Below are positions 1 through 64,000 of a stretch of 64,000 nucleotides of DNA, in pieces. The stretch lies in NCBI RefSeq assembly GCF_037860835.1, contig NZ_JBBEOG010000007.1, positions 1 to 64,000 of the forward strand, given 5' to 3'. The stretch's first letter is position 1. Each line of letters begins with the position of its first letter. Origin of the DNA: Aquipuribacter nitratireducens. Lineage in GTDB: Bacteria; Actinomycetota; Actinomycetes; Actinomycetales; JBBAYJ01. Both the position numbers and the translations under genes were made by a program. The notes under the pieces are model-generated. The model did no database searches. It was not told the origin of the DNA and saw only the letters and a program-made list of their open reading frames with translations.

Positions 1-64
1 GGAGGCCTCGCCTGTCAGCCAGGCTCACCGAACACCAGCGGTACAACCTCCCTGGGCATCACAA

Positions 65-865
65 CTAGCCGCCGAGACCGGTCACGCGCCGCTCGCCGGT
101 GTAGACGGTGAAGCGCCCCTGCCGGCTGAACCCGACGAGCGTCATGCCCGCGTCCGCAGCGAGCTCGACCGCGAGCGACGACGGGGCGGACACGGCCGTC
201 AGCAGCGGGACCCCGGCGAGGCGGGCCTTCTGGACGAGCTCGAACGAGGCCCGTCCGCTCACCTGGAGCACGTGCCCGGCGAGCGGCAGCCGGCCCTCGC
301 GCAGCGCCCAGCCGACGACCTTGTCGACGGCGTTGTGCCGGCCGACGTCCTCCCGCAGGACGACGAGCTCGCCGTCGGCCGTGAACAGGCCCGCCGCGTG
401 CACCCCGCCGGTGCTCGCGAAGGCGGCCTGCGCCTCACGGAGGGTGTCCGGCAGCGAGGCCAGGACGGCGGGCTCGACGCGGACGTCGTCGACCGCGACG
501 TCGAAGCGGGCGACCTTGTCGACCGCCTCGAGCGACGCACTGCCGCACACCCCGCAGGCGGACGTCGTGAAGACGTGCCGCTCGAGCGAGGGGTCCGGTG
601 GCGGCACGTGCGGCGCCAGGCGGACGTCGACCGCGGCCCCCATCGCCTGCACGCTCGCGACGTCGTCCGCCGCTGCGACGACGCCCTCCCCGACGAGGAA
701 GCCGATCGCGAGGTCGATGTCGTGACCAGGGGTCCGCATCGTCACGCTGAAGGGGCGCCCGGCGAGGCGGATCTCCAGCGGCTCCTCCACGGCGAGGGAG
801 TCCGGCCGGGCCGAGGTGGTCCCGTGCGTCGTGTCGTGGCGGACCACCCGCCGCCTCACCGTCAT
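65..865 (-). CDS. fdhD: FdhD, formate dehydrogenase accessory sulfurtransferase
   Basis: FdhD passes sulfur from a cysteine desulfurase to the molybdenum cofactor of formate dehydrogenases and is needed for their activity. The protein carries the family CGVCG motif (Cys104 and Cys107 from this start) and the REDVGRHNAVDKVVG block near residue 190. I chose the ATG at 865, giving 266 aa, because the family begins close to this point. The open frame runs up to 994, but that extension is low-complexity and includes a direct repeat and a -10-like hexamer that look like promoter DNA. It is transcribed away from the FdhF-type oxidoreductase operon that starts at 1085, which is its likely client. The family call is secure; only the start is inferred. 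Confidence 0.93.
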   Translation of the reverse strand: MTVRRRVVRHDTTHGTTSARPDSLAVEEPLEIRLAGRPFSVTMRTPGHDIDLAIGFLVGEGVVAAADDVASVQAMGAAVDVRLAPHVPPPDPSLERHVFTTSACGVCGSASLEAVDKVARFDVAVDDVRVEPAVLASLPDTLREAQAAFASTGGVHAAGLFTADGELVVLREDVGRHNAVDKVVGWALREGRLPLAGHVLQVSGRASFELVQKARLAGVPLLTAVSAPSSLAVELAADAGMTLVGFSRQGRFTVYTGERRVTGLGG

Positions 866-877
866 GGGCACCGGCCC

Positions 878-883
878 AGTATC
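878..883 (-). promoter_or_regulatory. -10-like hexamer for fdhD
   Basis: GATACT on the minus strand lies 12 bases before the ATG at 865, which would give a very short leader. It supports the shorter fdhD start over the one at 994. No convincing -35 box is seen. Confidence 0.4.
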
Positions 884-930
884 CGCACTCGTCCCGCGTC
901 CGCCTGGCGGGAGCGTCGCTGTCGCTGCCG

Positions 931-966
931 ACCGACCGTTCGTCGTACCGGACCGACCGTTCGTCG
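931..966. repeat. 21-bp-spaced direct repeat in the fdhD/OFA divergent region
   Basis: The 15-mer ACCGACCGTTCGTCG occurs at 931-945 and again at 952-966, a period of 21 bp or two helical turns. It lies about 50-85 bp upstream of the inferred fdhD transcription start and upstream of the OFA operon. Spacing of this kind is typical of a pair of activator or repressor sites; the protein is unknown. Confidence 0.5.
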
Positions 967-983
967 CACGGACACTCGTCCGG

Positions 984-1013
984 TTGGCGATCACGTGTCG
1001 CCTCGCCTATCCC
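984..1013 (+). promoter_or_regulatory. possible promoter of the OFA-FdhF-moeA operon
   Basis: TTGGCG (984-989) and TATCCC (1008-1013) are separated by 18 bp and lie about 70 bases before the ATG at 1085. The -10 is imperfect, lacking the final T, so this is tentative. Confidence 0.3.
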
Positions 1014-1084
1014 TGGGTAGTTGAACGTCGAGCCACACGTGCCAGTGATTCGGCGTCAGAGATGACCCCCTTGGAGGAGCGACG

Positions 1085-2449
1085 ATGCTTCGAGTGCTCG
1101 ACCGCGAACGGACGATCGCGGGACCCGGCTTCAACCGCTGGCTCGTCCCGCCGGCGGCCCTCGCCGTCCACCTGTCGATCGGCCAGGTGTACGCCTTCAG
1201 CGTCTTCAACGTGCCGCTCGAAGAGCGGTTCGACGCGAGCGCGACGGCCGTCTCCACCATCTTCTCCATCGCCATCGTCATGCTCGGGCTCACCGCCGCC
1301 TTCGGCGGCACGTGGGTCGAGCGCAACGGCCCCCGCAAGACGATGGCCGCGTCCGCCACCGCCTGGGTGCTCGGGTTCCTCGTGAGCGCGCTCGGCATCG
1401 CGAGCGGCCAGCTGTGGCTGGTGTACGTCGGCTACGGGGTGCTCGGCGGCATCGGGCTCGGACTCGGCTACATCTCCCCCGTGTCGACCCTCATCAAGTG
1501 GTTCCCGGACCGCCCGGGCCTCGCGACCGGACTGGCGATCATGGGCTTCGGCGGCGGCGCGCTCATCGCGAGCCCGCTGAGCAGCCGCCTGCTCAACGCC
1601 TACGGCGACGGCGACCTCGTCGCCGGCCTCGTGCCGACCTTCCTCACCCTCGGCGTCGCGTACCTCGTCCTCATGGCGCTCGGGGCGTACGTCGTCCGTG
1701 TCCCGGCAGCGGACTGGCGGCCCGCCGGGTACACGCCTCCCGCGGCGACCGGGCAGCCGAGCATGCGGACCACCGCAGACGTCACCGCCCGCAACGCCAT
1801 CCGCACCCCCCAGTTCTGGCTGCTGTGGGTCGTGCTCTTCTGCAACGTGACCGCGGGCATCGGGATCCTCGCCCAGGCCTCACCGATGGTGCAGGCGTTC
1901 TCCGGCGTCGAGGCCGCCGCGGCCGCGGGATTCGTCAGCCTCCTGAGCCTGGCGAACATGGCCGGCCGGATCGTGTGGTCGTCGACGTCGGACGTCATCG
2001 GCCGCAAGAACACGTACATGATGTACCTCGGCGTCGGCGCGCTCCTGTACCTCGGCGTCGCCCTCTTCGGGCCGTCGTCGCTGGTGCTGTTCGTGCTGCT
2101 GACGATCGTCATCCTCAGCTTCTACGGCGGCGGCTTCGCGACCATCCCCGCCTACCTCAAGGACCTCTTCGGCGGGTTGCAGGTGGGCGCCATCCACGGC
2201 CGGCTCCTCACGGCGTGGTCCGCGGCCGGTATCGCCGGGCCGTACATCGTGAGCGGCATCCAGGACGTGCAGACCGCGCGCGGTGCGGAGGGCGCGGACC
2301 TGTACCTCCTCTCGCTCTACATCATGGTCAGCGTGCTGGTCGTCGGGTTCGTCGCGAACCTGCTCGTGCGACCGGTCGCGACCCGCTTCCACGAGCCCAC
2401 CCGGGCGCCCGCCGAGCGCGACGACGTCGCCCTCGCCGGCGAGCGCTGA
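1085..2449 (+). CDS. OFA-family MFS transporter (oxalate/formate antiporter type)
   Basis: A 454-aa polytopic membrane protein with about 12 hydrophobic segments, matching the OFA branch of the major facilitator superfamily. Near residues 118-150 it has the family pattern of a glycine-rich GLGLGYISP followed by KWFPDRPGLATG and GFGGGAL. OFA members exchange or take up small carboxylates such as oxalate and formate. A clear GGAGG lies 8 bases before the ATG. The gene opens an operon with a 42-aa partner protein, a FdhF/YdeP-type oxidoreductase and moeA, so formate or a related acid is a reasonable substrate. The substrate is inferred from context, not shown by sequence. Confidence 0.88.
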   Translation: MLRVLDRERTIAGPGFNRWLVPPAALAVHLSIGQVYAFSVFNVPLEERFDASATAVSTIFSIAIVMLGLTAAFGGTWVERNGPRKTMAASATAWVLGFLVSALGIASGQLWLVYVGYGVLGGIGLGLGYISPVSTLIKWFPDRPGLATGLAIMGFGGGALIASPLSSRLLNAYGDGDLVAGLVPTFLTLGVAYLVLMALGAYVVRVPAADWRPAGYTPPAATGQPSMRTTADVTARNAIRTPQFWLLWVVLFCNVTAGIGILAQASPMVQAFSGVEAAAAAGFVSLLSLANMAGRIVWSSTSDVIGRKNTYMMYLGVGALLYLGVALFGPSSLVLFVLLTIVILSFYGGGFATIPAYLKDLFGGLQVGAIHGRLLTAWSAAGIAGPYIVSGIQDVQTARGAEGADLYLLSLYIMVSVLVVGFVANLLVRPVATRFHEPTRAPAERDDVALAGER

Positions 2450-2472
2450 GACCCGACGGACAGGAGACGACG

Positions 2473-2601
2473 ATGAGCACCGACAGCAGCGCCTCGAGCG
2501 GCGAGCGGACCGCGGCCGTGTTCCTCTGGGTCGTGGTGAGCGCCGGCCTGGTCTACGGCGTGGCCGAGACCGTCAGCCGGGTGACCCAGCTGTTCGCCTG
2601 A
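2473..2601 (+). CDS. small single-span membrane protein, OFA transporter partner
   Basis: A 42-aa protein, too short for usual gene callers. It has a hydrophilic Ser-rich start (MSTDSSASSGE), one hydrophobic span at about residues 12-31 (AAVFLWVVVSAGLVYGVAE) and a short tail. It starts 23 bases after the transporter stop, with AGGAG a few bases upstream. Small one-span proteins are known directly downstream of OFA-family transporters and are annotated as MFS transporter small subunits; this one fits in length, position and topology. A role in stabilising or regulating the transporter is inferred. Confidence 0.75.
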   Translation: MSTDSSASSGERTAAVFLWVVVSAGLVYGVAETVSRVTQLFA

Positions 2602-2636
2602 CCCGCGCACCACCGCGACGAGAGAGGCAGAGGACC

Positions 2637-4967
2637 GTGGCGACCCGAGCACCGCGCGAGGACTTCACCGACGACGGGATGTCCGTCACCCACCCGAAGA
2701 CGTGGGCGGCGGGGGTGCCCGGGGTCTACCACGCCCTCGAGATCTCGTGGAAGCAGATGGGGACGGGCCGGACGGTCCGCACCCTCCCCCTCCTCAACCA
2801 GAAGCACGGCTTCGACTGCCCGGGCTGCGCGTGGCCGGACCCCGACCACCGCTCCCCGGCCGAGTTCTGCGAGAACGGCGCCAAGGCCGTCGCCGAGGAG
2901 GCGACGGTCCGCCGCGTCGGACCCGACTTCTTCCGCGAGCACAGCGTCGACGAGCTCGCGGAGAAGTCGGACTGGTGGCTCGGGCAGCAGGGGCGCCTCA
3001 CCCACCCCGTCATCAAGCGCGCCGGGTCCCTGCACTACGAGCCGCTGTCGTGGGACGAGGCGCTCCGCACGATCGGGGACCGGCTGCGCTCCCTCGACGA
3101 CCCCGACGAGGCCGTCTTCTACACCTCGGGGCGCACCTCGAACGAGGCGGCGTTCCTCTACCAGCTGTTCGTGCGCGGGTTCGGCACGAACAACCTCCCG
3201 GACTGCTCGAACATGTGCCACGAGTCGAGCGGGTCCGCGCTCAGCGAGACCATCGGCGTCGGCAAGGGCTCGGTCCAGCTCGACGACCTCCACGAGGCCG
3301 ACCTCATCGTCGTGGCGGGGCAGAACCCGGGCACGAACCACCCGCGCATGCTGAGCGCGCTGGAGAAGGCGAAGAAGAACGGCGCCGTCGTCGTCGCGGT
3401 CAACCCGCTGCCCGAGGCGGGGCTCATGGAGTTCCGCAACCCGCAGTCGCCCGTCGGCGTCGTCAAGGGCGCACAGCTCGCCGACGACTTCCTCCAGGTC
3501 CGCGTCGGCGGCGACATGGCCCTGTTCCAGGCCGTCGGGGCGCTGCTGCTCGAGCGGGAGGCCGAGCGCCCGGGCAGTGTCGTCGACCGCTCGTTCGTCG
3601 AGCAGCACACGAGCGGCTTCGAGGACTACCGTGCCCAGGCCGCGACGCTCGTCTGGGCCGACGTCCTCGCCGCGACCGGCCTCACCCGCGCCGCGATCGA
3701 GCAGCTCGCCGACCGCTTCGAGAGCAGCCGCCGCACGATCGTCTGCTGGGCGATGGGCCTCACCCAGCACCGGCACTCCGTCGCGACGCTGCGGGAGGTG
3801 GTCAACGTCCTCCTGCTCCAGGGCAACCTCGGACGTCCCGGCGCCGGCGTCTGCCCCGTCCGCGGTCACAGCAACGTCCAGGGCGACCGCACGATGGGGA
3901 TCTTCGAGCGGATGCCGGAGTGGTTCCACGACCGCATCGACGAGGAGTTCCGCTTCACCTCCCCGCGCGTCCACGGTTACGACACGGTCGCGGCCATCGA
4001 GGCGATGCGCGACGGGCGCGCCCGCTTCTTCATGGGCATGGGTGGCAACTTCGTCCGTGCCACACCGGACTCCGCCGTGACGGAGCGGGCGCTGCGGTCG
4101 TGCGCGATGACGGTCCAGGTGTCGACGAAGCTCAACCGCTCCCACGCGGTCGTCGGCGAGGTCGCGCTGATCCTGCCGACGCTCGGGCGCACCGAGCGGG
4201 ACGTGCAGCAGGCCGGCGAGCAGGTCGTCACGGTCGAGGACTCGATGAGCGCCGTCCACGCGAGCCGCGGCACCCTGAAGCCGGCGTCGCCGCACCTGCT
4301 GAGCGAGGTCGCCATCATCTGCCGGCTCGCGCGGGAGGTCCTCGGCGACCGGCTCGCAGCCGACTGGGCCGGGTTCGAGGCGGACTACCGGACGATCCGC
4401 GCCGCCATCTCGCGGGTGGTGCCGGGCTTCGACGACTACGAGAAGAAGATCGAGCACCCGGGTGGGTTCACGCTCCCCCACGCCGCGCGCGAGCGCCGCT
4501 GGAACACCGCGTCCGGTCGCGCGACGTTCACGGCGAACGAGCTCTACTACCCGAAGGTGCCGGAGGGCCGGCTCCTCCTGCAGACGCTGCGCAGCCACGA
4601 CCAGTTCAACACGACGATCTACGGCCTCGACGACCGCTACCGCGGCATCAAGGGCGGGCGACGCGTCGTGTTCGTCAACCCCGCCGACCTCGCGGTGCAG
4701 GGACTGGTCGACGGCCAGCACGTGGACATCGTCTCGGAGTACGCCGACGGCGAGCGGGTCGCGGAGAACTTCCGCGTCGTCGAGTACGACACCGCCCGCG
4801 GCTGCGCCGCCGCGTACTACCCGGAGACGAACGTCCTCGTGCCGCTGGACCACAAGGCCGACGTGAGCCGGACGCCCGCGAGCAAGTCGCTCGTCGTGCG
4901 GCTCGTCGCACGCGACGCGGCGCCGGCCGGCGCGGCGGTCGCGACGGCTGTCGGCGCGTCCACCTGA
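2637..4967 (+). CDS. FdhF/YdeP-family molybdopterin oxidoreductase
   Basis: A 776-aa molybdopterin oxidoreductase related to formate dehydrogenase alpha subunits and E. coli YdeP. The GTG at 2637 follows AGAGAGGCAGAGG; the frame is open upstream to 2283 but that part overlaps two genes. Near the N-terminus is a CPGCAWPDPDHR segment (Cys61, Cys64, also Cys78) and at 190-198 the DCSNMCHES segment expected around the metal site. The usual N-terminal CxxC-xxx-C iron-sulfur signature of larger formate dehydrogenases is absent, and no electron-transfer subunit is encoded nearby. It ends 8 bases before moeA and faces fdhD, both serving Mo-cofactor supply. YdeP-like proteins are linked to acid stress and formate; the true substrate here is unknown. 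Confidence 0.87.
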   Translation: MATRAPREDFTDDGMSVTHPKTWAAGVPGVYHALEISWKQMGTGRTVRTLPLLNQKHGFDCPGCAWPDPDHRSPAEFCENGAKAVAEEATVRRVGPDFFREHSVDELAEKSDWWLGQQGRLTHPVIKRAGSLHYEPLSWDEALRTIGDRLRSLDDPDEAVFYTSGRTSNEAAFLYQLFVRGFGTNNLPDCSNMCHESSGSALSETIGVGKGSVQLDDLHEADLIVVAGQNPGTNHPRMLSALEKAKKNGAVVVAVNPLPEAGLMEFRNPQSPVGVVKGAQLADDFLQVRVGGDMALFQAVGALLLEREAERPGSVVDRSFVEQHTSGFEDYRAQAATLVWADVLAATGLTRAAIEQLADRFESSRRTIVCWAMGLTQHRHSVATLREVVNVLLLQGNLGRPGAGVCPVRGHSNVQGDRTMGIFERMPEWFHDRIDEEFRFTSPRVHGYDTVAAIEAMRDGRARFFMGMGGNFVRATPDSAVTERALRSCAMTVQVSTKLNRSHAVVGEVALILPTLGRTERDVQQAGEQVVTVEDSMSAVHASRGTLKPASPHLLSEVAIICRLAREVLGDRLAADWAGFEADYRTIRAAISRVVPGFDDYEKKIEHPGGFTLPHAARERRWNTASGRATFTANELYYPKVPEGRLLLQTLRSHDQFNTTIYGLDDRYRGIKGGRRVVFVNPADLAVQGLVDGQHVDIVSEYADGERVAENFRVVEYDTARGCAAAYYPETNVLVPLDHKADVSRTPASKSLVVRLVARDAAPAGAAVATAVGAST

Positions 4968-4975
4968 CCGCGACC

Positions 4976-6199
4976 ATGACGGTCGTGGCGGACGCGGCGA
5001 CAGGAGGGGCGCACGCCCACCGCCACGCCGACGGGGTCGACGTCCCGACCGCGCGGCGGCTGGCCCACGACGCCGGTGCCGCGCGGCTGCTGCCGCCCGC
5101 CCCGCTGCCCCTCGACGAGTGCGGAGGGACGGTGCTCGCCGCGCCGCTCGTCGCGCGTTCCGACGCCCCGTCGGTCGACAGCTCGGCGATGGACGGCTTC
5201 GCGGTCCGCGGCGAGGGCCCGTGGAGCGTCGTCGACCGGGTGCTCGCGGGCGCCGTCGCGCGGCGGGCGCTCACGCCCGGGGAGGCGGCCGAGGTCGCGA
5301 CGGGTGCCCCCGTGCCGGCCGGCACGGAGCGCGTGCTGCCGATCGAGGACGTCACCGTCGACGGGAGCCGGGTCGCGCTCACCGGCCCGTGGCCGTCCCG
5401 GCGGCACGTGCGGCGCCGCGGGGAGCAGGTCACGGCGGGCACGGTGCTGCTCGACGCCGGTGTGCCCGTGAGCGCCGCCGTCCTCGGGCTCGCGGCGAGC
5501 GCGGGTGCCGACTCCCTCACCGTGCGCCGCCGCCCCCGGGTGGGCGCGCTGCTGACCGGTGACGAGCTCGTGACGTCCGGCGTGCCGCGGCCCGGGCAGG
5601 TGCGCGACGCCGTCGGGCCGCTGCTGCCCGGCCTCGTCGAGCACCTCGGAGGACGGCCGGTCGAGGCGCGTCGCAGCGGTGACGACGCCCGTGCGCTCGG
5701 CGCCGCGCTCGACTCCCTGCTGGCGACGGACGCCGACGTCGTCGTGACGTGCGGCATGGCCGGCGCTGGGCCCGCGGACCACCTGCATGCGTGGCTCGGT
5801 GACATCGGGGCGTCCCTCGTCGTCGACGGGGTCGCCGTGCGGCCAGGCCACCCGCAGCTGCTCGCGGTGCTGCCCGACGGCCGCCCGCTCGTGGGCCTGC
5901 CGGGCAACCCGCTCGCGGCCGTCGCCGCGCTCCTGCTCCTGCTGGGCCCGGTGCTCGACGGGATGACGGGTCGCGTCGGCCCGCCCGCGGCCCGGGTCCG
6001 GCTCGTGGGCGCGGTGCCCTCCGGACGCCCCGTCACCTCGCTCGTGCCGGTGCGCCGGGGCACCGAGCCCGGGACCGTCGAGGCGGCCGGGCCGGCCGGG
6101 CCCGCCCAGCTGTGGGGCCTCGCGCTCGCCGACGCCGTCGCCGTGGTGCCGCCGGGCGCCGGGCCTCAGGACCTCGTCGAGCTGCTGCCGCTGCCCTGA
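4976..6199 (+). CDS. moeA: MoeA, molybdopterin molybdenumtransferase
   Basis: MoeA inserts molybdate into adenylylated molybdopterin. The 407-aa protein has the family blocks MDGFAVRG, TGAPVPAGTERVLPIED, LTGDELVTSG and the late VGLPGNPLAAVAALL. The ATG at 4976 lies 8 bases after the oxidoreductase stop, so the two are co-transcribed and translation is probably coupled. The N-terminal 20 residues are His- and Ala-rich and not conserved. Its place behind a molybdoenzyme gene suggests a dedicated cofactor supply; other moa/moe genes are not in the window. Confidence 0.92.
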   Translation: MTVVADAATGGAHAHRHADGVDVPTARRLAHDAGAARLLPPAPLPLDECGGTVLAAPLVARSDAPSVDSSAMDGFAVRGEGPWSVVDRVLAGAVARRALTPGEAAEVATGAPVPAGTERVLPIEDVTVDGSRVALTGPWPSRRHVRRRGEQVTAGTVLLDAGVPVSAAVLGLAASAGADSLTVRRRPRVGALLTGDELVTSGVPRPGQVRDAVGPLLPGLVEHLGGRPVEARRSGDDARALGAALDSLLATDADVVVTCGMAGAGPADHLHAWLGDIGASLVVDGVAVRPGHPQLLAVLPDGRPLVGLPGNPLAAVAALLLLLGPVLDGMTGRVGPPAARVRLVGAVPSGRPVTSLVPVRRGTEPGTVEAAGPAGPAQLWGLALADAVAVVPPGAGPQDLVELLPLP

Positions 6200-6235
6200 G
6201 CCGCTGCCCCCGAACGGCGCGAGGAGCCGCGGCGG

Positions 6236-6751
6236 TCAGCGCACGACGACGCTGAGCCGACCCCGGCCGTACCGCGCGATCTCGAGCGCGATGTCGTCGC
6301 GGGGCGCGGCCCGCACGGCGAGCTCGCGGACGTCCGCGCGCAGCTCGTCGTCCGGGCCGATCACCGAGTACAGCTTGAGGTGCGGCGCGTTCGGCACGTT
6401 GAACAGCGACGCGAACACGTTGAGCACCTCCGAGCAGTTCTCCACGAGGGTCTCGGTGAGGGCACCCGCATCGACGGCGTCCTGCGCCGCACCGGGCGGC
6501 AGCAGCCCGAGGGCGGCGCCGGAGTACGCGGCGAGCGCGACGTCGAACATCACGAGGGCCCGGGTCTCCATCGACGCGTCGACGTACAGCCCGACGAGGC
6601 TGCCGCTCGCGCCGCCGACGGCGACGGGGTCGGCGCCGGAGGCGATCTCGACGTCGCGGCCGGTGAGGCCCTCGAAGAGGTCCTTGACGGCCTTGAGGTG
6701 CGGCACCGGCACCGGCGCGGGCCCGGTGGGGCGGTTGAGGACGAGGCTCAC
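6236..6751 (-). CDS. CheC/CheX-like chemotaxis protein
   Basis: A 171-aa protein ending the chemosensory operon. The GTG at 6751 overlaps the stop of the preceding receiver gene by four bases (GTGA), which fixes the start. The segment ETLVENCSEVLNVF matches the E-x2-N core of the CheC/CheX phosphatase family, with Glu where the family usually has Asp or Ser four residues earlier. CheC/CheX proteins dephosphorylate CheY-P. The last 40 residues (DDIALEIARYGRGRLSVVV) are like a C-terminal strand of the fold. The family assignment is moderate: it rests on one motif, length and the neighbouring cheX and two receivers. Confidence 0.6.
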   Translation of the reverse strand: MSLVLNRPTGPAPVPVPHLKAVKDLFEGLTGRDVEIASGADPVAVGGASGSLVGLYVDASMETRALVMFDVALAAYSGAALGLLPPGAAQDAVDAGALTETLVENCSEVLNVFASLFNVPNAPHLKLYSVIGPDDELRADVRELAVRAAPRDDIALEIARYGRGRLSVVVR

Positions 6752-7107
6752 AGCACACCTGCCAGCGTGTCGGCGAACGTGTCGGCGTCGAACGGCTTCG
6801 CGATGAGGAACAGCGCCCCCGCGGCGGCCGCGCGGTCGCGCATCTCCGAGGAGCCCTCGCTCGTGACGAACCCGAACGGCGTCGCGTCCCCGCGCGCCCG
6901 CAGGTGCGTGAGGAAGTCGATGCCGGTGAGCTCGGGCATGTTCCAGTCGGACAGGACGAGGTCGGGCTGCTCGCTCGCGACCACGTCGAGCCCCTCGGCG
7001 CCGTTCGTGGCCTCGACGATGTCGAGGCCCTCGAAGCCGGCCTGCCGCAGGGTGCGGACGACGATCTGCCGCATGACGCGGGAGTCGTCGCAGACGAGGA
7101 CCTTCAT
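6748..7107 (-). CDS. CheY-like stand-alone response regulator
   Basis: A 119-aa receiver domain with no output domain. It shows the acidic pair Asp7-Asp8 (CDDSR), the phosphoacceptor Asp54 (SDWNMP), the Thr/Ser position (FVTSEG) and the conserved Lys in AKPF. The ATG at 7107 follows an AGGGAGCAGCCCACC leader and lies 14 bases after the cheX stop. In chemotaxis such single-domain regulators carry phosphate from CheA to the motor or act as phosphate sinks. It is one of two in the operon, and which one is the output CheY cannot be told from sequence. Confidence 0.92.
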   Translation of the reverse strand: MKVLVCDDSRVMRQIVVRTLRQAGFEGLDIVEATNGAEGLDVVASEQPDLVLSDWNMPELTGIDFLTHLRARGDATPFGFVTSEGSSEMRDRAAAAGALFLIAKPFDADTFADTLAGVL

Positions 7108-7121
7108 GGTGGGCTGCTCCC

Positions 7122-7625
7122 TCAGGGGTGACGGGGGTGGGGGACGGCGGTCGCGTCGGCACCGGGGAGGGCGTCGACGCGGACGAGGAGGAGGTGCTCG
7201 CCCCACCACAGGGGGGCGAGGACGGTGCCGGCGCGCGGGCCGGACGTGCCGCGCGTGACGGCGGGCAGGCCGAGCCGGTGCTCGCCGACGAGGACGGCCT
7301 TGAGGTTGCCGCCGACCATGTTCGTGATCTCACCCGTGGCGTCGGCGACGTCGGCCTCGTCGACGTCGTCGGGGTCCAGGGCGAGCATGCGCGAGGCGGC
7401 GGCACGGGCGGCGGCCTCCGGCAGCACGACCTGCACGACGGCGGCGGCGGGCCCCTCGATGGCGATCCGCCCGACGAGGGCGTCCGCCAGGTCGGCGTCC
7501 GACGGCACCTCGAACGCCTCGTCGAGCTCGACCTCGTCGTCGACGAAGGACGCCCACACGGCCTGCGTGAGCTCGGTGACGACGGCGGCGTCGACGACGT
7601 CGACGAGCGCGACGGCGCCGCTCAC
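7122..7625 (-). CDS. cheX: CheX-type CheY-P phosphatase
   Basis: A 167-aa protein with the CheC/CheX signature ADATGEITNMVGGNLK, giving the D-x3-E-x2-N catalytic pattern complete. This family removes phosphate from CheY-P. The GTG at 7625 overlaps the stop of the upstream receiver gene by four bases (GTGA). The N-terminal 60 residues are acidic (VDDEVELDEAFEVPSD). It sits between two receiver genes, the likely substrates. Confidence 0.82.
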   Translation of the reverse strand: MSGAVALVDVVDAAVVTELTQAVWASFVDDEVELDEAFEVPSDADLADALVGRIAIEGPAAAVVQVVLPEAAARAAASRMLALDPDDVDEADVADATGEITNMVGGNLKAVLVGEHRLGLPAVTRGTSGPRAGTVLAPLWWGEHLLLVRVDALPGADATAVPHPRHP

Positions 7626-8017
7626 GCCCCGACCTCGGCGGGCACCAGGCCGAGGTAGCGGAGCTTGTCCGCCAGCGCGTCGGCCGTGAAGGGCTTGATG
7701 AGGTACTCGTGGGCGCCGGCGGCGAGCGCGCGGACGATCTGCGAGTGCTCGGACTCCGTCGTCACCATCATGAGCGTGACGCCCCGCCACCGGGGGTCGC
7801 TGCGGACGGCCTGGACGAGCTGGAGGCCGTCCATGACGGGCATGTTCCAGTCGATGCACGCGAGGGCGGGCACCGTCCCCTCGGCCGTGAGCCGTTCGAG
7901 CTCGGCGAGGGCGCTGGCGCCGTTGTCCGCCTCGACCGGGGTGAACCCGAGCGGGCCGACGATGGCGGAGACGATGCGCCGCATGGCGCGGGAGTCGTCG
8001 ACGACGAGGGCGAGCAT
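7622..8017 (-). CDS. CheY-like stand-alone response regulator
   Basis: A 131-aa single receiver domain with VVDDSR at the N-terminus, phosphoacceptor Asp56 (CIDWNMPVMDG), the Thr pair of VTTES and the Lys of IKPF. The ATG shares its A with the TGA of cheR (TGATG), so translation is probably coupled. It differs from the downstream paralogue at 6748-7107 mainly in loop 3 and the C-terminal helix. Its role is phosphate relay in the CheA pathway. Confidence 0.92.
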   Translation of the reverse strand: MLALVVDDSRAMRRIVSAIVGPLGFTPVEADNGASALAELERLTAEGTVPALACIDWNMPVMDGLQLVQAVRSDPRWRGVTLMMVTTESEHSQIVRALAAGAHEYLIKPFTADALADKLRYLGLVPAEVGA

Positions 8018-9015
8018 CAGCGGCCTCCGGGGCTGAGGTGGGTCCTGGTGCGGGTGGTCGGGAGGGGACGGACGGGTTTCGGGGCACCCACGAGGGGTCG
8101 GGTGCCCGGCGCCTGGCGGGGCAGCGGCGGGCGGACACCACCCGCCGGCGGCAGGGACGGCACGGCGCGGGTCGTCGACAGGGACGGGGCGCCGTCCTGA
8201 CGCAGGACGGACGAGCCCGCGACCGTCTCCCGGTTCCAGCCGACGTCGAGCCCCAGGGCGGACTCGGCGGCCCCGAGGAGCAGGACGCCGTCGGGGCGGG
8301 TGACCCCGCGCACGCGGCGGAGGATGTCGACCTTCGTCGCGCCGTCGAAGTAGATGAGGACGTTGCGCAGCAGCACGACGTCGAAGCGGCCGAGGTCGGT
8401 GAAGGGCTCGGCGAGGTTGCCCTCGCGGAAGCTCGTCATGCGCTGCAGCTCGGGCGCGACGCGCCAGTGGGCGCCGTCGCGGGTGAACCACCGCACGAGG
8501 TGGCTGGCCGGCAGGCCGCGGTTGACCTCGAGCTGGGAGAAGCGACCCTCGCGGGCACGCGCCACCATCGCCGGCGACAGGTCGGTCCCGATGATCTCCA
8601 CCGACCAGCCCGGCGGCACGACCTCCGTGCACAGCATCGCGACGGAGTACGCCTCCTGGCCGGAGGAGCACGCCGCGGACCAGATGCGCAGGCGCCGCTC
8701 GGAGCCGCGGGCGCGCACGAGGTAGGGCAGCACGGCGGTCCGCAGCAGCTCGAAGGGGCCGTTGTCACGGAACCACGACGTCTCGTTCGTCGTCATCGCG
8801 TCGACGACGAGCCCGACGACGCGCCGGTCCCCGGCGCGGGCTCGGGCGACGAGCTCCCCGACACCGCCGAGGCCCTCGCTGCGGACGATGGGCGCGAGCC
8901 GGGTGTCGATGAGGTACTGCTTGGACTCGTCGAGGACGATCGCGGAGCGGCGGCGCACGAGCTCGCGCACCCAGATGGCGTCGGCGGGACTCATGGCCGG
9001 TCGGCTGTCAGGCAT
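8017..9015 (-). CDS. cheR: CheR, chemoreceptor glutamate methyltransferase
   Basis: CheR methylates glutamates of chemoreceptors with S-adenosylmethionine during adaptation. The 332-aa protein has the all-alpha N-terminal domain (residues 1-75), TNETSWFRD just after it, the SAM-binding block IWSAACSSGQEAYSVAM and DVVLLRNVLIYFD. The last 50 residues are Pro/Arg-rich and probably disordered. The ATG at 9015 has GGAGG six bases upstream and overlaps the end of cheB by eight bases; a second ATG at 8994 is less well placed. Confidence 0.94.
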   Translation of the reverse strand: MPDSRPAMSPADAIWVRELVRRRSAIVLDESKQYLIDTRLAPIVRSEGLGGVGELVARARAGDRRVVGLVVDAMTTNETSWFRDNGPFELLRTAVLPYLVRARGSERRLRIWSAACSSGQEAYSVAMLCTEVVPPGWSVEIIGTDLSPAMVARAREGRFSQLEVNRGLPASHLVRWFTRDGAHWRVAPELQRMTSFREGNLAEPFTDLGRFDVVLLRNVLIYFDGATKVDILRRVRGVTRPDGVLLLGAAESALGLDVGWNRETVAGSSVLRQDGAPSLSTTRAVPSLPPAGGVRPPLPRQAPGTRPLVGAPKPVRPLPTTRTRTHLSPGGR

Positions 9016-10183
9016 GCCGACCTCCGGAGACCGGGGTCACCGCACGGAGCGGTGGCACGGCACCGGGCTGGGAGACCACGGCGCGGACGACCGCGGGACC
9101 GATGTCGGGCAGCGGGAGGACCGCGTCGGCGAGCCCGGCTCCCACGAGGCTGCCGGGCATGCCCCACACCACGCTCGACGCCTCGTCCTGCGCCCACAGC
9201 GGGGCTCCTGCGGCGGCGAGGTCCGCCGCCCCGGCGGTCCCGTCGGAGCCCATCCCCGTGAGGACGACGGCGAGGCACTGCCCGTGCACGGCGCGCGCGA
9301 CGGAGCGGAAGAGCACGTCGACCGCGGGACGGCAGAAGTTCTCCGGCGGGGCGTCGCTCAGCCGGGTGCGGAGCACCCCGGCGTCGCGGACGACCTCGAG
9401 GTGCCGGCCGCCGCGGGCGACGACGACGGTGCCGGGATCGAGGCGCTGCCCGTCCTCGGCGTGGAGGACCCGGACGGCGCACGTGCGGTCGAGCCGCTCG
9501 GCGAGCAGCTGCGTGAACTCCGCCGGCATGTGCTGGACGACGACGACCGGCACAGGGAAGGACGGCGGCAGCGAACCGATGACCTTCGACAGGGCCTCCG
9601 GCCCACCGGTGGACGACCCGACGGCGACGAGCTGCGGTCGTCGCACGAGGGTGCGGGGCGGGCCCTGTCGCGGCAGCGGCGGGACGGCCCGGGCGGCGGG
9701 TGAGGCCAGGAGTGGCGAACCGGCGGGCCGCAGGGCCGAACGGCGCAGCTGCGTGCCCGGCTGCCGGCGGCGACCGGCGAGCGCCCGGACCCGGGGCAGC
9801 AGCTCGGCACGGACCTGGTCGAGGCCGGAGCCGACGGCGGAGGCCTGGCCGGGCTTCGTCACGTAGTCGGTGGCGCCCGCGTCGAGGGCGTCGAACGTCG
9901 CCCGCGCGCCGCGCTCCGTGAGCGTGCTGAACATGATGATCGGGGTGAGGCGGTCCGTCGTGCGGATCTCGCGGACGGCCTGGATGCCGTCCATGACGGG
10001 CATCTCGATGTCCATCGTCACGACGTCGGGGCGAAGGCGCCGCACGGCGTCGGCACCGAGCCGGCCGTTGGAGCAGGTCGCGACGACCTCGACCTCCGGG
10101 TCGGAGGCGAGGACGTCGGAGACCAGGCGGCGCACGACGACCGAGTCGTCGACCACGACGACACGGATGCGAGGGCTGCTCAC
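9008..10183 (-). CDS. cheB: CheB, chemoreceptor methylesterase/glutamine deamidase
   Basis: CheB opposes CheR by removing receptor methyl groups, and is activated when CheA phosphorylates its receiver. The 391-aa protein has an N-terminal receiver (Asp58 in TMDIEMP), a Pro/Arg linker and a C-terminal esterase with the Ser of VGSSTGGPEAL, the His of VQHMPAEFT and the Asp of GMGSDGT. The GTG at 10183 has GGAGG five bases upstream; an ATG at 10207 would add eight residues and has no such site. The cheB-cheR pair with overlapping ends is a normal adaptation module. Confidence 0.94.
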   Translation of the reverse strand: MSSPRIRVVVVDDSVVVRRLVSDVLASDPEVEVVATCSNGRLGADAVRRLRPDVVTMDIEMPVMDGIQAVREIRTTDRLTPIIMFSTLTERGARATFDALDAGATDYVTKPGQASAVGSGLDQVRAELLPRVRALAGRRRQPGTQLRRSALRPAGSPLLASPAARAVPPLPRQGPPRTLVRRPQLVAVGSSTGGPEALSKVIGSLPPSFPVPVVVVQHMPAEFTQLLAERLDRTCAVRVLHAEDGQRLDPGTVVVARGGRHLEVVRDAGVLRTRLSDAPPENFCRPAVDVLFRSVARAVHGQCLAVVLTGMGSDGTAGAADLAAAGAPLWAQDEASSVVWGMPGSLVGAGLADAVLPLPDIGPAVVRAVVSQPGAVPPLRAVTPVSGGRHA

Positions 10184-10261
10184 ACGACCTCCGTCCGGCG
10201 CCCGCACGGGCGCTGCTCACGTCACCCCGAGAGGGGGTGTCGTGTGAGGAGATCGGCAGGT

Positions 10262-11263
10262 CTAGGCCGGACCTGATGCCTCGTCGAGCGCGTCGAGCAG
10301 ATCGGCGACGAGGACCTCGAACACGTCGTCGGGCAGGACGTCGGCGACGACGAGCGCCTGGACGGCACCGCTGCACGTGTTCCACACGCCCGCGGCCGCC
10401 TCCGCGGGGGTGACCCCGGCGCGGTGGAGGGCGCGGACGAGGTCGAGCTGGGCGAGCGCGGCCGTGCGGGTGCGGCCGGTGATCTCGATGGCCCACGTCG
10501 CGTCGTGGACGTGACGGGCCCACACCGCGGGGACGGGCCGGTCGGGCGTGCGGAGGGCCTCGGGGCGCGCGGCGGCGACCTGCCGCAGCAGCGAGGCGGC
10601 CGCGGGCACCTCGACGGCGTCGCCGGGTGAGTCGACGGGCGGCAGCAGGTCACCGCCGACGGTGGGCCGCAGCAGCTCCCGCGCGAGCGGGGCGAGGGCG
10701 GGGTCGCCGCAGCCGAGCAGGAGCTCCGCGAGCACCCCGTCGGCCAGGGCGGCGCCGAGCCGCACGTCCGAGGCCTCGCGCACGGCCAGCCCGGCCGCGG
10801 CCTCGTGCGGCGCCCCCGTGCCCGAGCGGCCGGTCGCGTCGACGGGGAGCGACCGGGCGAGCGCGAGGAGGTCCTCGACGGTGCCGAGGCTCACGGCCTG
10901 GAGGTCGCGGCGCGCCCGGCGAAGGGACGCCGTGAGCGTCTCCGCGAGCTCCTCGACGCTCACCGGGCGCGCCGGCGTCCCCGGCGACCGGCTCTCGACC
11001 ACGTCGTCACGGACGTCGACGGCCGGGACGGTGGCGCGCTCCCCGAGGAGGCGGAGCGCCGCGGCGCGGGCCCCCGCGGGGTCCTGCCCCGCGCCTGTCG
11101 CGGTCGCCGGCACGGGCGCCGCGCCAGGCTCCACGAGCAGTCCCTGACCGAGGAGACGCGCGACGGCGCCGCCCCCCGGGGTGCGCACGAGGTCGAGGCC
11201 GAGGGCGCTGGCGCTCGTGAGGGAGTAGGCCACGACGGCCATCCTGTCCCCGGGGCCGGACAC
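10262..11263 (-). CDS. unknown protein inside the chemosensory cluster
   Basis: A 333-aa Ala/Leu/Val-rich protein between the chemoreceptor and cheB, on the same strand. I do not recognise a family. It has no signal peptide or clear membrane span. It looks mostly alpha-helical, with acidic helices at the C-terminus (VLPDDVFEVLVADLLDAL) and a single WNTCSG segment. The ATG at 11263 is the upstream choice; the ATG seven codons later (MAVVAYSLTS) is equally possible. The codon bias matches its neighbours. Position alone suggests a link to chemosensory signalling, but this is inference. Confidence 0.7.
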   Translation of the reverse strand: MSGPGDRMAVVAYSLTSASALGLDLVRTPGGGAVARLLGQGLLVEPGAAPVPATATGAGQDPAGARAAALRLLGERATVPAVDVRDDVVESRSPGTPARPVSVEELAETLTASLRRARRDLQAVSLGTVEDLLALARSLPVDATGRSGTGAPHEAAAGLAVREASDVRLGAALADGVLAELLLGCGDPALAPLARELLRPTVGGDLLPPVDSPGDAVEVPAAASLLRQVAAARPEALRTPDRPVPAVWARHVHDATWAIEITGRTRTAALAQLDLVRALHRAGVTPAEAAAGVWNTCSGAVQALVVADVLPDDVFEVLVADLLDALDEASGPA

Positions 11264-11370
11264 CGGTCATCCGCCGGTCGCGTGGTCGTGGCCGGCCGCA
11301 CCCGCACGGGTGCTCCCCGCGGGTGACGAGGTCGGCGTGCGTGTGCGTGCGTTCGCGGAGCGTGCACGCC

Positions 11371-11403
11371 GACGCCCCCGGCCGCGGGTCGGCCGGGGGC
11401 GTC
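11371..11403 (-). terminator. hairpin terminator after the chemoreceptor gene
   Basis: A perfect 13-bp inverted repeat (arms 11371-11383 and 11391-11403, GACGCCCCCGGCC and its complement) with a 7-base loop starts 14 bases past the chemoreceptor stop. There is no T tract, as is usual in high-GC actinobacteria. It should separate cheA-cheW-mcp from the genes downstream. Confidence 0.8.
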
Positions 11404-11416
11404 GTGGCGAGCCGGA

Positions 11417-13009
11417 TCAGAGCGTGAAGCGCCGCACCGTCGCGGTCAGCTGCTCGCTGAGGGCCGTGAGCTCCCGGGTGTGCGAGGCGCTCGTCTGGGC
11501 CTGCGCGCTCGACTGCTCCGCCGCGGTGGCGACGGCGCTGATGCCGGACCCGATCTCCGACGAGCCCGCCGCGGCCTCCGACAGGGACCGCCCCATCTCG
11601 CCCGTCGTCGCGGTCTGCTCCTCGACGGCGGAGGCGATGGTGGTCTGGATGTCGTGGATCCGGCCGATGGTCGTCTCGATCCGCTCGATGGCGGACACGA
11701 CGTCGGCGGAGTCGGACTGGATGGCGGTGACGCGCTTCGCGATGTCGTCGGTGGCCTTGCCCGTCTGGGTGGCGAGCTCCTTGACCTCGGTCGCGACGAC
11801 GGCGAAGCCCTTGCCGGCCTCGCCGGCCCGGGCGGCCTCGATCGTCGCGTTGAGGGCGAGGAGGTTGGTCTGCTCCGCGATCGAGGTGATGACCCGGACG
11901 ACCTCGCCGATGAGCTGGCTGGACTCGCCGAGCCGGGCGACGATCTGGCCGGCCTCGCCCGCGACGCTCACGGCGTCGCCGGCGACCGTGGCGGCCTCCT
12001 GCGCGTTCTGCGCGATCTCCCGGATGGACTGGCCCATCTCCTCGACGCCGGCGGCGACGGTCTGGACGTTGCGGGTGACCTGCTCGGCGGCGGCGGCGAC
12101 GACGTTCGCCTGCTGCGAGGACTCCTCGGCCGCCGCGGCGACCTCGGTGGAGACGCCGTCGAGCTGGCCCGCGGCCGCCGACAGCGCACCGGAGCCGCGC
12201 TGGACCTCACCGAGGGAGGCGCGGAGCGTGGCCGCGAGGGCGTTGACGGCGCGGGCGATTCGACCGACCTCGTCGGTGCGCTCCACGTCGGAGGACACCC
12301 GGAGGTCACCGGTGGCGAGGGTCTCGAGGGAGGCGACCGTGGCAGAGAGCGGCGGTGCCGTCACCCGGTACACGAGGAAGCTGGTGGCCGCTACGAGCAC
12401 CACGCCGACACCGACGCTGATCCACAGGATGACGACCGTGAGGTGTCCGAGACCGGACGTCGTGGCGAGGGAGGTGTCGATGGCGTCCGTCAGGACGACG
12501 TCGACCTCGTCCATGGCGGTGTCGATGACGTCCTCGGCGGTGTCGATGCGCGCCCACTGGGACTGTGCGGCGCCGCGGTCACCGGCGGCGAGCTGGAGGT
12601 ACGTGCCGACCTCGGCGTGGTAGGTGTCGAACGCCTCGTCGAGGTCGTCGACCTGGTCCTCGACCGCCGGCGGCAGCACGAGCCCCTGAAGCTCCTCGAG
12701 AAGTGCGTGCACGGTCGCCTGGTCCTCGACGAAGGAGGCGTCGGCGTCGGCGAGGTCCCCGCCGAGGGCCGCGACGTACGCGGTCGACTTGTGCTCCGAC
12801 GCGCGGTTGGCGAGCTGGAGGAACGCCACCTTCGCGTGCTCGAGCTCGCGGTACTCGCGGTTGACGGCGGTCCGGTAGTCGCTGACGAGCTGGTTGCTCA
12901 CGGCGACGCCGACCAGCACCGCGACGACGACGCCGACGAGCGTGCCGAGCTTGAGGGAGAGGGGCCAGCTGGTGAAGGACCGGCGGCGCCGGACCTGCGG
13001 GGTGCTCAT
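11417..13009 (-). CDS. methyl-accepting chemotaxis protein
   Basis: A 530-aa transmembrane chemoreceptor. It has TM1 at about residues 20-41, an external four-helix-bundle type sensor at 42-188, TM2 at 189-215, HAMP to about 266 and a cytoplasmic signalling coiled coil. The conserved tip ([19 protein letters not shown]) is near residues 370-390 and is the contact for CheA and CheW. No C-terminal CheR-docking pentapeptide is seen; it ends VRRFTL. It has AGGAG upstream and follows cheW by 57 bases. The ligand cannot be predicted. Confidence 0.93.
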
Positions 13010-13066
13010 GAGGGGCTCCTGGGGTGTGGGCTGAAGACAGAGGGGGTCGTTCGGTGGTGGAGGGGG

Positions 13067-13552
13067 TCAGCGGCTGCCTTCGCCCTCGGGCCGCACGGCG
13101 GTGACCCGGGCGACGTCGAGGATGAGGAGCAGGGAGTCGGCGAGCGGGCACGTCGCGGACAGCTGGCCGCGCGCGACGCCCGTGAGCGTCGTCGGGACGG
13201 CCTCGTGGCCGGAGCGCGGGACCTCGACGACGTCGGCGATGCGGTCGACGAGCAGGCTCACCGAGCCCTCGGCGGCGCGGACGACGACGTTCATCCGCCG
13301 CTCGGTCGGGGTGCGGCCGAGCCGTGCGCCGAGGTCGACGGCCGTGACGATCTGGCCGCGCAGGTTGATGAGGCCGCGGATGGCAGGCGGCGCGAGGGGC
13401 ACCGGGGTGATGCCGGGGTTGCGCAGCACCTCCTGGACCATGAGGGCGTCGATGCCGAGGTAGAGGTCGTCCACCCAGAACGTGCAGTACTGGACGGTGT
13501 CCCGGTCGGTGGCGGCCCCGCTCGGGGGCGCGCTCAGCTGCTCAACGGGCAC
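13067..13552 (-). CDS. cheW: CheW, chemotaxis coupling protein
   Basis: CheW links receptors to CheA. The 161-aa protein has a single CheW/SH3-like domain: FWVDDLYLGIDALMVQEVLRN, PAIRGLINLRGQIVTAVDL and the conserved late block IADVVEVP. I chose the GTG at 13552, which overlaps the cheA stop by 11 bases and has GGAGG about six bases upstream; the open frame extends further but through cheA. Confidence 0.9.
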   Translation of the reverse strand: MPVEQLSAPPSGAATDRDTVQYCTFWVDDLYLGIDALMVQEVLRNPGITPVPLAPPAIRGLINLRGQIVTAVDLGARLGRTPTERRMNVVVRAAEGSVSLLVDRIADVVEVPRSGHEAVPTTLTGVARGQLSATCPLADSLLLILDVARVTAVRPEGEGSR

Positions 13553-15845
13553 GGGAGTCCTCCAGGTAGGCGTCCGCCTCGTCGGCGGCGAAGGGGGCGG
13601 CGAGCGCGGCGACGTCGAGGACGTCGGTGATGTTGCCGTTGACGACGAGCGAGCCGAGGCTCCCGGCGCGGGCGCCGATGGGCGACAGCACGAGCGGGAC
13701 CTCGACGATGTCGACGATCTCCGCGACGCGGAGCCCGACGAGGCGCGCGCCGTGCTGGTAGACGACGATCGTGACCGTGGGGACGACGAGGCTCTCCTGC
13801 GCGGGCGCCTCGCCCTGACCGGGGACGCCGTAGCCGCCGTAGCTGCTGTAGCCACCGTCGGGCTCGACGATCGGCAGCAGGTCGCCGCGGTACTGGATGA
13901 CGGTCGTCGACCCGACGTGCTCGAGGGCGGTGACCTCGACCTCCTCGAGACGGGCCACCTTCTCCAGCGGGACGGCGACGTTGCGGGCGCCCTCGGTGCG
14001 GACGACGAGGAGACTGCGCAGGTCGCTGTCGGCCCCGCCGAGACCGGCCTCCTCGCGCAGCGTCGAGGTGATGCTCGCGCTCGTCGAGGCGACGTTGCCG
14101 GCGGCCGCGAGGCCGGGCACGTCGAGGATGAGGGCGATGCGCCCGTCGCCCATGACCGCGGCGCCGGCGAAGGCCTGCAGCGACGTGAGCGCCGCGCCGA
14201 GCGGCTTGACGACGATCTCCTGGGTCTCGACGACCTCGTCGACGACGAGCCCGAACTCGTCGGTGTCGGAGCGGAGGACGGCGATGGTCGCGGCGTCGCC
14301 GCGACCGACCGACTCGACGCCGAGCTGCCCGCCGAGGTCGAGCAGCGGCAGGAGCCGGCCGCGGAGGCGGTGGACCGGCACGCCGGCGACGTACTCGACG
14401 CCCTTCGTCGCGTCCTCCGGGTTCATCCGGACGAGCTCGAGGAGGTTGGCCTGCGGGATCGCGTACCGCTCGGCGCCCTGGCGGACGATGAGCGCGGGGA
14501 TGATCGCGAGGGTGAGGGGGATCGTGACGCGGCAGACGGTGCCGTGCCCGGGGGTGCTCGTGAGGTCGACGCTGCCGCCGATCTTCTCGATGTTGGTCCG
14601 GACCACGTCCATCCCGACACCGCGGCCGGAGACGTTGGTCACGGCCTCGGCGGTGGAGAAGCCGGGGCGGAAGATGAGGTCGAGCACCTGCCGGCGGCTC
14701 ATGGCGGCGAGCTCGCCGGCGCTCACGAGGCCCTTGTCGACGGCCTTGCGCCCGATGGCGTCGGGGTCGAGGCCCTTGCCGTCGTCGCCGATCTCCATCA
14801 CGACCTGGCCGGACTCGTGGTACGCCCGCAGCGTGAGGGTGCCGCGGCGGGGCTTGCCGGCCTGCTCGCGGGCGCCGGGCCGCTCGATGCCGTGGTCGAC
14901 GGCGTTGCGGACGAGGTGGGTGAGCGGGTCCTTGACGGCGTCGAGGAGCGTGCGGTCGAGCTCGGTCTCGCGACCGTGCATCACGAGGTCGACCTCCTTG
15001 CCGCACTGCGCGGACAGGTCGCGGACGACGCGCGGCAGCTTCGCCCACAGGTAGTCCATGGGCTGCATCCGCGTCTTCATCACCGCCTCCTGGAGGGAGG
15101 AGGAGATGAGGTCGAGGCGGTGCGCGGAGCGGACGAGGTCCGCCTCGGCGGACTCGGCGGCGAGCTGGAGGATCTGGTTGCGGCTGAGGACGAGCTCGCC
15201 GACGAGCTGCATGAGGTTCTCGAGGACGTCGACGTCGACGCGGATGGACCCGTCGACGGCGGAGCGCTTCTTCTGCTCCGTCGCGGGCTCGTCGCCGGCG
15301 GGCTCGGCGGGGACGGAGCCGGCGGTCGCGACCGGTGCGACGACGGGCTCGCGCTCGGGCTCGACGGCGACCGGTTCGGGCTCGGGGTCGATCGCCACGG
15401 GCTCGGGGTCGATCGCCACGGGCTCGGGCTCGACGGCCGGTGCGCTCGTGCCGTCGAGGACGGCCTTGACCGCGTCCACGACCCCGTCGACGTCGCCGTC
15501 GGCGTCGCCACCCGTCGCCTCGATGAGGGCGAGGAGCTCGCGGACGGCGTCGACCATCCGCAGGAGCACGTCCGTCGTCGCGGCGTCGAGCACCCGGTCG
15601 CCGTCGCGCAGCTGCGCGAGGAGGTTCTCCCCGACGTGGGTGACCTTCTCGAGGTTGCCGAAGGAGAGGAACCCGCTCGTGCCCTTGATCGTGTGGATCG
15701 TCCGGAAGACGCTCGCGAGCAGGTCGCGGGAGCCCGGCGAGCGCTCGAGCTCGACGAAGTCGCGGTCCAGCTGGTCGAGGTTCTCGTGCGACTCGACGAG
15801 GAACTCCTGGACGATCTCGTCCATGCCGTCAGAACTGCCGCTCAC
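13542..15845 (-). CDS. cheA: CheA, chemotaxis histidine kinase with two C-terminal CheW-like domains
   Basis: CheA autophosphorylates in response to receptors and passes phosphate to CheY and CheB. The 767-aa protein has an N-terminal HPt domain with phospho-His51 (RTIHTIKGTSGFL), an acidic Pro/Glu linker with repeated EPVAIDPEP, the dimerisation domain (LMQLVGELVLSRNQIL) and an ATPase with N box (VRNAVDHGIERP), GDDGKGLD and GRGVGMDVV. Two regulatory CheW-like domains follow, beginning near IPALIVRQGAERYAIP and LRSLLVVRTEGARNVAVP. Most CheA proteins have one. The GTG at 15845 has GGAGG four bases before it; the ATG at 15824 is the alternative. It is the first gene of the operon. Confidence 0.94.
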   Translation of the reverse strand: MSGSSDGMDEIVQEFLVESHENLDQLDRDFVELERSPGSRDLLASVFRTIHTIKGTSGFLSFGNLEKVTHVGENLLAQLRDGDRVLDAATTDVLLRMVDAVRELLALIEATGGDADGDVDGVVDAVKAVLDGTSAPAVEPEPVAIDPEPVAIDPEPEPVAVEPEREPVVAPVATAGSVPAEPAGDEPATEQKKRSAVDGSIRVDVDVLENLMQLVGELVLSRNQILQLAAESAEADLVRSAHRLDLISSSLQEAVMKTRMQPMDYLWAKLPRVVRDLSAQCGKEVDLVMHGRETELDRTLLDAVKDPLTHLVRNAVDHGIERPGAREQAGKPRRGTLTLRAYHESGQVVMEIGDDGKGLDPDAIGRKAVDKGLVSAGELAAMSRRQVLDLIFRPGFSTAEAVTNVSGRGVGMDVVRTNIEKIGGSVDLTSTPGHGTVCRVTIPLTLAIIPALIVRQGAERYAIPQANLLELVRMNPEDATKGVEYVAGVPVHRLRGRLLPLLDLGGQLGVESVGRGDAATIAVLRSDTDEFGLVVDEVVETQEIVVKPLGAALTSLQAFAGAAVMGDGRIALILDVPGLAAAGNVASTSASITSTLREEAGLGGADSDLRSLLVVRTEGARNVAVPLEKVARLEEVEVTALEHVGSTTVIQYRGDLLPIVEPDGGYSSYGGYGVPGQGEAPAQESLVVPTVTIVVYQHGARLVGLRVAEIVDIVEVPLVLSPIGARAGSLGSLVVNGNITDVLDVAALAAPFAADEADAYLEDSRAR

Positions 15846-15954
15846 GGCACCTCCTGCACTGATCCGGGCGGCCCGCGTGGCCGCGCAAGGACAGTGATCG
15901 GCAGCCGTGGCGCCGTCCTGAGCGGCCGGGGCAGGATGAGCCCAGGAGGCGATC

Positions 15955-17610
15955 ATGAGCGATGAGGCCGTGCAGCAGTGGTGGCGGGACGCCGTCGTGT
16001 ACGAGGTGTACCCGCGGAGCTTCGCCGACGGCGACGACGACGGGGTGGGTGACCTCGCGGGGCTTCGACTGCGGCTGCCGTACCTGCGCGACCTCGGCGT
16101 CGACGCGCTGTGGCTCACGCCCTGGTACCCCTCCCCCATGGAGGACGGCGGCTACGACGTCCGCGACTACCGGGACGTCGACCCGCGGCTCGGGACGCTC
16201 GCCGACGCCGACGCCGTGATCGCCGAGGCGCACGACCTCGGCCTGCGCGTGATCGTCGACATCGTCCCGAACCACACGTCGCGCGAGCACCCGTGGTTCG
16301 TCGAGGCGCTCGCCGCACCCGACGGCCACCCGTCGAGGGACCGCTACTACTTCCGCGACGGCCGCGGACCCGACGGCTCCGAGCCGCCCAACGACTGGAT
16401 CAGCGCCTTCGGCGGCTCCGCGTGGGAGCGCACCACGCGCGCCGACGGCTCACCCGGGCAGTGGTACCTCCACATCTTCGCCCCGGGCCAGCCCGACCTC
16501 GACTGGCGGAACCCGGATGTCGTCGAGGAGTTCGACGACATCCTCCGGTTCTGGTTCGACCGCGGGGTCGACGGGCTGCGGGTCGACGCCGTCCCCGCCC
16601 TCGGCAAGGCACCGGGCCTGCCGGACGCGGGGCACGAGCCCGGCGCCCGCTTCGAGACGCGCAGCTGGACCGACAGCCCCTACTGGGACCGGGAGGAGGT
16701 CCACGAGGTGCTGCGCCACTGGCGCCGGGTCGCCGACTCCTACGGCGACCGCGTCCTCGTCGCGGAGGCGGTGGTCGCGGGACCGGACGCGCTCGCCGCG
16801 TACGTGCGGGAGGACGAGGTCCACGCCTCCTTCAACTTCGACTTCCTCACGTGCCCGTGGCGAGCCGGTGCCCTCCGGGACGTCGTCGACAGCACGCTCG
16901 CGTCGCACGGCTCCGTCGGCGCCGCCGCCACGTGGGTGCTGTCGAGCCACGACGAGGTCCGCCACCTCACCCGCCTCGGTCTGCGGGCCGAGCAGACCCG
17001 CGGGACCGGGGCCCAGGCCGGGCTGCGGCCGGACGACGTCGACCTCGGGCTCGGCACCCGACGTGCCCGCGCCGCCGCCCTCCTCCTGCTGGGCCTGCCG
17101 GGCTCGGCGTACCTGTGGCAGGGCGAGGAGCTCGGGCTGCCCGAGGTCATCGACCTGCCGCCCGAGGTGCGGGAGGACCCGGTCTTCCGCCAGAGCGGCG
17201 GCACCGAGCTCGGCCGCGACGGGTGCCGGGTCCCGCTGCCGTGGTCCGGCGACGAGCCGCCGTTCGGCTTCAGCGCTCCGGGCGTCGCGACGTGGCTCCC
17301 CCAGCCGGAGGCGTGGGCCGCGCTCACCGCGGAGCGTCAGTCCGTCGAGCAGGGCTCGGTGCTGCGGCTGTACCGGGACGCGCTCCGGCTGCGTCGGGAG
17401 CACCGCGACGTGCGTGCCGGCGCGTTCGAGTGGCTCGACCTCGGCGAGGCCGCCGTCGCGTTCCGCCTCGGCGGGCGCTTCTCGTGCGTCGTCAACCTCG
17501 GCGCGGACGCCGTGCCGCTCGACGGGCACGGCGACCTGCTCCTGCACTCCCGTCACGGCGGGAGCGGTGCCGTCGAGCAGGACGAGGCCGCCTGGCTGCT
17601 CCTGCCCTGA
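15955..17610 (+). CDS. GH13 alpha-glucosidase (oligo-1,6-glucosidase-like)
   Basis: A 551-aa cytoplasmic glycoside hydrolase of family 13. All four family regions are present: DIVPNHT, GLRVDAVPAL with the nucleophile Asp near residue 212, VAEAVV with the acid/base Glu near 271, and SSHDEVRHL with the transition-state His-Asp near 332. There is no signal peptide, so it acts on imported sugars. The ATG at 15955 follows AGGAGG by five bases. It converges on an ABC importer of the alpha-glucoside type, with a terminator hairpin between them. Hydrolysis of maltose, isomaltose, trehalose-like or sucrose-like disaccharides is possible; the exact linkage cannot be read from sequence. Confidence 0.9.
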   Translation: MSDEAVQQWWRDAVVYEVYPRSFADGDDDGVGDLAGLRLRLPYLRDLGVDALWLTPWYPSPMEDGGYDVRDYRDVDPRLGTLADADAVIAEAHDLGLRVIVDIVPNHTSREHPWFVEALAAPDGHPSRDRYYFRDGRGPDGSEPPNDWISAFGGSAWERTTRADGSPGQWYLHIFAPGQPDLDWRNPDVVEEFDDILRFWFDRGVDGLRVDAVPALGKAPGLPDAGHEPGARFETRSWTDSPYWDREEVHEVLRHWRRVADSYGDRVLVAEAVVAGPDALAAYVREDEVHASFNFDFLTCPWRAGALRDVVDSTLASHGSVGAAATWVLSSHDEVRHLTRLGLRAEQTRGTGAQAGLRPDDVDLGLGTRRARAAALLLLGLPGSAYLWQGEELGLPEVIDLPPEVREDPVFRQSGGTELGRDGCRVPLPWSGDEPPFGFSAPGVATWLPQPEAWAALTAERQSVEQGSVLRLYRDALRLRREHRDVRAGAFEWLDLGEAAVAFRLGGRFSCVVNLGADAVPLDGHGDLLLHSRHGGSGAVEQDEAAWLLLP

Positions 17611-17615
17611 GACGC

Positions 17616-17654
17616 GACGACGCCCCCGGGACCGACCGGTCCGGGGGCGTCGTC
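17616..17654. terminator. bidirectional hairpin terminator between glucosidase and ABC permease
   Basis: Arms 17616-17633 and 17638-17654 pair over 17 bp with one bulged G and a 4-base loop (GACGACGCCCCCGG and complement). It lies between the convergent stops at 17610 and 17676 and can serve both. Confidence 0.75.
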
Positions 17655-17675
17655 GGGGGAGGAACGGAAGGGCCG

Positions 17676-18662
17676 TCAGCCCTTGACGCTGCCCGCGAGG
17701 AGACCGCGGACGAAGAAGCGCTGCAGGGCGATGAAGACGACCAGGGGCACGATCATCGAGATGAAAGCGCCTGCCGTCAGCAGGTGCCACTCCGAGCCAC
17801 GCGTCCCGACGATGTTCGCGAGCCGGACCGTCAGCGGCGCGGTGTTCTGCGCGGACCCGAAGATCAGGGCGACGAGCAGGTCGTTCCACACCCACAGGAA
17901 CTGGAACACGGCGAACGCCGCGATCGCCGGCGTGAGCACCGGCAGCAGGACCTGGAAGAAGATCTTCACGTGCCCCGCACCGTCGACCATGGCGGCCTCG
18001 ATGAGGGAGCGGGGGATGTCCTTCATGAAGTTGTGGAGCAGGAACACCGCCAGGGGGAGCGCGAAGATCGAGTGCGACAGCCACACCGGCCAGAACGAGC
18101 CCGCGATGCCCCAGTTCACGTAGTCCGTGAGCAGCGGGATCAGCGCGATCTGGATCGGCACGATCTGGAGCGCGAAGACACCGACGAAGATCCAGTCACG
18201 GCCGGGGAACTCGATCCACGCGAAGGCGTAGGCCGCGAGGAGGGCGAGCGTGATCGGGATGACGACCGCCGGCAACGTGATGACGATCGTGTTGATGAAG
18301 ACGGTCGCGAAGCCCTCGCTGCCGTAGAGCACGAGGTTGTAGTTGTTCGCCGTGAACTCCGGGTTGGTGAACCACGTCCACCAGCCCGTGTTCTTGACGG
18401 AGAACTCCGGCCTGATCGAGGAGATCAGCAGGCCGGCGGTCGGGATGGTCCACAGGACCGCGATGACGATCGCGATGAGCGAGGCCCACGGGTTCGACAT
18501 GCTCTTGCGGAACGTGGCCGCGCGGCTGCGGCGGACCGGGGTCCCGACGCGGTCGTCGGCGTTCTCCGCCCCTTCGGCGGCCAGCGTCCCCGCCGGGCCG
18601 GTGACCCCGGCGCCGGCGGCGTCGGAGACCCGTGCTCCCCTGCTGCGGTCGGTGGTGCTCAT
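17676..18662 (-). CDS. carbohydrate ABC transporter permease (MalG-type)
   Basis: A 328-aa inner-membrane permease with six predicted spans and the EAA loop EAAMVDGAGHVKIFFQVLLP that contacts the ATPase. It has an unusually long hydrophilic N-terminus of about 55 residues before the first span. The ATG overlaps the stop of the other permease by four bases (ATGA). It forms the transmembrane channel with the MalF-type partner. No ATPase gene is present, so a shared MsiK-like ATPase elsewhere is likely, as is common in actinobacteria. Confidence 0.9.
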   Translation of the reverse strand: MSTTDRSRGARVSDAAGAGVTGPAGTLAAEGAENADDRVGTPVRRSRAATFRKSMSNPWASLIAIVIAVLWTIPTAGLLISSIRPEFSVKNTGWWTWFTNPEFTANNYNLVLYGSEGFATVFINTIVITLPAVVIPITLALLAAYAFAWIEFPGRDWIFVGVFALQIVPIQIALIPLLTDYVNWGIAGSFWPVWLSHSIFALPLAVFLLHNFMKDIPRSLIEAAMVDGAGHVKIFFQVLLPVLTPAIAAFAVFQFLWVWNDLLVALIFGSAQNTAPLTVRLANIVGTRGSEWHLLTAGAFISMIVPLVVFIALQRFFVRGLLAGSVKG

Positions 18663-19648
18663 CGGACCTCCTCCGAAATCCGCTGCTGACGGACGTTGTA
18701 GGCGACGATCGGCACCACGAGGATGAAGAGGATGAGCGCGAGCGCCGCGCCGAGGCCCTGGTCACCCTGCCGGAACGCCTGCGTGTAGAACTCGTTGGCC
18801 ACGATCGACGTGCCGAACTGCCCGCCGGTCATCGTCCGGACGATGTCGAAGACCTTGAGGCTGCCGATGGCGAGCGTCGTGAGGACGACGATGAGGGCGG
18901 GCCGGATGGCCGGCACCGTGACGAAGCGGAAGAGCTGTACGCCGCTCACGCCGTCGAGCTTCGCCGCCTCCGTGATGTCGTCGGGGATCGCCTTGATGGC
19001 GGCCGAGAGGACCGTCATCGCGAACCCGGTCTGGATCCAGATGAACACGATGATGAGGAACACCGTGTTCCACGGTTGCTGCAGCAAGAACTGGTACGGC
19101 TCGAAGCCGAGCCACACGAGGACCTGGTTGGCCAGACCGATCTGGGTGTTGTCCCCGATGTCGGCCCGGTAGTCGTAGACGAAGCGCCAGATGATCGACG
19201 CGCCGACCATGGAGATGGCCATCGGCAGGAAGATGAGCGCCTTGGCGACCGCCTCGAAGCGTGTCTTGTCGACGAGCACGGCGTAGAGGAGACCGAGGAA
19301 GGTCGCGACGAGCGGCGTGAGGATGGTCCACGCGAAGGTGTTGTAGATGACCTGCCGGAGGTCGGGCGTCGCGAAGATCTGCGCGAGGTTGTCCGTCCCG
19401 ACGAAGTTCTCGCCCGTCCGGTCGAAGAACGCCTGGTAGATCGTGATGAGCGCCGGTCTGACCAACCCGAAGATGAGCAGGAGGAGGGCGGGGCCGGCGA
19501 AGGCGATCGCGGCCAACCAGCCCGGGACGTTCCGTGGTCGGTCGACGGCGAACAGGATGATGGTCATGACCGCGACGAAGAGCAGGATCGCGATGATCAT
19601 GACGGTGAACTTCTCGCCTGCACTGTTCGCGTTGAGCAGCAGGTCCAT
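18659..19648 (-). CDS. carbohydrate ABC transporter permease (MalF-type)
   Basis: A 329-aa permease with an N-terminal pair of spans (MIIAILLFVAVMTIILF and WLAAIAFAGPALLLLIFGL) ahead of the six-span core, and the EAA loop EAAKLDGVSGVQLFRFVTVP. I chose the ATG at 19648 (MDLLLNANS); the frame is open 22 codons further, into the intergenic hairpin. Translation of the MalG-type gene is coupled through an ATGA overlap. With the lipoprotein upstream it forms an alpha-glucoside-type importer. Confidence 0.9.
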   Translation of the reverse strand: MDLLLNANSAGEKFTVMIIAILLFVAVMTIILFAVDRPRNVPGWLAAIAFAGPALLLLIFGLVRPALITIYQAFFDRTGENFVGTDNLAQIFATPDLRQVIYNTFAWTILTPLVATFLGLLYAVLVDKTRFEAVAKALIFLPMAISMVGASIIWRFVYDYRADIGDNTQIGLANQVLVWLGFEPYQFLLQQPWNTVFLIIVFIWIQTGFAMTVLSAAIKAIPDDITEAAKLDGVSGVQLFRFVTVPAIRPALIVVLTTLAIGSLKVFDIVRTMTGGQFGTSIVANEFYTQAFRQGDQGLGAALALILFILVVPIVAYNVRQQRISEEVR

Positions 19649-19713
19649 GCGTCCGGTCACTTCCTCGTGTCGGCGGCTTGGGCTCCCCACGCTACTCGCG
19701 TGGGGCGGAAGCA

Positions 19714-19754
19714 CCAGGGGCCCGGGACGAGGCCTGCTCGTCCCGGGCCCCTGG
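19714..19754 (-). terminator. intercistronic hairpin between binding protein and permease genes
   Basis: Arms 19714-19731 and 19737-19754 form a perfect 18-bp stem (CCAGGGGCCCGGGACGAG and complement) with a 5-base loop, 23 bases past the binding-protein stop. Such structures in sugar-importer operons protect the upstream mRNA or cause partial termination, so that the binding protein is made in excess. Confidence 0.75.
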
Positions 19755-19776
19755 CGTGGTGCTCACGACCCGAGGG

Positions 19777-21195
19777 TCACGGCCAGGACTGCTCGATCGC
19801 GTCGAGCACGGCCTCGTTGCTCTTGTCCTCGGCGATCCACGCCGTCATCTCCGACCAGAAGGACCCGGCACCGACGGCGCCCGGCATGAGGTCGGAGGCG
19901 TCGAAGCGGAACGTCGCCTCCGGGTCCGTGAGGAGCTCCGCCGACAGCTGCTGGACCGGGTCCGGCAGCACGCTCGGGTCGAACTCCGTGTTCGGCGGGA
20001 TGTAGTTGCCGCCGCCGATGCCGCCGCGCGCCTGGGTGGCGTCCGGCTGGGTGAGGAACACCTGGAAGGCCTGGACCTCGGGCCGGTCGGCGAACGCGAC
20101 GTTGACCTCGCCGCCGCCGAGCAGCGGCCGCCCGAACTCCTCGTTCATGGGAGGCAGGTAGAAGGCCCAGATGTCGCCGTCCTCGGCGACGCTCGTCCCC
20201 TCGGGGAAGTTCGTCGAGTAGAACGCCGCCTGGCGGTGCATGAAGCACTGGCCCTCGGTGATCGGGAGACCACCGGCCTGGAACTCCGTCGTCGCGATCG
20301 ACTGGACGCCGCCGATGCCGCCGTTGACGTAGTCGGGGTTCTTGAGGAACCGGCCGACCTCCTCGAGGACCGACGCCACCTGCGGGTCGTTGAAGGGGAT
20401 CTCGTGGTTGACCCACTGGTCGTAGACCTCGGGGCCGTGCATGCGGAGCATGACGTCCTCCATCCAGTCCGTCGCGACCCAGCCGGTGGCGTCACCGGAC
20501 CCGATGCCGGCGCACCACGGCTTGACCGCCTCGTTGTCGGCGAAGTCCTCGACGATCTGGTCGGAGAGGGCGACCATCTCGTCCCACGTCTCCGGCACCT
20601 CGTAGCCGTTCTCCTCGAACGCGGTGGGCGAGTACCAGACCAGCGACTTCGCGTTGGAGGAGTTCGGCAGGCCGTACAGCGTGCCGTCGACCGTCCCGTA
20701 CTGCTCCCACGCCTGGTTGTAGTACTCGCGGAAGTTCGCCACGGCGGCCTCGGGCGGCTCGACGGCGAGGCCCGGGTTGTCCGTGATGATGCTGGCAGCG
20801 AGGCCCGGCTGCGGCAGCATCGCGACGTCGGGCGCCTGGCCGGACTGGATGCGGACGAGGAGCTGGGCCTCGAACTCCGCCGACCCCTCGTAGTTCACGG
20901 TCACGCCCGTGCACTCCTCGAACAGCCCGACCCACGTGATGTAGTCGGCGTCGTCCGGGGCCCGGACGGGGGTGTACCACGAGACGGACGTGCCGCTCAG
21001 GTCACCGAACTCCTCGTACGGCGCGCAGTCGATCTCGGGGAGGTCGCCGGCCGCGGCGTCACCTCCGCCGGCGCTGGCGTCGCCGCCGGCGCTCTGGTCC
21101 TCGATCGCGTCTGCCCCGCAGGCCGCCAGCAGCATCGACACCGCGACGCCTGTACCGGCGACAGCGGCCGCACGCTTGGTGAGGCGGATCCGCAT
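19777..21195 (-). CDS. sugar-binding lipoprotein of an alpha-glucoside-type ABC importer
   Basis: A 472-aa extracytoplasmic solute-binding protein. The signal peptide ends in a lipobox LLAAC (Cys26), followed by a Gly/Ala/Asp linker. The mature part shows features of the family 1 sugar-binding proteins (ITWVGLFEECTGVTVNYEGSA, YGLPNSSNAKSLVWYSP, IPPNTEFDPSVLPDP). The ATG at 21195 has GAGGAGG six bases upstream; the frame is open to 21327 through the promoter and operator and is rejected there. Its first position in the operon and the large AglE-like size fit an alpha-glucoside importer. The ligand is inferred from the adjacent GH13 enzyme. Confidence 0.9.
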   Translation of the reverse strand: MRIRLTKRAAAVAGTGVAVSMLLAACGADAIEDQSAGGDASAGGGDAAAGDLPEIDCAPYEEFGDLSGTSVSWYTPVRAPDDADYITWVGLFEECTGVTVNYEGSAEFEAQLLVRIQSGQAPDVAMLPQPGLAASIITDNPGLAVEPPEAAVANFREYYNQAWEQYGTVDGTLYGLPNSSNAKSLVWYSPTAFEENGYEVPETWDEMVALSDQIVEDFADNEAVKPWCAGIGSGDATGWVATDWMEDVMLRMHGPEVYDQWVNHEIPFNDPQVASVLEEVGRFLKNPDYVNGGIGGVQSIATTEFQAGGLPITEGQCFMHRQAAFYSTNFPEGTSVAEDGDIWAFYLPPMNEEFGRPLLGGGEVNVAFADRPEVQAFQVFLTQPDATQARGGIGGGNYIPPNTEFDPSVLPDPVQQLSAELLTDPEATFRFDASDLMPGAVGAGSFWSEMTAWIAEDKSNEAVLDAIEQSWP

Positions 21196-21258
21196 CTGTT
21201 GCCTCCTCGTTGATGGCTCGCCCGGACAGCACCGATGCCGACCGGTCGGACGTCTGTG

Positions 21259-21288
21259 TATGTAAACGCTTGCACCTGCGGCGCACAA
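21259..21288 (-). promoter_or_regulatory. promoter of the alpha-glucoside importer
   Basis: On the minus strand, -35 TTGTGC (21283-21288) and -10 TACATA (21259-21264) are spaced by 18 bp, about 64 bases before the ATG at 21195. The LacI-type operator overlaps the -10 and spacer. Confidence 0.6.
21261..21274. promoter_or_regulatory. LacI-family operator
   Basis: TGTAAACGCTTGCA is a near-palindrome centred on CG, matching the usual LacI-family form TGnAAnCGnTTnCA (TGCAAGCGTTTACA on the other strand). It overlaps the -10 box and spacer of the importer promoter, an ideal position for repression. The adjacent LacI-family gene is the obvious ligand-responsive repressor. Confidence 0.8.
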
Positions 21289-21394
21289 GGCTCGACCCGT
21301 CACGTCGTCGTAACGATCCGGCAACACAGGCCCTCCGCCGACGACGGACGGTGACCGCGCCGCGACAGTCAGACCCGCGGGTCGACCGATCGGG

Positions 21395-22465
21395 TCAGGG
21401 GTTGACGAGGCTGGCGGGCACCGCGGTCGACCGGCGCTCGACGAGGTGCACGGGGAGCCGCTCCTGCTGGGAGTCCCAGCCCGCGGGGAGCCGCCCGCCG
21501 GTGACCCTCACGCGCTGCAGCAGGGCGAGGAGCCAGCGCGCGGCCGCCTCCGCCTGCTCCGCGACGGGTTGGGCGATGGTCGTGAGCCCGTGGAGGTCCG
21601 CGTGGGGGTGGTCGTCGACACCGATGACCGAGACCCGCCCCGGCACGTCGACCCCGGCGGACCTCAGCTCGTGGAGCAGCCCGATGCCGATCTCGTCGGA
21701 CACCGCGACCACGCCGGTGGGCAGCGGCCCGCCGGTCAGCAGCTCGCGCGCCGCGCGGCGGCCCTCGGCGACCGTGAGGTCGCACCGCACGGGGGGTAGC
21801 GGGTCGAGGCCCGCGGCGCCCATGGCCTGGACGTAGCCGCGGTAGCGGTCGCGCGGCGGCCCCCAGCCGTCCGGGTCCTCGCCGTTGCTGCCGACGAGCG
21901 CGATGTCGCGGTGACCGAGGCGGAGCAGGTGCTCGGTGGCCCGCCGCCCGACGGCGACGTCGTCGATGCCGAACGAGGGCAGCCCCGGCACCAGGTCGCC
22001 GACGTAGACCACGGCGTGACCCAGCCCGCGGAGGGTCTCGAGCTCGCGGCGGACGAGGGGGAGCGTGAGGACGATCGTCGCGTCGACGCGCTTGCGCAGG
22101 AGGTCGGTCTCGATGGTCTGCCGGGACGGCGGGGTGACGGCCCCGGGGCCGGGTTCGAGCTGGTCGCCCGGCGGGAGGATGACGAGGAGGACGTCGTAGC
22201 CCTCGGTCCGCAGGACCGACTCGATGGTCTCGATGCACACGGAGAAGAACCAGCGACTCACGTGGGGCGTGACGAGCCCGACCGCCTTCGTCCGGCCGCT
22301 CGCGAGGCTGGAGGCCGCCGCGGACGGCACGTAGCCGAGGGACTGCGCCGCCTTCTGGACGCGCACGCGCGTCGGTTCGGCGACGGAGGCGAGGCCCCGC
22401 AGGGCGCGCGAGACGGTGGCGGTGGACACGCCCGTCGCCCGGGCGACGTCCTCGATCGACGCCAC
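21395..22465 (-). CDS. LacI-family transcriptional regulator
   Basis: A 356-aa repressor with an N-terminal LacI helix-turn-helix (SIEDVARATGVSTATVSRALRG) and hinge helix (PSAAASSLASGRTKAVGLV), then a periplasmic-binding-protein-like sensor domain (VSDEIGIGLLHELRSAGVDVPGRVSVIGVDD). It lies directly upstream of the importer operon on the same strand, 199 bases from the binding-protein start. It most likely represses the importer through the operator at 21261-21274 and is released by an alpha-glucoside or derivative. Confidence 0.93.
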   Translation of the reverse strand: MASIEDVARATGVSTATVSRALRGLASVAEPTRVRVQKAAQSLGYVPSAAASSLASGRTKAVGLVTPHVSRWFFSVCIETIESVLRTEGYDVLLVILPPGDQLEPGPGAVTPPSRQTIETDLLRKRVDATIVLTLPLVRRELETLRGLGHAVVYVGDLVPGLPSFGIDDVAVGRRATEHLLRLGHRDIALVGSNGEDPDGWGPPRDRYRGYVQAMGAAGLDPLPPVRCDLTVAEGRRAARELLTGGPLPTGVVAVSDEIGIGLLHELRSAGVDVPGRVSVIGVDDHPHADLHGLTTIAQPVAEQAEAAARWLLALLQRVRVTGGRLPAGWDSQQERLPVHLVERRSTAVPASLVNP

Positions 22466-22561
22466 CGGTCCCTCCTCACCCCGCCTCGTCGAGGGGTACT
22501 CGTCGTCGGTAGGGCACAGGATTGTGCCCCTTCGACGACGCTCCTGGCGAGGCCGCGGGCC

Positions 22562-23188
22562 TCAGACGACCGCGACGGCCTCCGCGCGCGCCCGCTCCAT
22601 GGCGAGCTTCACGACACCGACGAGGGCCTGCTTGGTCGCCGCCCGCGAGCGGGCGTCCGTGTAGAGGAACGGCACGTGGGCCGGCACCTGGAGGGCCTCG
22701 CGGACGTCCTCGAGGTGGTGCTTCGCGACGCCGTCGAAGCAGTTGACCGCGACGACGAACGGGATGCCACGGGACTCGAAGTAGTCGACGGCGGGGAAGC
22801 ACTGCTCGAGCCGGTCGGTGTCGACGAGGACGACCGCGCCGATCGCGCCGCGGACCAGGTCGTCCCACATGAAGAGGAACCGGTCCTGGCCGGGCGTGCC
22901 GAACAGGTACAGCCACAGGTCGCCGGGCAGCGAGATGCGGCCGAAGTCCATGGCGACCGTCGTCGTCGTCTTCCGGTCGCTGACGCCACCGGCGTCGTCG
23001 ACGCCGAGGGAGTGCTCGGTCATCGCCGCCTCGGTCGACAGCGGCTCGATGTCGCTGATCGAGCCGATGAACGTCGTCTTCCCGACGGCGAACCCGCCCG
23101 CGACGACGATCTTGACGACGGTGGGGGCCACCGCGGGCGCCTGGTCGGGCGCGGCGGGGGCCACGGTGTCAGAGGGAGGAAATGCCAT
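22562..23188 (-). CDS. conservon small GTPase (CvnD-type)
   Basis: A 208-aa Ras-like GTP-binding protein of the type found as the last gene of actinobacterial conservons. The P-loop is GGFAVGKTTFIGS, switch 2 is FGTPGQDRF, and the base-recognition loop is the variant NCFDG. The ATG at 23188 overlaps the DUF742 gene by 20 bases. These GTPases work with the sensor-like kinase, roadblock and DUF742 proteins at the membrane and influence development or metabolism in Streptomyces. The exact role here is unknown. Confidence 0.9.
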   Translation of the reverse strand: MAFPPSDTVAPAAPDQAPAVAPTVVKIVVAGGFAVGKTTFIGSISDIEPLSTEAAMTEHSLGVDDAGGVSDRKTTTTVAMDFGRISLPGDLWLYLFGTPGQDRFLFMWDDLVRGAIGAVVLVDTDRLEQCFPAVDYFESRGIPFVVAVNCFDGVAKHHLEDVREALQVPAHVPFLYTDARSRAATKQALVGVVKLAMERARAEAVAVV

Positions 23189-23564
23189 CGAGAACACTCT
23201 CCAGAACGCTCAGCGAGATCGAGGACGACGAGGACGAGGGGGACGAGGTCAGGCCGTGGACACGGACCTGGCCGGACTCGACGAGGTCGCCGACGACGAC
23301 CCGGACGACCCCGACGGGCAGGGCGAGGTGGGCGCTGATCTCGGCGACGGACTCGAACTTGTCCGCGCACAGCTCGAGGAGGCGACGCTTCTCGGGCGTG
23401 TCGGACACGCTCGGGCGCGAGACCGCCTGGACGAGCGCCTCCAGGGGCAGGGGCGCGGCGCCCGAGTGGCGGGTGCGACCCCGGGTCAGTGCGTAGGGCC
23501 GGACGGCGAAGTCGTCGCCGTCGGCGTGACGGGGGCCCGGGACCGGGCGCCGGTTGTCGTCCAT
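23169..23564 (-). CDS. DUF742 protein, conservon component (CvnC-type)
   Basis: A 131-aa DUF742 protein with a winged-helix-like core: FAVRPYALTRGRT near the start, then LLELCADKFESVAEISAHLALPVGVVRVVVGDLVESGQVRVH. A serine-rich stretch (SSPSSSSSS) separates the core from the C-terminal SVLESVLDGISSL. GAGGA lies six bases before the ATG. It follows the roadblock gene by 34 bases and overlaps the GTPase gene. In conservons this protein associates with the kinase-like membrane protein and GTPase. Confidence 0.9.
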   Translation of the reverse strand: MDDNRRPVPGPRHADGDDFAVRPYALTRGRTRHSGAAPLPLEALVQAVSRPSVSDTPEKRRLLELCADKFESVAEISAHLALPVGVVRVVVGDLVESGQVRVHGLTSSPSSSSSSISLSVLESVLDGISSL

Positions 23565-23598
23565 GTCAGCTCCTCACGCGCTCGTCGTGGCGGCTCGG

Positions 23599-24048
23599 TC
23601 AGTACAGGCCGGCGCGGACCGCGCCGGACACCGGGAGGCGGGACCGCATCTCGCTGACGAGCTGCGGGGTGAGGGTCGCCTCGGTGCGGCTGACGAGCAG
23701 CGCCATCTCGTAGCCGATGAGCCCGACGTCGCAGCCGGCGTCCGCCATGACCGCGAGGACGGACCCGTCGGAGATCGCCATCGAGAACAGGAAGATGTTG
23801 TCCATCTCGACGATCGCCTGACGCACCTCCCCGCCGGCCAGCTGGCGTGCGGCGCCCCGCGTGAGCGAGGAGATGCCGGACACGATCGCGGCGAGCTGGT
23901 CGCCCTGGGTCCGGTCGAGCTGGTCCGACATGGCCATGAGCAGCCCGTCGGCGGAGACGACGAGGGTGTGGGACACCCCCGGCACGTTCCGGACGAAGTT
24001 GTCGAGCAGCCAGCTGAAGTTGGTGGCCTCGGTGCTCATCGTGGTCAC
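23599..24048 (-). CDS. roadblock/LC7 domain protein, conservon component (CvnB-type)
   Basis: A 149-aa roadblock/LC7 protein ([32 protein letters not shown]). Such proteins act as partners or activators of small Ras-like GTPases. The GTG at 24048 overlaps the kinase stop by four bases (GTGA) and has GGAGG nine bases upstream; an in-frame ATG at 24039 is an alternative. The order kinase-roadblock-DUF742-GTPase is the canonical conservon. Confidence 0.9.
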
Positions 24049-27000
24049 GGTCGCGGTCCTCCGTCGGTCGGTCGTGCGTCGGTCTCGGGGGGGCTGGTGG
24101 GGGCGGTGCCGGGCACGCCGGGGGTGGCGGGCGTCGTCGTGCGGGACAGCGGACGTGCGTTCGGTCCGACGCCCGGGACGATGGAGCGGGGCTCCTCGCC
24201 GTCGTCGTCACCGGCGCGCGCCCGGCTCACGCCGGACGTGAAGCCGGAGAGCATGCTGCGGACGTCGGCTGCGCTGCGCTGCCGCCGCTCCGCCGGGGCG
24301 GCGGGTGCCGGGGCCACGTGGGCGGCGGGGGTCGCCGCCGGCCGGCGGCGGACCAGCGGCGCGGGCCCGTTGCGACTCGTGCCGACCGCACTCGGGCTGT
24401 ACGTCGAGAGCCGGCTCAGCTCGCTGAGCGCCTCGGAGGCGAGCATCGAGCGCTGGCGGACGGCGTCCGGGTCGATCGCGGGGACGACCGGCGTGGACCC
24501 GAGGGACGGCTCCGGCTGGTCGGTGTCGGGCGTCGGCGTGGGGGACGGTCCGCCGACCGGCGCCACCGGGAACGGCTCCGCCGCACGCGCCGGGCCGGGC
24601 ACGGGGTGCCCGACCGGGGCCGCCGGCGGCGGGACCGGGTGCCCCGGTGCAGGCGCCGTGGCACCGAGGGGCGGCTGCTGCCGGACCTCGGGCCGTGCCG
24701 CCGGCGGCACGACCGCGGCGGGCGGGGTGACGGGTGCCGAGCGGTGGCCGAACAGGCTCCGTCGGCCGCGGCGACGTGCTCCACCGGGGAGGATGTCGAC
24801 AGGTCCGGCCACGACGGGCGAGGGAGCCGGCGCGGGCGCCGGGGCCGGCGCAGCGGCCGGCGCGGGCGCCGGGGCCGGAGGCGCGGACGCCGTGGGAGCC
24901 GACGACGGGACCGACGACGGGACCGACGGCCTGGCCACGGGCTGCCCGACGGGCTGCCCGACGGGCTTCTCGACGGGCTTCTCGGCGACCGGCTCCACAG
25001 GTGTGTCGGCGACCGGTTCGACGGGCTTCTCGGCGGGCGTCTCGACCGGCATCTCGGCGGCCTTCTCGACCGGCGTCTCGACCGGCTTCTCGACCGGCTT
25101 CTCGGCGGCCTTCTCGGCGGCCTTCTCGGCGGGCGTCTCGAACGGCGTCTCGACCGGCTTCTCGGCGGGCGTCTCGACGGACTTCTCGACGGACTTCTCG
25201 ACGGACTTCTCGACGGACTTCTCGACGGACTTCTCGACGGACTTCTCGACGGACTTCTCGACGGACTTCTCGACGGACTTCTCGACCGGCTCACGAACGG
25301 GCGTCTCGGTGGGCTTCTCCACCGACGTCGGCTCGGCAGGCTCGACACGCGTCTCGGGCTCCACGACGGGTGCGTCGACCGGCTCGGCGGACGGCCGCTC
25401 GGCGGGCGACGCGACAGGCTCTGCGACGGCGTCCTCGACCGGCGTCCCGACCGGCTTCCCGACCGGCTTCCCGACCGGCTCGTCCACCGGCGCAGGGCGG
25501 CCGTCACGGGCCGGGGCGGTGGCGCTCGACGTCGGGCCGGCAGGCGAGGGCTCGAGGCCGGGGATGGCCGGGGCCTTGGCGGCGGCGACGACCTCACGGC
25601 GCGCGCGGAAGGCCCCGAAGAGACCGGCGCGACGCGGCGCGTCCTTGCCCGCCGGCGCGTTCCGGCCGCTGTCGCCGTCCGGACCGTCGGCGGCAGTGTC
25701 CGCCTGGTCCGCTCCGGCGCCGTGAGCCGAACCCGTCCCGACCGCGGGCCGGCCGGTGGGCGGGACGGGCTCCTGACGGGCGCGGGTGGGGAGCCCGCCG
25801 ACGGGCCGGGTCTCGCCCGGGCCGGACGACGACGGGCGCGTCGTCGACGCGCCGGGCGTCGCCTCTCGCGACGTGACGGGACCGGGCGGCACGACGACCG
25901 GGGTCGGCGGGGCGGGAGCGGTCGCGGCCGCAGCGGCGACCGGGGGGACCGGCCGGGCCGGTGCCGCGGGTGTCGGGGAGACGGTCGGGACGCGCGCAGC
26001 CGACGGAGACACCGATGCGGACGGCGCAACGGAGGGCGCAACGGACGGCGCAGCGGACGGGGCGGCCGCCTGGCCACGGCGCGGCAGCGCACCGCTGCCC
26101 GGCACGACCGTGACGTCGACGGGCGAGGCGTCGCCGCCACTGACGGCGGCCGCGGGCAGCTCGATCGGGGCGCCGACGGCCGGCCGCGACGAGGCGGCGG
26201 CAGGCACCGGCGCACCGACGGGCGCCGCGCTGCCCGAGCGCGCTGCGGGGACGGGTGTACGGGTCGCAGCGGGGGCGGGCCGGGGTGCCGGCGGGCGCGG
26301 TGCGCCGGGACCACCGGGTGCACCGGGCGTCGCCTGGGCCGGGACCCGACCACCGCCGGGCGAGCGCTCCGGCGTGGAGCCGGCCTTCGGCGCCGACGGG
26401 GCCGGAGCCGCCGCGGGCGCGCCCTCGGGGGCCTCGCCGGCCGGAGCCGGAGCGGCCTTGACCGTGCCGGGCACGAACAGCGCGGGTGGCAGGTCGACGG
26501 TGACGACCAGGCCCTTCGACCGACCGCGACGCAGGTTGACCGTGACCCCGAGGCGCCTTGCCAGGCGCCCCACGACGTAGAAGCCGAGTCGCTGCGAGGT
26601 GACGACCTCGTCGGCGCCCGTGCTCCGGATCTTCACCATGGCGGCGGTGATCTCGTCGTCGGTCAGGCCGAGCCCCTCGTCGGTCACGGTGACGCGCACG
26701 CCCGCGGCGGTCCGGCTCGTCGCGACGAGCACGGGGGTGTGGGGCTCGGAGAAGTTGGTCCCGTTCTCCAGGATCTCCGCGAGGAGGTGCGCGAGCTGGA
26801 GCGAGAGGTGGCCCATCGTCGGCGGGTCGACCTGCAGCGCGAGGTTGACGCGCTCGTACTGCTCGATCTCCGACGCGGCGGTGCGGATGACGTCGGACAG
26901 CGGCAGCGGCTTGCGGAGGCGCCGACCGGCGTCGATGCCCGCGAGCACGAGGAGGGACTCGGCGTTGCGGCGCATGCGCGTCGCGAGGTGGTCGAGGCGG

Positions 27001-28343
27001 AAGAGGTTCTCCAGGGTGTCGGGGTCCTCCTCGCGCTGCTCGAGCTGGTCGATGAAGGTCAGCTGCCGCGAGAGCAGGACCTGGTTCCGGCGCGCGACGT
27101 TGACGAACGTCTCGGCGATCGAGCCGCGCAGCGCCGCCTGCTCCTGCGCCACCTCGACGACGGCGCCGTTGACGGCGTTGAAGGCCTCGGCGAGCGCCGC
27201 GACCTCGTCGCTGCCGCCGGCCTCGATCCGCGGGAGGTCGACGTCGGGCTGCTGACCGGGGCTGCGCACCTGCTCGACCATCTGCGGCAGCCGCTCGCGC
27301 ACCGTCGTGGCGGCCTCGGTGAGCTGACGCAGCGGCTTCACGATGCGCCGGGAGAGCGTGAGGGAGAGCAGGAGGGTCACCCCGACACCGAGGACGGCCG
27401 CCGCCAGGGCGAGCGAGGCGAGGAGCGTGGCGCGGTCGCTGGCCGCGACCGCGGCGGCGCCGGCGTCGTCCGCGACGGTCGTGAGCGCGGCGTCGACGAC
27501 GGCGATGCGCTCGTCGGTCAGGGCCTGCCACAGCTCGGGCGTGAGCCCGGACTGGCGCACCGTGCCGGGCGAGGACAGCGCCGTGCGGGCACGACCGGCG
27601 GACCAGCCCTCGACCTCGACGAGGCCCATGTCCTCCGAGACCCGGGCCGCCGCGTCCCGGCCGACGGCGAACTCCCATGCGTCGAGGGCGTCGGACTGGG
27701 CGCCGGCGAGCGTGGCGAAGGTGCGCACGTCCCCCGCGGTCGCCGTGCCGGAGAGGAGCCGGAGGCCGGCGGCCTGCTCGCGGAGCGCGACGTCCCGGAC
27801 GGCGAGGAGGTGGCCGAACCCGGTGAGGAGCGCGCGCGTCGTCGGGTCGTCGGTGCCGGACGCGACACGGCCGGGCATCGCGACGTCCTCGCGGATGACG
27901 GCGTCGTAGTCGCCGAGCACGTCGTCGAGCGACGGGTCGGAGGAGTCGACCGTGGTGCGCAGGCCACGCAGCGAGTCGTGCACCGCCTGCATGCGGACGA
28001 GCCCGGCGCCGGCCTGGGCGGACAGCACGTCCATGTCGACGTCGGTCAGGGCAGCGCGCGAGGCCTCGAGGCCGGCGTCCACCTCCGCGCGGACCTGCGG
28101 GAGCGCGGCGGCCGCCTCCTCGCTGCCCTGGATGGCGGCGGCGGTGACGGCGCGCTCGGTGGCGATGCCGCCGACCAGCTCGGCGAAGGAGCCCCCGATA
28201 CCGGCCAGCGTCTCGATCTGGCGCGCCTCGCGGGCCCCCTGCACCTGGCCGGCGGCGAGGAGCCCGGCGGTGGTGGCGAGCAGCAGGAGGGGCAGGACCA
28301 GGACCGCGAGGATCTTCGACCGGATACCGGTGGGACGCAGCAT
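24045..28343 (-). CDS. conservon sensor kinase (NIT-HAMP-HATPase) with long repeat tail
   Basis: A 1432-aa membrane protein of the CvnA type. It has TM1 at about 10-32, an extracellular nitrate/nitrite-sensing-like helical domain to about residue 305, TM2 and HAMP ([19 protein letters not shown]), and a histidine-kinase-like ATPase at about 520-626 with N box [10 protein letters not shown] and G box DEGLGL. The normal kinase core ends there. About 800 residues of Pro/Ala/Glu/Val low-complexity sequence follow, with a nine-copy VEKS repeat at about 1018-1054 in a wider run of EKPVE/ETPVE variants. Short conserved-looking helices occur near the end ([30 protein letters not shown]). GGAAGG precedes the ATG. 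Conservon kinases usually end soon after a shorter tail; this one is expanded. Confidence 0.9.
25181..25288. repeat. 12-bp tandem repeat, nine copies, inside the conservon kinase gene
   Basis: The unit ACTTCTCGACGG is repeated nine times head to tail at 12-base steps from 25181, the last copy with one change. On the coding strand it reads as VEKS repeats. It lies in a longer degenerate stretch (about 24930-25510) of the same VEKP/VETP type. The identity of the copies points to recent slippage-type expansion; being a multiple of three, changes keep the frame. Confidence 0.9.
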
Positions 28344-28490
28344 GGCCAGCCTTCCACGAGACGACGACGACCGACCGCCCGGGCAGGTCGGTCCTGTCCA
28401 GATTCGGCAGCAGGTCGTGGGAGGTGAACCGGGGCGTCGGGGGGCGTCACCCGGACGGAGCAGCGCACACCCCCCACTGACCCGACCGGG

Positions 28491-28519
28491 TTGTCATCGA
28501 ACGTATGTTCGAGTAGAGT
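28491..28519 (+). promoter_or_regulatory. promoter of the DUF222/HNH gene with SOS box in its spacer
   Basis: TTGTCA (28491-28496) and TAGAGT (28514-28519) are separated by exactly 17 bp. The SOS box occupies 16 of those spacer bases. The ATG at 28543 follows a GGGGAGG site, so this mRNA has a normal leader of about 17 bases. Confidence 0.8.
28497..28512. promoter_or_regulatory. LexA (SOS) box
   Basis: TCGAACGTATGTTCGA is a perfect palindrome matching the actinobacterial LexA site TCGAAC-N4-GTTCGA. It lies between the -35 and -10 elements, so LexA binding would block transcription until DNA damage. Confidence 0.88.
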
Positions 28520-28542
28520 GGGTGGGAACGGGGAGGTGGCGC

Positions 28543-30019
28543 ATGGTGGGGACGGCCGACGAGACGCTCGACGAGAGCCTCGCGCGTCTCCAGGCGGACA
28601 TCGACCGTCTCGCCGAACGACTCGCCCCGGACCGCGCCTGGCAGCAGGTCGACGATGCGGTCGTCGCCGCCGTCGGTCCGCTCTCGCGGGCCCGCGCGTC
28701 ACTCGAGGCCCTGCACCTCTCGCTGGTGCGGGAGATCGACCAGCGCGGCGTCGCGAGGCACTCCCCTGTCGCATCGTCACCGGAGGCGTTCGTCCGGGTC
28801 ACGTGTCTCGTCGGTCCCGCGCAGGCACGTCGCGACGTCGCAGCGGCGCGGGCGACGGCACCCGGCAGACCGTTGGAGACGTTCGCGCGGGCGCTGGCCG
28901 CGGGGCAGGTGACGCGAGCGGGCCTCGACGCCGCCGTGCGAGCCGTCGAGCGCATCCCCTCCGGGCTGCTGGCGCAGGAGGGGGCCGGGGGCCCTCGTCG
29001 GGGACTACCTGCTGACGGCTGCCGCCGGGGCGTCGCCGCGAGCTCTCCACCATGCGGTCGCCGACCTGCTCCACACCCTCGCCCCGGAGCGCGCCGACCG
29101 CTTCGACCCGCTGGCGCACGAACGGCGCTACCTCGAGGTCGGCACCGACTCCACGGGGATGGTCGTCGGGCGGTTCGCGCTCGACGGGGCGACGGGTGCT
29201 CAGCTCGTGACGGCCCTCAACCGCTGGTCGGCGCCCGCGGCGGGCGCCGACGGGAAGCCGGACCCGAGGTCGGCACCCCAACGGCGCGCCGACGCGCTGG
29301 CCGCCGCCCTGGACGCCGCCCTTGCCGTGCAGTCGCCGCGCCGCTCGGAGCGCCCTCGGGTCGTCGTCCACCTCACCCCGGGCCAGCTCGACGAGCTCGG
29401 CTCCACGGTCGACGGCCTGCCGTGGATCGAAGGCGGGGGTGCGGTGTCCGTGGCCGCGGCGCGTCGTCTCGCCTGCGACGCCGTCCTCCAGCGGCTCGTG
29501 ATGGAGCCGAGCCTCGGCCCGCTCGACGTCGGGAGGACCGTGCGGCTCGCCACGTTCCCGCAGCGGGTGGCCCTCGCGGCTCGGGACGGAGGGTGTGTCG
29601 TGCCGGGGTGCGGCGCTGCACCGGACGTCTGCGACGCCCACCACGTCGTGCACTGGGCGGACGGCGGCCCCACGGACATCGGCAACCTCTGCCTGCTGTG
29701 CCCGGCGCACCACACCGCGGTGCACGCGGGAACCTGGGACGTCTCGATCGACGCCGGCACCCAGCGAGTGACGGTCACACCACCCGCATGGGTCGATCCA
29801 CTGCGCCGTCCACAGCCCGCGTGGCGACAGAAGGCCCGGACGACCTGGGAGCAGTTCCGGGAGGACCTCCGCCGCACGCGGGACGCGGCTCCGCCGCCCT
29901 CGCCTCCGCCCACACGATCGTCCGCGGGGCCACCCCAGTGCTCGGAGACGTCTCGTCCCCTCGATCCCCGCGATCCCATCGACGTCTTCGACGCGGCCCT
30001 CGTGGCCAGTGGGGCGTGA
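28543..30019 (+). pseudogene. DUF222/HNH endonuclease (13E12-type), frameshifted
   Basis: The N-terminal DUF222 part reads in one frame from the ATG at 28543 (MVGTADETLDESLARLQ) to about 28980. The rest reads in the next frame from about 28982 to 30019 (ALVGDYLLTAAAGASPRALHHA onwards) and ends in an HNH nuclease motif (CVVPGCGAAPDVCDAHHVVHW, then GGPTDIGNLCLLCPAHH). Removing one G from the runs at 28980-28984 or 28987-28991 joins them into a continuous protein of about 491 aa. Either the gene is broken or the homopolymer is a sequencing error. The family is abundant and multicopy in actinobacteria (13E12 repeat proteins), and members in mycobacteria are known to carry SOS boxes, as here. Confidence 0.85.
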
Positions 30020-30065
30020 GCTGCACCGAGCGACCCGCGGGCCTGTCCGCACTGCGACCCGCGGG

Positions 30066-30071
30066 TACGGT
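30066..30071 (+). promoter_or_regulatory. -10 of a leaderless quinone oxidoreductase gene
   Basis: TACGGT ends 7 bases before the GTG at 30079, so transcription should begin at or next to the start codon. Confidence 0.5.
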
Positions 30072-30078
30072 CGCTGGC

Positions 30079-31068
30079 GTGCGCGCCGTTGTCGTCGAGG
30101 AGCCGGGCGGGCCGGAGGCCCTCGTCGTCCGGGAGGTCCCCGAACCCGAACCAGGCCCGGGCGAGGTGGTCGTCGAGGTCGCGGCCGCCGGGGTGAACCG
30201 CGCCGACCTCCTGCAGCGCCGAGGGCGCTACGACCCCCCACCGGGCACACCCGCCTGGCCGGGGCTGGAGTGCTCGGGACACGTCGTGGCGGTCGGCGAG
30301 GGCGTCGACGGGCTCGCCGTCGGCGAGCCGGTGGTCGCCCTCCTCGACGGCGGCGGCTACGCGGAGCGCGTCCGGGTCCGGGCGGGCCAGGTGATGCCGG
30401 TGCCGGACGGCGTCGACCTCGTCGAGGCGGCTGCGCTGCCCGAGGCCGCGGCGACGGTCCACAGCAACGTGGTCTGGACCGCACGCGGTGGCGCCGGCCT
30501 GCGCCGCGGTGAGGTGTTCCTCGTCCACGGCGCGACGAGCGGCATCGGGTCGTTCGCCACCCAGCTCGCGTCGGCGCTCGGTGCCCGGGCCTTCGCGACG
30601 GCCGGTTCGCCGCAGAAGGTGGCCGCGGCGGCGGCGTTCGGCGCCGAGCGGGTGCTCGACTACCGCAGCGACGACCTGGCCGCGGTGCTGCGCGAGGTGA
30701 CGGCGGGCGCCGGGGTCGACGTGGTCCTCGACCCGGTCGGCGCCCGGTACCTGGGCCTCCACCTGGAGGTCCTGGCGCCGGAGGGTCGGCTCGTCGTCAT
30801 CGGGCTGATGGGGGGAACGACGGCGGAGCTCGACATGGCGACCCTCATGCGCCGCCGCCTCACGGTCCACGGCAGCACGTTGCGCGCCCGACCGTGGCGG
30901 GAGAAGGCCGAGATCTGCGCCGAGGTCGTCCGGGACGTGTGGCCGCTCGTCGCGGACGGGCGCGTCCGTCCGGTCGTCGACCGCGTGCTGCCGCTCGAGC
31001 GGGCCGCGGAGGCCCACCGGGTGCTCGAGGCGGGCGAGCACGTCGGCAAGGTGCTGCTGCGACCGTGA
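30079..31068 (+). CDS. NAD(P)H:quinone oxidoreductase, PIG3/zeta-crystallin type
   Basis: A 329-aa zinc-free medium-chain dehydrogenase/reductase that reduces quinones with NADPH. It has the GroES-like N-terminal domain (NRADLLQRRGRYDPPPGTPAWPGLECSG, the PIG3 hallmark) and a Rossmann fold with HGATSGIGSFATQLA near residue 152. No zinc-binding cysteine set is present. The GTG at 30079 fits a leaderless start behind TACGGT. It precedes the proteasome-activator gene by 17 bases and may share its transcript. Confidence 0.9.
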   Translation: MRAVVVEEPGGPEALVVREVPEPEPGPGEVVVEVAAAGVNRADLLQRRGRYDPPPGTPAWPGLECSGHVVAVGEGVDGLAVGEPVVALLDGGGYAERVRVRAGQVMPVPDGVDLVEAAALPEAAATVHSNVVWTARGGAGLRRGEVFLVHGATSGIGSFATQLASALGARAFATAGSPQKVAAAAAFGAERVLDYRSDDLAAVLREVTAGAGVDVVLDPVGARYLGLHLEVLAPEGRLVVIGLMGGTTAELDMATLMRRRLTVHGSTLRARPWREKAEICAEVVRDVWPLVADGRVRPVVDRVLPLERAAEAHRVLEAGEHVGKVLLRP

Positions 31069-31085
31069 TCCCGCACGATGGCCCG

Positions 31086-31703
31086 GTGAGCGAGCCCGAC
31101 ACCGACCGGACCGACGACGTCACCGACGCCACCGACGTCACCGACGAGGCGCAGGACACCGAGGAGCAGTCGCGTGACCGGGTGCTCGTCGTGACGCCGC
31201 AGGGGATGAGCGTCAGCGGCGACACGAGCGAGGAGAACCTCGTCGGCATGGTCGAGCAGCCCGCGAAGGTCATGCGGATCGGGAGCATGATCAAGCAGCT
31301 GCTCGAGGAGGTGCGCACCGCGCCGCTCGACGAGGCCGGACGGGCCCGGCTCGCGGACGTCCACTCCCGGACGATCGCCGAGCTCGAGACGGGGCTGTCG
31401 GACGACCTGGTGGCCGAGCTGCGTCGCATCGCCCTCCCCTTCTCACCCGACAACACCCCCTCCGACGCCGAGCTGCGGATCGCCCAGGCGCAGCTCGTCG
31501 GCTGGCTCGAGGGTCTGTTCCACGGCATCCAGACCACGTTGTTCGCCCAGCAGATGGCGGCCCGGGCCCAGCTGGAGCAGATGCGACGGCAGGCGCTGCC
31601 GGGTCCGGTGCTGCCGGGCCACCCCGGCCAGGCGGACCAGCCCGGCGACCCCGGTCGACCGGGCCAGCAGGACCGGCCGCACCGGACCGGTCAGTACCTG
31701 TAG
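31086..31703 (+). CDS. Bpa/PafE-type bacterial proteasome activator
   Basis: A 205-aa protein of the ATP-independent proteasome activator family. The core helices (LVGMVEQPAKVMRIGSMIKQLLEEVRTAPLDE and ELRIAQAQLVGWLEGLFHGIQTTLFAQQMAAR) form a ring in known homologues, and the last four residues GQYL are the motif that docks into 20S proteasome pockets and opens the gate. The N-terminal 30 residues are Asp/Thr-rich and the region before the GQYL tail is a Pro/Gly/Gln linker. The GTG at 31086 was chosen by fit to the family and a CACGAT six bases upstream. It implies that the organism has a 20S proteasome. Confidence 0.9.
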   Translation: MSEPDTDRTDDVTDATDVTDEAQDTEEQSRDRVLVVTPQGMSVSGDTSEENLVGMVEQPAKVMRIGSMIKQLLEEVRTAPLDEAGRARLADVHSRTIAELETGLSDDLVAELRRIALPFSPDNTPSDAELRIAQAQLVGWLEGLFHGIQTTLFAQQMAARAQLEQMRRQALPGPVLPGHPGQADQPGDPGRPGQQDRPHRTGQYL

Positions 31704-31706
31704 GCG

Positions 31707-32177
31707 GTGCCCACGCGTCGCAGCCTCCGCTCCGTCCTCGGGCGGCTGTCGCCCCGGCGGCCGCACCCGCTGGGCGAGGGCCTGTGGCGGGGCGACTTCG
31801 ACCGGGTCGACCGCGCGAGCGGGCGGGTGCTGCAGGTGCTCGGGGGCCGCAGCGCCCCGGTGGTGGTCGACCGGGTGACCGCGTGCCGCGAGCTGGTGTG
31901 GCGCTGCTGCGTGGCGGCGCAGGAGCGCGCACCGGACGCCGACCGGGAGGTGCCGGCCGACGACGCGCTCGCGGCGGCACACCGGGCGCTGTCGCGCACC
32001 GCCACGGCGGTCGCCCAGGCCGCGCAGGCGCTCGTGATGACGGCCTCCGACGACATGACGGCCTCGGACGACGCCGCCTCGCTGCGTGCCCTCGACCGGG
32101 CCGCCGCCTCGGCCGCGGAGGCGGCGGCGGCGCTCGGCCTGCCGGTGGACGGGGTCAGTCCGCCAGGACGGTCGTGA
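31707..32177 (+). CDS. unknown protein downstream of the proteasome activator
   Basis: A 156-aa protein with a basic N-terminus (PTRRSLRSVLGRLSPRRPHPLGEG), a middle segment with CRELVWRCCVAAQE and an Ala-rich helical C-terminus containing a short repeat (TASDDMTASDD). I do not recognise a family and no membrane segment is seen. The GTG at 31707 lies four bases past the proteasome-activator stop, so it is co-transcribed. Its last 23 bases overlap the end of the convergent hydrolase gene. Confidence 0.65.
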   Translation: MPTRRSLRSVLGRLSPRRPHPLGEGLWRGDFDRVDRASGRVLQVLGGRSAPVVVDRVTACRELVWRCCVAAQERAPDADREVPADDALAAAHRALSRTATAVAQAAQALVMTASDDMTASDDAASLRALDRAAASAAEAAAALGLPVDGVSPPGRS

Positions 32178-33402
32178 CGAGCCAGCGGCGCATGTCGCCC
32201 TCGTATGCACGAGGGTCGACGTTCCACTCCCGCGTGTGGTCGGCGGGCCCGGTGAAGCGCGGGGTGACGAGGTCGGGACGGAGCTCGGCGAGCTCGCGGC
32301 TCGGGCCGTTCGGGACGAAGGCGTCGTCGTCGCTGTGGACGAGGTAGACGGGCACCGCGAGCTCGTCGGCGCGGGCGACCCAGTCGAGGTCGTCGAGGTC
32401 GAGGCTCCCCCGCAGCTCCGTCAGGACCAGCGCGACGGACGTCCACCAGCGGGGCAGCCCGGCGAGCTCCCCCTGGTGGTGGAAGGTGTCGCGCCAGTCG
32501 ACGACGGGGGCGTCGAGGACGAGCGCCTCGACGAGGTCGGCGTCGTCGGCCTGGGCGAGGGTCTGCAGCGCGATCGCGCCCCCCATCGACCAGCCGGCGA
32601 GCACGACGCTCTCGGCCCCCTGGGCCTCGGCGTAGTCGAGGGCGACGGCGACGTCGCGCCACTCGGTCGCCCCGAGCCCGTAGCGGCCCGACGGGTCCTG
32701 GGGCGCGACCGTGTCGTTGCGGTACGCGGTCGTGAGCACCTCGAAGCCGAGCCCGTGCCACAGCGGGAGGTAGCGGTTGGCCTCCTCCCGCTGACCGCCG
32801 CGGCCGTGGACGAACACGATCCACGTGCCGGTCGCGCGGGCCTGCTCCGGCGTCGGGTCCGCGGGCGCGGGCACGCGGTACGCGGGCAGCGGGCCGAGAT
32901 CGCTGTCGAGGACGACCTCCTCGAAGTCGAGCCCGACGACGCCCGGGTCACCGAGGAAGACGTCCTGGTCGAGCGCTCCCGTCGCGCCCGCGTCGGGCAG
33001 CGCGCCGGACCGGTCCTCCCACTCGCGCACGACGCGGCCGTCCCCGCGCTCGACGACGTCACCCGTCACGCCCCAGCCGCTGTCGGTACCGGCCTGCCAC
33101 CGGATCCCGTGCCGGCCGCGCGTGTCGGTGCCGAACGTGTCGGGGAGCACGACTGTCCCGTCGGCCCCGGCGACGACCGGCACGGGCGGCGCCCCCGCCC
33201 GGTCCACCGCCAGGGCGAGGCCGGAGAAGTACCAGGCGACGCCGAACACGACGCCCAGCACCGCGAGCACGAGGCCGGACACCAGCCACAGCACGACCCG
33301 CTGCCAGCGCGGACGGCGCCTGCCCTCGCGAGCGCCCGCCTCCTCGGGCGGCGTGCCGTCCGGCAGGGCCCGGGAGCCTGGGTCGGCGGTCGCGGTGCTC
33401 AT
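32155..33402 (-). CDS. membrane-anchored alpha/beta hydrolase
   Basis: A 415-aa protein with one N-terminal span (residues about 36-60, VVLWLVSGLVLAVLGVVFGVAWYF) and an alpha/beta-hydrolase domain beginning near residue 190. It has HGRGG before the first helix, the nucleophile elbow GWSMGG, the acid in VHSDDDAFVP and a late His (PADHTREW). The domain between the span and the hydrolase fold is unrecognised. The substrate is unknown; esterase or peptidase activity is possible. The ATG overlaps the HAD gene stop by four bases. Confidence 0.82.
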   Translation of the reverse strand: MSTATADPGSRALPDGTPPEEAGAREGRRRPRWQRVVLWLVSGLVLAVLGVVFGVAWYFSGLALAVDRAGAPPVPVVAGADGTVVLPDTFGTDTRGRHGIRWQAGTDSGWGVTGDVVERGDGRVVREWEDRSGALPDAGATGALDQDVFLGDPGVVGLDFEEVVLDSDLGPLPAYRVPAPADPTPEQARATGTWIVFVHGRGGQREEANRYLPLWHGLGFEVLTTAYRNDTVAPQDPSGRYGLGATEWRDVAVALDYAEAQGAESVVLAGWSMGGAIALQTLAQADDADLVEALVLDAPVVDWRDTFHHQGELAGLPRWWTSVALVLTELRGSLDLDDLDWVARADELAVPVYLVHSDDDAFVPNGPSRELAELRPDLVTPRFTGPADHTREWNVDPRAYEGDMRRWLVTTVLAD

Positions 33403-34238
33403 GCCACCGCCCGGCCGTCAGGGTCCTCGAGCAGGCGCTCGAGGACCTGCGCGACGCCGTCCTCCGCGCACGGCGGGGCGAGGTGGTCGGCCGCCTCGCG
33501 GGCGACCGGGTGACCGTCGGCCATGGCGTAGCCGGCGCCGGCCCACCGCAGCATCGCGACGTCGTTCGGCATGTCCCCGAACGCGACGGTGTCGGCCGCG
33601 GCGACACCGAGCTCGGCCGCCACCTCCGCGAGGGCGGCGGCCTTGTCGACGCCGGGCGGACCGAGCTCGACGAGCGGGAGGTGGTCCCCGGAGTGGGTCG
33701 CCTCCGCGCGGCCGGCGACGAGGTCGCCGACGGTGGCGAGCATCGCGTCGGCGAGCCCGGGCCGCTCTGGCTCGGCGGTCTTCACCAGCAGCTTGATGAC
33801 GTCGTCGCCCGCCTCGCGGAGCAGGTCGTCGAGGGAGGCGCGCGGCAGGTCGGCCTCGACGGGGGACGGCCAGCCCGGCTCGACGCCGAACCCGCGGGCG
33901 GTCTCGACGGCGAAGGACGCACCGGGGAGCGCCCGACGGACGGCGTCCGTCATGTCGCGGACGTCGACCCCGCGGATCGTGCGGGCCCGGACGACGCCGG
34001 CGTCGGGCTCGTCGAGGCGGTGGAGGTCGACGACGAGCGCGCCGTTGGCGAGAACGGCACGGCCCCGCAGGCCGGCGCGCTCGACGATGCCGCCCATCCA
34101 CCGCGGCGGGCGTCCGGTCGCGAGGACGACGTGGACGCCGGCGTCCCGCGCGGTCGCCAGGGCGGCGACGGTGCGGTCGCTCATCGGGCCGAGTCGCGGC
34201 ACGAGCGTGCCGTCGACGTCGCTCGCGATGAGGTGCAC
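33399..34238 (-). CDS. HAD-superfamily Cof-type phosphatase
   Basis: A 279-aa haloacid-dehalogenase hydrolase of the Cof type with DVDGTLVPR (motif I), ATGRPPRWM (motif II), the Lys of VDKAAAL and FGDMPNDVAMLRWAG (motif IV). Members dephosphorylate sugar phosphates and nucleotide-like compounds. The GTG at 34238 is six bases behind CACAAT, suggesting a leaderless start; the ORF extends far upstream only because the frame is stop-free. A second, related phosphatase lies at 41211-42041. Confidence 0.87.
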   Translation of the reverse strand: MHLIASDVDGTLVPRLGPMSDRTVAALATARDAGVHVVLATGRPPRWMGGIVERAGLRGRAVLANGALVVDLHRLDEPDAGVVRARTIRGVDVRDMTDAVRRALPGASFAVETARGFGVEPGWPSPVEADLPRASLDDLLREAGDDVIKLLVKTAEPERPGLADAMLATVGDLVAGRAEATHSGDHLPLVELGPPGVDKAAALAEVAAELGVAAADTVAFGDMPNDVAMLRWAGAGYAMADGHPVAREAADHLAPPCAEDGVAQVLERLLEDPDGRAVA

Positions 34239-34244
34239 GTCCCC

Positions 34245-34250
34245 ATTGTG
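34245..34250 (-). promoter_or_regulatory. -10 of a leaderless HAD phosphatase gene
   Basis: CACAAT on the minus strand ends 6 bases before the GTG at 34238. Confidence 0.4.
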
Positions 34251-34365
34251 CGCGGACGAACCGCCGTGGCGCCGTCGGGCGTTCGGGCGAGCCGCGTCGG
34301 CGAACGGTGGACCCCGACCGGCCGCCGCTCTGCGTCTCACCCGGGGGCGTCCGCCGGGCGACCGG

Positions 34366-34860
34366 TCACCACTCGTGCCGGTGGGTCTCACGGTGCTCCC
34401 GCCAGCGGTCGAGCACCCCCGCCAGCTCCCCCTGGACGAACTCGAAGAACTCCTGCGACTCCCGCAGCCGACGCCCACCGGGGGTGTCCGGGCCGACGGC
34501 GCCGATCCCCTCGGCGACAGCGGCAGCCCACCGCCCGAGCGCCTCGGCCTCCGCCGCGAATATCGGGGACCAGAGGTCGGCGTCGTCGAGCACGTAGAGG
34601 TCGCTGCGCGTGCCGGGCTCCCGGTCCCGGCGCAGGAGCCGGGCCTGGACGAGCCACCGCACGGCACCGGACACCGCCGCGGCACTGACACCCAGCCGCT
34701 CCTGCAGGTCGGCGGCCGTGTACCGGTCGGCGTCGTCCGCGAGCGCGAAGGCGAGGACACGGGCCGCCATCGGCGGCACGCCGGAGTCGCGCAGCGCGAG
34801 GGCGAACCGCTCGACGAAGCGGAGGAGCTCGTCCTGCCGGGTGCCGTCGTCGACCGTCAC
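34366..34860 (-). CDS. MarR/GbsR-type transcriptional regulator
   Basis: A 164-aa winged-helix regulator: [46 protein letters not shown], followed by a helical C-terminus. It is transcribed away from an ABC-2 exporter and separated by 64 bases containing a palindrome at 34885-34906. It is likely the local repressor of the exporter and of itself. The GTG at 34860 is the first start consistent with the family; the open frame continues upstream through the operator. Confidence 0.85.
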
Positions 34861-34884
34861 CCGATGTAGGTTACGTTGTTCTGA

Positions 34885-34906
34885 TGTTTCACGAAAGTCT
34901 GAAACA
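34885..34906. promoter_or_regulatory. palindromic operator between MarR-type regulator and ABC exporter
   Basis: Arms TGTTTCA (34885-34891) and TGAAACA (34900-34906) are perfectly complementary with an 8-base spacer. The site lies just upstream of the exporter -10 (34911-34916) and about 25-46 bases before the regulator start, so a bound dimer could block both promoters. Confidence 0.7.
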
Positions 34907-34910
34907 GGTG

Positions 34911-34916
34911 TAGCGT
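34911..34916 (+). promoter_or_regulatory. -10 of a leaderless ABC exporter operon
   Basis: TAGCGT ends 8 bases before the ATG at 34925, with no Shine-Dalgarno site. It abuts the palindromic operator. Confidence 0.5.
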
Positions 34917-34924
34917 CCTCCGGC

Positions 34925-35866
34925 ATGGCGGACATCGTGACCCTCCACGACGTCGTGAAGACGTTCGGCAGGACCCGTGCCCTCGACGGCTGCGACCTCG
35001 TCGTCAGCCCCGGGGAGGTCCACGGCTTCCTCGGCCCCAACGGAGCCGGCAAGTCGACGGCCATCCGCGTCGTCCTGGGCCTGCTGAGAGCGGACTCGGG
35101 CGACGCCCGGCTCTTCGGGCAGGACCCCTGGCGCGACGCGGTCGCGCTCCACCGCCGCCTCGCCTACGTGCCGGGCGACGTCACGCTGTGGCCCGGCCTG
35201 ACGGGCGGGGAGACGATCGACCTGCTCGCACGGCTGCGGGGCGACGTCGACCCGGCGCGGCGGGAGGACCTCCTCGAGCGCTTCGAGCTCGACCCGTCGA
35301 AGAAGGCCCGCACCTACAGCAAGGGCAACCGGCAGAAGGTCGGCCTCGTCGCCGCGCTCGCCTCGCGCGCGGAGCTGCTCGTCCTCGACGAGCCGACCTC
35401 GGGCCTCGACCCGCTGATGGAAGCCGTCTTCACCGACTGCGTCCGCGAGGCGCGCGACGAGGGCCGCACCGTCCTGCTGAGCAGCCACATCCTCGCCGAG
35501 GTCGAGGCGCTCGCCGACCGCGTCAGCATCATCCGCTCCGGCCGGGTCGTGGAGACGGGCACGCTCGACGACCTCCGTCACCTCACCCGGACCTCGGTGA
35601 GCGCACACGTCTCCCGGGCCCCCGACGGGCTGACCGGCCTCGCCGGCCTCCACGACCTACGCGTGACCGACGAGGGCGCGGCCGGACACCGGGTCGAGGG
35701 CGAGGTCGACACCGACCGGCTCGACGCGCTCCTGCGCGAGCTCACCGGCCTCGGGGTCAAGGGCCTCACGAGCCGCCCGCCGACGCTGGAGGAGCTGTTC
35801 CTGCGGCACTACGGGGAGCGCACGTCCGACGAGGACGTCGACGCCGACGCCGGGGCGACGCCGTGA
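34925..35866 (+). CDS. ABC-2-type exporter ATPase
   Basis: A 313-aa ATP-binding subunit with Walker [10 protein letters not shown] near residue 37, the signature YSKGNRQKV typical of ABC-2 exporters, Walker B LLVLDEP near 152 and the H loop SSHIL. A C-terminal extension ([25 protein letters not shown]) is also typical. It overlaps the permease gene by four bases (GTGA). The family exports antibiotics, polyketides or lipids; the cargo is unknown. The adjacent MarR-type gene suggests induction by its substrate. Confidence 0.92.
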
Positions 35867-37515
35867 CCGCGACCCTCGCACGCCCCGCGCGGGGGCACCG
35901 CGCGGAGCACCGGGCCGAGCGCGGCAGCCCGGCGCGCGCGACCGGGGCGTGGACGCTCACCCGCTTCGCCCTCCGTCGGGACCGGGTGCGCCTGCCGCTG
36001 TGGATCGCCGCGGCCGCAGGCCTCGTGGGGATCCAGTCGGTGTCGAGCCAGGGTGTCTACGACAGCCCCGGCGCGCTCGAGGCCTACGCGCGGGCCGCCG
36101 AGGCGAGCGCCGCGGTCGTCGCGATGACAGGTCGACCGGTGGGCCTCGACACCGTCGCGCGGGCCGTGTCCTTCGAGATCTTCGCGACCGTCGCCGTCGT
36201 CGTCTGCCTGATGGCCGTCTTCACGGTCGTCCGGCACACGCGGACCGACGAGGAGGCCGGCCGTGCCGAGCTCGTGCTGTCCGCCCAGGTCGGGCGGCGC
36301 GCTCCCCTCCTCGCCGCCCTGGCGGTCGCGACGGCCGCGTGCGCGGCCGTCGCCGTCGCCGTCGGGCTGGTCGGCGTGGTGACGGGTCTGCCGGCGGAGG
36401 GCTCGTGGCTCCTGGGCGCCTCGCTCGGCGGCACGGGGCTCGTGCTCGCGGGTGTGGCTGCTGTCGCGGCGCAGGTGAGCGAGCACGGTCGCGCGGCGAG
36501 CGCGATCGGCGGCGTCGCCATCGGCGTCGCGTTCCTCCTGCGTGCCGTCGGCGACGTGCAGCAGAACGTCCTGTCGTGGCTGTCACCCATGGGGTGGGGG
36601 CAGGCGGCGTACCCCTTCCACCTCGACCGGTGGTGGCCGCTGCTGCTGCAGGTGGGCACCGCCGTCGCCCTCGCGGTCGTCGCGGTCGCCCTCCTCGACC
36701 GCCGGGACGTCGACGCCGGGCTCATCCGGCCGCGTCCGGGTCGCCGCTCGGCCGGGCCCCTGCTGCGCGGACCACTCGGCCTCGCGTGGCGGCTGCAGCG
36801 CGCCTCGTTCCTCGGCTGGGGCGCCGGCATCGTCGTCACGGCCGTGACGTACGGCTCGCTCGTGGAGGCGACCCTCGACCTCGTCGACGCCGCACCGGAG
36901 ATCGTCGAGTTCCTGCCGGGCGGGGCCGACGACCTCGTCGACGGCTACCTCGTCGTGTCGATCGGGTTCATGTCGCTGCTCGTCACCGCCTACGCCGTCA
37001 TCGCGGCGCTGCGTGCGCGCAGCGAGGAGCAGGCGGGCCGGGCGGAGCCCGTGCTCGCGACGCCGGTGCACCGGTGGGCCTTCTCGGGCGCCCACGCGCT
37101 CGTCGCCCTCGTCGGGTCCGCCGTCCTCATGGTGGGCGGCGGGGTCGTCCTCGGTCTCACGGCCGTGGCGACCGGCTCGGACGAGCGGGTGCTCGGCGAC
37201 GTCGTCCTCGCCTCGGTCGTGACCGTGCCCGCGGTGTGGGTCGTCGTCGGGGTCGCGGTGCTCCTCCAGGGGGTCTCCGCCCGGGCCGGCTCGCTCGCGT
37301 GGCTCGCGCTCGCGTGGGCCGCGGTCGTGCTGCTCCTCGCGGACTCCCTCGACCTGCCCGGCTGGGCGCGTGGTGTGTCCCCCTTCCACCACCTGCCCCA
37401 GGTGCCGCTGGAGGAGGCGTCGTGGGGCGCGCCGCTCGTGCTCACGGCGCTGGGGCTCGCGCTGGTGGCCGCCGGCCTCGCGGCGTTCCGGCGACGGGAC
37501 CTCGCGACGGAGTGA
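35863..37515 (+). CDS. ABC-2-type exporter permease
   Basis: A 550-aa polytopic membrane protein with about 12 hydrophobic segments arranged as two similar halves ([23 protein letters not shown] and [21 protein letters not shown]). Both halves contain the motif in which a conserved Glu-Glu and RAE precede LxLxxxVxR. This tandem arrangement is typical of actinobacterial antibiotic-type exporters. The GTG at 35863 overlaps the ATPase stop. It forms the channel with the ATPase. Confidence 0.88.
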
Positions 37516-37534
37516 CGGTCCGCCCCGGAGGTCG

Positions 37535-38284
37535 TCACGAGCGTGGGGTCGCGACGGCGGGCTGCCCCTCCATGCCGCGACCGAGCACCTGCGACAGGGG
37601 GCGGACGACGGTGGGGACGCCGTCGCCGGACAGCACGAGCCGCCCGCTCGGCCACCGCTCGGTCCACTCGAACACGGCGACGTTCCGCTCGACGGGCACG
37701 ACGTCGGCGTCGGTGGCGTCCCGACCGACGGCTGCCTCGTCGTAGCCGTCGGGCACGACGACCGCGAGCAGGAGGTGACCGTGGGCGTCCTCGCCGGCGA
37801 CGTCGACACCGGCGGTGAGGACGTCCGCCGGGCGGTGCCCGCAGCTGTAGCCCGACCCGGCCCCGTCCCAGGTGGCGAGGCAGAACGACCCGTCCGCCGC
37901 AGGGACGAGCAGGACGTCGATCTCGTCGCCGTCGTGGGCGACGACGTACGCGCCGGGCGTGGCGGGCTCGAGGCTGTCGACGAACACCTGCAGCGAGAAG
38001 CCGGGCTCGGCGACCTGGGTGTCCGCGAGCGCCGAGAGCCGGACGGGGACGTCCGCGAGGTCGGCCGGCCGGGTGGCGGGGCCCGACCAGGGGGCGTCGC
38101 CCGGGGCACCGCCACGCGCCAGGCCTACGGCGGTGACGATCCCGACGACAGCGAGCCCCACGACGACCGCCTGACGACGGTCCCGCCGGCGGTGCCGCGC
38201 CCGCTGCACGACGCGGTCGACGTCCAGCGGCCGTCGCGGCTCCGGGGTCCCACGGTCGAGCAGGTCGTGGAGGTCGGCGCTCAT
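37535..38284 (-). CDS. membrane protein paired with a SigE-type sigma factor
   Basis: A 249-aa protein with an N-terminal cytoplasmic part of about 40 residues (SADLHDLLDRGTPEPRRPLDVDRVVQRARHRRR), one span at about 41-58 and an extracellular domain. The ATG overlaps the stop of the sigma factor gene by four bases (ATGA). This gene order and topology are usual for an anti-sigma factor or sensor that controls the sigma factor, but no zinc-binding HxxxCxxC motif is present. The function is inferred from context. Confidence 0.72.
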   Translation of the reverse strand: MSADLHDLLDRGTPEPRRPLDVDRVVQRARHRRRDRRQAVVVGLAVVGIVTAVGLARGGAPGDAPWSGPATRPADLADVPVRLSALADTQVAEPGFSLQVFVDSLEPATPGAYVVAHDGDEIDVLLVPAADGSFCLATWDGAGSGYSCGHRPADVLTAGVDVAGEDAHGHLLLAVVVPDGYDEAAVGRDATDADVVPVERNVAVFEWTERWPSGRLVLSGDGVPTVVRPLSQVLGRGMEGQPAVATPRS

Positions 38285-38784
38285 CGTGCGGCTCCTTCCA
38301 GGTGGAGGTCGGCGAGACCGGGGTGGCGGCGGAGGGCAGCCGCCGCCTTCGCGCTCTGGCTCTTGACGGTGCCGACGGAGCAGCCGAGGGCGGCGGCGGT
38401 GTCGGCCTCCGAGAGGTCGTCGAACCACCGGAGCACGACGGTGGCGCGCTGACGCGGAGGCAGTGCCCGCACGGCGGCGACGACGACGTGGGCGAGGTCG
38501 TGGTCCACGGCGACCGCGGCCGCGGGCTCGGGGAGGACGTCGTGCGGCACCTCGCCGGTCCAGCGGCGTCGGCGCCAGTCGACCGCCGCGTTCACCATGA
38601 CGCGACGCACGTACGCGTCGGGCGACCCGCGTCGTGTCACGCGCTCCCAGCGCGGCCACAGCCGCTCGAGCGCCACCTGGACGAGGTCCTCCGCGCGGCC
38701 CCAGTCACCGGTGAGCAGCCACGCCGTGCGCAGCAGCGCGCGCTGGCGCTCCTGCACGTAGCGGTGGAACCCGTCGTCGTCCAT
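38281..38784 (-). CDS. SigE-family ECF RNA polymerase sigma factor
   Basis: A 167-aa ECF sigma factor with region 2 (ALLRTAWLLTGDWGRAEDLVQVALERLWPRW) and region 4 (LPPRQRATVVLRWFDDLSEADTAAALGCSVGTVKSQSAKAAAALR). These small factors are abundant in actinobacteria and are named the SigE family, with no close link to SigE of E. coli. GGGAGG lies six bases before the ATG. It is co-transcribed with the membrane protein at 37535-38284, probably its regulator. Confidence 0.9.
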   Translation of the reverse strand: MDDDGFHRYVQERQRALLRTAWLLTGDWGRAEDLVQVALERLWPRWERVTRRGSPDAYVRRVMVNAAVDWRRRRWTGEVPHDVLPEPAAAVAVDHDLAHVVVAAVRALPPRQRATVVLRWFDDLSEADTAAALGCSVGTVKSQSAKAAAALRRHPGLADLHLEGAAR

Positions 38785-38852
38785 CCGACACCTCCCTGCC
38801 CCCTACACGTGTCGGCCGCCCCGCGAGGTTGCCCGAGGTCGTCGACGTCGCG

Positions 38853-40049
38853 TCAGCCGGTCGCGCGCAGCGCCCGGTCGAGGTCCTCCCGCAGGTCCTC
38901 GACGTCCTCCAGCCCGACGGACAGGCGCACGACGCCGTCGGTGATGCCCATCGCCGCGCGGGCCTCGGGTGCGAGGCGACGGTGCGTCGTGGTGGCGGGG
39001 TGGGTGACGAGGGACTTCGCGTCGCCGAGGTTGTTCGAGATGTCCCACAGCCGGAGCGCGTCGAGGAAGGCGAAGGCCGCGGCCTTGGCGCTGTCGGCCG
39101 ACGCCTCGAGCTCGACGGTGACGACGGTCCCGCCGCCGCTCATCTGCGCGCGGGCGAGCTCGTGCTGCGGGTGGCTCGGCAACCACGGGTGGCGGACGGC
39201 CCGCACGGCACCGTGCGTCTCGAGCCACCGGGCGAGGTCGAGCGCGGCCGCGGCCTGGTGGTCGACGCGCAGGCGCAGCGTCTCGAGGCCCTTGAGGAGC
39301 ACCCACGCGGTGAACGGGCTCATGGACGGGCCGGTGTGGCGCATGAACGGCTGCACGTGCTCGTCGATGTAGGTGCGGGTCCCGAGGATCGCGCCGCCGA
39401 GCACCCGGCCCTGCCCGTCGACGTGCTTCGTCGCGGAGTACACGACGACGTCGGCACCGAGCTCGAGCGGCCGCTGCAGCAACGGCGTGGCGAAGACGTT
39501 GTCGACGACGACCCGGGCGCCGGCGGCGTGGGCGAGGTCGCAGACGGCGCGGACGTCGACGAGGTCCTGCATCGGGTTCGACGGGGACTCGAAGAACACG
39601 GCGGCGGCGGGCTCCGCCAGCGCCCGCTCCCACTGGTCGAGGTCGTGCCCGTCGACGAACTGGGTGCGGACGCCCATGCGCGGCAGCAGCTCGTCGAGGA
39701 TGACGAAGCAGCTGCCGAAGAGCGCCCGCGAGGCGACGACCCGGTCGCCGGCCCGCACGAGCGCGAGCAGGGACGTGAAGACCGCCGCCATGCCGGAGGC
39801 GGTCGCGTAGCAGCCCTCCGCGCCCTCGAGCAGCCGGAGCCGCTCCTCGAAGGTCGCGACCGTGGGGTTGCCGTAGCGGGAGTACACGTAGCGGTCGACG
39901 TCCCCGGCGAAGGCGGCCTCGGCCTCGGCGGCGCTGCCGTACACGTAGCCCTGCGTCAGGAACAGCGCCTCCGACGTCTCGTCGAACGCCGTGCGGGCGA
40001 GACCGCCGCGCACGGCGAGGGTGTCGGGGCGCAGGCGTCGCTCGTCCAC
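38853..40049 (-). CDS. metZ: O-succinylhomoserine sulfhydrylase-type PLP enzyme (MetZ)
   Basis: A 398-aa Cys/Met-metabolism PLP enzyme with the internal-aldimine Lys in YSATKHVDGQGRVLGG, SRYGNPTVATFEERLRLLEGAE near the start and NNLGDAKSLVTHP near the end. In actinobacteria this branch makes homocysteine from O-succinyl- or O-acetylhomoserine and sulfide. The GTG at 40049 is preceded by a short GGGAGG-like element. Cystathionine gamma-lyase or synthase are close relatives, so the exact reaction is a family-level inference. Confidence 0.83.
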   Translation of the reverse strand: MDERRLRPDTLAVRGGLARTAFDETSEALFLTQGYVYGSAAEAEAAFAGDVDRYVYSRYGNPTVATFEERLRLLEGAEGCYATASGMAAVFTSLLALVRAGDRVVASRALFGSCFVILDELLPRMGVRTQFVDGHDLDQWERALAEPAAAVFFESPSNPMQDLVDVRAVCDLAHAAGARVVVDNVFATPLLQRPLELGADVVVYSATKHVDGQGRVLGGAILGTRTYIDEHVQPFMRHTGPSMSPFTAWVLLKGLETLRLRVDHQAAAALDLARWLETHGAVRAVRHPWLPSHPQHELARAQMSGGGTVVTVELEASADSAKAAAFAFLDALRLWDISNNLGDAKSLVTHPATTTHRRLAPEARAAMGITDGVVRLSVGLEDVEDLREDLDRALRATG

Positions 40050-40087
40050 CCTCCCGATCCAATCACCTGCCGGGCGACGGGGCCTGC

Positions 40088-40093
40088 GACGAT
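40088..40093 (+). promoter_or_regulatory. possible -10 of a leaderless osmC-type gene
   Basis: GACGAT ends 6 bases before the ATG at 40100 and no Shine-Dalgarno site is visible; the hexamer is a weak match. Confidence 0.3.
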
Positions 40094-40099
40094 CACCCC

Positions 40100-40534
40100 A
40101 TGGCGGACGGGACCTCGCAGCGCAGCGTCGGCATCGAGCGGCTCGAGGAGGGGGTGTACCTCGCGCGCAACGCGCGCGGAGACGAGCTCCGCTTCGGCAG
40201 CAAGGCGGCGGACGGCTTCACCCCGGTCGAGCTGCTGCTCGCCGCGATCGCCGGGTGCACGGCCGTCGACGTCGACGTCGTCACCGGTCGTCGCAGCGCG
40301 CCGGAGGCGTTCGAGGCGACGTGCGAGGCGACGTACGTCCGCGACGCGGACGGCAACCGGCTCGAGGACATCCGCCTCACGCTCGACGTCCGCTTCCCCG
40401 AGGGCGCCGACGGCGACGCGGCCCGCGAGGTGCTGCCCCGGGTGCTCCGGACGTCGCACGACCGCACGTGCACGGTGTCCCGGACGGTCGAGGCGGGGAC
40501 ACCCGTCCAGGTGCGCCTCGCCGAGGACTCCTAG
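40100..40534 (+). CDS. OsmC-family peroxide-reducing protein
   Basis: A 144-aa OsmC/Ohr-like protein with the two redox cysteines of the family (AGCTAVDVDVV near residue 55 and HDRTCTVSRTVE near residue 120). These proteins reduce organic and inorganic peroxides through a dihydrolipoamide or similar thiol. It ends in a TAG that is shared, as the palindrome CTAG, with the stop of the convergent methyltransferase gene. Confidence 0.9.
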   Translation: MADGTSQRSVGIERLEEGVYLARNARGDELRFGSKAADGFTPVELLLAAIAGCTAVDVDVVTGRRSAPEAFEATCEATYVRDADGNRLEDIRLTLDVRFPEGADGDAAREVLPRVLRTSHDRTCTVSRTVEAGTPVQVRLAEDS

Positions 40535-41214
40535 TCCGGCCGGCGCACCAGCAGCACGGCGTCGGTGACGGCGACGGGCTCGCCGTCGGGACCGGCCTGC
40601 TCACGGCGGCGCCGGTCGGTGCGGACGTCCCAGCCGGCGACGTCCGGACGGGCGGTCACGGCGTCCGCCAGCTCCTCCACGGGCACGAACCGCTCGACCA
40701 TGTCGGGTCGCCGGAGCCCGGTCTCCATGTCGGTGACGTCGTGGAGGACGACGAGCAGCGTCCCGCCGGGGGCGACGGCGCCGCACGCGGCGGCGGCGAG
40801 CCGCCGCATGGCCTCGCGCGGCAGGTGGAGGAAGTGGCTCGTCACGAGGTCGCACCGGTCGGCCACGGGGTCGGGTTCCCACGTCTCGAGATCGGCCTGC
40901 TGCCACGTCACCCGCCGCGCGACGTCGGCGCCGAGCCGTTCCGCGTCGGTCGCGCCCTGTGCGAGCCCCTCGCGCGACCAGTCGACCCCGGTGACGGTCC
41001 ACCCGTGCTGCGCGAGCCACAGGACGTCGCCGCCCGTGCCGCAGCCGAGGTCGAGCGCCCGACCGGTCGGCAGCGCGGTGGCCTCGGCGACCAGGACGGC
41101 GTTCGCGCGCCCGCTCCACGGCGTGTCCCGGGTGCGGTAGCGGTCCTCCCAGTAGCCCTGGTCGAACACGACGTCGTCGTGGCCGTGGCCGGGCCCGTGC
41201 CCGTGGCCGCTCAC
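40531..41214 (-). CDS. class I SAM methyltransferase with His-rich N-terminus
   Basis: A 227-aa methyltransferase: DLGCGTGGDVLWLA (SAM motif I), VTGVDWS (acidic loop), CDLVTSHFLHLP (motif IV). The first 14 residues are His/Gly-rich ([13 protein letters not shown]), an unusual tail that could bind metal. The GTG at 41214 overlaps the HAD stop by four bases (GTGA). It looks like the thiopurine/tellurite-type methyltransferases that act on small molecules; the substrate is unknown. Confidence 0.85.
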   Translation of the reverse strand: MSGHGHGPGHGHDDVVFDQGYWEDRYRTRDTPWSGRANAVLVAEATALPTGRALDLGCGTGGDVLWLAQHGWTVTGVDWSREGLAQGATDAERLGADVARRVTWQQADLETWEPDPVADRCDLVTSHFLHLPREAMRRLAAAACGAVAPGGTLLVVLHDVTDMETGLRRPDMVERFVPVEELADAVTARPDVAGWDVRTDRRRREQAGPDGEPVAVTDAVLLVRRPD

Positions 41215-42041
41215 GCCGCGCGCCCGATCAGCACCCGGTCGAGGAACGCCGCGAGCCCGTCGTCGTGCACGGTGCCGATCTGCTCGTCCGCGGCGGCGAC
41301 GACGTCGTCGTCGAGCGCGTTGCCCATGGCGGCGGAGTGCGCGGCCCAGCGGAGCATCTCGATGTCGTTGCGGCCGTCCCCGACCGCGAACGTCAGCTCC
41401 GGCGGCACGTCGAGGCGGCGGCGCACCGTCTCCAGCGCCGTCGCCTTCGACACGCCCTCGGGGGCGATGTCGAGCCACGCGGACCAGCCCACGGCGTACG
41501 TCACGCTGTTGAGTCCGATGCGGTGGACGATCCGCTCGAAGTCCTCCGGCGTGTGGTCGAGGCTGCGGACGATGACGCGCAGGGCCCGCGTCCGCGACAG
41601 CTCCGCGAACGACGCGACCCGGTACGGACCGGACAGCTCGCCGGGCGGGAACTCCTCGGTGAGGACCTTCGTGAGGTCCTCCGTCTCGATGCCGTACAGC
41701 GCCGCCGGCAGGTACTCGCGGACGGCGGCGAGTGCGGGGGCCGGGTCGAACGAGACCGCCTCCGCGACGGTGAAGCCCTTCTCGCTGTCGGGGTCGAGGT
41801 CGAGCGTCACCGCGCCGTTCGACACCACCGCGTGCCCGCGCAGGAGCCCGAGCCGGTCGAGCACCTCGAGCGTGCCGTCGGTGCTGCGACCGGTGGCGAT
41901 GACGACGTGCGCGACCTCCGCAGCCGCCTGCACGGCGGCCCGGACCCGGTCCGACAGGCGGTCGTCGTGGTCGACGACCGTGCCGTCGACGTCGAGGGCG
42001 ACGAGCGCCCGGGGGCCCGACGACCCGGCCGGCGCGGTCAC
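41211..42041 (-). CDS. HAD-superfamily Cof-type phosphatase
   Basis: A 276-aa HAD phosphatase with [18 protein letters not shown], the Lys in VSKATALE and [14 protein letters not shown]. It is a paralogue of the phosphatase at 33399-34238. The GTG at 42041 overlaps the serS stop by four bases (GTGA), so translation is coupled to seryl-tRNA synthetase. The substrate is unknown. Confidence 0.88.
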
Positions 42042-43318
42042 ACCGGCACCAGCACGTCGGTGCCGAGCCGCGCCGCCAGCGCCTCCGGCACGAGGACGGA
42101 GCCGTCGGCCTGCTGGTTGTTCTCCAGCAGCGCGACGAGCCAGCGGGTCGTCGCGAGGGTGCCGTTGAGCGTCGCGACCGGCCGGGTGCCGTCCTCGCCG
42201 CGGACCCGGACGCCGAGCCGGCGCGCCTGGAAGGTCGTGCAGTTCGACGTGCTCGTGAGCTCGAGCCACCGCTCCTGCGACGGCAGCCACGCCTCGCAGT
42301 CGAGCTTGCGCGCCGCCGACGAGCCGAGGTCGCCCGCGGCGACGTCGATGACCCGGTACGGCAGCCCGAGCGCCTGGAGCATGCCCTCCTCGAGGGCGAG
42401 CATCCGCTCGTGCTCGGCCTCGGCGTCGGCCTCGTCGCAGAAGGTGAACATCTCGACCTTGTGGAACTGGTGGACGCGGATGATGCCGCGGGTGTCCTTG
42501 CCGTGGCTGCCGGCCTCCCGGCGGTAGCACGCCGACCAGCCCGCGTAGCGCAGGGGCCCGTCGGACAGGTCGAGGATCTCGTCGGCGTGGTAGCCGGCGA
42601 GCGCGACCTCGCTCGTGCCGACGAGGTAGAGGTCGTCGGCCTCGAGCCGGTACACCTCGTCGGCGTGGGCACCGAGGAAGCCGGTGCCGGCCATGACGTC
42701 CGGGCGCACGAGCGTCGGGGTCACCATCGGCACGAGCCCCGCCTGCACGGCGGTGTCCATCGCGAGGCCGAGCAGCGCGAGCTCGAGCCGGGCGCCGACG
42801 CCCGTGAGGAAGTAGAACCGGCTGCCCGACACCTTCGCCCCGCGGCGCATGTCGATGGCCTTCAGTCCCTCCGCCACGGCGAGGTGGTCCGGCACGCGGC
42901 CCTCGGCGTCGACGACGCCCTCCCCGACGAGGTCGCGGGGCTCCCCGACGTGCGAGAGAACGGCGTAGTCGTCCTCCCCGCCCGAGGGCACGGGCGGCAG
43001 GACGAGGTTGTCGATCGCGCGCATCGCGGCGTCGAGCGCCTGCTCGGCGGCGTCCGCCGCCGCCTGCGCGGCCTTCACCTGCTCCGACAGCGCCTTCGCC
43101 TGCTGGACGAGCGCGGGCTTGTCCTCCTTCGGGGCCGCCTGCACGGTGCGCCCGAACGCCTTCTGCTCCGCGCGCAGCCGCTCGAAGGCCGCGACGGACT
43201 CGCGGCGCGCGCGGTCGGCGGCCAGTGCGGCGTCGACGGTCGCCGGGTCGGCACCGCGGCGCACCTGGCTGTCGCGGACGCGGTCGGGGTCCTCGCGCAG
43301 GACCTTGGGGTCGATCAC
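42038..43318 (-). CDS. serS: seryl-tRNA synthetase
   Basis: A 426-aa class II aminoacyl-tRNA synthetase that charges tRNA-Ser. It has the N-terminal tRNA-binding coiled coil (residues about 30-105) and the class II motifs: motif 2 [26 protein letters not shown] and motif 3 [18 protein letters not shown], with [10 protein letters not shown] before them. The GTG at 43318 begins [15 protein letters not shown], the usual N-terminus, and follows TACCCT by seven bases. It is first in an operon with a HAD phosphatase and a methyltransferase. Confidence 0.96.
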
Positions 43319-43325
43319 ACGGGCG

Positions 43326-43331
43326 AGGGTA
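43326..43331 (-). promoter_or_regulatory. -10 of leaderless serS
   Basis: TACCCT on the minus strand ends 7 bases before the GTG at 43318. The same hexamer and a similar spacing occur at larB and the SEC-C gene. Confidence 0.6.
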
Positions 43332-43363
43332 CGCAGGGGCGCGGCGTCCGCCCGGCGCGGCAC

Positions 43364-43369
43364 TAGTCT
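43364..43369 (+). promoter_or_regulatory. -10 of leaderless diacylglycerol kinase gene
   Basis: TAGTCT ends 6 bases before the GTG at 43376; no Shine-Dalgarno site is present. Confidence 0.55.
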
Positions 43370-43375
43370 CGCGCC

Positions 43376-44407
43376 GTGGAGCAGCCGACCTCGGGTCCCC
43401 GCGACGACGGGCCGGACGACACGCCGGTGGACCGGGGCGCCCGTCCCGGCGCGGCAGACGCGGGGAAGGGCGACCGCTGGATCGCGGTGGTCGCGCACCC
43501 GGTGAAGTCGAACATGACGGAGCTGCGCCGCGAGGTCGCGGAGGTGACGCGCCGCAACGGCTGGCGCGAGGCCCGCTGGTGGGAGACGACGGCGGAGGAG
43601 ACCGGCGCGAAGCAGGCCCGGGAGGCGTTCGAGGCGGGGGCCTCGGTCGTCGCGGTGTCCGGCGGCGACGGCACCGTCCGGGCCGTCGCGCGGGCGCTCG
43701 TCGGCACGTCGACGCCGCTCGCGATCCTGCCCGCCGGCACCGGCAACCTCCTCGCCCGCGCGCTCGGCGTCAGCCACACGAGCCGCGAGGAGGCCGTGCG
43801 GATGATCGACGAGGGACGCCACCGCAACGTCGACGTCATGGAGGCGACCCTCACCCGCCCCGACGGCAGCCGGGCGAGCGAGCTGTCGCTCGTCGGTCTC
43901 GGCATCGGCCTCAACGCCGACATCATGGCCGGGGTCGACGAGGACATGAAGAAGCGGGCCGGGTGGCTGGCGTACGTGGTGTCGGGCGCGCGCGCCCTGC
44001 GACGCAACGCCATCCGGGTCCGGTACGCCGAGGACCTCGACGACGTGTCGGTGTCGCTGCAGCGCGCCGGGGTGCAGCGCGCGCAGGTCCGGTCGCTGCT
44101 CGTCGTGACGTGCGGTGTGCTCGTCGGCGGGCTGCGGCTGCTCGAGGAGTCGCAGCCGGACGACGGGGTGATGGAGACCGTCATCGCGGCGCCCCGCAGC
44201 CACCTCGGCCTCGTGTGGCAGCTCGGTCGGCTCGTGAGCCGCCGTGACGCGCGCGGCCCCGACGTCGAGGTGCTCCGCTCGACGCGCAACGTCGTCGTCG
44301 AGTGCCCGCGCGGCACCGAGGCGCAGGTCGACGGTGACGTCGTCGGCGAGGTCACGCGCATCGAGGTGACCCTGCGCCCCGGGTCGCTCGTCGCGCTCGC
44401 CCCCTGA
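43376..44407 (+). CDS. diacylglycerol/lipid kinase (DagK-type)
   Basis: A 343-aa member of the diacylglycerol kinase catalytic-domain family: [14 protein letters not shown] (ATP-binding), [13 protein letters not shown] and the C-terminal QVDGDVVG. The first 32 residues are acidic and disordered. Such enzymes phosphorylate diacylglycerol or related lipids at the membrane; some actinobacterial relatives act on other lipids. The GTG at 43376 fits a leaderless start. Confidence 0.9.
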
Positions 44408-44425
44408 GGCCGGGACGGGGCCTCA
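44405..44425. terminator. hairpin carrying both stop codons of convergent genes
   Basis: Arms TGAGGCC (44405-44411) and GGCCTCA (44419-44425) form a 7-bp stem with a 7-base loop. The TGA of the kinase gene and the reverse-strand TGA of the DUF2252 gene are the outer ends of the stem. Confidence 0.6.
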
Positions 44426-45925
44426 GGCCACGTCCCAGTAGCGGAACGCGCCGAGCGCGTGGTCGCGGCGGAAGTGGGCGAAGTCCTCGCACACCCGCTC
44501 CGCCGCCTCCTCGGCGAAGGCGACCACGTCGTCGACGAACAGATGCGGCTGCAGCGCCGAGAGGATGAGGTGCTCCGCGCTGCCGCCGAGGATGCCGGTC
44601 TCCTCGTCGGAGCGGGCGTGGGGCTGGGCGAGCGCCTGCCCGCAGACCTCCGCGTAGCGCCGGAGGTCCTTGCCGGACAGCTCCTCGGTGTCGGCCTCGT
44701 ACTTGTAGGGGCTGCGCTCGCGGACGAGGAAGCTCGTCCCGTCGATGTCGGCGAAGCCGTAGAGGGCGTCGCCGTTGACGAGGTGGACCTGCTGGGCGGT
44801 GACGATGCGCCGGCCCTGCTCCTCCCCGTCCGCCTCGTGCTTCTCCGTCAGCTCGTTGGGCGGCACGAGCCCGTACAGCGCGGAGCGCCGGGCCTGCTTG
44901 AGCTCGAGGACCACGCAGCGCTCCGGACCCTCGCCCCAGCCCTGCAGGAGCACCCAGTACCGGTCGAGACCGAGGCTGCCGGTGCCGCTGCCCTTCTTGC
45001 GGGCGACGTCGCGGACGCGGAAGAAGTCGTCCGGGCGGGGCACGGTCCCGAGGTCGTTGTCGGCGACGTAGCGGTCGATCACCGCCTGGAACTCCTCGAC
45101 GTGCGAGGTGTGGGGAACTCGCTTCCTGCTCGGGGTGAACTGCGAGACCTCGAGGTCGACGTACGTGCGGAGGAACTCGGTCCGCTCCCGCACCGCCGTC
45201 TCGATCATGTCGCGGACGACGGGCGGGCTGTTGTCGAGGCGGAACTGGAACGTGCTCGAGCGGTCGTCCTCGGCGAAGGCGCGCAGCCCGCCGAGGTAGC
45301 CCTCGACGAACGCCCGGACGACCTTGCGGGCCTTGCCGGCGCCGAGACCGTTCCGCCGCGCGACGAGCCAGAAGCCCGTCGCGCCGCGCTTGACGTCGTA
45401 GCTGAACGGCGCCGCCCACGCCTCGTCGAAGTCGTTGACCCCGAAGAAGGGGGCGCCGTCGGAGTTCGGCATGACGCCGAAGTTCTCGGGGTGCACGTCG
45501 CCGACGGTGAGGACGACCGGCAGGTGGCCGTCGGTACCGCCGTGGTCGCGGTAGTAGAGGAGCGCGGTGCCGCGGAAGAACGTGAACGGGTCGTCGGCGA
45601 GGGTGTCGAACTTGCGCTGCGCGCCCTGGGGGCGGTTGTTGATCCGGGCGCGGTGGTCCTCCAGCAGGGTGCGCCGCACGTGCTCCCGCCGCGCCTGGCC
45701 GTGGAGCAGGGCCGGCGACACGAGGACGTCGCCCGCCGCGCGGGACTCCGCCCACTTCCGGTAGTCCTCGCTGCGGTCGCGGCCGTCGAGCTCGACGAAG
45801 GAGCGCTGGGAGCGCGGCTCCGCCTCCGCCGTGGTGGTGGGACGGGACGTCCCGCGGGTGGTGGAGCGGGTCGTCCCGCGGGTGGTGGAGCGGGTGGTGG
45901 AGCGGGGCTGTCGGGACGCGGCCAT
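44423..45925 (-). CDS. DUF2252 protein (kinase-fold-like)
   Basis: A 500-aa DUF2252 protein: FVELDGRDRSEDYRKW, FTFFRGTALLYYRDHG, VGDVHPENFGVMPNSDGAPFFGVNDFDEA. The HPENFG and NDFDEA motifs resemble the catalytic loop and metal-binding Asp of aminoglycoside phosphotransferase-like kinases. The function is not known. The N-terminus has a short degenerate repeat of TTRS/TTRG type. I chose the ATG at 45925, with GGGAG upstream; the frame stays open to 46135 through the divergent gene. Confidence 0.85.
   Translation of the reverse strand: MAASRQPRSTTRSTTRGTTRSTTRGTSRPTTTAEAEPRSQRSFVELDGRDRSEDYRKWAESRAAGDVLVSPALLHGQARREHVRRTLLEDHRARINNRPQGAQRKFDTLADDPFTFFRGTALLYYRDHGGTDGHLPVVLTVGDVHPENFGVMPNSDGAPFFGVNDFDEAWAAPFSYDVKRGATGFWLVARRNGLGAGKARKVVRAFVEGYLGGLRAFAEDDRSSTFQFRLDNSPPVVRDMIETAVRERTEFLRTYVDLEVSQFTPSRKRVPHTSHVEEFQAVIDRYVADNDLGTVPRPDDFFRVRDVARKKGSGTGSLGLDRYWVLLQGWGEGPERCVVLELKQARRSALYGLVPPNELTEKHEADGEEQGRRIVTAQQVHLVNGDALYGFADIDGTSFLVRERSPYKYEADTEELSGKDLRRYAEVCGQALAQPHARSDEETGILGGSAEHLILSALQPHLFVDDVVAFAEEAAERVCEDFAHFRRDHALGAFRYWDVA
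45850..45905. repeat. short GTGGTGGAGCGG-type repeats at the DUF2252 5' end
   Basis: The block GTGGTGGAGCGGGT recurs with intervening CGTCCCGCGG. It encodes the TTRS/TTRG repeat of the N-terminal tail on the minus strand. It is low-complexity coding DNA, not a mobile-element end. Confidence 0.6.
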
Positions 45926-46022
45926 CCGTCGACGCTCCCAGCCGGAGCCGCGCGCCGCGACCCCGGCGGGTGCATGGCCCGTGCCGGGGGCGGGTACCGC
46001 GGTGGGTGGAGGAGGTGGCACC

Positions 46023-46451
46023 GTGCCCAAGACGACGAAGAGCGGGACGCCGAAGCAGGACGAGCTGCCGAGCACCCTGCAGCGGAGCGACGACAAGGCC
46101 CAGCGCACGTTCGCCAAGACGCACGACTCGGCCATGGACAGCTACGACGACGAGGAGCGCGCCAACCGCGCGGCGTGGTCCGCGGTCAAGCACACGCACG
46201 AGAAGACGGGCGACCACTGGGAGCCCAAGGAGGGCGGCCGGAAGGGCCCCTCCGACGCGCAGGCCGAGGGCGGCGTCGACACCGACCGGGGGACGAAGGG
46301 CGGCGTCGACGCGAACGCGAGCAAGGAGCACCTGTACGAGCAGGCGAAGGAGATGGACGTCCACGGCCGCTCCGACATGACGAAGGACGAGCTCGTCGAC
46401 GCCCTGCAGAAGGCGAACGACAGGGCGACCCGCGAGGCGCGCGACAGCTGA
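46023..46451 (+). CDS. ChaB-family protein with Rho-N-like C-terminus
   Basis: A 142-aa protein with a ChaB domain (ELPSTLQRSDDKAQRTFAKTHDSAMDSYDDEERANRAAWSAVK) and a C-terminal SAP/Rho-N-like helical module (KEHLYEQAKEMDVHGRSDMTKDELVDALQKAND). It is very hydrophilic with no membrane segment. ChaB proteins are small and of unclear role; Rho-N-like modules bind nucleic acid in other proteins. The GTG at 46023 has GGAGGAGG upstream. It is divergent from the DUF2252 gene across 97 bases. Confidence 0.83.
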   Translation: MPKTTKSGTPKQDELPSTLQRSDDKAQRTFAKTHDSAMDSYDDEERANRAAWSAVKHTHEKTGDHWEPKEGGRKGPSDAQAEGGVDTDRGTKGGVDANASKEHLYEQAKEMDVHGRSDMTKDELVDALQKANDRATREARDS

Positions 46452-46465
46452 CGGGCCCCGTCAGC
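46447..46465. terminator. hairpin carrying both stop codons of convergent genes
   Basis: GCTGACGGG (46447-46455), a C, then CCCGTCAGC (46457-46465) form a perfect palindromic stem. The stop TGA of the ChaB gene (46449-46451) and the reverse-strand stop of the SDR gene (46461-46463) both lie in it. Confidence 0.6.
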
Positions 46466-47264
46466 GGGACGGCAGACCCGTCCCGGTGAGGTCCTCCAGC
46501 GCCGCGAGCAGGTCGTCCTGCAGCGCGGGATCCGTCGCGGCGGCGGGCACGTCCTCCGCCTGCCGGCGGTGCACGAAGCGCCCCGACCGGGTCGCCCCCT
46601 CGTCGCCGCTCGTCGCGAGCCACACCGGTGTGTCGGCGCCCTCGACGAGCTCGCCCGTGGCGGCGGCCCCGCCCATGCGGGTGCGGATCCAGCCGGGGTC
46701 GACGGCGTTGGAGACGACGTCGGGCCACCGGCGCGCGACGGCGAGGGCGAGGACGAGGTCCGCGAGCTTGGTGTCGGCGTAGACCTGCATGCCGTCGAAG
46801 CGGCCGGACCGGGCCCTCGCCTCGTGCTGGAGGTCGTCGAGGTCGAGCCGGCCGCGGCGCATGGTGCCGCTCGACAGGTAGACCAGCCGCGCGGGCGGCG
46901 GGACCAGGCACGTGAGCAGGTACGGCGCCACGACGTTGACCTGGAAGGTCCGCTCGAGGCCGTCGTCGGTGACGACCCGCTCCTCCGGCGCGCCGAGCCC
47001 GGCGTTGTGGACCACGACGTCGAGCGGCCCGGCCTCGGCGGCGTCGAGGGCGAGGCGGCGGGTCGCGGCCGTCGAGGCGAGGTCGCCGACGACGACGTCG
47101 GGCGCCCCCGCTGGCCCCGACGCGTCGGCGAGCGCGGCGCGGGCCTGCGCCGCGCGGGAGTCGTCACGCGCGTGGACCACGACGTGGTGCCCGCCGGTGA
47201 GGAGCTGCCGGGCCGTCTCCAGCCCGATGCCCTGGGTGGAGCCGGTGACGAGGATGCGCGCCAT
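46461..47264 (-). CDS. short-chain dehydrogenase/reductase
   Basis: A 267-aa SDR with the cofactor motif TGSTQGIG, NAG loop (HNAGLG), the catalytic Ser near YLSSG and YxxxK as YADTK. It resembles the retinol-dehydrogenase-like/oxidoreductase branch acting on hydrophobic alcohols or sugars; the substrate is unknown. The ATG at 47264 lies six bases behind TAGGGT, suggesting a leaderless transcript. Confidence 0.88.
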   Translation of the reverse strand: MARILVTGSTQGIGLETARQLLTGGHHVVVHARDDSRAAQARAALADASGPAGAPDVVVGDLASTAATRRLALDAAEAGPLDVVVHNAGLGAPEERVVTDDGLERTFQVNVVAPYLLTCLVPPPARLVYLSSGTMRRGRLDLDDLQHEARARSGRFDGMQVYADTKLADLVLALAVARRWPDVVSNAVDPGWIRTRMGGAAATGELVEGADTPVWLATSGDEGATRSGRFVHRRQAEDVPAAATDPALQDDLLAALEDLTGTGLPSR

Positions 47265-47270
47265 GGCGCG

Positions 47271-47276
47271 ACCCTA
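47271..47276 (-). promoter_or_regulatory. -10 of leaderless SDR gene
   Basis: TAGGGT on the minus strand ends 6 bases before the ATG at 47264, just past the terminator of the MocR-type gene. Confidence 0.5.
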
Positions 47277-47280
47277 GGAG

Positions 47281-47315
47281 CGGGGCCGTCGCCCCGGCAT
47301 CCCGGCGCGGCCCCG
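47281..47315 (-). terminator. hairpin after the MocR-type gene
   Basis: Arms CGGGGCCG (47281-47288) and CGGCCCCG (47308-47315) form a perfect 8-bp stem with a GC-rich 19-base interior, five bases past the stop at 47320. Confidence 0.6.
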
Positions 47316-47319
47316 GTGC

Positions 47320-48762
47320 TCAGACGACGAGACGGCTCGGACGGCTGCTCGGGGCCTCGGCGGCGAGCGCGGCGAGGCGTCGGACCGTGTCGTCGACCCG
47401 CTCCACGGGCACGACGAACGGCAGGCGCAGGTACCGCTCGAGGGCCCCGTCGACCCCGAACCGCGGGCCCGCCGCCAGCCGGAGCCCGTGGGCGGCGGCG
47501 CGTTCGGCCATCGACGTGCTCGAGCGGTCGGCGAGGGCGACCCACACGGACAGCCCGCCCTGGGGCGCGCGCCAGCGCCACTGCGGCAGGTGCCGGCGCA
47601 GGGCCGTCTCCAGGGCGTCCCGGCGCGCCGCGACGAGCGCGCGGCGCCCGGCGAGGTGCCGGGGCCGGTCGGGGTCGGCGAGCACGTGCGCGAGGGCGAG
47701 CTGCTCGACGACGGGGGTGCCGAGGTCCCACGACAGCCGCGCCTCGACGAGCCGGTCGACGAGGTCCCGCGGGGCCCGCACCCAGCCGAGGCGCAGCCCC
47801 GCCCACGCCGACTTCGACAGCCCGCCGACGGTGACGACGGAGTCGGAGAACGCGGCGAGCGGCCGGGGCGCCGGCCCCTCGCTGCGGAGGTCGACGAGGG
47901 TCTCGTCGCTCACGAGCACGGTGCCCGCGGCGTCGGCGGCCGCGACGAGCGCACGGCGGGTGGCGTCGTCCATGACGCCGCCGGTCGGGTTCTGGCAGTC
48001 GGGGATGACGTAGCCGAGCCGCGGCGCCGCCTGCCGCAGCGTCGCCCGCCACGCGTCGACGTCCCACAGCGGCTCGTCGCAGCCACCGAGGGGGACGGGC
48101 ACGAGCCGTGCGCCGGCGCGCCGCGCCGCCTCGAGCGCGTTGGGGTACGTCGGCTGCTCGACGACCACCCGGTCGCCCGGGGTCGTGAGGACCCGCAGGA
48201 GCAGCGCCCACGCCGACACCGCCCCGGACGTCACGACGACCTGGTCCGGTGTCGTCGGCAGGCCGCGACGGGTGAGGTCGTCGGCGACCGCCCGCCGGGT
48301 CACCGCCAGCCCACCCGCCTCGTAGCCGCTGCCGGGCAGGTGCCGGGGCAGCGCGAGGAGGGCCGCCTCGTACGCGGCGCGCACCGCGACCCCGTCGGCC
48401 GGCAGCGTCGCGGCGGCGAGGTCGACGACGTCGTGGAGCGAGTCGTCGGGGGGCGGCGGCGAGATCGCACCACCGGTGGGGCGCACGCCGCCCGGCACCG
48501 CGGTCCACGACCCGGACCCCTGCCGGGAGCGCAGGAAGCCCTCCTCGCGGAGCGCGTCGAAGGCGGCGGTGACGGTCGTGCGGCTCACCCCGAGCTGGGT
48601 GGCGAGCTGGCGTTCGCTCGGGACCCGCACCTCGAGCGGGAGCCGCCCGTCGAGGACGAGGCTGCGGAGCCGGGCGGCGAGCGCCGAGTACGTGGGACCC
48701 GCGCCCTGCCAGCCGTCGCCGAGCAACCGGCCCAGGGCCAGGGCACCGATCCGCGTCTGCAC
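47320..48762 (-). CDS. MocR-type GntR/aminotransferase regulator (YczR-like)
   Basis: A 480-aa fusion of a GntR winged helix (YSALAARLRSLVLDGRLPLEVRVPSERQLATQLGVSRTTVTAAFDALREEGFLRSRQGSGSW) and a PLP-dependent aminotransferase-like domain. It has DCQNPTGGVMDD, LVSDETLVDL and the PLP Lys in GLSKSAWAGLRLGW. MocR regulators sense PLP or amino acids. It is divergent from a YczE-type membrane gene, and this regulator-transporter pair is a known MocR context. The GTG at 48762 lies six bases after CACACT; the in-frame GTG at 48765 is an alternative. Confidence 0.88.
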   Translation of the reverse strand: MQTRIGALALGRLLGDGWQGAGPTYSALAARLRSLVLDGRLPLEVRVPSERQLATQLGVSRTTVTAAFDALREEGFLRSRQGSGSWTAVPGGVRPTGGAISPPPPDDSLHDVVDLAAATLPADGVAVRAAYEAALLALPRHLPGSGYEAGGLAVTRRAVADDLTRRGLPTTPDQVVVTSGAVSAWALLLRVLTTPGDRVVVEQPTYPNALEAARRAGARLVPVPLGGCDEPLWDVDAWRATLRQAAPRLGYVIPDCQNPTGGVMDDATRRALVAAADAAGTVLVSDETLVDLRSEGPAPRPLAAFSDSVVTVGGLSKSAWAGLRLGWVRAPRDLVDRLVEARLSWDLGTPVVEQLALAHVLADPDRPRHLAGRRALVAARRDALETALRRHLPQWRWRAPQGGLSVWVALADRSSTSMAERAAAHGLRLAAGPRFGVDGALERYLRLPFVVPVERVDDTVRRLAALAAEAPSSRPSRLVV

Positions 48763-48768
48763 CACGCC

Positions 48769-48774
48769 AGTGTG
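48769..48774 (-). promoter_or_regulatory. -10 of leaderless MocR-type gene
   Basis: CACACT on the minus strand ends 6 bases before the GTG at 48762. This choice of start relies on the hexamer. Confidence 0.4.
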
Positions 48775-48810
48775 CGCCGAGTGGCCCTGGATGGGAAGGC
48801 CAATCGCGCG

Positions 48811-48816
48811 CAGACT
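48811..48816 (+). promoter_or_regulatory. -10 of leaderless yczE-type gene
   Basis: CAGACT ends 6 bases before the GTG at 48823. The promoter lies about 37 bases from that of the divergent MocR-type gene. Confidence 0.35.
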
Positions 48817-48822
48817 CTCCTC

Positions 48823-49494
48823 GTGCTCCTGCCGCGACCCCGTGTCCGCCGCCTCGTCCAGCTCCATCTCGGCCTGCTCCTCTACGGCGCCACCATGGCG
48901 CTGCTCGTGCGCTCCGGGCTCGGCCTCGACCCGTGGGACGTGTTCCACGAGGGCGTCGCCGACCGGACGGGCCTCACGTTCGGCACCGTCGTCATCCTCA
49001 CCGGGGCGGTCGTCCTGCTCGCGTGGTGGCCGCTGCGGCAGCGACCGGGCATCGGCACGGTCGCGAACGTCGTCGTCATCGGGCTCGCGGCCGACGCCAC
49101 CCTGTGGCTGCTGCCCGACCCGGGTCACCTCACGTGGCAGATCGTCTACCTCGTCGGCGGGATCGTCGGGAACGGCCTCGCGGGCGGCCTCTACATCGGT
49201 GCGGGTCTGGGACCGGGGCCGAGGGACGGGCTCATGACGGGCCTCGTCCGCGTGACGGGCCGGTCGGTGCGGCTCGTCCGGACCTCGCTCGAGGTGACGG
49301 TGCTCCTCGTCGGCTGGGCGGTCGGCGGGACGGTCGGGGTCGGGACCGTCGCCTACGCGCTGCTCATCGGGCCGTCGGTCCAGCTGTCGCTGCGCTGGTT
49401 CACGATCCCCTCGAGCCACGCCTCGGCGTCGTCGAAGCCCGCGGAGCCCGTCCACGACAGCACGCGGGTGGGGCGCCCGTCGGCCTTGGGGTAG
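48823..49494 (+). CDS. YczE-type integral membrane protein
   Basis: A 223-aa membrane protein with five to six spans and the YczE/YitT-type start (RLVQLHLGLLLYGATMALLVRSGLGLDPWDVFHEG). Its function is not known; in Bacillus YczE is linked to surfactin production and is paired with a MocR regulator. Here too the MocR-type gene is divergent. The GTG at 48823 was chosen because of a -10 hexamer six bases upstream; a GTG at 48781 would add 14 residues. The last 47 codons overlap the end of pheA on the opposite strand. Confidence 0.82.
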   Translation: MLLPRPRVRRLVQLHLGLLLYGATMALLVRSGLGLDPWDVFHEGVADRTGLTFGTVVILTGAVVLLAWWPLRQRPGIGTVANVVVIGLAADATLWLLPDPGHLTWQIVYLVGGIVGNGLAGGLYIGAGLGPGPRDGLMTGLVRVTGRSVRLVRTSLEVTVLLVGWAVGGTVGVGTVAYALLIGPSVQLSLRWFTIPSSHASASSKPAEPVHDSTRVGRPSALG

Positions 49495-50330
49495 GACCCG
49501 AGGAAGCGCGTGTGCGGGCTGAGGCGGCGCAGTCCCTTGAGCGCCTCGGCGACCCGGGGCTCGCGCACGTGGCCGTCGAGGTCGATGGAGAAGCAGTACT
49601 CGCCGAACCCGGCGCCGGTCGGCCGCGACTCGATGCGCGTGAGGTCGACGCCCCGGGCGGCGAACTGCTCGAGGAGCTCCAGCAGCGCCCCGGAGTGGTT
49701 CTCGCGCAGGTACGCGACGAGGCTCGTGCGGTCGGCGCCCGTGGGCTCCGGCAGCCGGCCGGGACGGGCGACGACGACGAACCGGGTCGTCGCCGGCCGG
49801 TCGCCGATGTCGCTCGCCAGCGCCTCGAGGCCGTACCGGGTGACGGCGGACGGTGCGCAGACCGCCGCGTCGTAGCCGGCCGCGGCCTCGGACCCGGCGA
49901 GACCGGCCGCGGCCGCCGCCGTCGACATCGCCGGCTCGACGGCGACGTGGGGCAGGTGGTCGGTGAGCCACGCCCGGCACTGCGCCTCCGCGTGCGGGTG
50001 GCTCGCGACGCGCCTCACGTCCGCGAGGGTCGTGCCGGGTCGGGCCGCGAGGACGAACGTCACGGGGACGAGCTGCTCCCCCACGACGACGAGCGGGGGG
50101 TCGCTCGCGCTCAGGGCGTCGAGGGTGGCGTTGACCCCGCCCTCGAGGGAGTTCTCGATCGGCACGACGGCGGCGTCGGCCTCACCCGCCCGGACCGCGT
50201 CGAAGCAGCGCCCGACCGTGGCGACGGGCACCTTGTCCACGTCGTCGCCGAGCGAGGCGACGGCGGCGTCGAGCGCGGCCTCGGTGAACGTGCCGGCCGG
50301 GCCGAGGTACGCGATCCGCTGCCGTCCCAC
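49353..50330 (-). CDS. pheA: prephenate dehydratase
   Basis: A 325-aa monofunctional prephenate dehydratase that makes phenylpyruvate for phenylalanine synthesis. It has IAYLGPAGTFTEAA at the start, VPIENSLEGGVNATLDAL, the catalytic TTRFVVV and a C-terminal ACT domain that binds phenylalanine (SLVAYLRENHSGALLELLEQFAARGVDLTRIESRPTGAGFGEYCF). The GTG at 50330 lies 7 bases behind TAGCCT. The 3' end overlaps the YczE-type gene by 142 bases. Confidence 0.95.
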   Translation of the reverse strand: MGRQRIAYLGPAGTFTEAALDAAVASLGDDVDKVPVATVGRCFDAVRAGEADAAVVPIENSLEGGVNATLDALSASDPPLVVVGEQLVPVTFVLAARPGTTLADVRRVASHPHAEAQCRAWLTDHLPHVAVEPAMSTAAAAAGLAGSEAAAGYDAAVCAPSAVTRYGLEALASDIGDRPATTRFVVVARPGRLPEPTGADRTSLVAYLRENHSGALLELLEQFAARGVDLTRIESRPTGAGFGEYCFSIDLDGHVREPRVAEALKGLRRLSPHTRFLGSYPKADGRPTRVLSWTGSAGFDDAEAWLEGIVNQRSDSWTDGPMSSA

Positions 50331-50337
50331 CCGGCGG

Positions 50338-50343
50338 AGGCTA
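50338..50343 (-). promoter_or_regulatory. -10 of leaderless pheA
   Basis: TAGCCT on the minus strand ends 7 bases before the GTG at 50330; the divergent larB has a matching element 33 bases away. Confidence 0.5.
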
Positions 50344-50375
50344 GGCCATGGTCGGGCGCGCGCACCGGCACGTCC

Positions 50376-50381
50376 TACCCT
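50376..50381 (+). promoter_or_regulatory. -10 of leaderless larB
   Basis: TACCCT ends 7 bases before the GTG at 50389, exactly as at serS. Confidence 0.6.
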
Positions 50382-50388
50382 CCGTCAC

Positions 50389-51147
50389 GTGCTGCACCAC
50401 GCGCCTGACACCCCCGGAGCCCTGCAGGGCGAGGCCCGCGCGGTCGACCTCGGGCACAGCCGGATCGACGTCGACCGGCGCGCCCGCACGGGCGACCCGG
50501 AGGTCGTCTTCGGGTCGGGGAAGACCCCGGAGCAGGTCGTCGAGATCCTCCGCACCCTCCACGCCGCCCACCCGGACACCGCCGTGCTCGCGACGCGGCT
50601 GTCGCCCGAGGCGCTCGACCACGTCGCCGCCGAGCTCGCCGACGCCGACGTCGACCGGGTCGCCCGCACCGCGGTCCTCGGGGCGCTCCCGGCCCCGCGC
50701 GGGCTCGTGCGGGTCGTCGCGGCCGGCACCTCCGACGGACCGGTCGCGGCCGAGGCGGCCGTGACGATCCGGGTGCACGGGGCGGGCGTCGAGCGGGTCG
50801 ACGACGTGGGCGTCGCCGGCATCCACCGGCTCATGGCCGTCGCGGACCGGCTCGCCGACGCGGACTGCCTCGTCGTCGTCGCCGGCATGGAGGGCGCCCT
50901 GCCGTCGGTCGTCGCGGGGCTCGTCGGGGTCCCGCTCGTCGGCGTGCCGACCTCGGTCGGCTACGGCACCGGGGCGGGCGGGCTCGCGGCGGTGCTGTCG
51001 ATGCTCAACTCGTGCGCACCGGGCGTCGTCGTCGTCAACGTCGACAACGGGTACGGCGCCGGCGTCCACGCCGCCCGGGTGGCACGCGCCGCGGCGCCCC
51101 GCGAGGCTGGGCCGGTGGTGACCGGCCGGGGCGAGGCGTCGCCGTGA
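50389..51147 (+). CDS. larB: LarB, nickel-pincer cofactor biosynthesis carboxylase
   Basis: LarB carboxylates and hydrolyses nicotinic acid adenine dinucleotide at the first step of nickel-pincer nucleotide synthesis, the cofactor of lactate racemase LarA. The 252-aa protein has the AIR-carboxylase-like core (AGTSDGPVAAEAAV, VAGMEGALPSVVAGLVGVPLVGVPTSVGYGTGAGGLAAVLSMLNSCAPGVVVVNVDNGYGA) and the N-terminal LDLGHSRIDVDR-like segment. It overlaps larC by four bases (GTGA). LarA and LarE are not in the window. Confidence 0.92.
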   Translation: MLHHAPDTPGALQGEARAVDLGHSRIDVDRRARTGDPEVVFGSGKTPEQVVEILRTLHAAHPDTAVLATRLSPEALDHVAAELADADVDRVARTAVLGALPAPRGLVRVVAAGTSDGPVAAEAAVTIRVHGAGVERVDDVGVAGIHRLMAVADRLADADCLVVVAGMEGALPSVVAGLVGVPLVGVPTSVGYGTGAGGLAAVLSMLNSCAPGVVVVNVDNGYGAGVHAARVARAAAPREAGPVVTGRGEASP

Positions 51148-52370
51148 CGACGCTGTGGGTCGACGCCGGACGGGGCGCGGCGGGCGACATGCTGCTCGCG
51201 GCGCTGTGGGACGCCGGCGCCGACGCAACCGCCGTCCGGGCCGCGGTCCGCGCGGTCGTGCCCGCGGACGTCGTGTTCCGGCACGAGGTCCGCGACGGCT
51301 TCCGGGTCGCCCGCGCCGAGGTGGTGCCCGACGCCGAGGACACCCGGTCGGGCCCGGACCGGCGCTGGGCCGACATCAAGCGCGCCCTCGCCACGGCTCC
51401 GCTGCACGGGCGCGTGCGGGACCAGGCGACGGCGGTGTTCGCCGCGCTCGCCGCCGCCGAGGCCGAGATCCACGGCAGCGACGTCGACCGGGTCCACTTC
51501 CACGAGGTCGGCGGGCACGACTCGATCGCCGACGTCGTCGGCGTGTGCGCGGCACTGCACGCGCTCGGGGTGTCCCGCGTGGTGGTCACGCCCGTGGGGG
51601 TGGGCGGGGCCAGCGGCTCGGAGGACGCCGCCGGCACCCTCGGCCACGGCCGGGTGCCCGCGCCGGTGCCCGCGGTGCTCCACCTCGCGACGGCCACGGG
51701 CGCACCGGTCCTCGCCGGGCCGGGCGCGGGCGAGACGTGCACGCCGACCGGCATGGCACTGCTCGCGACGCTCGCCGACGGCTGGGGGCCGCTGCCACCG
51801 CTGCGTCCGGCCGCGCTCGGCGCGGGGGCGGGGTCGCGGGAGACCCCCGGCCGGTTCGGGGCGCTGCGGGTGGTGCTCGGCGCGCCGGTCGGGCCGCTCG
51901 GCGACACCGGCGCGGACGTCGCGCTCGTCACGAGCACGAACGTCGACGACCTCGACCCGCGGCTGTGGCCGCGGGTGCTCGCGTGCCTGCTCGAGGCGGG
52001 CGCGTCCGACGCGTGGCTCGCACCCATCCTCATGAAGAAGGGCCGCCCCGCCCACACCCTCCACGTGCTGAGCGACCCGGAGCGCGCGAGCGCCGTCCGC
52101 GACGTCGTCGTGCGGGAGACGAGCGCCATCGGCATGCGGGTGCAGGCGGTCGCGAAGCACGCGCTGCCGCGCGACGAGGTGAGCGTCGCGCTCCACGGGG
52201 AGCACGGCGTCGACCACGTGCGCGTCAAGCGCGCCTGGCTCGACGGGCGCGTCGTCAACGTGCAGCCGGAGTGGGAGGACGTCGCCGTCGCCGCCGCCCG
52301 GACCGGCACCCCCGCGAAGGTCGTCCTTGCGCGCGCGAGCGCCCTCGCCCAGGAGCACGGTGGGAGCTGA
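51144..52370 (+). CDS. larC: LarC, nickel insertion protein for nickel-pincer cofactor
   Basis: LarC inserts nickel into the pincer nucleotide in a CTP-dependent step. The 408-aa protein is the full-length fused form, with the N-terminal GAAGDMLLAALWDAG and HFHEVGGHDSIADVVG (His-rich metal site), TPTGMALL, and the C-terminal LarC2 part from about residue 260 (VTSTNVDDLDPRLWPRVLACLLEAGASDAWLAPILMKKGRP). The GTG at 51144 shares bases with the larB stop. In Lactobacillus larC is split into two frames joined by programmed frameshifting; here it is one frame. Confidence 0.93.
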   Translation: MTTLWVDAGRGAAGDMLLAALWDAGADATAVRAAVRAVVPADVVFRHEVRDGFRVARAEVVPDAEDTRSGPDRRWADIKRALATAPLHGRVRDQATAVFAALAAAEAEIHGSDVDRVHFHEVGGHDSIADVVGVCAALHALGVSRVVVTPVGVGGASGSEDAAGTLGHGRVPAPVPAVLHLATATGAPVLAGPGAGETCTPTGMALLATLADGWGPLPPLRPAALGAGAGSRETPGRFGALRVVLGAPVGPLGDTGADVALVTSTNVDDLDPRLWPRVLACLLEAGASDAWLAPILMKKGRPAHTLHVLSDPERASAVRDVVVRETSAIGMRVQAVAKHALPRDEVSVALHGEHGVDHVRVKRAWLDGRVVNVQPEWEDVAVAAARTGTPAKVVLARASALAQEHGGS

Positions 52371-52403
52371 CGCACCCTGCCCGCTGTGGCCCGAGGTGGT
52401 TCG

Positions 52404-53687
52404 ATGGCGCGCGTGAGCACGGACGCACCGGCACCCGCCAGCGGAGGATTCGTCGACAGCGAGGTCGGCACGCTGCGGGAGGTGATCCTCCACCGGCCGG
52501 GAGCGGAGCTGCGCCGCCTCACCCCCCGCAACAACGACCGCCTGCTCTTCGACGGCCTGCCGTGGGTCGACCGCGCCCAGGCCGAGCACGACGCGTTCGC
52601 CGACACGCTGCGCGCGCGGGGGGTGCGGGTGCACCTCGTCACCGACCTGCTGCGGGAGGTCCTCGAGCAGCCCGACGCCCGCGAGCGGGCGATCGAGGAC
52701 ACCCTCGCCGACTCCTCCGGCAGCGGGCTCCGCATCGGGGACACGCTGCGCGCGCGGCTGCGCGGCTACCTCGCCGACCTCGACCCCGCGCGGCTCACGA
52801 CCGCCCTCGTCGCGGGCGTGCGGAACGACGAGGTGCCCGGGCGCGGCGGGCTCGTCGCGACGCTGCTGCCGGACGACGAGTTCGTCGTCGACCCGCTGCC
52901 GAACCTGCTCTTCACCCGCGACTCCAGCGTGTGGGTGGGCGACGAGGTCGCCGTCACGTCCCTCGCCATGCCGGCGCGGGACCGGGAGACGCACCTCCTC
53001 GACCTCGTGTACGCGCACCACCCGCGGTTCGAGGGCACGACCGTGGCGTACCGGCCGGCGTGGGAGCACGTCGAGGGCGGCGACGTCCTCGTCGTGGGAC
53101 CCGGCGTCGTGGCGGTCGGCACGGGCGAGCGGACGACCCCCGCCGGCGTCGAGCGGCTCGCCCGCATCCTGCTGGGGCGCGGCCTCGCCCACACCGTGCT
53201 CGCGGTCCCGATCGCGCAGGAGCGGGCGACCATGCACCTCGACACCGTCTGCACGATGGTCGACCGCGACGCCGTCGTCGTGTACCCGAACGTCGCCCAC
53301 TCCCTGCAGGGCCACCCGATCACCGCCGCGGCGGGGACCGCCGGCACGAGCGGGGCCCACGTGCCGCCGGAGGCCGTCGAGCTCTCCGTCGGACCCGCGG
53401 CCCCGTTCCTGCCGGCCGCGGCGGAGGCGCTCGGGCTCGAGCGGATCCGCCGCGTCGACACCGGCCTCGACCCCGTCACCGCCGAGCGCGAGCAGTGGGA
53501 CGACGGCAACAACACCCTGGCCCTCGCCCCCGGTGTCGTCGTGGCGTACGAGCGGAACACGGAGACGAACGCCCGCCTGCGCGACGAGGGTGTCGAGGTG
53601 CTCGAGATCCCCGGCGACCAGCTCGGCTCGGGCCGTGGCGGGCCGCGGTGCATGAGCTGCCCCGTGGTGCGCGACCCGCTGGGGTGA
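52404..53687 (+). CDS. arcA: arginine deiminase
   Basis: A 427-aa arginine deiminase that hydrolyses arginine to citrulline and ammonia. It shows [35 protein letters not shown], the catalytic His block [13 protein letters not shown] and the C-terminal Cys of [10 protein letters not shown] (Cys416). The ATG at 52404 lies 33 bases past the larC stop. The other arc genes (ornithine carbamoyltransferase, carbamate kinase, antiporter) are not in the window, so the gene may serve nitrogen release or acid resistance alone. Confidence 0.95.
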
Positions 53688-53702
53688 GCCGCCTCAGACC
53701 CC
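53681..53702. terminator. hairpin carrying both stop codons of convergent genes
   Basis: GGGGTGAG (53681-53688) pairs with CTCAGACCCC (53693-53702) with a two-base bulge. The TGA of arcA (53685-53687) and the reverse-strand stop of the homocysteine methyltransferase gene (53694-53696) both lie in it. Confidence 0.5.
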
Positions 53703-54617
53703 CACGACCGCCGCGCTGAGGGCGTGGCCCGCGGCACGGACGTGCCGCAGGTCGGTCCCGCAGCACCCGCCGAAGGTCGTGAGGTGCGGGTGACGGCGCC
53801 GCAGGTCCGCGAGCTGCGCCCCGAGCTCCAGCGGGTCGCCGTCGTCGAGCTCGGTGGCCTCGTCGAGCTCGGCGTGGCTCATGCGGGAGGCGTTGGGCCG
53901 GAACGCCGTGACCCTCCCGGACACGTCGCCGAGCCCGGCGAGCGCGTCGTGGACGTGGTCCGGGTGGGCGCAGTTGAGCCCGTAGGTCTCGGGGTGGCCG
54001 TCGGTGAGCCGGTCCACCTCGGCGACCGCCTCGGCGAGGGGCTGCCCGGACGGGAGCAGGCCGTCGGTCTCGACGGTGAACGACACGAGCACGGGCGCGC
54101 CCGCGGCGGCTGCCGCCCGCACGACCCCGACCGCCTCCTCGACGTACGTCATGGTGAGGACCGCCACCCGGTCCGCCCCGGCGTCGGCGAGGGCCGCCAC
54201 CTGCGGCGCGTGGTACGCCGTCGCCTCCTCGACCGTCATCCGGTCACCGGCGACGTAGCCGTCGCCCCGGGGGCCGAGGTTGCCGGAGACGACGACGGGG
54301 ACGGCGGGGGCCGCCTCGGCGACCGCCTCGCGGACGAGCGCGACCGCGTCGGCGTTGAGCCGCGCGAGGTCGGCGGCGTCGAACCCGAGGCGGGCGCCCC
54401 AGTCCGCGGACGCCCGCCACGTCGGTGTCTCGAGGGCGGCCCCGACCCCGAGCCCGTCGGCGAGGGCGACGAACGGCCGGTAGTAGGAGAGGAGCCGGGA
54501 GCGGCCCTCGGGGTCGTCGAGCAGCGGGAACGAGGCGAAGTACGGCAGCTCACGGCCGTCGAGGAACAGCAGCTCGGTCTCGAGGCCGGCGTCGGTGAGA
54601 AACAGGTCGGGGTGCAC
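53694..54617 (-). CDS. homocysteine S-methyltransferase
   Basis: A 307-aa zinc-dependent homocysteine S-methyltransferase of the MmuM type: a TIM barrel with the zinc cysteines in LNCAHPDHV and TFGGCCGTDLRHV, starting at VHPDLFLTDAGLETELLF. It transfers a methyl group from S-methylmethionine or SAM to homocysteine, giving methionine. AAGGAG lies six bases before the GTG at 54617. With metZ, it gives the window two homocysteine-linked enzymes, but they are not adjacent. Confidence 0.9.
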   Translation of the reverse strand: MHPDLFLTDAGLETELLFLDGRELPYFASFPLLDDPEGRSRLLSYYRPFVALADGLGVGAALETPTWRASADWGARLGFDAADLARLNADAVALVREAVAEAAPAVPVVVSGNLGPRGDGYVAGDRMTVEEATAYHAPQVAALADAGADRVAVLTMTYVEEAVGVVRAAAAAGAPVLVSFTVETDGLLPSGQPLAEAVAEVDRLTDGHPETYGLNCAHPDHVHDALAGLGDVSGRVTAFRPNASRMSHAELDEATELDDGDPLELGAQLADLRRRHPHLTTFGGCCGTDLRHVRAAGHALSAAVVGV

Positions 54618-54690
54618 GTGGGTCTCCTTCGTCGGGGACGGCACCGCCGCTGCGGTGCCGCGTCGGCGCCCACGCTCGCGCCGCCCGCTG

Positions 54691-57630
54691 TCACGGACCT
54701 CCCGCTCCGCTGTCGTCACGACGTCGCTGCTCGCGCTCGACGGCCGAGGAGGTCGGTGCGGTCGCCGCGGGCACGCGCTCGAGGACGAGGTCGACGACCG
54801 CCTCCGGGTCGAGGCGCGCCCCGGCGCGCACGTGCTCCGCGGCGTCCGGGAGAACCGAGGCGAGCCGCTCCCCGACCGTGCGCAGACGCTGCGCGTCGGG
54901 CCCGGTGACGCCCACGCCACCCGCCGCCTCGACCGCACCCAGGACCTGCGCGGCCGCCACCGGCTCGTCGAGACGCTCGAGCAGCTCCACGGCCGTGCGC
55001 AGCGTGATCCACTGCTGGACCCACGCCGCGGCCCGCCGCCAGCGCAGCAGCAGGTCGCGGAGCACCCCGCACGCCGCCGCCGGGTCGCCCTCCCGCACCT
55101 GGAGGCCGGCCCACGTCAGTCCCGCCACGCCGATGGTGAACTCCGCCCCGGTGGTCGAGGCGAGCGCGAGCGCACGGTCGAGGGCGGCCAACGAGCGCGC
55201 CGGGTCGGTCGCGGCCAGCGCCTCGCCCTCCGCGTAGTCGACCCACGCGGTGAACCACGAGGCGTCGCGCGGGGGCAGGAGGGCGCGGGCCTCGCCCAGC
55301 GACTCCTCGACGACCTCGAGGCGCCCCCGGTACCCGGCGACCATCGCCCGGTCCGCCAGCCGGGTCACGAGCCGGGCGGACGGTCCCGCCGCGCGGGTCC
55401 GCGCCACGGACAGGTCCCACTGGACGGCCGCGCCGTCGAGGTCGCCGTCGAAGAGCAGCACGTCCGCCCGTGCCTCGGCGGCGCTCGCCCCCGAGTCCGG
55501 CCAGCCCGAGCGGGCAGCGATCCCGGCGGCGCGGTCCGCCAGCGACCGGGCACGGGCGAGGTCGCCCGCCTGCCACGCCCCGGTGGCGGCGGCCGCGACG
55601 ACCCGCTCCGCATCGGGGTGGTCGAGGGAGCCGAAGCGGTCCGCGGTCGCGTGCACCCAGCCGAACACCTCGGCCTGCATGCGGAACAGCGCCGGGTGCT
55701 GCAGCCCGGCGGCGAGCGCGAGCGCCCGCGGGCCGTCGCCGGACCCCAGCAGGTGGCGGTGCGCGGCCCTGGTCTCCGCGAGCGAGGGGAGGCCGTCGAC
55801 GCCGGGCGGTCCCGGCCCGTCCAGGGACCCGGCTCGGGCGACGTCGGTGAGGACGAGGTCGGCGTGCGCATCCCGGGTCCGGGCGAGGTCGCCGCCGGCG
55901 GCGAGCAGGTCGACGCCGTAGGCCGACACGGTCTGCAGGCAGCGGTACCGCAGCGGGCGGCCCGGCGCCCGCTCCTGCACGACCAGCGAGCGGCGGGAGA
56001 GCTCGGCGAGCTGCTCGGCCGCCTCGTCGACGTCGAGGCCGCAGACGGCGGCCGCGGTCCGGGCGTCGACGCTGCCGGCGACCACCGCGAAGCGGGTGAA
56101 CGTCCGGTGGAGGTCGGGCGGCAGGTCGCGGACCGACCACTCGACGAGCGCGCGCAGGGACCGGTGGCGCGACGCGGTCGTCCGTCGTCCACCGACGAGC
56201 AGGCCGAGGAGGTCGTCGACGCGGTCGAGCAGCTCCTCGAGGGTCATCGACCGGAGCCGCGCCGCCGCGAGCTCGAGCGCGAGCGGCAGCCCGTCGAGCG
56301 CCTCGCACAGCCGCGCGACCTGGTCCGCCGTCCCGGCTCCGCTCGGCAGCGGCAGCCCCAGCGCGGCGGCGCGGTCGTCGAGGAGCCAGGCGGCGACGGG
56401 CAGCGGCAGGGGCGCGACGGGCACCACCCGCTCGCCGTCGACGTCGAGCGGCTCGCGACTCGTGGCGAGGACGACGACGTCGGGCGTGCGCGTCAGCACC
56501 GCGTCGACGAGGTGGGCGGCGGCCTCGACGACGTGCTCGCAGTTGTCGAGCACCAGGAGGTGCCGGTCGTGCCGCAGGGTCGCGACGACCCGGTCCGTCG
56601 AGGTGCGCCCGGCGCCGGGGTGGACGCGCAGGGTGCTCGCCACCAGCTCCGCCACCTCCTGCTCCGTGCGTGCGGGTGCGAGCTCGACGACGGTGACGGT
56701 CCGGTCGTGGCCGCCCGTGGGCTGCGACGCCTCGTCGACGAGGTGGTGGGCGAGCCTCGTCTTCCCCACGCCACCCGGGCCGACGAGCGTGACGAGCCGG
56801 TGCTCGCGGAGCAGCCGCAGCGCCAGCGCGGTCTCGGCCTCGCGCCCGACGAGCCGGACGACGGACCGCGGGGCGAGGTCCGGCTCGGTCTCCGGTCGGG
56901 GGTGCGGGACGGGCGCCGGCACGGTGCTCGTGTCGTCGTCCATCACCGCCAGCTCCAGGCGTCGCAGCGACGGGGACGGGTCGAGCCCGAGCTCCTCGAC
57001 CATCCGCGTGCGCAGGTCCCGGTACGCGGCGAGGGCGTCGGCGCGTCTCCCGACCGCGACGTAGGCGTGCATGAGGAGCTCGACGGTCCGCTCCCGCAGG
57101 GGGTCCCGCGCTCGTCGGCCCTCCAGCTCGGCCACGGCCTCGTGGACGCGTCCCGCTGCGAGCAGGTCGTCCGCCCGCAGGTCGGCGAGCGCGTCCCGCA
57201 CCCGCCCGAGCCGCTCCCTCTCGCCGAGGGCCGCCGGGTCGTCGAGGTCGCAGTACGGCTCACCGCGCCACAGCGCCAGCGCCTCGTCGAGCTCCGGCAG
57301 ACGACGACCGGGTGGTCTCGCCCCGGCGACGCCGAGCGCCCGCTCGAACCGGGCGACGTCGACGACGTCGTCCGCCGCCTCGAGCCGGTACCCCGCCGGC
57401 ACCGTCACGACGGCGACGTCGGGTGGGAGGGCCCCGCGCAGCCGGGACACGTGGTTGTGGAGCGCCGCCGTGGGGTTGCCGGGATGGTCGTCACCCCAGA
57501 GGACGTCGACGAGGCGGTCGACGCCCACCGCGGCAGGCCGCGCGAGCGCGAGCGTGGCGAGCAGCCGGCGCGCGCGCCCGGGGACGGGCGAGGCACCGTC
57601 GACCAGCACCTCGCCGAGGAGGCGGAGCAC
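54691..57630 (-). CDS. BTAD-type transcriptional regulator with ATPase domain
   Basis: A 979-aa regulator of the SARP/AfsR-like class. It has an OmpR-like winged helix (residues about 1-90, [46 protein letters not shown]), a BTAD domain (to about 235), an AAA/NB-ARC-like ATPase with Walker A GPGGVGKTRLA near 290 and Walker B HLLVLDN, then a tetratricopeptide-like helical C-terminus. AfsR-type proteins activate secondary metabolism or other pathways. The GTG at 57630 begins VLRLLGEV and lies six bases behind CATGCT. No target cluster is apparent nearby. Confidence 0.87.
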   Translation of the reverse strand: MLRLLGEVLVDGASPVPGRARRLLATLALARPAAVGVDRLVDVLWGDDHPGNPTAALHNHVSRLRGALPPDVAVVTVPAGYRLEAADDVVDVARFERALGVAGARPPGRRLPELDEALALWRGEPYCDLDDPAALGERERLGRVRDALADLRADDLLAAGRVHEAVAELEGRRARDPLRERTVELLMHAYVAVGRRADALAAYRDLRTRMVEELGLDPSPSLRRLELAVMDDDTSTVPAPVPHPRPETEPDLAPRSVVRLVGREAETALALRLLREHRLVTLVGPGGVGKTRLAHHLVDEASQPTGGHDRTVTVVELAPARTEQEVAELVASTLRVHPGAGRTSTDRVVATLRHDRHLLVLDNCEHVVEAAAHLVDAVLTRTPDVVVLATSREPLDVDGERVVPVAPLPLPVAAWLLDDRAAALGLPLPSGAGTADQVARLCEALDGLPLALELAAARLRSMTLEELLDRVDDLLGLLVGGRRTTASRHRSLRALVEWSVRDLPPDLHRTFTRFAVVAGSVDARTAAAVCGLDVDEAAEQLAELSRRSLVVQERAPGRPLRYRCLQTVSAYGVDLLAAGGDLARTRDAHADLVLTDVARAGSLDGPGPPGVDGLPSLAETRAAHRHLLGSGDGPRALALAAGLQHPALFRMQAEVFGWVHATADRFGSLDHPDAERVVAAAATGAWQAGDLARARSLADRAAGIAARSGWPDSGASAAEARADVLLFDGDLDGAAVQWDLSVARTRAAGPSARLVTRLADRAMVAGYRGRLEVVEESLGEARALLPPRDASWFTAWVDYAEGEALAATDPARSLAALDRALALASTTGAEFTIGVAGLTWAGLQVREGDPAAACGVLRDLLLRWRRAAAWVQQWITLRTAVELLERLDEPVAAAQVLGAVEAAGGVGVTGPDAQRLRTVGERLASVLPDAAEHVRAGARLDPEAVVDLVLERVPAATAPTSSAVEREQRRRDDSGAGGP

Positions 57631-57636
57631 GGGGCG

Positions 57637-57642
57637 AGCATG
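57637..57642 (-). promoter_or_regulatory. possible -10 of leaderless BTAD regulator gene
   Basis: CATGCT on the minus strand ends 6 bases before the GTG at 57630. It is a poor match to TAnnnT and the start is therefore provisional. Confidence 0.3.
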
Positions 57643-57680
57643 GCACCCCAGGACGTCGCGCGGGACGCCCTCCGGCACAG

Positions 57681-58688
57681 TCAGCGCAGCGTGACCTGCC
57701 GGGACGTCAGGCCGGCCCGGGCTCGCCGCTGCTCGGCGTCGAGCGGGTCGGACACGGCGAGGGCGTCCTGGAACCGCTCGGCGAACGACGCGAGGGGTTC
57801 CTCCGTCCCCTCGGCGCTCATGTCGCCAGGCAGGTCCCACACGGGCACGACGAGGCCGTACGCGCGGAAGAACCCCGCGAAGCGGGTGCCGGGGCCGAGC
57901 GTCGAACCGGCGGTGTCGCCGTCGACCGTCGTGACGTGGAGGCGCGCGAGCGCGTCGAGGAACCGGTCCTCCGGGGTCGCGATGACCCACCGGAGGTGGA
58001 CGTTGTCGCCGATGCGGCACCAGTACGCGCTCTCGGCGCTCGTCAGCTTCTCCGTGGGCACGACGGCCGCGTTCGCCCGCTCGAGGGAGGCGCGCACCTG
58101 CGGCGCGAGCGCGCTCAGCGGGTCGCTCGGGTCCTCCGCCTCGCCGGGGTCGGTGTCGAGGACGCCGTCGACCCAGAAGTCGAAGCCCTCGTGGACCTCG
58201 AGCACCGGTGGGGTGTCGAGGTCGAGCCGGTCCTGCAGGCGGGCGGTCGAGCGGCGGGCGTCGACGTGCGTCACAGGGCCCGGGCCGTCCGCGGCGAGCG
58301 CCGCGTCCATGGCGGCGGCGAGGTCGCGCGAGGCGTCGGCGGAGGCGTCGGCGGCCTGGACGCCGACGAACACGCTGCCGTCCGCGCGCCGCAGCGCCGG
58401 CCACGCGACGGGCAGCACGGTCGCGAACGTGACGTCGTCGCCGTCGACGGTGCGCGCGCGCATGGTGGCGGCCGGGACGATCTCGCGGAACGCGACCCAG
58501 TCGGTCTCGTGCGGCAGGCCCTCGAAGGGGCGCGCGACGAACTCGGCGCCCGCGCGCACGCGGCCGTGGCACTGCTTGTACCGCTTGCCGGAGCCGCAGG
58601 GGCACGGGGCGCGCAGCCCGCCGCGGGGCGGCTCGATCGGCTGGTCGGCCGCGGGGCGTGGGGTCCGGGACTTCGGGCGGGTCGTCAC
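57681..58688 (-). CDS. SEC-C motif protein (DUF5926 type)
   Basis: A 335-aa protein with an N-terminal SEC-C zinc motif (CPCGSGKRYKQCHG) at about residues 28-41, followed by the DUF5926-type domain (FVARPFEGLPHETDWVAFREIVPAATMRARTVDGDDV). SEC-C motifs bind zinc and are found in SecA and in various small adaptors; the function here is unknown. The GTG at 58688 lies eight bases behind TACCCT. Confidence 0.85.
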   Translation of the reverse strand: MTTRPKSRTPRPAADQPIEPPRGGLRAPCPCGSGKRYKQCHGRVRAGAEFVARPFEGLPHETDWVAFREIVPAATMRARTVDGDDVTFATVLPVAWPALRRADGSVFVGVQAADASADASRDLAAAMDAALAADGPGPVTHVDARRSTARLQDRLDLDTPPVLEVHEGFDFWVDGVLDTDPGEAEDPSDPLSALAPQVRASLERANAAVVPTEKLTSAESAYWCRIGDNVHLRWVIATPEDRFLDALARLHVTTVDGDTAGSTLGPGTRFAGFFRAYGLVVPVWDLPGDMSAEGTEEPLASFAERFQDALAVSDPLDAEQRRARAGLTSRQVTLR

Positions 58689-58696
58689 GGTGGCCC

Positions 58697-58702
58697 AGGG
58701 TA
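58697..58702 (-). promoter_or_regulatory. -10 of leaderless SEC-C gene
   Basis: TACCCT on the minus strand ends 8 bases before the GTG at 58688, similar to serS and larB. Confidence 0.5.
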
Positions 58703-58716
58703 GGCGCCCGCGGGAC

Positions 58717-59163
58717 CTACAACGCGCGCCGGCGGGACGGTCCGCCGAGGGCGGCCCAGACGGTCGTGCACCCCTCCTCGGCGTCGACGAGGACACCCCA
58801 CTCGTGGGCGAGGCTCCGGACGATCCGCAACCCGCGGCCGCGGGTGGCGACGACGGAGGTGTTGCGCGGCCGGATGTCGGGGCTGCCGCCGGCAGCGGGA
58901 CCGCCGTCGGTGACGGCGACCTCCACCGCCCGGTCGCGCACCCGGGCGCGCAGCAGGACCGAGCCGGAGGGGGTGGGCCGCCCGTGGACGATGGCGTTGC
59001 CGAGGAGCTCGCTGGCCGCGAGCTCCGCCTCCACGACGGTCTCCTCGGGGACGCCGGAGTCGGTGAGGAGCCCGACCAGCTCCTCCCGCGCACGCGGCAC
59101 CGCGGCGGGGGCGTGGGGCAGCGCCCACTCCCGTTCCGTGCGTACCGCTGTGACCGACGCCAT
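58717..59163 (-). CDS. ATP-binding protein of the anti-sigma-factor kinase type
   Basis: A 148-aa GHKL ATPase of the RsbW/SpoIIAB class: AELAASELLGNAIVHGRP (N box), VTDGGP (G1) and TRGRGLRIVRSLAHEWGV (G2). Such proteins bind or phosphorylate sigma factors or anti-sigma antagonists. No sigma factor or antagonist gene is adjacent, so the target is unknown. GTGACGAC precedes the ATG. Confidence 0.85.
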   Translation of the reverse strand: MASVTAVRTEREWALPHAPAAVPRAREELVGLLTDSGVPEETVVEAELAASELLGNAIVHGRPTPSGSVLLRARVRDRAVEVAVTDGGPAAGGSPDIRPRNTSVVATRGRGLRIVRSLAHEWGVLVDAEEGCTTVWAALGGPSRRRAL

Positions 59164-59253
59164 GTCGTCACCTTCCGTCGTCGCGTGCTGACGGCGGCGG
59201 AGTACCCGAGCGCACCGTTCGCGAAACCGTCAGTCCCCTGAGGGTAGGACGCG

Positions 59254-60042
59254 TCACGGGCGCGCGGACGGGGTGCCGTCCGGGCCGACGAGGTCGTCGA
59301 GCACCTCGCGCGCCGTCGCGGGGTCGTCGGTGATGAGCCCGTCGACGCCGAGCCGCGTACAGGTCCGCATGTCCTGCGGCGTGTTGACGGTCCACACGAA
59401 CACCTGCTGGCCGAGGCGGTGGCAGTCGGCGACGACGGTCGGGTCCGCGAGGACGAGGCGCAGGTCGAGGCCCACGGCCTGAGAGGTGCTGAGCTGCGGG
59501 ATCGGGGCGCGGTGCGAGCGCAGCCGCACCCGGGTCAGCCCGGGTGCGAGCGCCGCGAGGCGGCGCACAGCGAGCGGCGAGAACGACATGCCGGCGAGGA
59601 ACGGCAGACCCGCGAGGTCCCGCCCCAGCACGTCCCGGAGCACCTCGACGACCCGCCGCTCGACGCGCCACGCCCACCGGCTCGGGTGCTTCGTCTCGAC
59701 GAGGAGCCCGACCGGTCGGGGCGCGTCGCGGCAGAGCTCGGCGACGCGGCGGAGGGTGAGGATGCCCGGGCCCTCGCCGTAGTCGAGGCGGTCGAGCTCG
59801 GCGAGGGTCCGGCGGTACAGCAGGCCCTCCCCGTCCGACGTCCGGTCGAGGTCGACGTCGTGGAAGCACACGGGGTGCTGGTCCCGGGACAGGCGGATGT
59901 CGCACTCGAGCCCGTCCGCGCCGTCGTCGAGCGCGCGCTGCATCGCCCGGAGGGTGTGCTCGGGCTCGACGAGGCTGGCCCCGCGGTGCGCGACGACGAG
60001 CGGCCGCGCCCGCGGCGGCAGCGGCGGGCGGGGGCGCAGCAC
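59254..60042 (-). CDS. glycerophosphodiester phosphodiesterase
   Basis: A 262-aa GDPD enzyme that releases glycerol 3-phosphate from glycerophosphodiesters. It has AHRGASLVEPEHTLRAMQRAL with the catalytic His and Glu, LECDIRLSRD and HDVDLDRTSDG. No signal peptide is present, so it is cytoplasmic. I chose the GTG at 60042 just past the rhodanese stop; the long open frame upstream is a shadow. Confidence 0.9.
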   Translation of the reverse strand: MLRPRPPLPPRARPLVVAHRGASLVEPEHTLRAMQRALDDGADGLECDIRLSRDQHPVCFHDVDLDRTSDGEGLLYRRTLAELDRLDYGEGPGILTLRRVAELCRDAPRPVGLLVETKHPSRWAWRVERRVVEVLRDVLGRDLAGLPFLAGMSFSPLAVRRLAALAPGLTRVRLRSHRAPIPQLSTSQAVGLDLRLVLADPTVVADCHRLGQQVFVWTVNTPQDMRTCTRLGVDGLITDDPATAREVLDDLVGPDGTPSARP

Positions 60043-60053
60043 GCGCGGACCGG

Positions 60054-60377
60054 TCAGCGGACGGTCGGCTCGCCGCCGCCCTCGCTCACCATCGGCTTGC
60101 CGGCGTCCCGCCACGCGCCCATCCCTCCGGCGACGTTGACCGCCTCGAAGCCGTTGAGGTTGAGCCACGCGGTCGCGCGTGCCGAGCGGTTGCCGGAGCG
60201 GCAGACGACGTGGACCTCGCCCTCGGGCAGCTCGTCGAGGCGCTGCGGCACCTGCGAGAGCGGGATGTGGCGGGCGCCCGGCGCGTGCCCCGCGCGCCAC
60301 TCGTCGTCCTCGCGGACGTCGACGAGGACCGCGTCGTCGGGCAGGTCGGTGACGGTGACGGTGGGGACCTCGGTCAC
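60054..60377 (-). CDS. rhodanese-domain sulfurtransferase
   Basis: A 107-aa single rhodanese domain: LVDVREDDEWRAGHAPGARHIPL, active-site loop CRSGNRSA with the sulfur-accepting Cys, and NVAGGMGAWRDAG. GAGG upstream supports the GTG at 60377. It precedes the GDPD gene by 11 bases and is probably co-transcribed. It moves sulfane sulfur between acceptors; the partner is unknown. Confidence 0.92.
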   Translation of the reverse strand: MTEVPTVTVTDLPDDAVLVDVREDDEWRAGHAPGARHIPLSQVPQRLDELPEGEVHVVCRSGNRSARATAWLNLNGFEAVNVAGGMGAWRDAGKPMVSEGGGEPTVR

Positions 60378-60469
60378 GGGCGCTCCTCTGGCGTTCTCGC
60401 GGGTGTCTCGCGGTGTCCCGCGGTCCGCCACGACTGGGACGGAACCGGACGGGGTGGTGGGATCGTCCC

Positions 60470-61108
60470 ATGGGCATGAGCGTCATGACCGGTGTGACAA
60501 CCGTTTCGCGACCGGTGGCCGCTGTCGGCGTCCTGAGCGCCCTGCTCGTGCTCGCCGCGTGCGGCGACGGCGGGACCGCGTCAGGATCTGGTGCGGGAAC
60601 CGCGCCGGACGCCACCGGCGCCGCGCCGACCGGACCGGAGGTGAGCGTGCCCGACGAGACGCCGTCGTCCGCCGACGACGACACGGTCACCCTGCTGCCG
60701 TCCGACGGGGCCACCGCCCCGGACCCGGCCTCGCCGCCGCCGCTGCTGCCCCAGCTCGTCGGTGCGGACCTCGAGGTCGTGCCCGAGGGCGGGTCCGCCG
60801 TGACCCTCGTGTGCTCGTGGACGCAGGGCGTCGTCGAGGGCGACGGCACGCACCCGGACGTCACCGGCGCGTGCGCCGACCTGCAGAGCGCCGTCGCGAC
60901 GGGCCAGCCGTTCGAGCCGGTCCCCCCGGACGCCCTCTGCACGCAGCAGTACGGCGGCGACGCGGTCGTCGCGGTCCGGGGGCTGCTGACGGGCGCCGAC
61001 GGCGACCAGATCCCGGTCGACGCGACGTTCTCCCTCACGGACGGGTGCGAGATCGACCGCTGGCAGCGGATGGGGCGGGTGCTCGAGCCCTTCCGCGGCG
61101 ACGTGTAG
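60470..61108 (+). CDS. lipoprotein with subtilisin-inhibitor-like (SSI) domain
   Basis: A 212-aa secreted lipoprotein. The signal peptide ends in the lipobox LAAC (Cys31 from the ATG at 60470; ATGs at 60476 and 60485 are alternatives). A Thr/Pro/Asp-rich linker follows, then an SSI-like domain with LVCSWTQGVVEGDGTHPDVTGACADL, DALCTQQYGGDAVVAVRG and FSLTDGCEIDRWQ. The spacing of cysteines and the GTHP-x-ACADL block match Streptomyces subtilisin inhibitor, which blocks extracellular serine proteases. SSI proteins are normally free secreted dimers; lipid anchoring here is unusual. Confidence 0.82.
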   Translation: MGMSVMTGVTTVSRPVAAVGVLSALLVLAACGDGGTASGSGAGTAPDATGAAPTGPEVSVPDETPSSADDDTVTLLPSDGATAPDPASPPPLLPQLVGADLEVVPEGGSAVTLVCSWTQGVVEGDGTHPDVTGACADLQSAVATGQPFEPVPPDALCTQQYGGDAVVAVRGLLTGADGDQIPVDATFSLTDGCEIDRWQRMGRVLEPFRGDV

Positions 61109-61126
61109 GCGCCGGTCCCGCTCGAC

Positions 61127-61990
61127 TCAGCGGAGCAGGCGGGACATCCGCCGGTCCGCGAGGACCTGGCCGCCGGTCTGGCAGCCCGGGCAGTACTGGA
61201 ACGACGAGTCCGTGTAGCTGATCTCCGCGATGGTCGTCCCGCAGACGTCGCACGCCTGCCCGGCGCGGCCGTGGACCCGCATCCGACCGCGCTTGTCGTC
61301 CTTCAGCTGGTCGGGGGCGCGACCGACGGCGCTGCCGAGGGCTCCGGCGAGCACGGCGTGGACGGCGGCGTGGAGCCGTGCGAGCTCGTCCGGGTCGAGC
61401 GACCCGGCGGGCGCGAAGGGCGAGAGCCGCGCGGCGTGGAGGACGTCGTCGGAGTAGGCGTTGCCGATGCCGGCGACGACGTGCTGGTCGGTGAGGACGG
61501 TCTTGAGCCGCTGCCGCGACCCGGCGAGCCGCTCCGCCAGCCCGTCGACGTCGAGGGTGAGCGGGTCCGGGCCGAGACCGGCGACGGACGGGACGTCGGC
61601 GGGGTCGCGGACGACGTGGACGGCCAGCCGCTTCTGCGTGCCCGCCTCGGTGAGGTCGAGCGCGGCGAGGGACCCGCCGTCGTCGAGCAGGACCCGCAGG
61701 GCGAGCGGTCCCTTGCCGGGGCGCGCGGGTGCGGTCGGCGCCGGGTCGCGCCACTGCGCCCAGCCGGCGCGGGAGAAGTGGACGACGAGGTGGAGCCCGT
61801 CGACGTCGAGGTCGACGAGCTTGCCGTGCCGGGCGACGCCGGTGACGGCGAGCCCCTGGAGGGCCGTCGGCGGCGGGTCGAACGTCTTGAGGACGTTGAG
61901 TGCCACGACGTCGACGCGCGCGACGACGCGCCCCACGGCGCGCTCGGCGAGGAACCGCGCGAGCGCCTCGACCTCCGGCAGCTCCGGCAC
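61127..61990 (-). CDS. Fpg/Nei-family DNA glycosylase
   Basis: A 287-aa base-excision-repair glycosylase/AP lyase. Catalytic Pro2 and Glu3 begin the protein (PELPEVEALARF), the helix-two-turn-helix is GIGNAYSDDVL, and the C-terminal zinc finger is complete (CDVCG then CPGC). It differs from MutM in the loops and is closer to the actinobacterial Nei-like branch. The GTG at 61990 lies six bases after CACGAT. A second family member with a different zinc finger lies 28 bases upstream. Confidence 0.9.
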   Translation of the reverse strand: MPELPEVEALARFLAERAVGRVVARVDVVALNVLKTFDPPPTALQGLAVTGVARHGKLVDLDVDGLHLVVHFSRAGWAQWRDPAPTAPARPGKGPLALRVLLDDGGSLAALDLTEAGTQKRLAVHVVRDPADVPSVAGLGPDPLTLDVDGLAERLAGSRQRLKTVLTDQHVVAGIGNAYSDDVLHAARLSPFAPAGSLDPDELARLHAAVHAVLAGALGSAVGRAPDQLKDDKRGRMRVHGRAGQACDVCGTTIAEISYTDSSFQYCPGCQTGGQVLADRRMSRLLR

Positions 61991-61996
61991 GGACCG

Positions 61997-62002
61997 ATCG
62001 TG
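61997..62002 (-). promoter_or_regulatory. possible -10 of leaderless Fpg-type gene
   Basis: CACGAT on the minus strand ends 6 bases before the GTG at 61990. Confidence 0.35.
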
Positions 62003-62017
62003 CCGCAGGCGCCGCCG

Positions 62018-62830
62018 TCAGGCGACCTGCTCGCGGGTGCACCACCACGTGGTGCGCCCGCCGACCTTCCCGCTCGCCATGGCGGCGCCGCAGCGGGGGC
62101 AGTCCTCGCCGCGACGCCGGTGGCGGATCACCTCGCCGGTGTGGACGCCGCCCTTCGACGTCGCCGAGCGGATGGCCCGTCCCAGCTCGCGGTGGAGGAC
62201 GCGCAGCTCGTCGGCGTCGAGGCCGCCGGCCTCGCGTTGCGGGTCGAGCCGCGCCTGCCACAGCACCTGGTCGGCGAGGAGGTTGCCGATCCCGGCGACG
62301 ACGGCCTGGTCGAGCAGGCGGGCCTTGAGCGGCGCGGTGCCCCGCCCGACCCGCTCACGGAACTCGCGGAGGCCGACCTCCTCCGCGTCGGGCCCGAGAG
62401 CGTCGAGGTCGGGGTCGAGCCGGACCCGGCCGAGCCGCCGCTTGTCGAACAGCCGGAGGGCGCCGCCGTCGTCGAAGGTCACCGTGAAGCGGAACCACTC
62501 CGGCTTGCCGCCGGGGCCCGTGCCGTCGGCGCCGCGCACGAGGTCCCCGCCGGTGGTGCGGCTCCCGGCGGCGTCGGTGACGTGGAGCCGGCCGGCCATG
62601 CCGAGGTGGAGGCCGAGCAGCGGACCGTCGTCGGACGTCTCGCACCACATCGTCTTGCCGCGGCGCCGTGCCGCCGTCAGCGAGCGCCCGACGAGCGCCT
62701 CGCGGATCTCGCCGGGCTCGTGCGGGCGGCACACCCAGTCGTCGGTGTCGTCGACGTCGCGGATGCGGCGCCCGAGGGCGCCCGCCTCGACGGTGGCGCG
62801 GGCCTGCTCGACCTCCGGCAGCTCGGGCAC
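62018..62830 (-). CDS. MutM-type DNA glycosylase with incomplete zinc finger
   Basis: A 270-aa Fpg/MutM-family glycosylase with Pro2-Glu3 (PELPEVEQARATVEAG), RRGKTMW and GIGNLLADQVLW. The C-terminal zinc finger keeps CPRC and the third Cys (WWC) but where the fourth Cys is expected the sequence reads TRE, and the protein ends REQVA. The family removes oxidised guanine or pyrimidines. The gene is followed by the paralogue at 61127-61990. DNA-binding by the finger may be altered. Confidence 0.88.
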   Translation of the reverse strand: MPELPEVEQARATVEAGALGRRIRDVDDTDDWVCRPHEPGEIREALVGRSLTAARRRGKTMWCETSDDGPLLGLHLGMAGRLHVTDAAGSRTTGGDLVRGADGTGPGGKPEWFRFTVTFDDGGALRLFDKRRLGRVRLDPDLDALGPDAEEVGLREFRERVGRGTAPLKARLLDQAVVAGIGNLLADQVLWQARLDPQREAGGLDADELRVLHRELGRAIRSATSKGGVHTGEVIRHRRRGEDCPRCGAAMASGKVGGRTTWWCTREQVA

Positions 62831-62855
62831 GCCCGCCGTCCCTCAGGTCGCCGGC

Positions 62856-63572
62856 TCAGCGCACGTTCGCGCGGAGGAACTCCACCGTCCGCGACCACGC
62901 CTGCGCGGCGAGGTCGGCGTCGTAGGTGCCGAGGTGGTCCTCGTCGTTGAAGAACGCGTGGCCCGCACCCTCGTACCGGACGATCTCGACGCTGCCCTTC
63001 GCCTTCTCCTGCAGCTGAGCCTCGAGGGCGTCGACCTGCTCCGGCGGCGCGAAGCCGTCCTCGGTGCCGAAGTGGCCGAGGACGGGTGCGGTGATGCCAC
63101 CGAGGTCGACCTGGTCGTAGCCGCCGACGCCGTAGAACGGCACGGCCGCGCCGACGCGGTCGCCCTGCTGCGCGGCGAGGACGAGGACGAACCCGCCGCC
63201 CATGCAGAAGCCGACGGCGCCGACGGTCTGCGAGGTCACGGCCTCGTGGGACCGGAGGAACTCGACCGCGCCGGCGAGGTCGGTCGCCGCCTTCGTCACG
63301 GGCAGGTTCTGCATGAGCTCGCCGGCCTCGTCGGAGTCGTGGGTGGTGCGGCCGCCGAAGAGGTCGGGGGCGAGCGCGACGAAGCCCTCGCGGGCGAACC
63401 GGTCGGTGACGTCCTTGATGTGCTCGGTGAGACCCCACCACTCCTGGATGACGACGAGACCCGGACCGGACCCGCTGTCGGGGACGGCGAGGTAGCCGTG
63501 GGCGGTCCCGCCGTTGGAGGCGAAGCTGACGTTCTGGTGCGGGTTCTCGGCGCCCGCCGCGGTCTCGGTCAC
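62856..63572 (-). CDS. dienelactone hydrolase-family protein
   Basis: A 238-aa alpha/beta hydrolase of the dienelactone hydrolase family. The triad is Cys in GFCMGGG, Asp in FGTEDGF and His in GAGHAFFND. It hydrolyses dienelactone or related esters. The GTG at 63572 lies six bases behind TACCGT and is probably leaderless. It is followed by the MutM-type gene after 25 bases. Confidence 0.9.
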   Translation of the reverse strand: MTETAAGAENPHQNVSFASNGGTAHGYLAVPDSGSGPGLVVIQEWWGLTEHIKDVTDRFAREGFVALAPDLFGGRTTHDSDEAGELMQNLPVTKAATDLAGAVEFLRSHEAVTSQTVGAVGFCMGGGFVLVLAAQQGDRVGAAVPFYGVGGYDQVDLGGITAPVLGHFGTEDGFAPPEQVDALEAQLQEKAKGSVEIVRYEGAGHAFFNDEDHLGTYDADLAAQAWSRTVEFLRANVR

Positions 63573-63578
63573 GGGCCG

Positions 63579-63584
63579 ACGGTA
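63579..63584 (-). promoter_or_regulatory. -10 of leaderless dienelactone hydrolase gene
   Basis: TACCGT on the minus strand ends 6 bases before the GTG at 63572. Confidence 0.5.
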
Positions 63585-63627
63585 GATCGAGGCGCGCGCC
63601 ACGGCACGGCGGGGGAGGCTGGACGCC

Positions 63628-64000
63628 GTGGACGGCACCACGCGCGCACCGGACGCCGGCACGGTCGCGTACGGCACCCGGCAGGGCACCGGTCTGCTGG
63701 CCGCGGTGATCCTCGGTTCGACGATCGCGTTCCTCGACTCGACCGTCGTCAACGTCGCGCTGCCGCGCATCGGGTCCGACCTCGACGCGAGCTTCGCCCA
63801 GCTGCAGTGGGTCGTGACCGGCTACACGCTCACGCTCGCGGCGTTCATCCTCGTCGGTGGCTCCCTCGGGGACCACCTCGGCCGGCGCCGGGTCTACGTG
63901 TGGGGCATCGCGGGCTTCGCCGTGACGTCGCTGCTGTGCGCCCTCGCACCGACCGCGAACCTGCTCGTCGCCGCGCGCGTGCTCCAGGGGATCGCCGGCG
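63628..64000 (+). CDS. DHA2-family MFS efflux transporter, 5' part only
   Basis: The window ends inside this gene. The visible 124 codons from the GTG at 63628 read as the start of a 14-span drug:H+ antiporter: TM1 with LLAAVILGSTIAFLDSTVVNVALPRIG, the LQWVVTGYTLTLAAFILVGGSLGDHLGRRRVY motif A region and RVLQGIAG. These pumps export drugs or dyes with protons. GGGGGAGG lies about nine bases before the GTG. It is divergent from the dienelactone hydrolase gene. Confidence 0.88.
   Translation, partial: MDGTTRAPDAGTVAYGTRQGTGLLAAVILGSTIAFLDSTVVNVALPRIGSDLDASFAQLQWVVTGYTLTLAAFILVGGSLGDHLGRRRVYVWGIAGFAVTSLLCALAPTANLLVAARVLQGIAG

Follow-up and report, generated by a model that had tools for sequence, protein, structure and literature searches.

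How did a gene for a putative HNH nuclease come to stand behind what looks like an SOS-controlled promoter in Aquipuribacter nitratireducens, and what purpose could such control serve? The window, by which is meant the whole stretch of 64,000 nucleotides analysed here, holds a LexA-type palindrome at 28497-28512, just upstream of a DUF222/HNH gene, a class of gene that is common yet unexplained in actinobacteria. The site is very probably a LexA-repressed, damage-inducible promoter that belongs to the DUF222-HNH (13E12-type) nuclease gene and was inserted together with it. Published sources are cited from excerpts of their text.

The promoter and its operator

The initial annotation had described a LexA palindrome sandwiched between TTGTCA and TAGAGT, and a reading of 28491-28519 bears this layout out:

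28491-28496, + strand: -35-like hexamer TTGTCA (sequence, promoter scan), common to paralogue L015 and absent in L013 and L014
28497-28512, no strand assigned: predicted LexA operator (SOS box) TCGAACGTATGTTCGA (sequence, motif search)
28514-28519, + strand: -10-like hexamer TAGAGT, one base (G) 3' of the box
28530-28539, + strand: probable ribosome-binding site GGGGAGGTGG, read from the sequence

The promoter ends 23 bp upstream of the DUF222/HNH start codon, an ATG at 28543, and the box lies in the 17-bp spacer between TTGTCA and TAGAGT, so that the operator overlaps or abuts the promoter elements. Against TCGAAC-N4-GTTCGA it has no mismatch, and it is the sole such palindrome in the window; with up to three mismatches allowed, the 16-mer still finds a single site there, matched on both strands (chance expectation 0.14). 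A promoter scan of 28300-30200 returned one promoter-like site, the promoter at 28491-28519 (shuffles 0.0). The box is thus, as had been claimed, a full match to the actinobacterial LexA consensus, and it fits both the S. venezuelae LexA regulon motif tCGAAC-N4-GNNCGa (excerpt of PMC9380542) and the 16-bp end, TCGAAMRYWTGTTCGA, of the M. tuberculosis LexA motif (excerpt of PMC4181829). LexA bound at 28497-28512 would cover the spacer and abut the -10, and would thereby keep RNA polymerase off; RecA-driven cleavage of LexA would free the promoter, and the DUF222-HNH nuclease would then be made.

The -35/-10 sandwich, although present at the window site, is not conserved. The window unit and the L015 unit have TTGTCA, the box, the G and TAG in common, whereas L013 and L014 keep the box and the -10 without the -35, which rules the sandwich out as a general design. 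The spacing of TAGAGT to the box is equal in L013, L014 and L015, and it recurs, as TANNNT, in nearly all of 32 Rhodococcus copies.

LexA boxes in the genome of the window

In this genome (3.83 Mb, 26 contigs), CGAAC-N4-GTTCG occurs exactly at 12 sites, and the 16-bp TCGAAC-N4-GTTCGA at five exactly and at 27 once a single mismatch is allowed (2 for the reversed control pattern). The DUF222 profile PF02720 gives eight matches, corresponding to seven genes, so the family is repeated in the genome. All five exact boxes lie directly 5' of DUF222 genes, namely the window gene, L013, L014, L015 and L017, and a simple area estimate puts the chance of this at about 2e-16. A sixth DUF222 gene, L019, has a box with one mismatch; the seventh, L018/L020, has no box within 350 bp, and a different motif, GGGTTGTGTCCGGGG, is found there. 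The search before other DUF222 genes of the same genome that the initial annotation had suggested therefore leaves six of seven boxed, five of them exactly. The genome also encodes LexA (TIGR00498, 249 bits, C3:362005), and a near-box with one mismatch, TCGAGCGCATGTTCGA, lies at C3:361816, 189 bp upstream of the LexA gene. That the window palindrome arose by chance and has no LexA function is hardly credible, and is rejected by the five-of-five association together with the phylum-wide enrichment described below. The genome differs from S. venezuelae in that DUF222 genes hold all of its exact boxes; in the main text of the S. venezuelae paper (PMC9380542) the words HNH and DUF are absent.

Two further near-boxes precede genes read by eye as recA (L007) and as the start of a mutasome operon (L010). 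At L011 (G000:C11:70779), an exact CGAAC-N4-GTTCG lies within an ORF that by eye resembles a reverse transcriptase, possibly one of the defence type.

Empty sites in two congeners

Comparison with two congeners, the closer (G001) and G002, delimits a unit at the window locus:

28467-30062, + strand: unit of LexA-boxed promoter and DUF222/HNH gene, absent at that place in both congeners
30030-30065, + strand: GCGACCCGCGGG, a 12-bp direct repeat present twice (30030, 30054) at the right-hand end of the unit

The G001 sequences aligned to 26452-28466 (82%) and 30063-31128 (80%) have 1 bp between them, and the G002 sequences aligned to 26448-28409 (73%) and 30066-31600 (77%) have 91 bp. L015 behaves likewise, its flanks being 21 bp apart in G001 and 1 bp apart in G002 as against about 1.57 kb in its own genome. 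Both congeners thus have an empty site for each of these two units, and clean empty sites exist for two of the five exact-box copies. None was found for L014, where the slot is filled by other sequence in both congeners, for L013, whose flanks matched at different places, or for L017, of which G001 has a boxed counterpart nearby with about 0.7 kb of other DNA before the shared flank.

Box, promoter and gene appear, from these alignments, to form one precise insertion, an arrangement that suggests that promoter and gene were gained as one unit; judged by sequence comparison, the box is part of a mobile or duplicated unit and not of the host locus. It could be argued instead that the unit was lost twice in the congeners. 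However, G002 is by identity more distant than G001, so insertion on the branch of the window is the simpler and more probable reading.

Terminal inverted repeats and a target duplication were sought at the unit ends and not found, the longest shared end words being 5-6 bp and as frequent in shuffles, which speaks against a transposon or insertion sequence. Carriage by a phage or plasmid is ruled against by two weak matches, to HNH only, in a peptide-pattern scan of viral contigs that can miss divergent relatives, and by a plasmid search whose six records cover at most 22% of the query. The 3' end of the unit forms no better stem-loop than shuffled sequence does (z 0.30). The right ends of the window and L015 inserts have CGACCCGC in common (17 of 200 shuffles give a word as long).

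The DUF222/HNH gene

Of the claim that the box stands upstream of a DUF222/HNH nuclease gene, the family assignment holds, since the domains are present, but the reading frame is broken in the assembly:

28543-28989, + strand: N-terminal part of DUF222, frame 1 (tblastn with L014: 54% identity, residues 1-149)
28976-30019, + strand: rest of DUF222 and HNH, frame 2 (tblastn with L014: 63%, residues 145-495, to 30001)

The frame shift falls within a G-rich stretch near 28976-28993, and no single intact reading frame was found for the window gene, tblastn giving two. The frame-2 part matches PF02720 at 84.5 bits (profile 111-306), over the Pfam cut-off, with HNH (PF01844, 28.9 bits) C-terminal to it, and none of the 31 rows of alignment A2, among them the open part of the window gene, departs from the HNH residues (CDAHH..HW, N, HH, H). 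The break may be an assembly error or real; it lowers the case for a functional gene at this place and leaves the family descent unaffected. With its frame broken, the window gene may be a decayed copy, a dead nuclease that the switch would still induce, while intact boxed copies stand elsewhere in the genome. Paralogues L013, L014 and L017 have open frames. L015, split over two frames and interrupted by a stop close to its HNH, has clearly decayed. The nearest paralogue to the window gene is only 67% identical over the unit.

Breadth of the SOS link

That SOS-boxed 13E12-type DUF222 genes are known in mycobacteria, as the initial annotation had it, agrees with what is published for M. tuberculosis (excerpts of PMC5005354 and PMC4181829), in which five putative HNH endonucleases belong to the RecA-dependent mitomycin C response (excerpt of PMC8151990). 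The 13E12/REP13E12 genes of that species share with the present unit the DUF222 and HNH domains, repetition in the genome and LexA regulation, predicted in the present case, and gene conversion between copies is reported for M. tuberculosis (excerpts of PMC5005354, PMC4181829 and PMC13061034); the window gene, in contrast, lies in a different actinobacterial genus, has empty sites and is frame-broken. REP13E12 is described as a gene-conversion hotspot (87 events) without defined function, in a text whose available part does not contain the words SOS and HNH (PMC13061034). Among the literature matches listed, which consist of titles and the starts of abstracts and include few subscription papers, no DUF222-LexA link appears outside mycobacteria; mentions of DUF222 in the available text of PMC10841881 and PMC10123090 in fact concern DUF2220.

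The regulatory link is now much wider. Of 119 genomes sampled from the phylum, 45 have DUF222, and the number of matches in a genome ranges from 0 to 21 when fragments are included. Survey A took the best-scoring 80 of 229 relatives in GTDB genomes, 41 of them Rhodococcus, and covered the span from -350 to +250 relative to the open start. Of the 80 loci, 54 had a box with no more than one mismatch (7 exact) and 61 one with no more than two, whereas control spans downstream of the same genes gave 0/77 and 2/77, respectively. Rhodococcus accounts for much of this (40/41 with at most one mismatch, as against 14/39 elsewhere); the boxed loci outside it come from Nocardioides, Pimelobacter, Actinophytocola, Amycolatopsis, Blastococcus, metagenome-assembled Actinomycetota and Acidimicrobiia, and a box at this threshold is absent in four Kribbella and two Terrabacter loci. 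Survey B took the best DUF222 match per genome, at the 29 of 44 other matching genomes for which the locus was given, and found 12 boxes with at most one mismatch and 19 with at most two (controls 0/24 and 1/24). Survey C comprised 40 further genes from the survey B genomes, hand-picked among the matches listed before the box search and so, through our own choice and the shared genomes, neither random nor independent of B; allowing one mismatch, 20 of these were boxed (0.00 expected from dinucleotide shuffles), and allowing two, 28 were (1.45 expected). L186 and L213 look like one locus, as do L170 and L215. A near-perfect LexA box thus stands before roughly half of the sampled DUF222 genes, well outside mycobacteria, and the remainder are without one.

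Promoter layouts were compared for 54 near-perfect boxes (8 from the genus of the window, 14 from survey A, 12 from B and 20 from C), one R. erythropolis-type copy representing many and the near-copies L156 and L160 being left out. In 19 of these, TANNNT follows the box immediately or after a single base, starting 16 or 17 bp from the first base of the box; in 18 it starts 5-7 bp ahead of that base and overlaps or just precedes the 5' end. Both positions are occupied in a few boxes and neither in others. Such differing layouts suggest either that SOS control arose more than once or that it persisted while promoters changed. L017 exemplifies the second layout, with TACTAT overlapping the 5' end of its box and a GTG start about 10 bp past it, and the box is exact also in L091 and L093, its relatives in G001.

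DUF222 genes of the congeners and a second motif

The initial annotation had held that its claim would fail if close relatives lacked the box upstream of their other DUF222 genes, and here the outcome is divided. Four of the ten congener DUF222 genes looked at are boxed, all exactly (L053, L091 and L093 in G001; L055 in G002), but six are not, no box with at most two mismatches lying near L056 and L109 (G001) or L054, L058, L105 and L090 (G002). The motif GGGTTGTGTCCGGGG accompanies five of these six unboxed genes as well as L018/L020, and none of the six motif genes is boxed. The three genomes of the genus contain it at 11 places and the 56 other relatives searched at none; six occurrences precede DUF222 genes, three a small conserved ORF and two a small membrane-like ORF. 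This conserved non-coding motif may represent another promoter class. Its sites are as follows:

G000:C2:521177, G000:C2:187371, G000:C6:144856 and L099-L109: GGGTTGTGTCCGGGG

Unit edges and apparent concerted evolution in Rhodococcus

Rhodococcus offers copies close enough to place the ends of the repeated unit. Nine copies at unrelated places in R. erythropolis NBRC 15567 were compared in all 36 pairings, which align at 88-92% over 1317-1395 bp. The alignment opens on the first base of the box in 15 pairings and no more than 73 bp ahead of it in the rest, and it closes 47-71 bp past the stop codon. The 5' edge of the Rhodococcus unit accordingly lies 0-75 bp before the LexA box and its 3' edge 50-70 bp past the stop. 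An identity profile in 50-bp bins (45 of 113 paralogue pairs sampled) is no higher than chance (41-46%) as far as 50 bp ahead of the box and reaches 56% in the last bin 5' of it; the bin starting at the box is at 87%, followed by 77% at +1250, 58% at +1300 and chance from +1350.

Thirty-two copies from four genomes (L111-L166) were sorted by flank matches into nine positions, one of which, g9, rests on the right flank alone. Mean identity over the unit is 90.7% for same-genome pairs (113), 88.4% for same-position pairs (43) and 88.3% for pairs that share neither (340), and the nearest copy is a genome-mate in 26 of 32 cases and the positional counterpart in one. To the right, flanks at the same position are for the most part 92-95% identical, whereas the 800 bp on the left reach only 77-88%, which limits the contrast between unit and flank to the right side; the erasure of positional signal inside the unit is independent of that contrast. 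On the tree, genome labels group more strongly than in any of 2000 shuffles, whereas position labels behave as chance (1975 of 2000 shuffles as high). The P-2 and IEGM 1409 copies each form one group (99/95 and 96/86), and the R. erythropolis and R. qingshengii copies do not form single groups, R. qingshengii alone being unclear (39 of 500 shuffles as low).

All 32 copies are boxed (31 with one mismatch, one with two, none exact), the agreement of the half-sites in column counts being partly by construction, because the copies were found via TCGAA-N5-GTTCG. Frames are intact in 29 of 32, and dN/dS is about 0.06 (91 pairs, 14 of 28 copies, one intact copy left out of the set). The pattern fits gene conversion between copies that would be functional, and within each Rhodococcus genome concerted evolution seems to link the SOS-boxed DUF222 copies over the nine positions. 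Concerted evolution was not seen in the genus of the window, where the copies are too diverged to show conversion. In two genomes the sequence next to the right flank of position g9 (L135/L142) has no unit, although a rearrangement affects the left side. At L135, L142, L279 and L280 the unit sits at a rearrangement edge; the flanks are adjacent in R. erythropolis, and those of g9 lie about 12 to 141 kb apart in three other genomes searched.

Predicted fold of the protein

The AlphaFold model of a Nocardioides relative, L155, has a pLDDT of 83.8, and of 95.3 for the N-terminal 187 residues alone. With the full model, the first 12 rows of structural matches are DNA-binding domains of the ParB/Noc/Spo0J/KorB group (Z 9.8-7.1) and the first unrelated row is an HNH match at Z 6.8; with the N-terminal part, the first 13 rows belong to that group (Z 9.4-6.3) and the first unrelated row follows at Z 6.2. 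These matches span 95-105 residues at 10-19% identity, with an rmsd mostly of 2.6-3.1 and up to 4.2; in the closest comparison, 104 residues of L155 align with the 105-residue domain of site-bound Noc (6y93, Z 9.2, rmsd 2.6). However, the aligned ranges cover the helix-turn-helix part only, and helical folds easily reach middling Z, the N-terminal maximum of 9.4 lying below the caution limit of about 13 for such folds in what was a re-examination of Foldseek's own candidates (Foldseek E-values for the ParB-type matches, 0.4-0.6). A ParB/Noc-like DNA reader in the N-terminal domain of DUF222 is therefore best treated as a lead from modelling. The HNH part of the model aligns with McrA, ScoMcrA and IscB (Z 5.6-6.8), with which only this small domain is shared, and its best PDB profile match by sequence is a group II intron maturase (E 0.0024). 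The window-type protein is most likely a DNA endonuclease in which a predicted ParB/Noc-like helical DNA-binding domain is followed by an HNH domain.

What the units may be for

Several observations count against the LexA-repressed promoter carried with its nuclease gene: the frame at the window is broken, one of seven DUF222 genes in its own genome and six of ten in the congeners are unboxed, about half of the sampled phylum genes are without a near-perfect box, the distance from box to -10 varies, no Rhodococcus box among the 32 is exact, and six unboxed genes carry another motif. With that reading retained as very probable, the question becomes what the arrangement would achieve.

It is possible, although we would not favour it outright, that the unit is a selfish homing-like element, in which a site-reading nuclease is timed by LexA to RecA activity and recombination, the breaks it makes are mended with the help of other copies, so that the unit spreads or is homogenised. 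This would add a purpose to the LexA-controlled promoter and not replace it. As with a free-standing homing endonuclease, a nuclease gene is found here together with matching empty sites in relatives (window, L015), and broken or decayed copies at the window, at L015 and in 3 of 32 Rhodococcus cases are in keeping with it. So too are the closer resemblance of Rhodococcus copies within genomes than by position and their grouping by genome on the tree, a unit that begins 0-75 bp 5' of the box and runs 50-70 bp beyond the stop, the modelled ParB/Noc-like fold joined to an HNH, and the REP13E12 conversion hotspot of M. tuberculosis (excerpt of PMC13061034). However, no cleavage site is known, the unit ends show neither target-site duplication nor terminal repeat, gene conversion may proceed passively between any repeats, and the dN/dS of about 0.06 equally fits a function that serves the host; moreover, the copies in the genus of the window are too diverged and clean empty sites are confined to two of the five exact-box copies. 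Extended to the phylum, the tentative proposal would be that DUF222-HNH units are LexA-timed, homing-like gene-conversion elements, in which a ParB/Noc-like reader picks the site and the HNH domain cuts. Because LexA would release the nuclease only when RecA is active, breaks could be repaired from other copies, and a unit with its 5' edge at or just before the LexA box could spread and homogenise within chromosomes without a transposase. Such a scheme, if true, would explain the abundance of the family, the decay of copies and the REP13E12 hotspot.

A host DNA-repair nuclease, by which DUF222-HNH would process damaged or mismatched DNA within the SOS repertoire, appears unlikely. It would account for the strong purifying selection in Rhodococcus and for the SOS co-regulation, and a hypothetical mismatch-repair role has been suggested for the M. 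tuberculosis 13E12 HNH proteins (excerpt of PMC4181829); but a core repair enzyme would not usually be lineage-specific, occur in broken copies or vary from 0 to 21 matches among genomes. More doubtful still is a self-killing or defence nuclease that is triggered by damage and, once freed from LexA, degrades the DNA of the host or of an invader. Over-expression of the HNH nuclease MSMEG_1275, for which DUF222 is not stated, kills M. smegmatis (excerpt of PMC9416677), and decayed copies would suit a costly toxin; however, only one of five HNH proteins was toxic in the same study (PMC9416677), and the three proteins tested here gave no PADLOC match.

Whichever purpose applies to the LexA-controlled unit, four things are new here: the empty sites, the placing of the LexA box on or close to the border of the repeated unit, the counts across the phylum and a possible ParB-like reader.

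Neighbouring genes

Upstream of the window gene, 24045-28343 (- strand) encodes a 1432-aa NIT/HAMP/HATPase sensor-kinase-like (histidine-kinase-like) protein in which a long stretch is repetitive and rich in Pro/Glu/Lys/Ser (VEKSVEKS repeats). Downstream follow a zinc-binding dehydrogenase and then, two genes from the DUF222 gene, the bacterial proteasome activator Bpa at 31197-31703 (+ strand; BPA, 240 bits).
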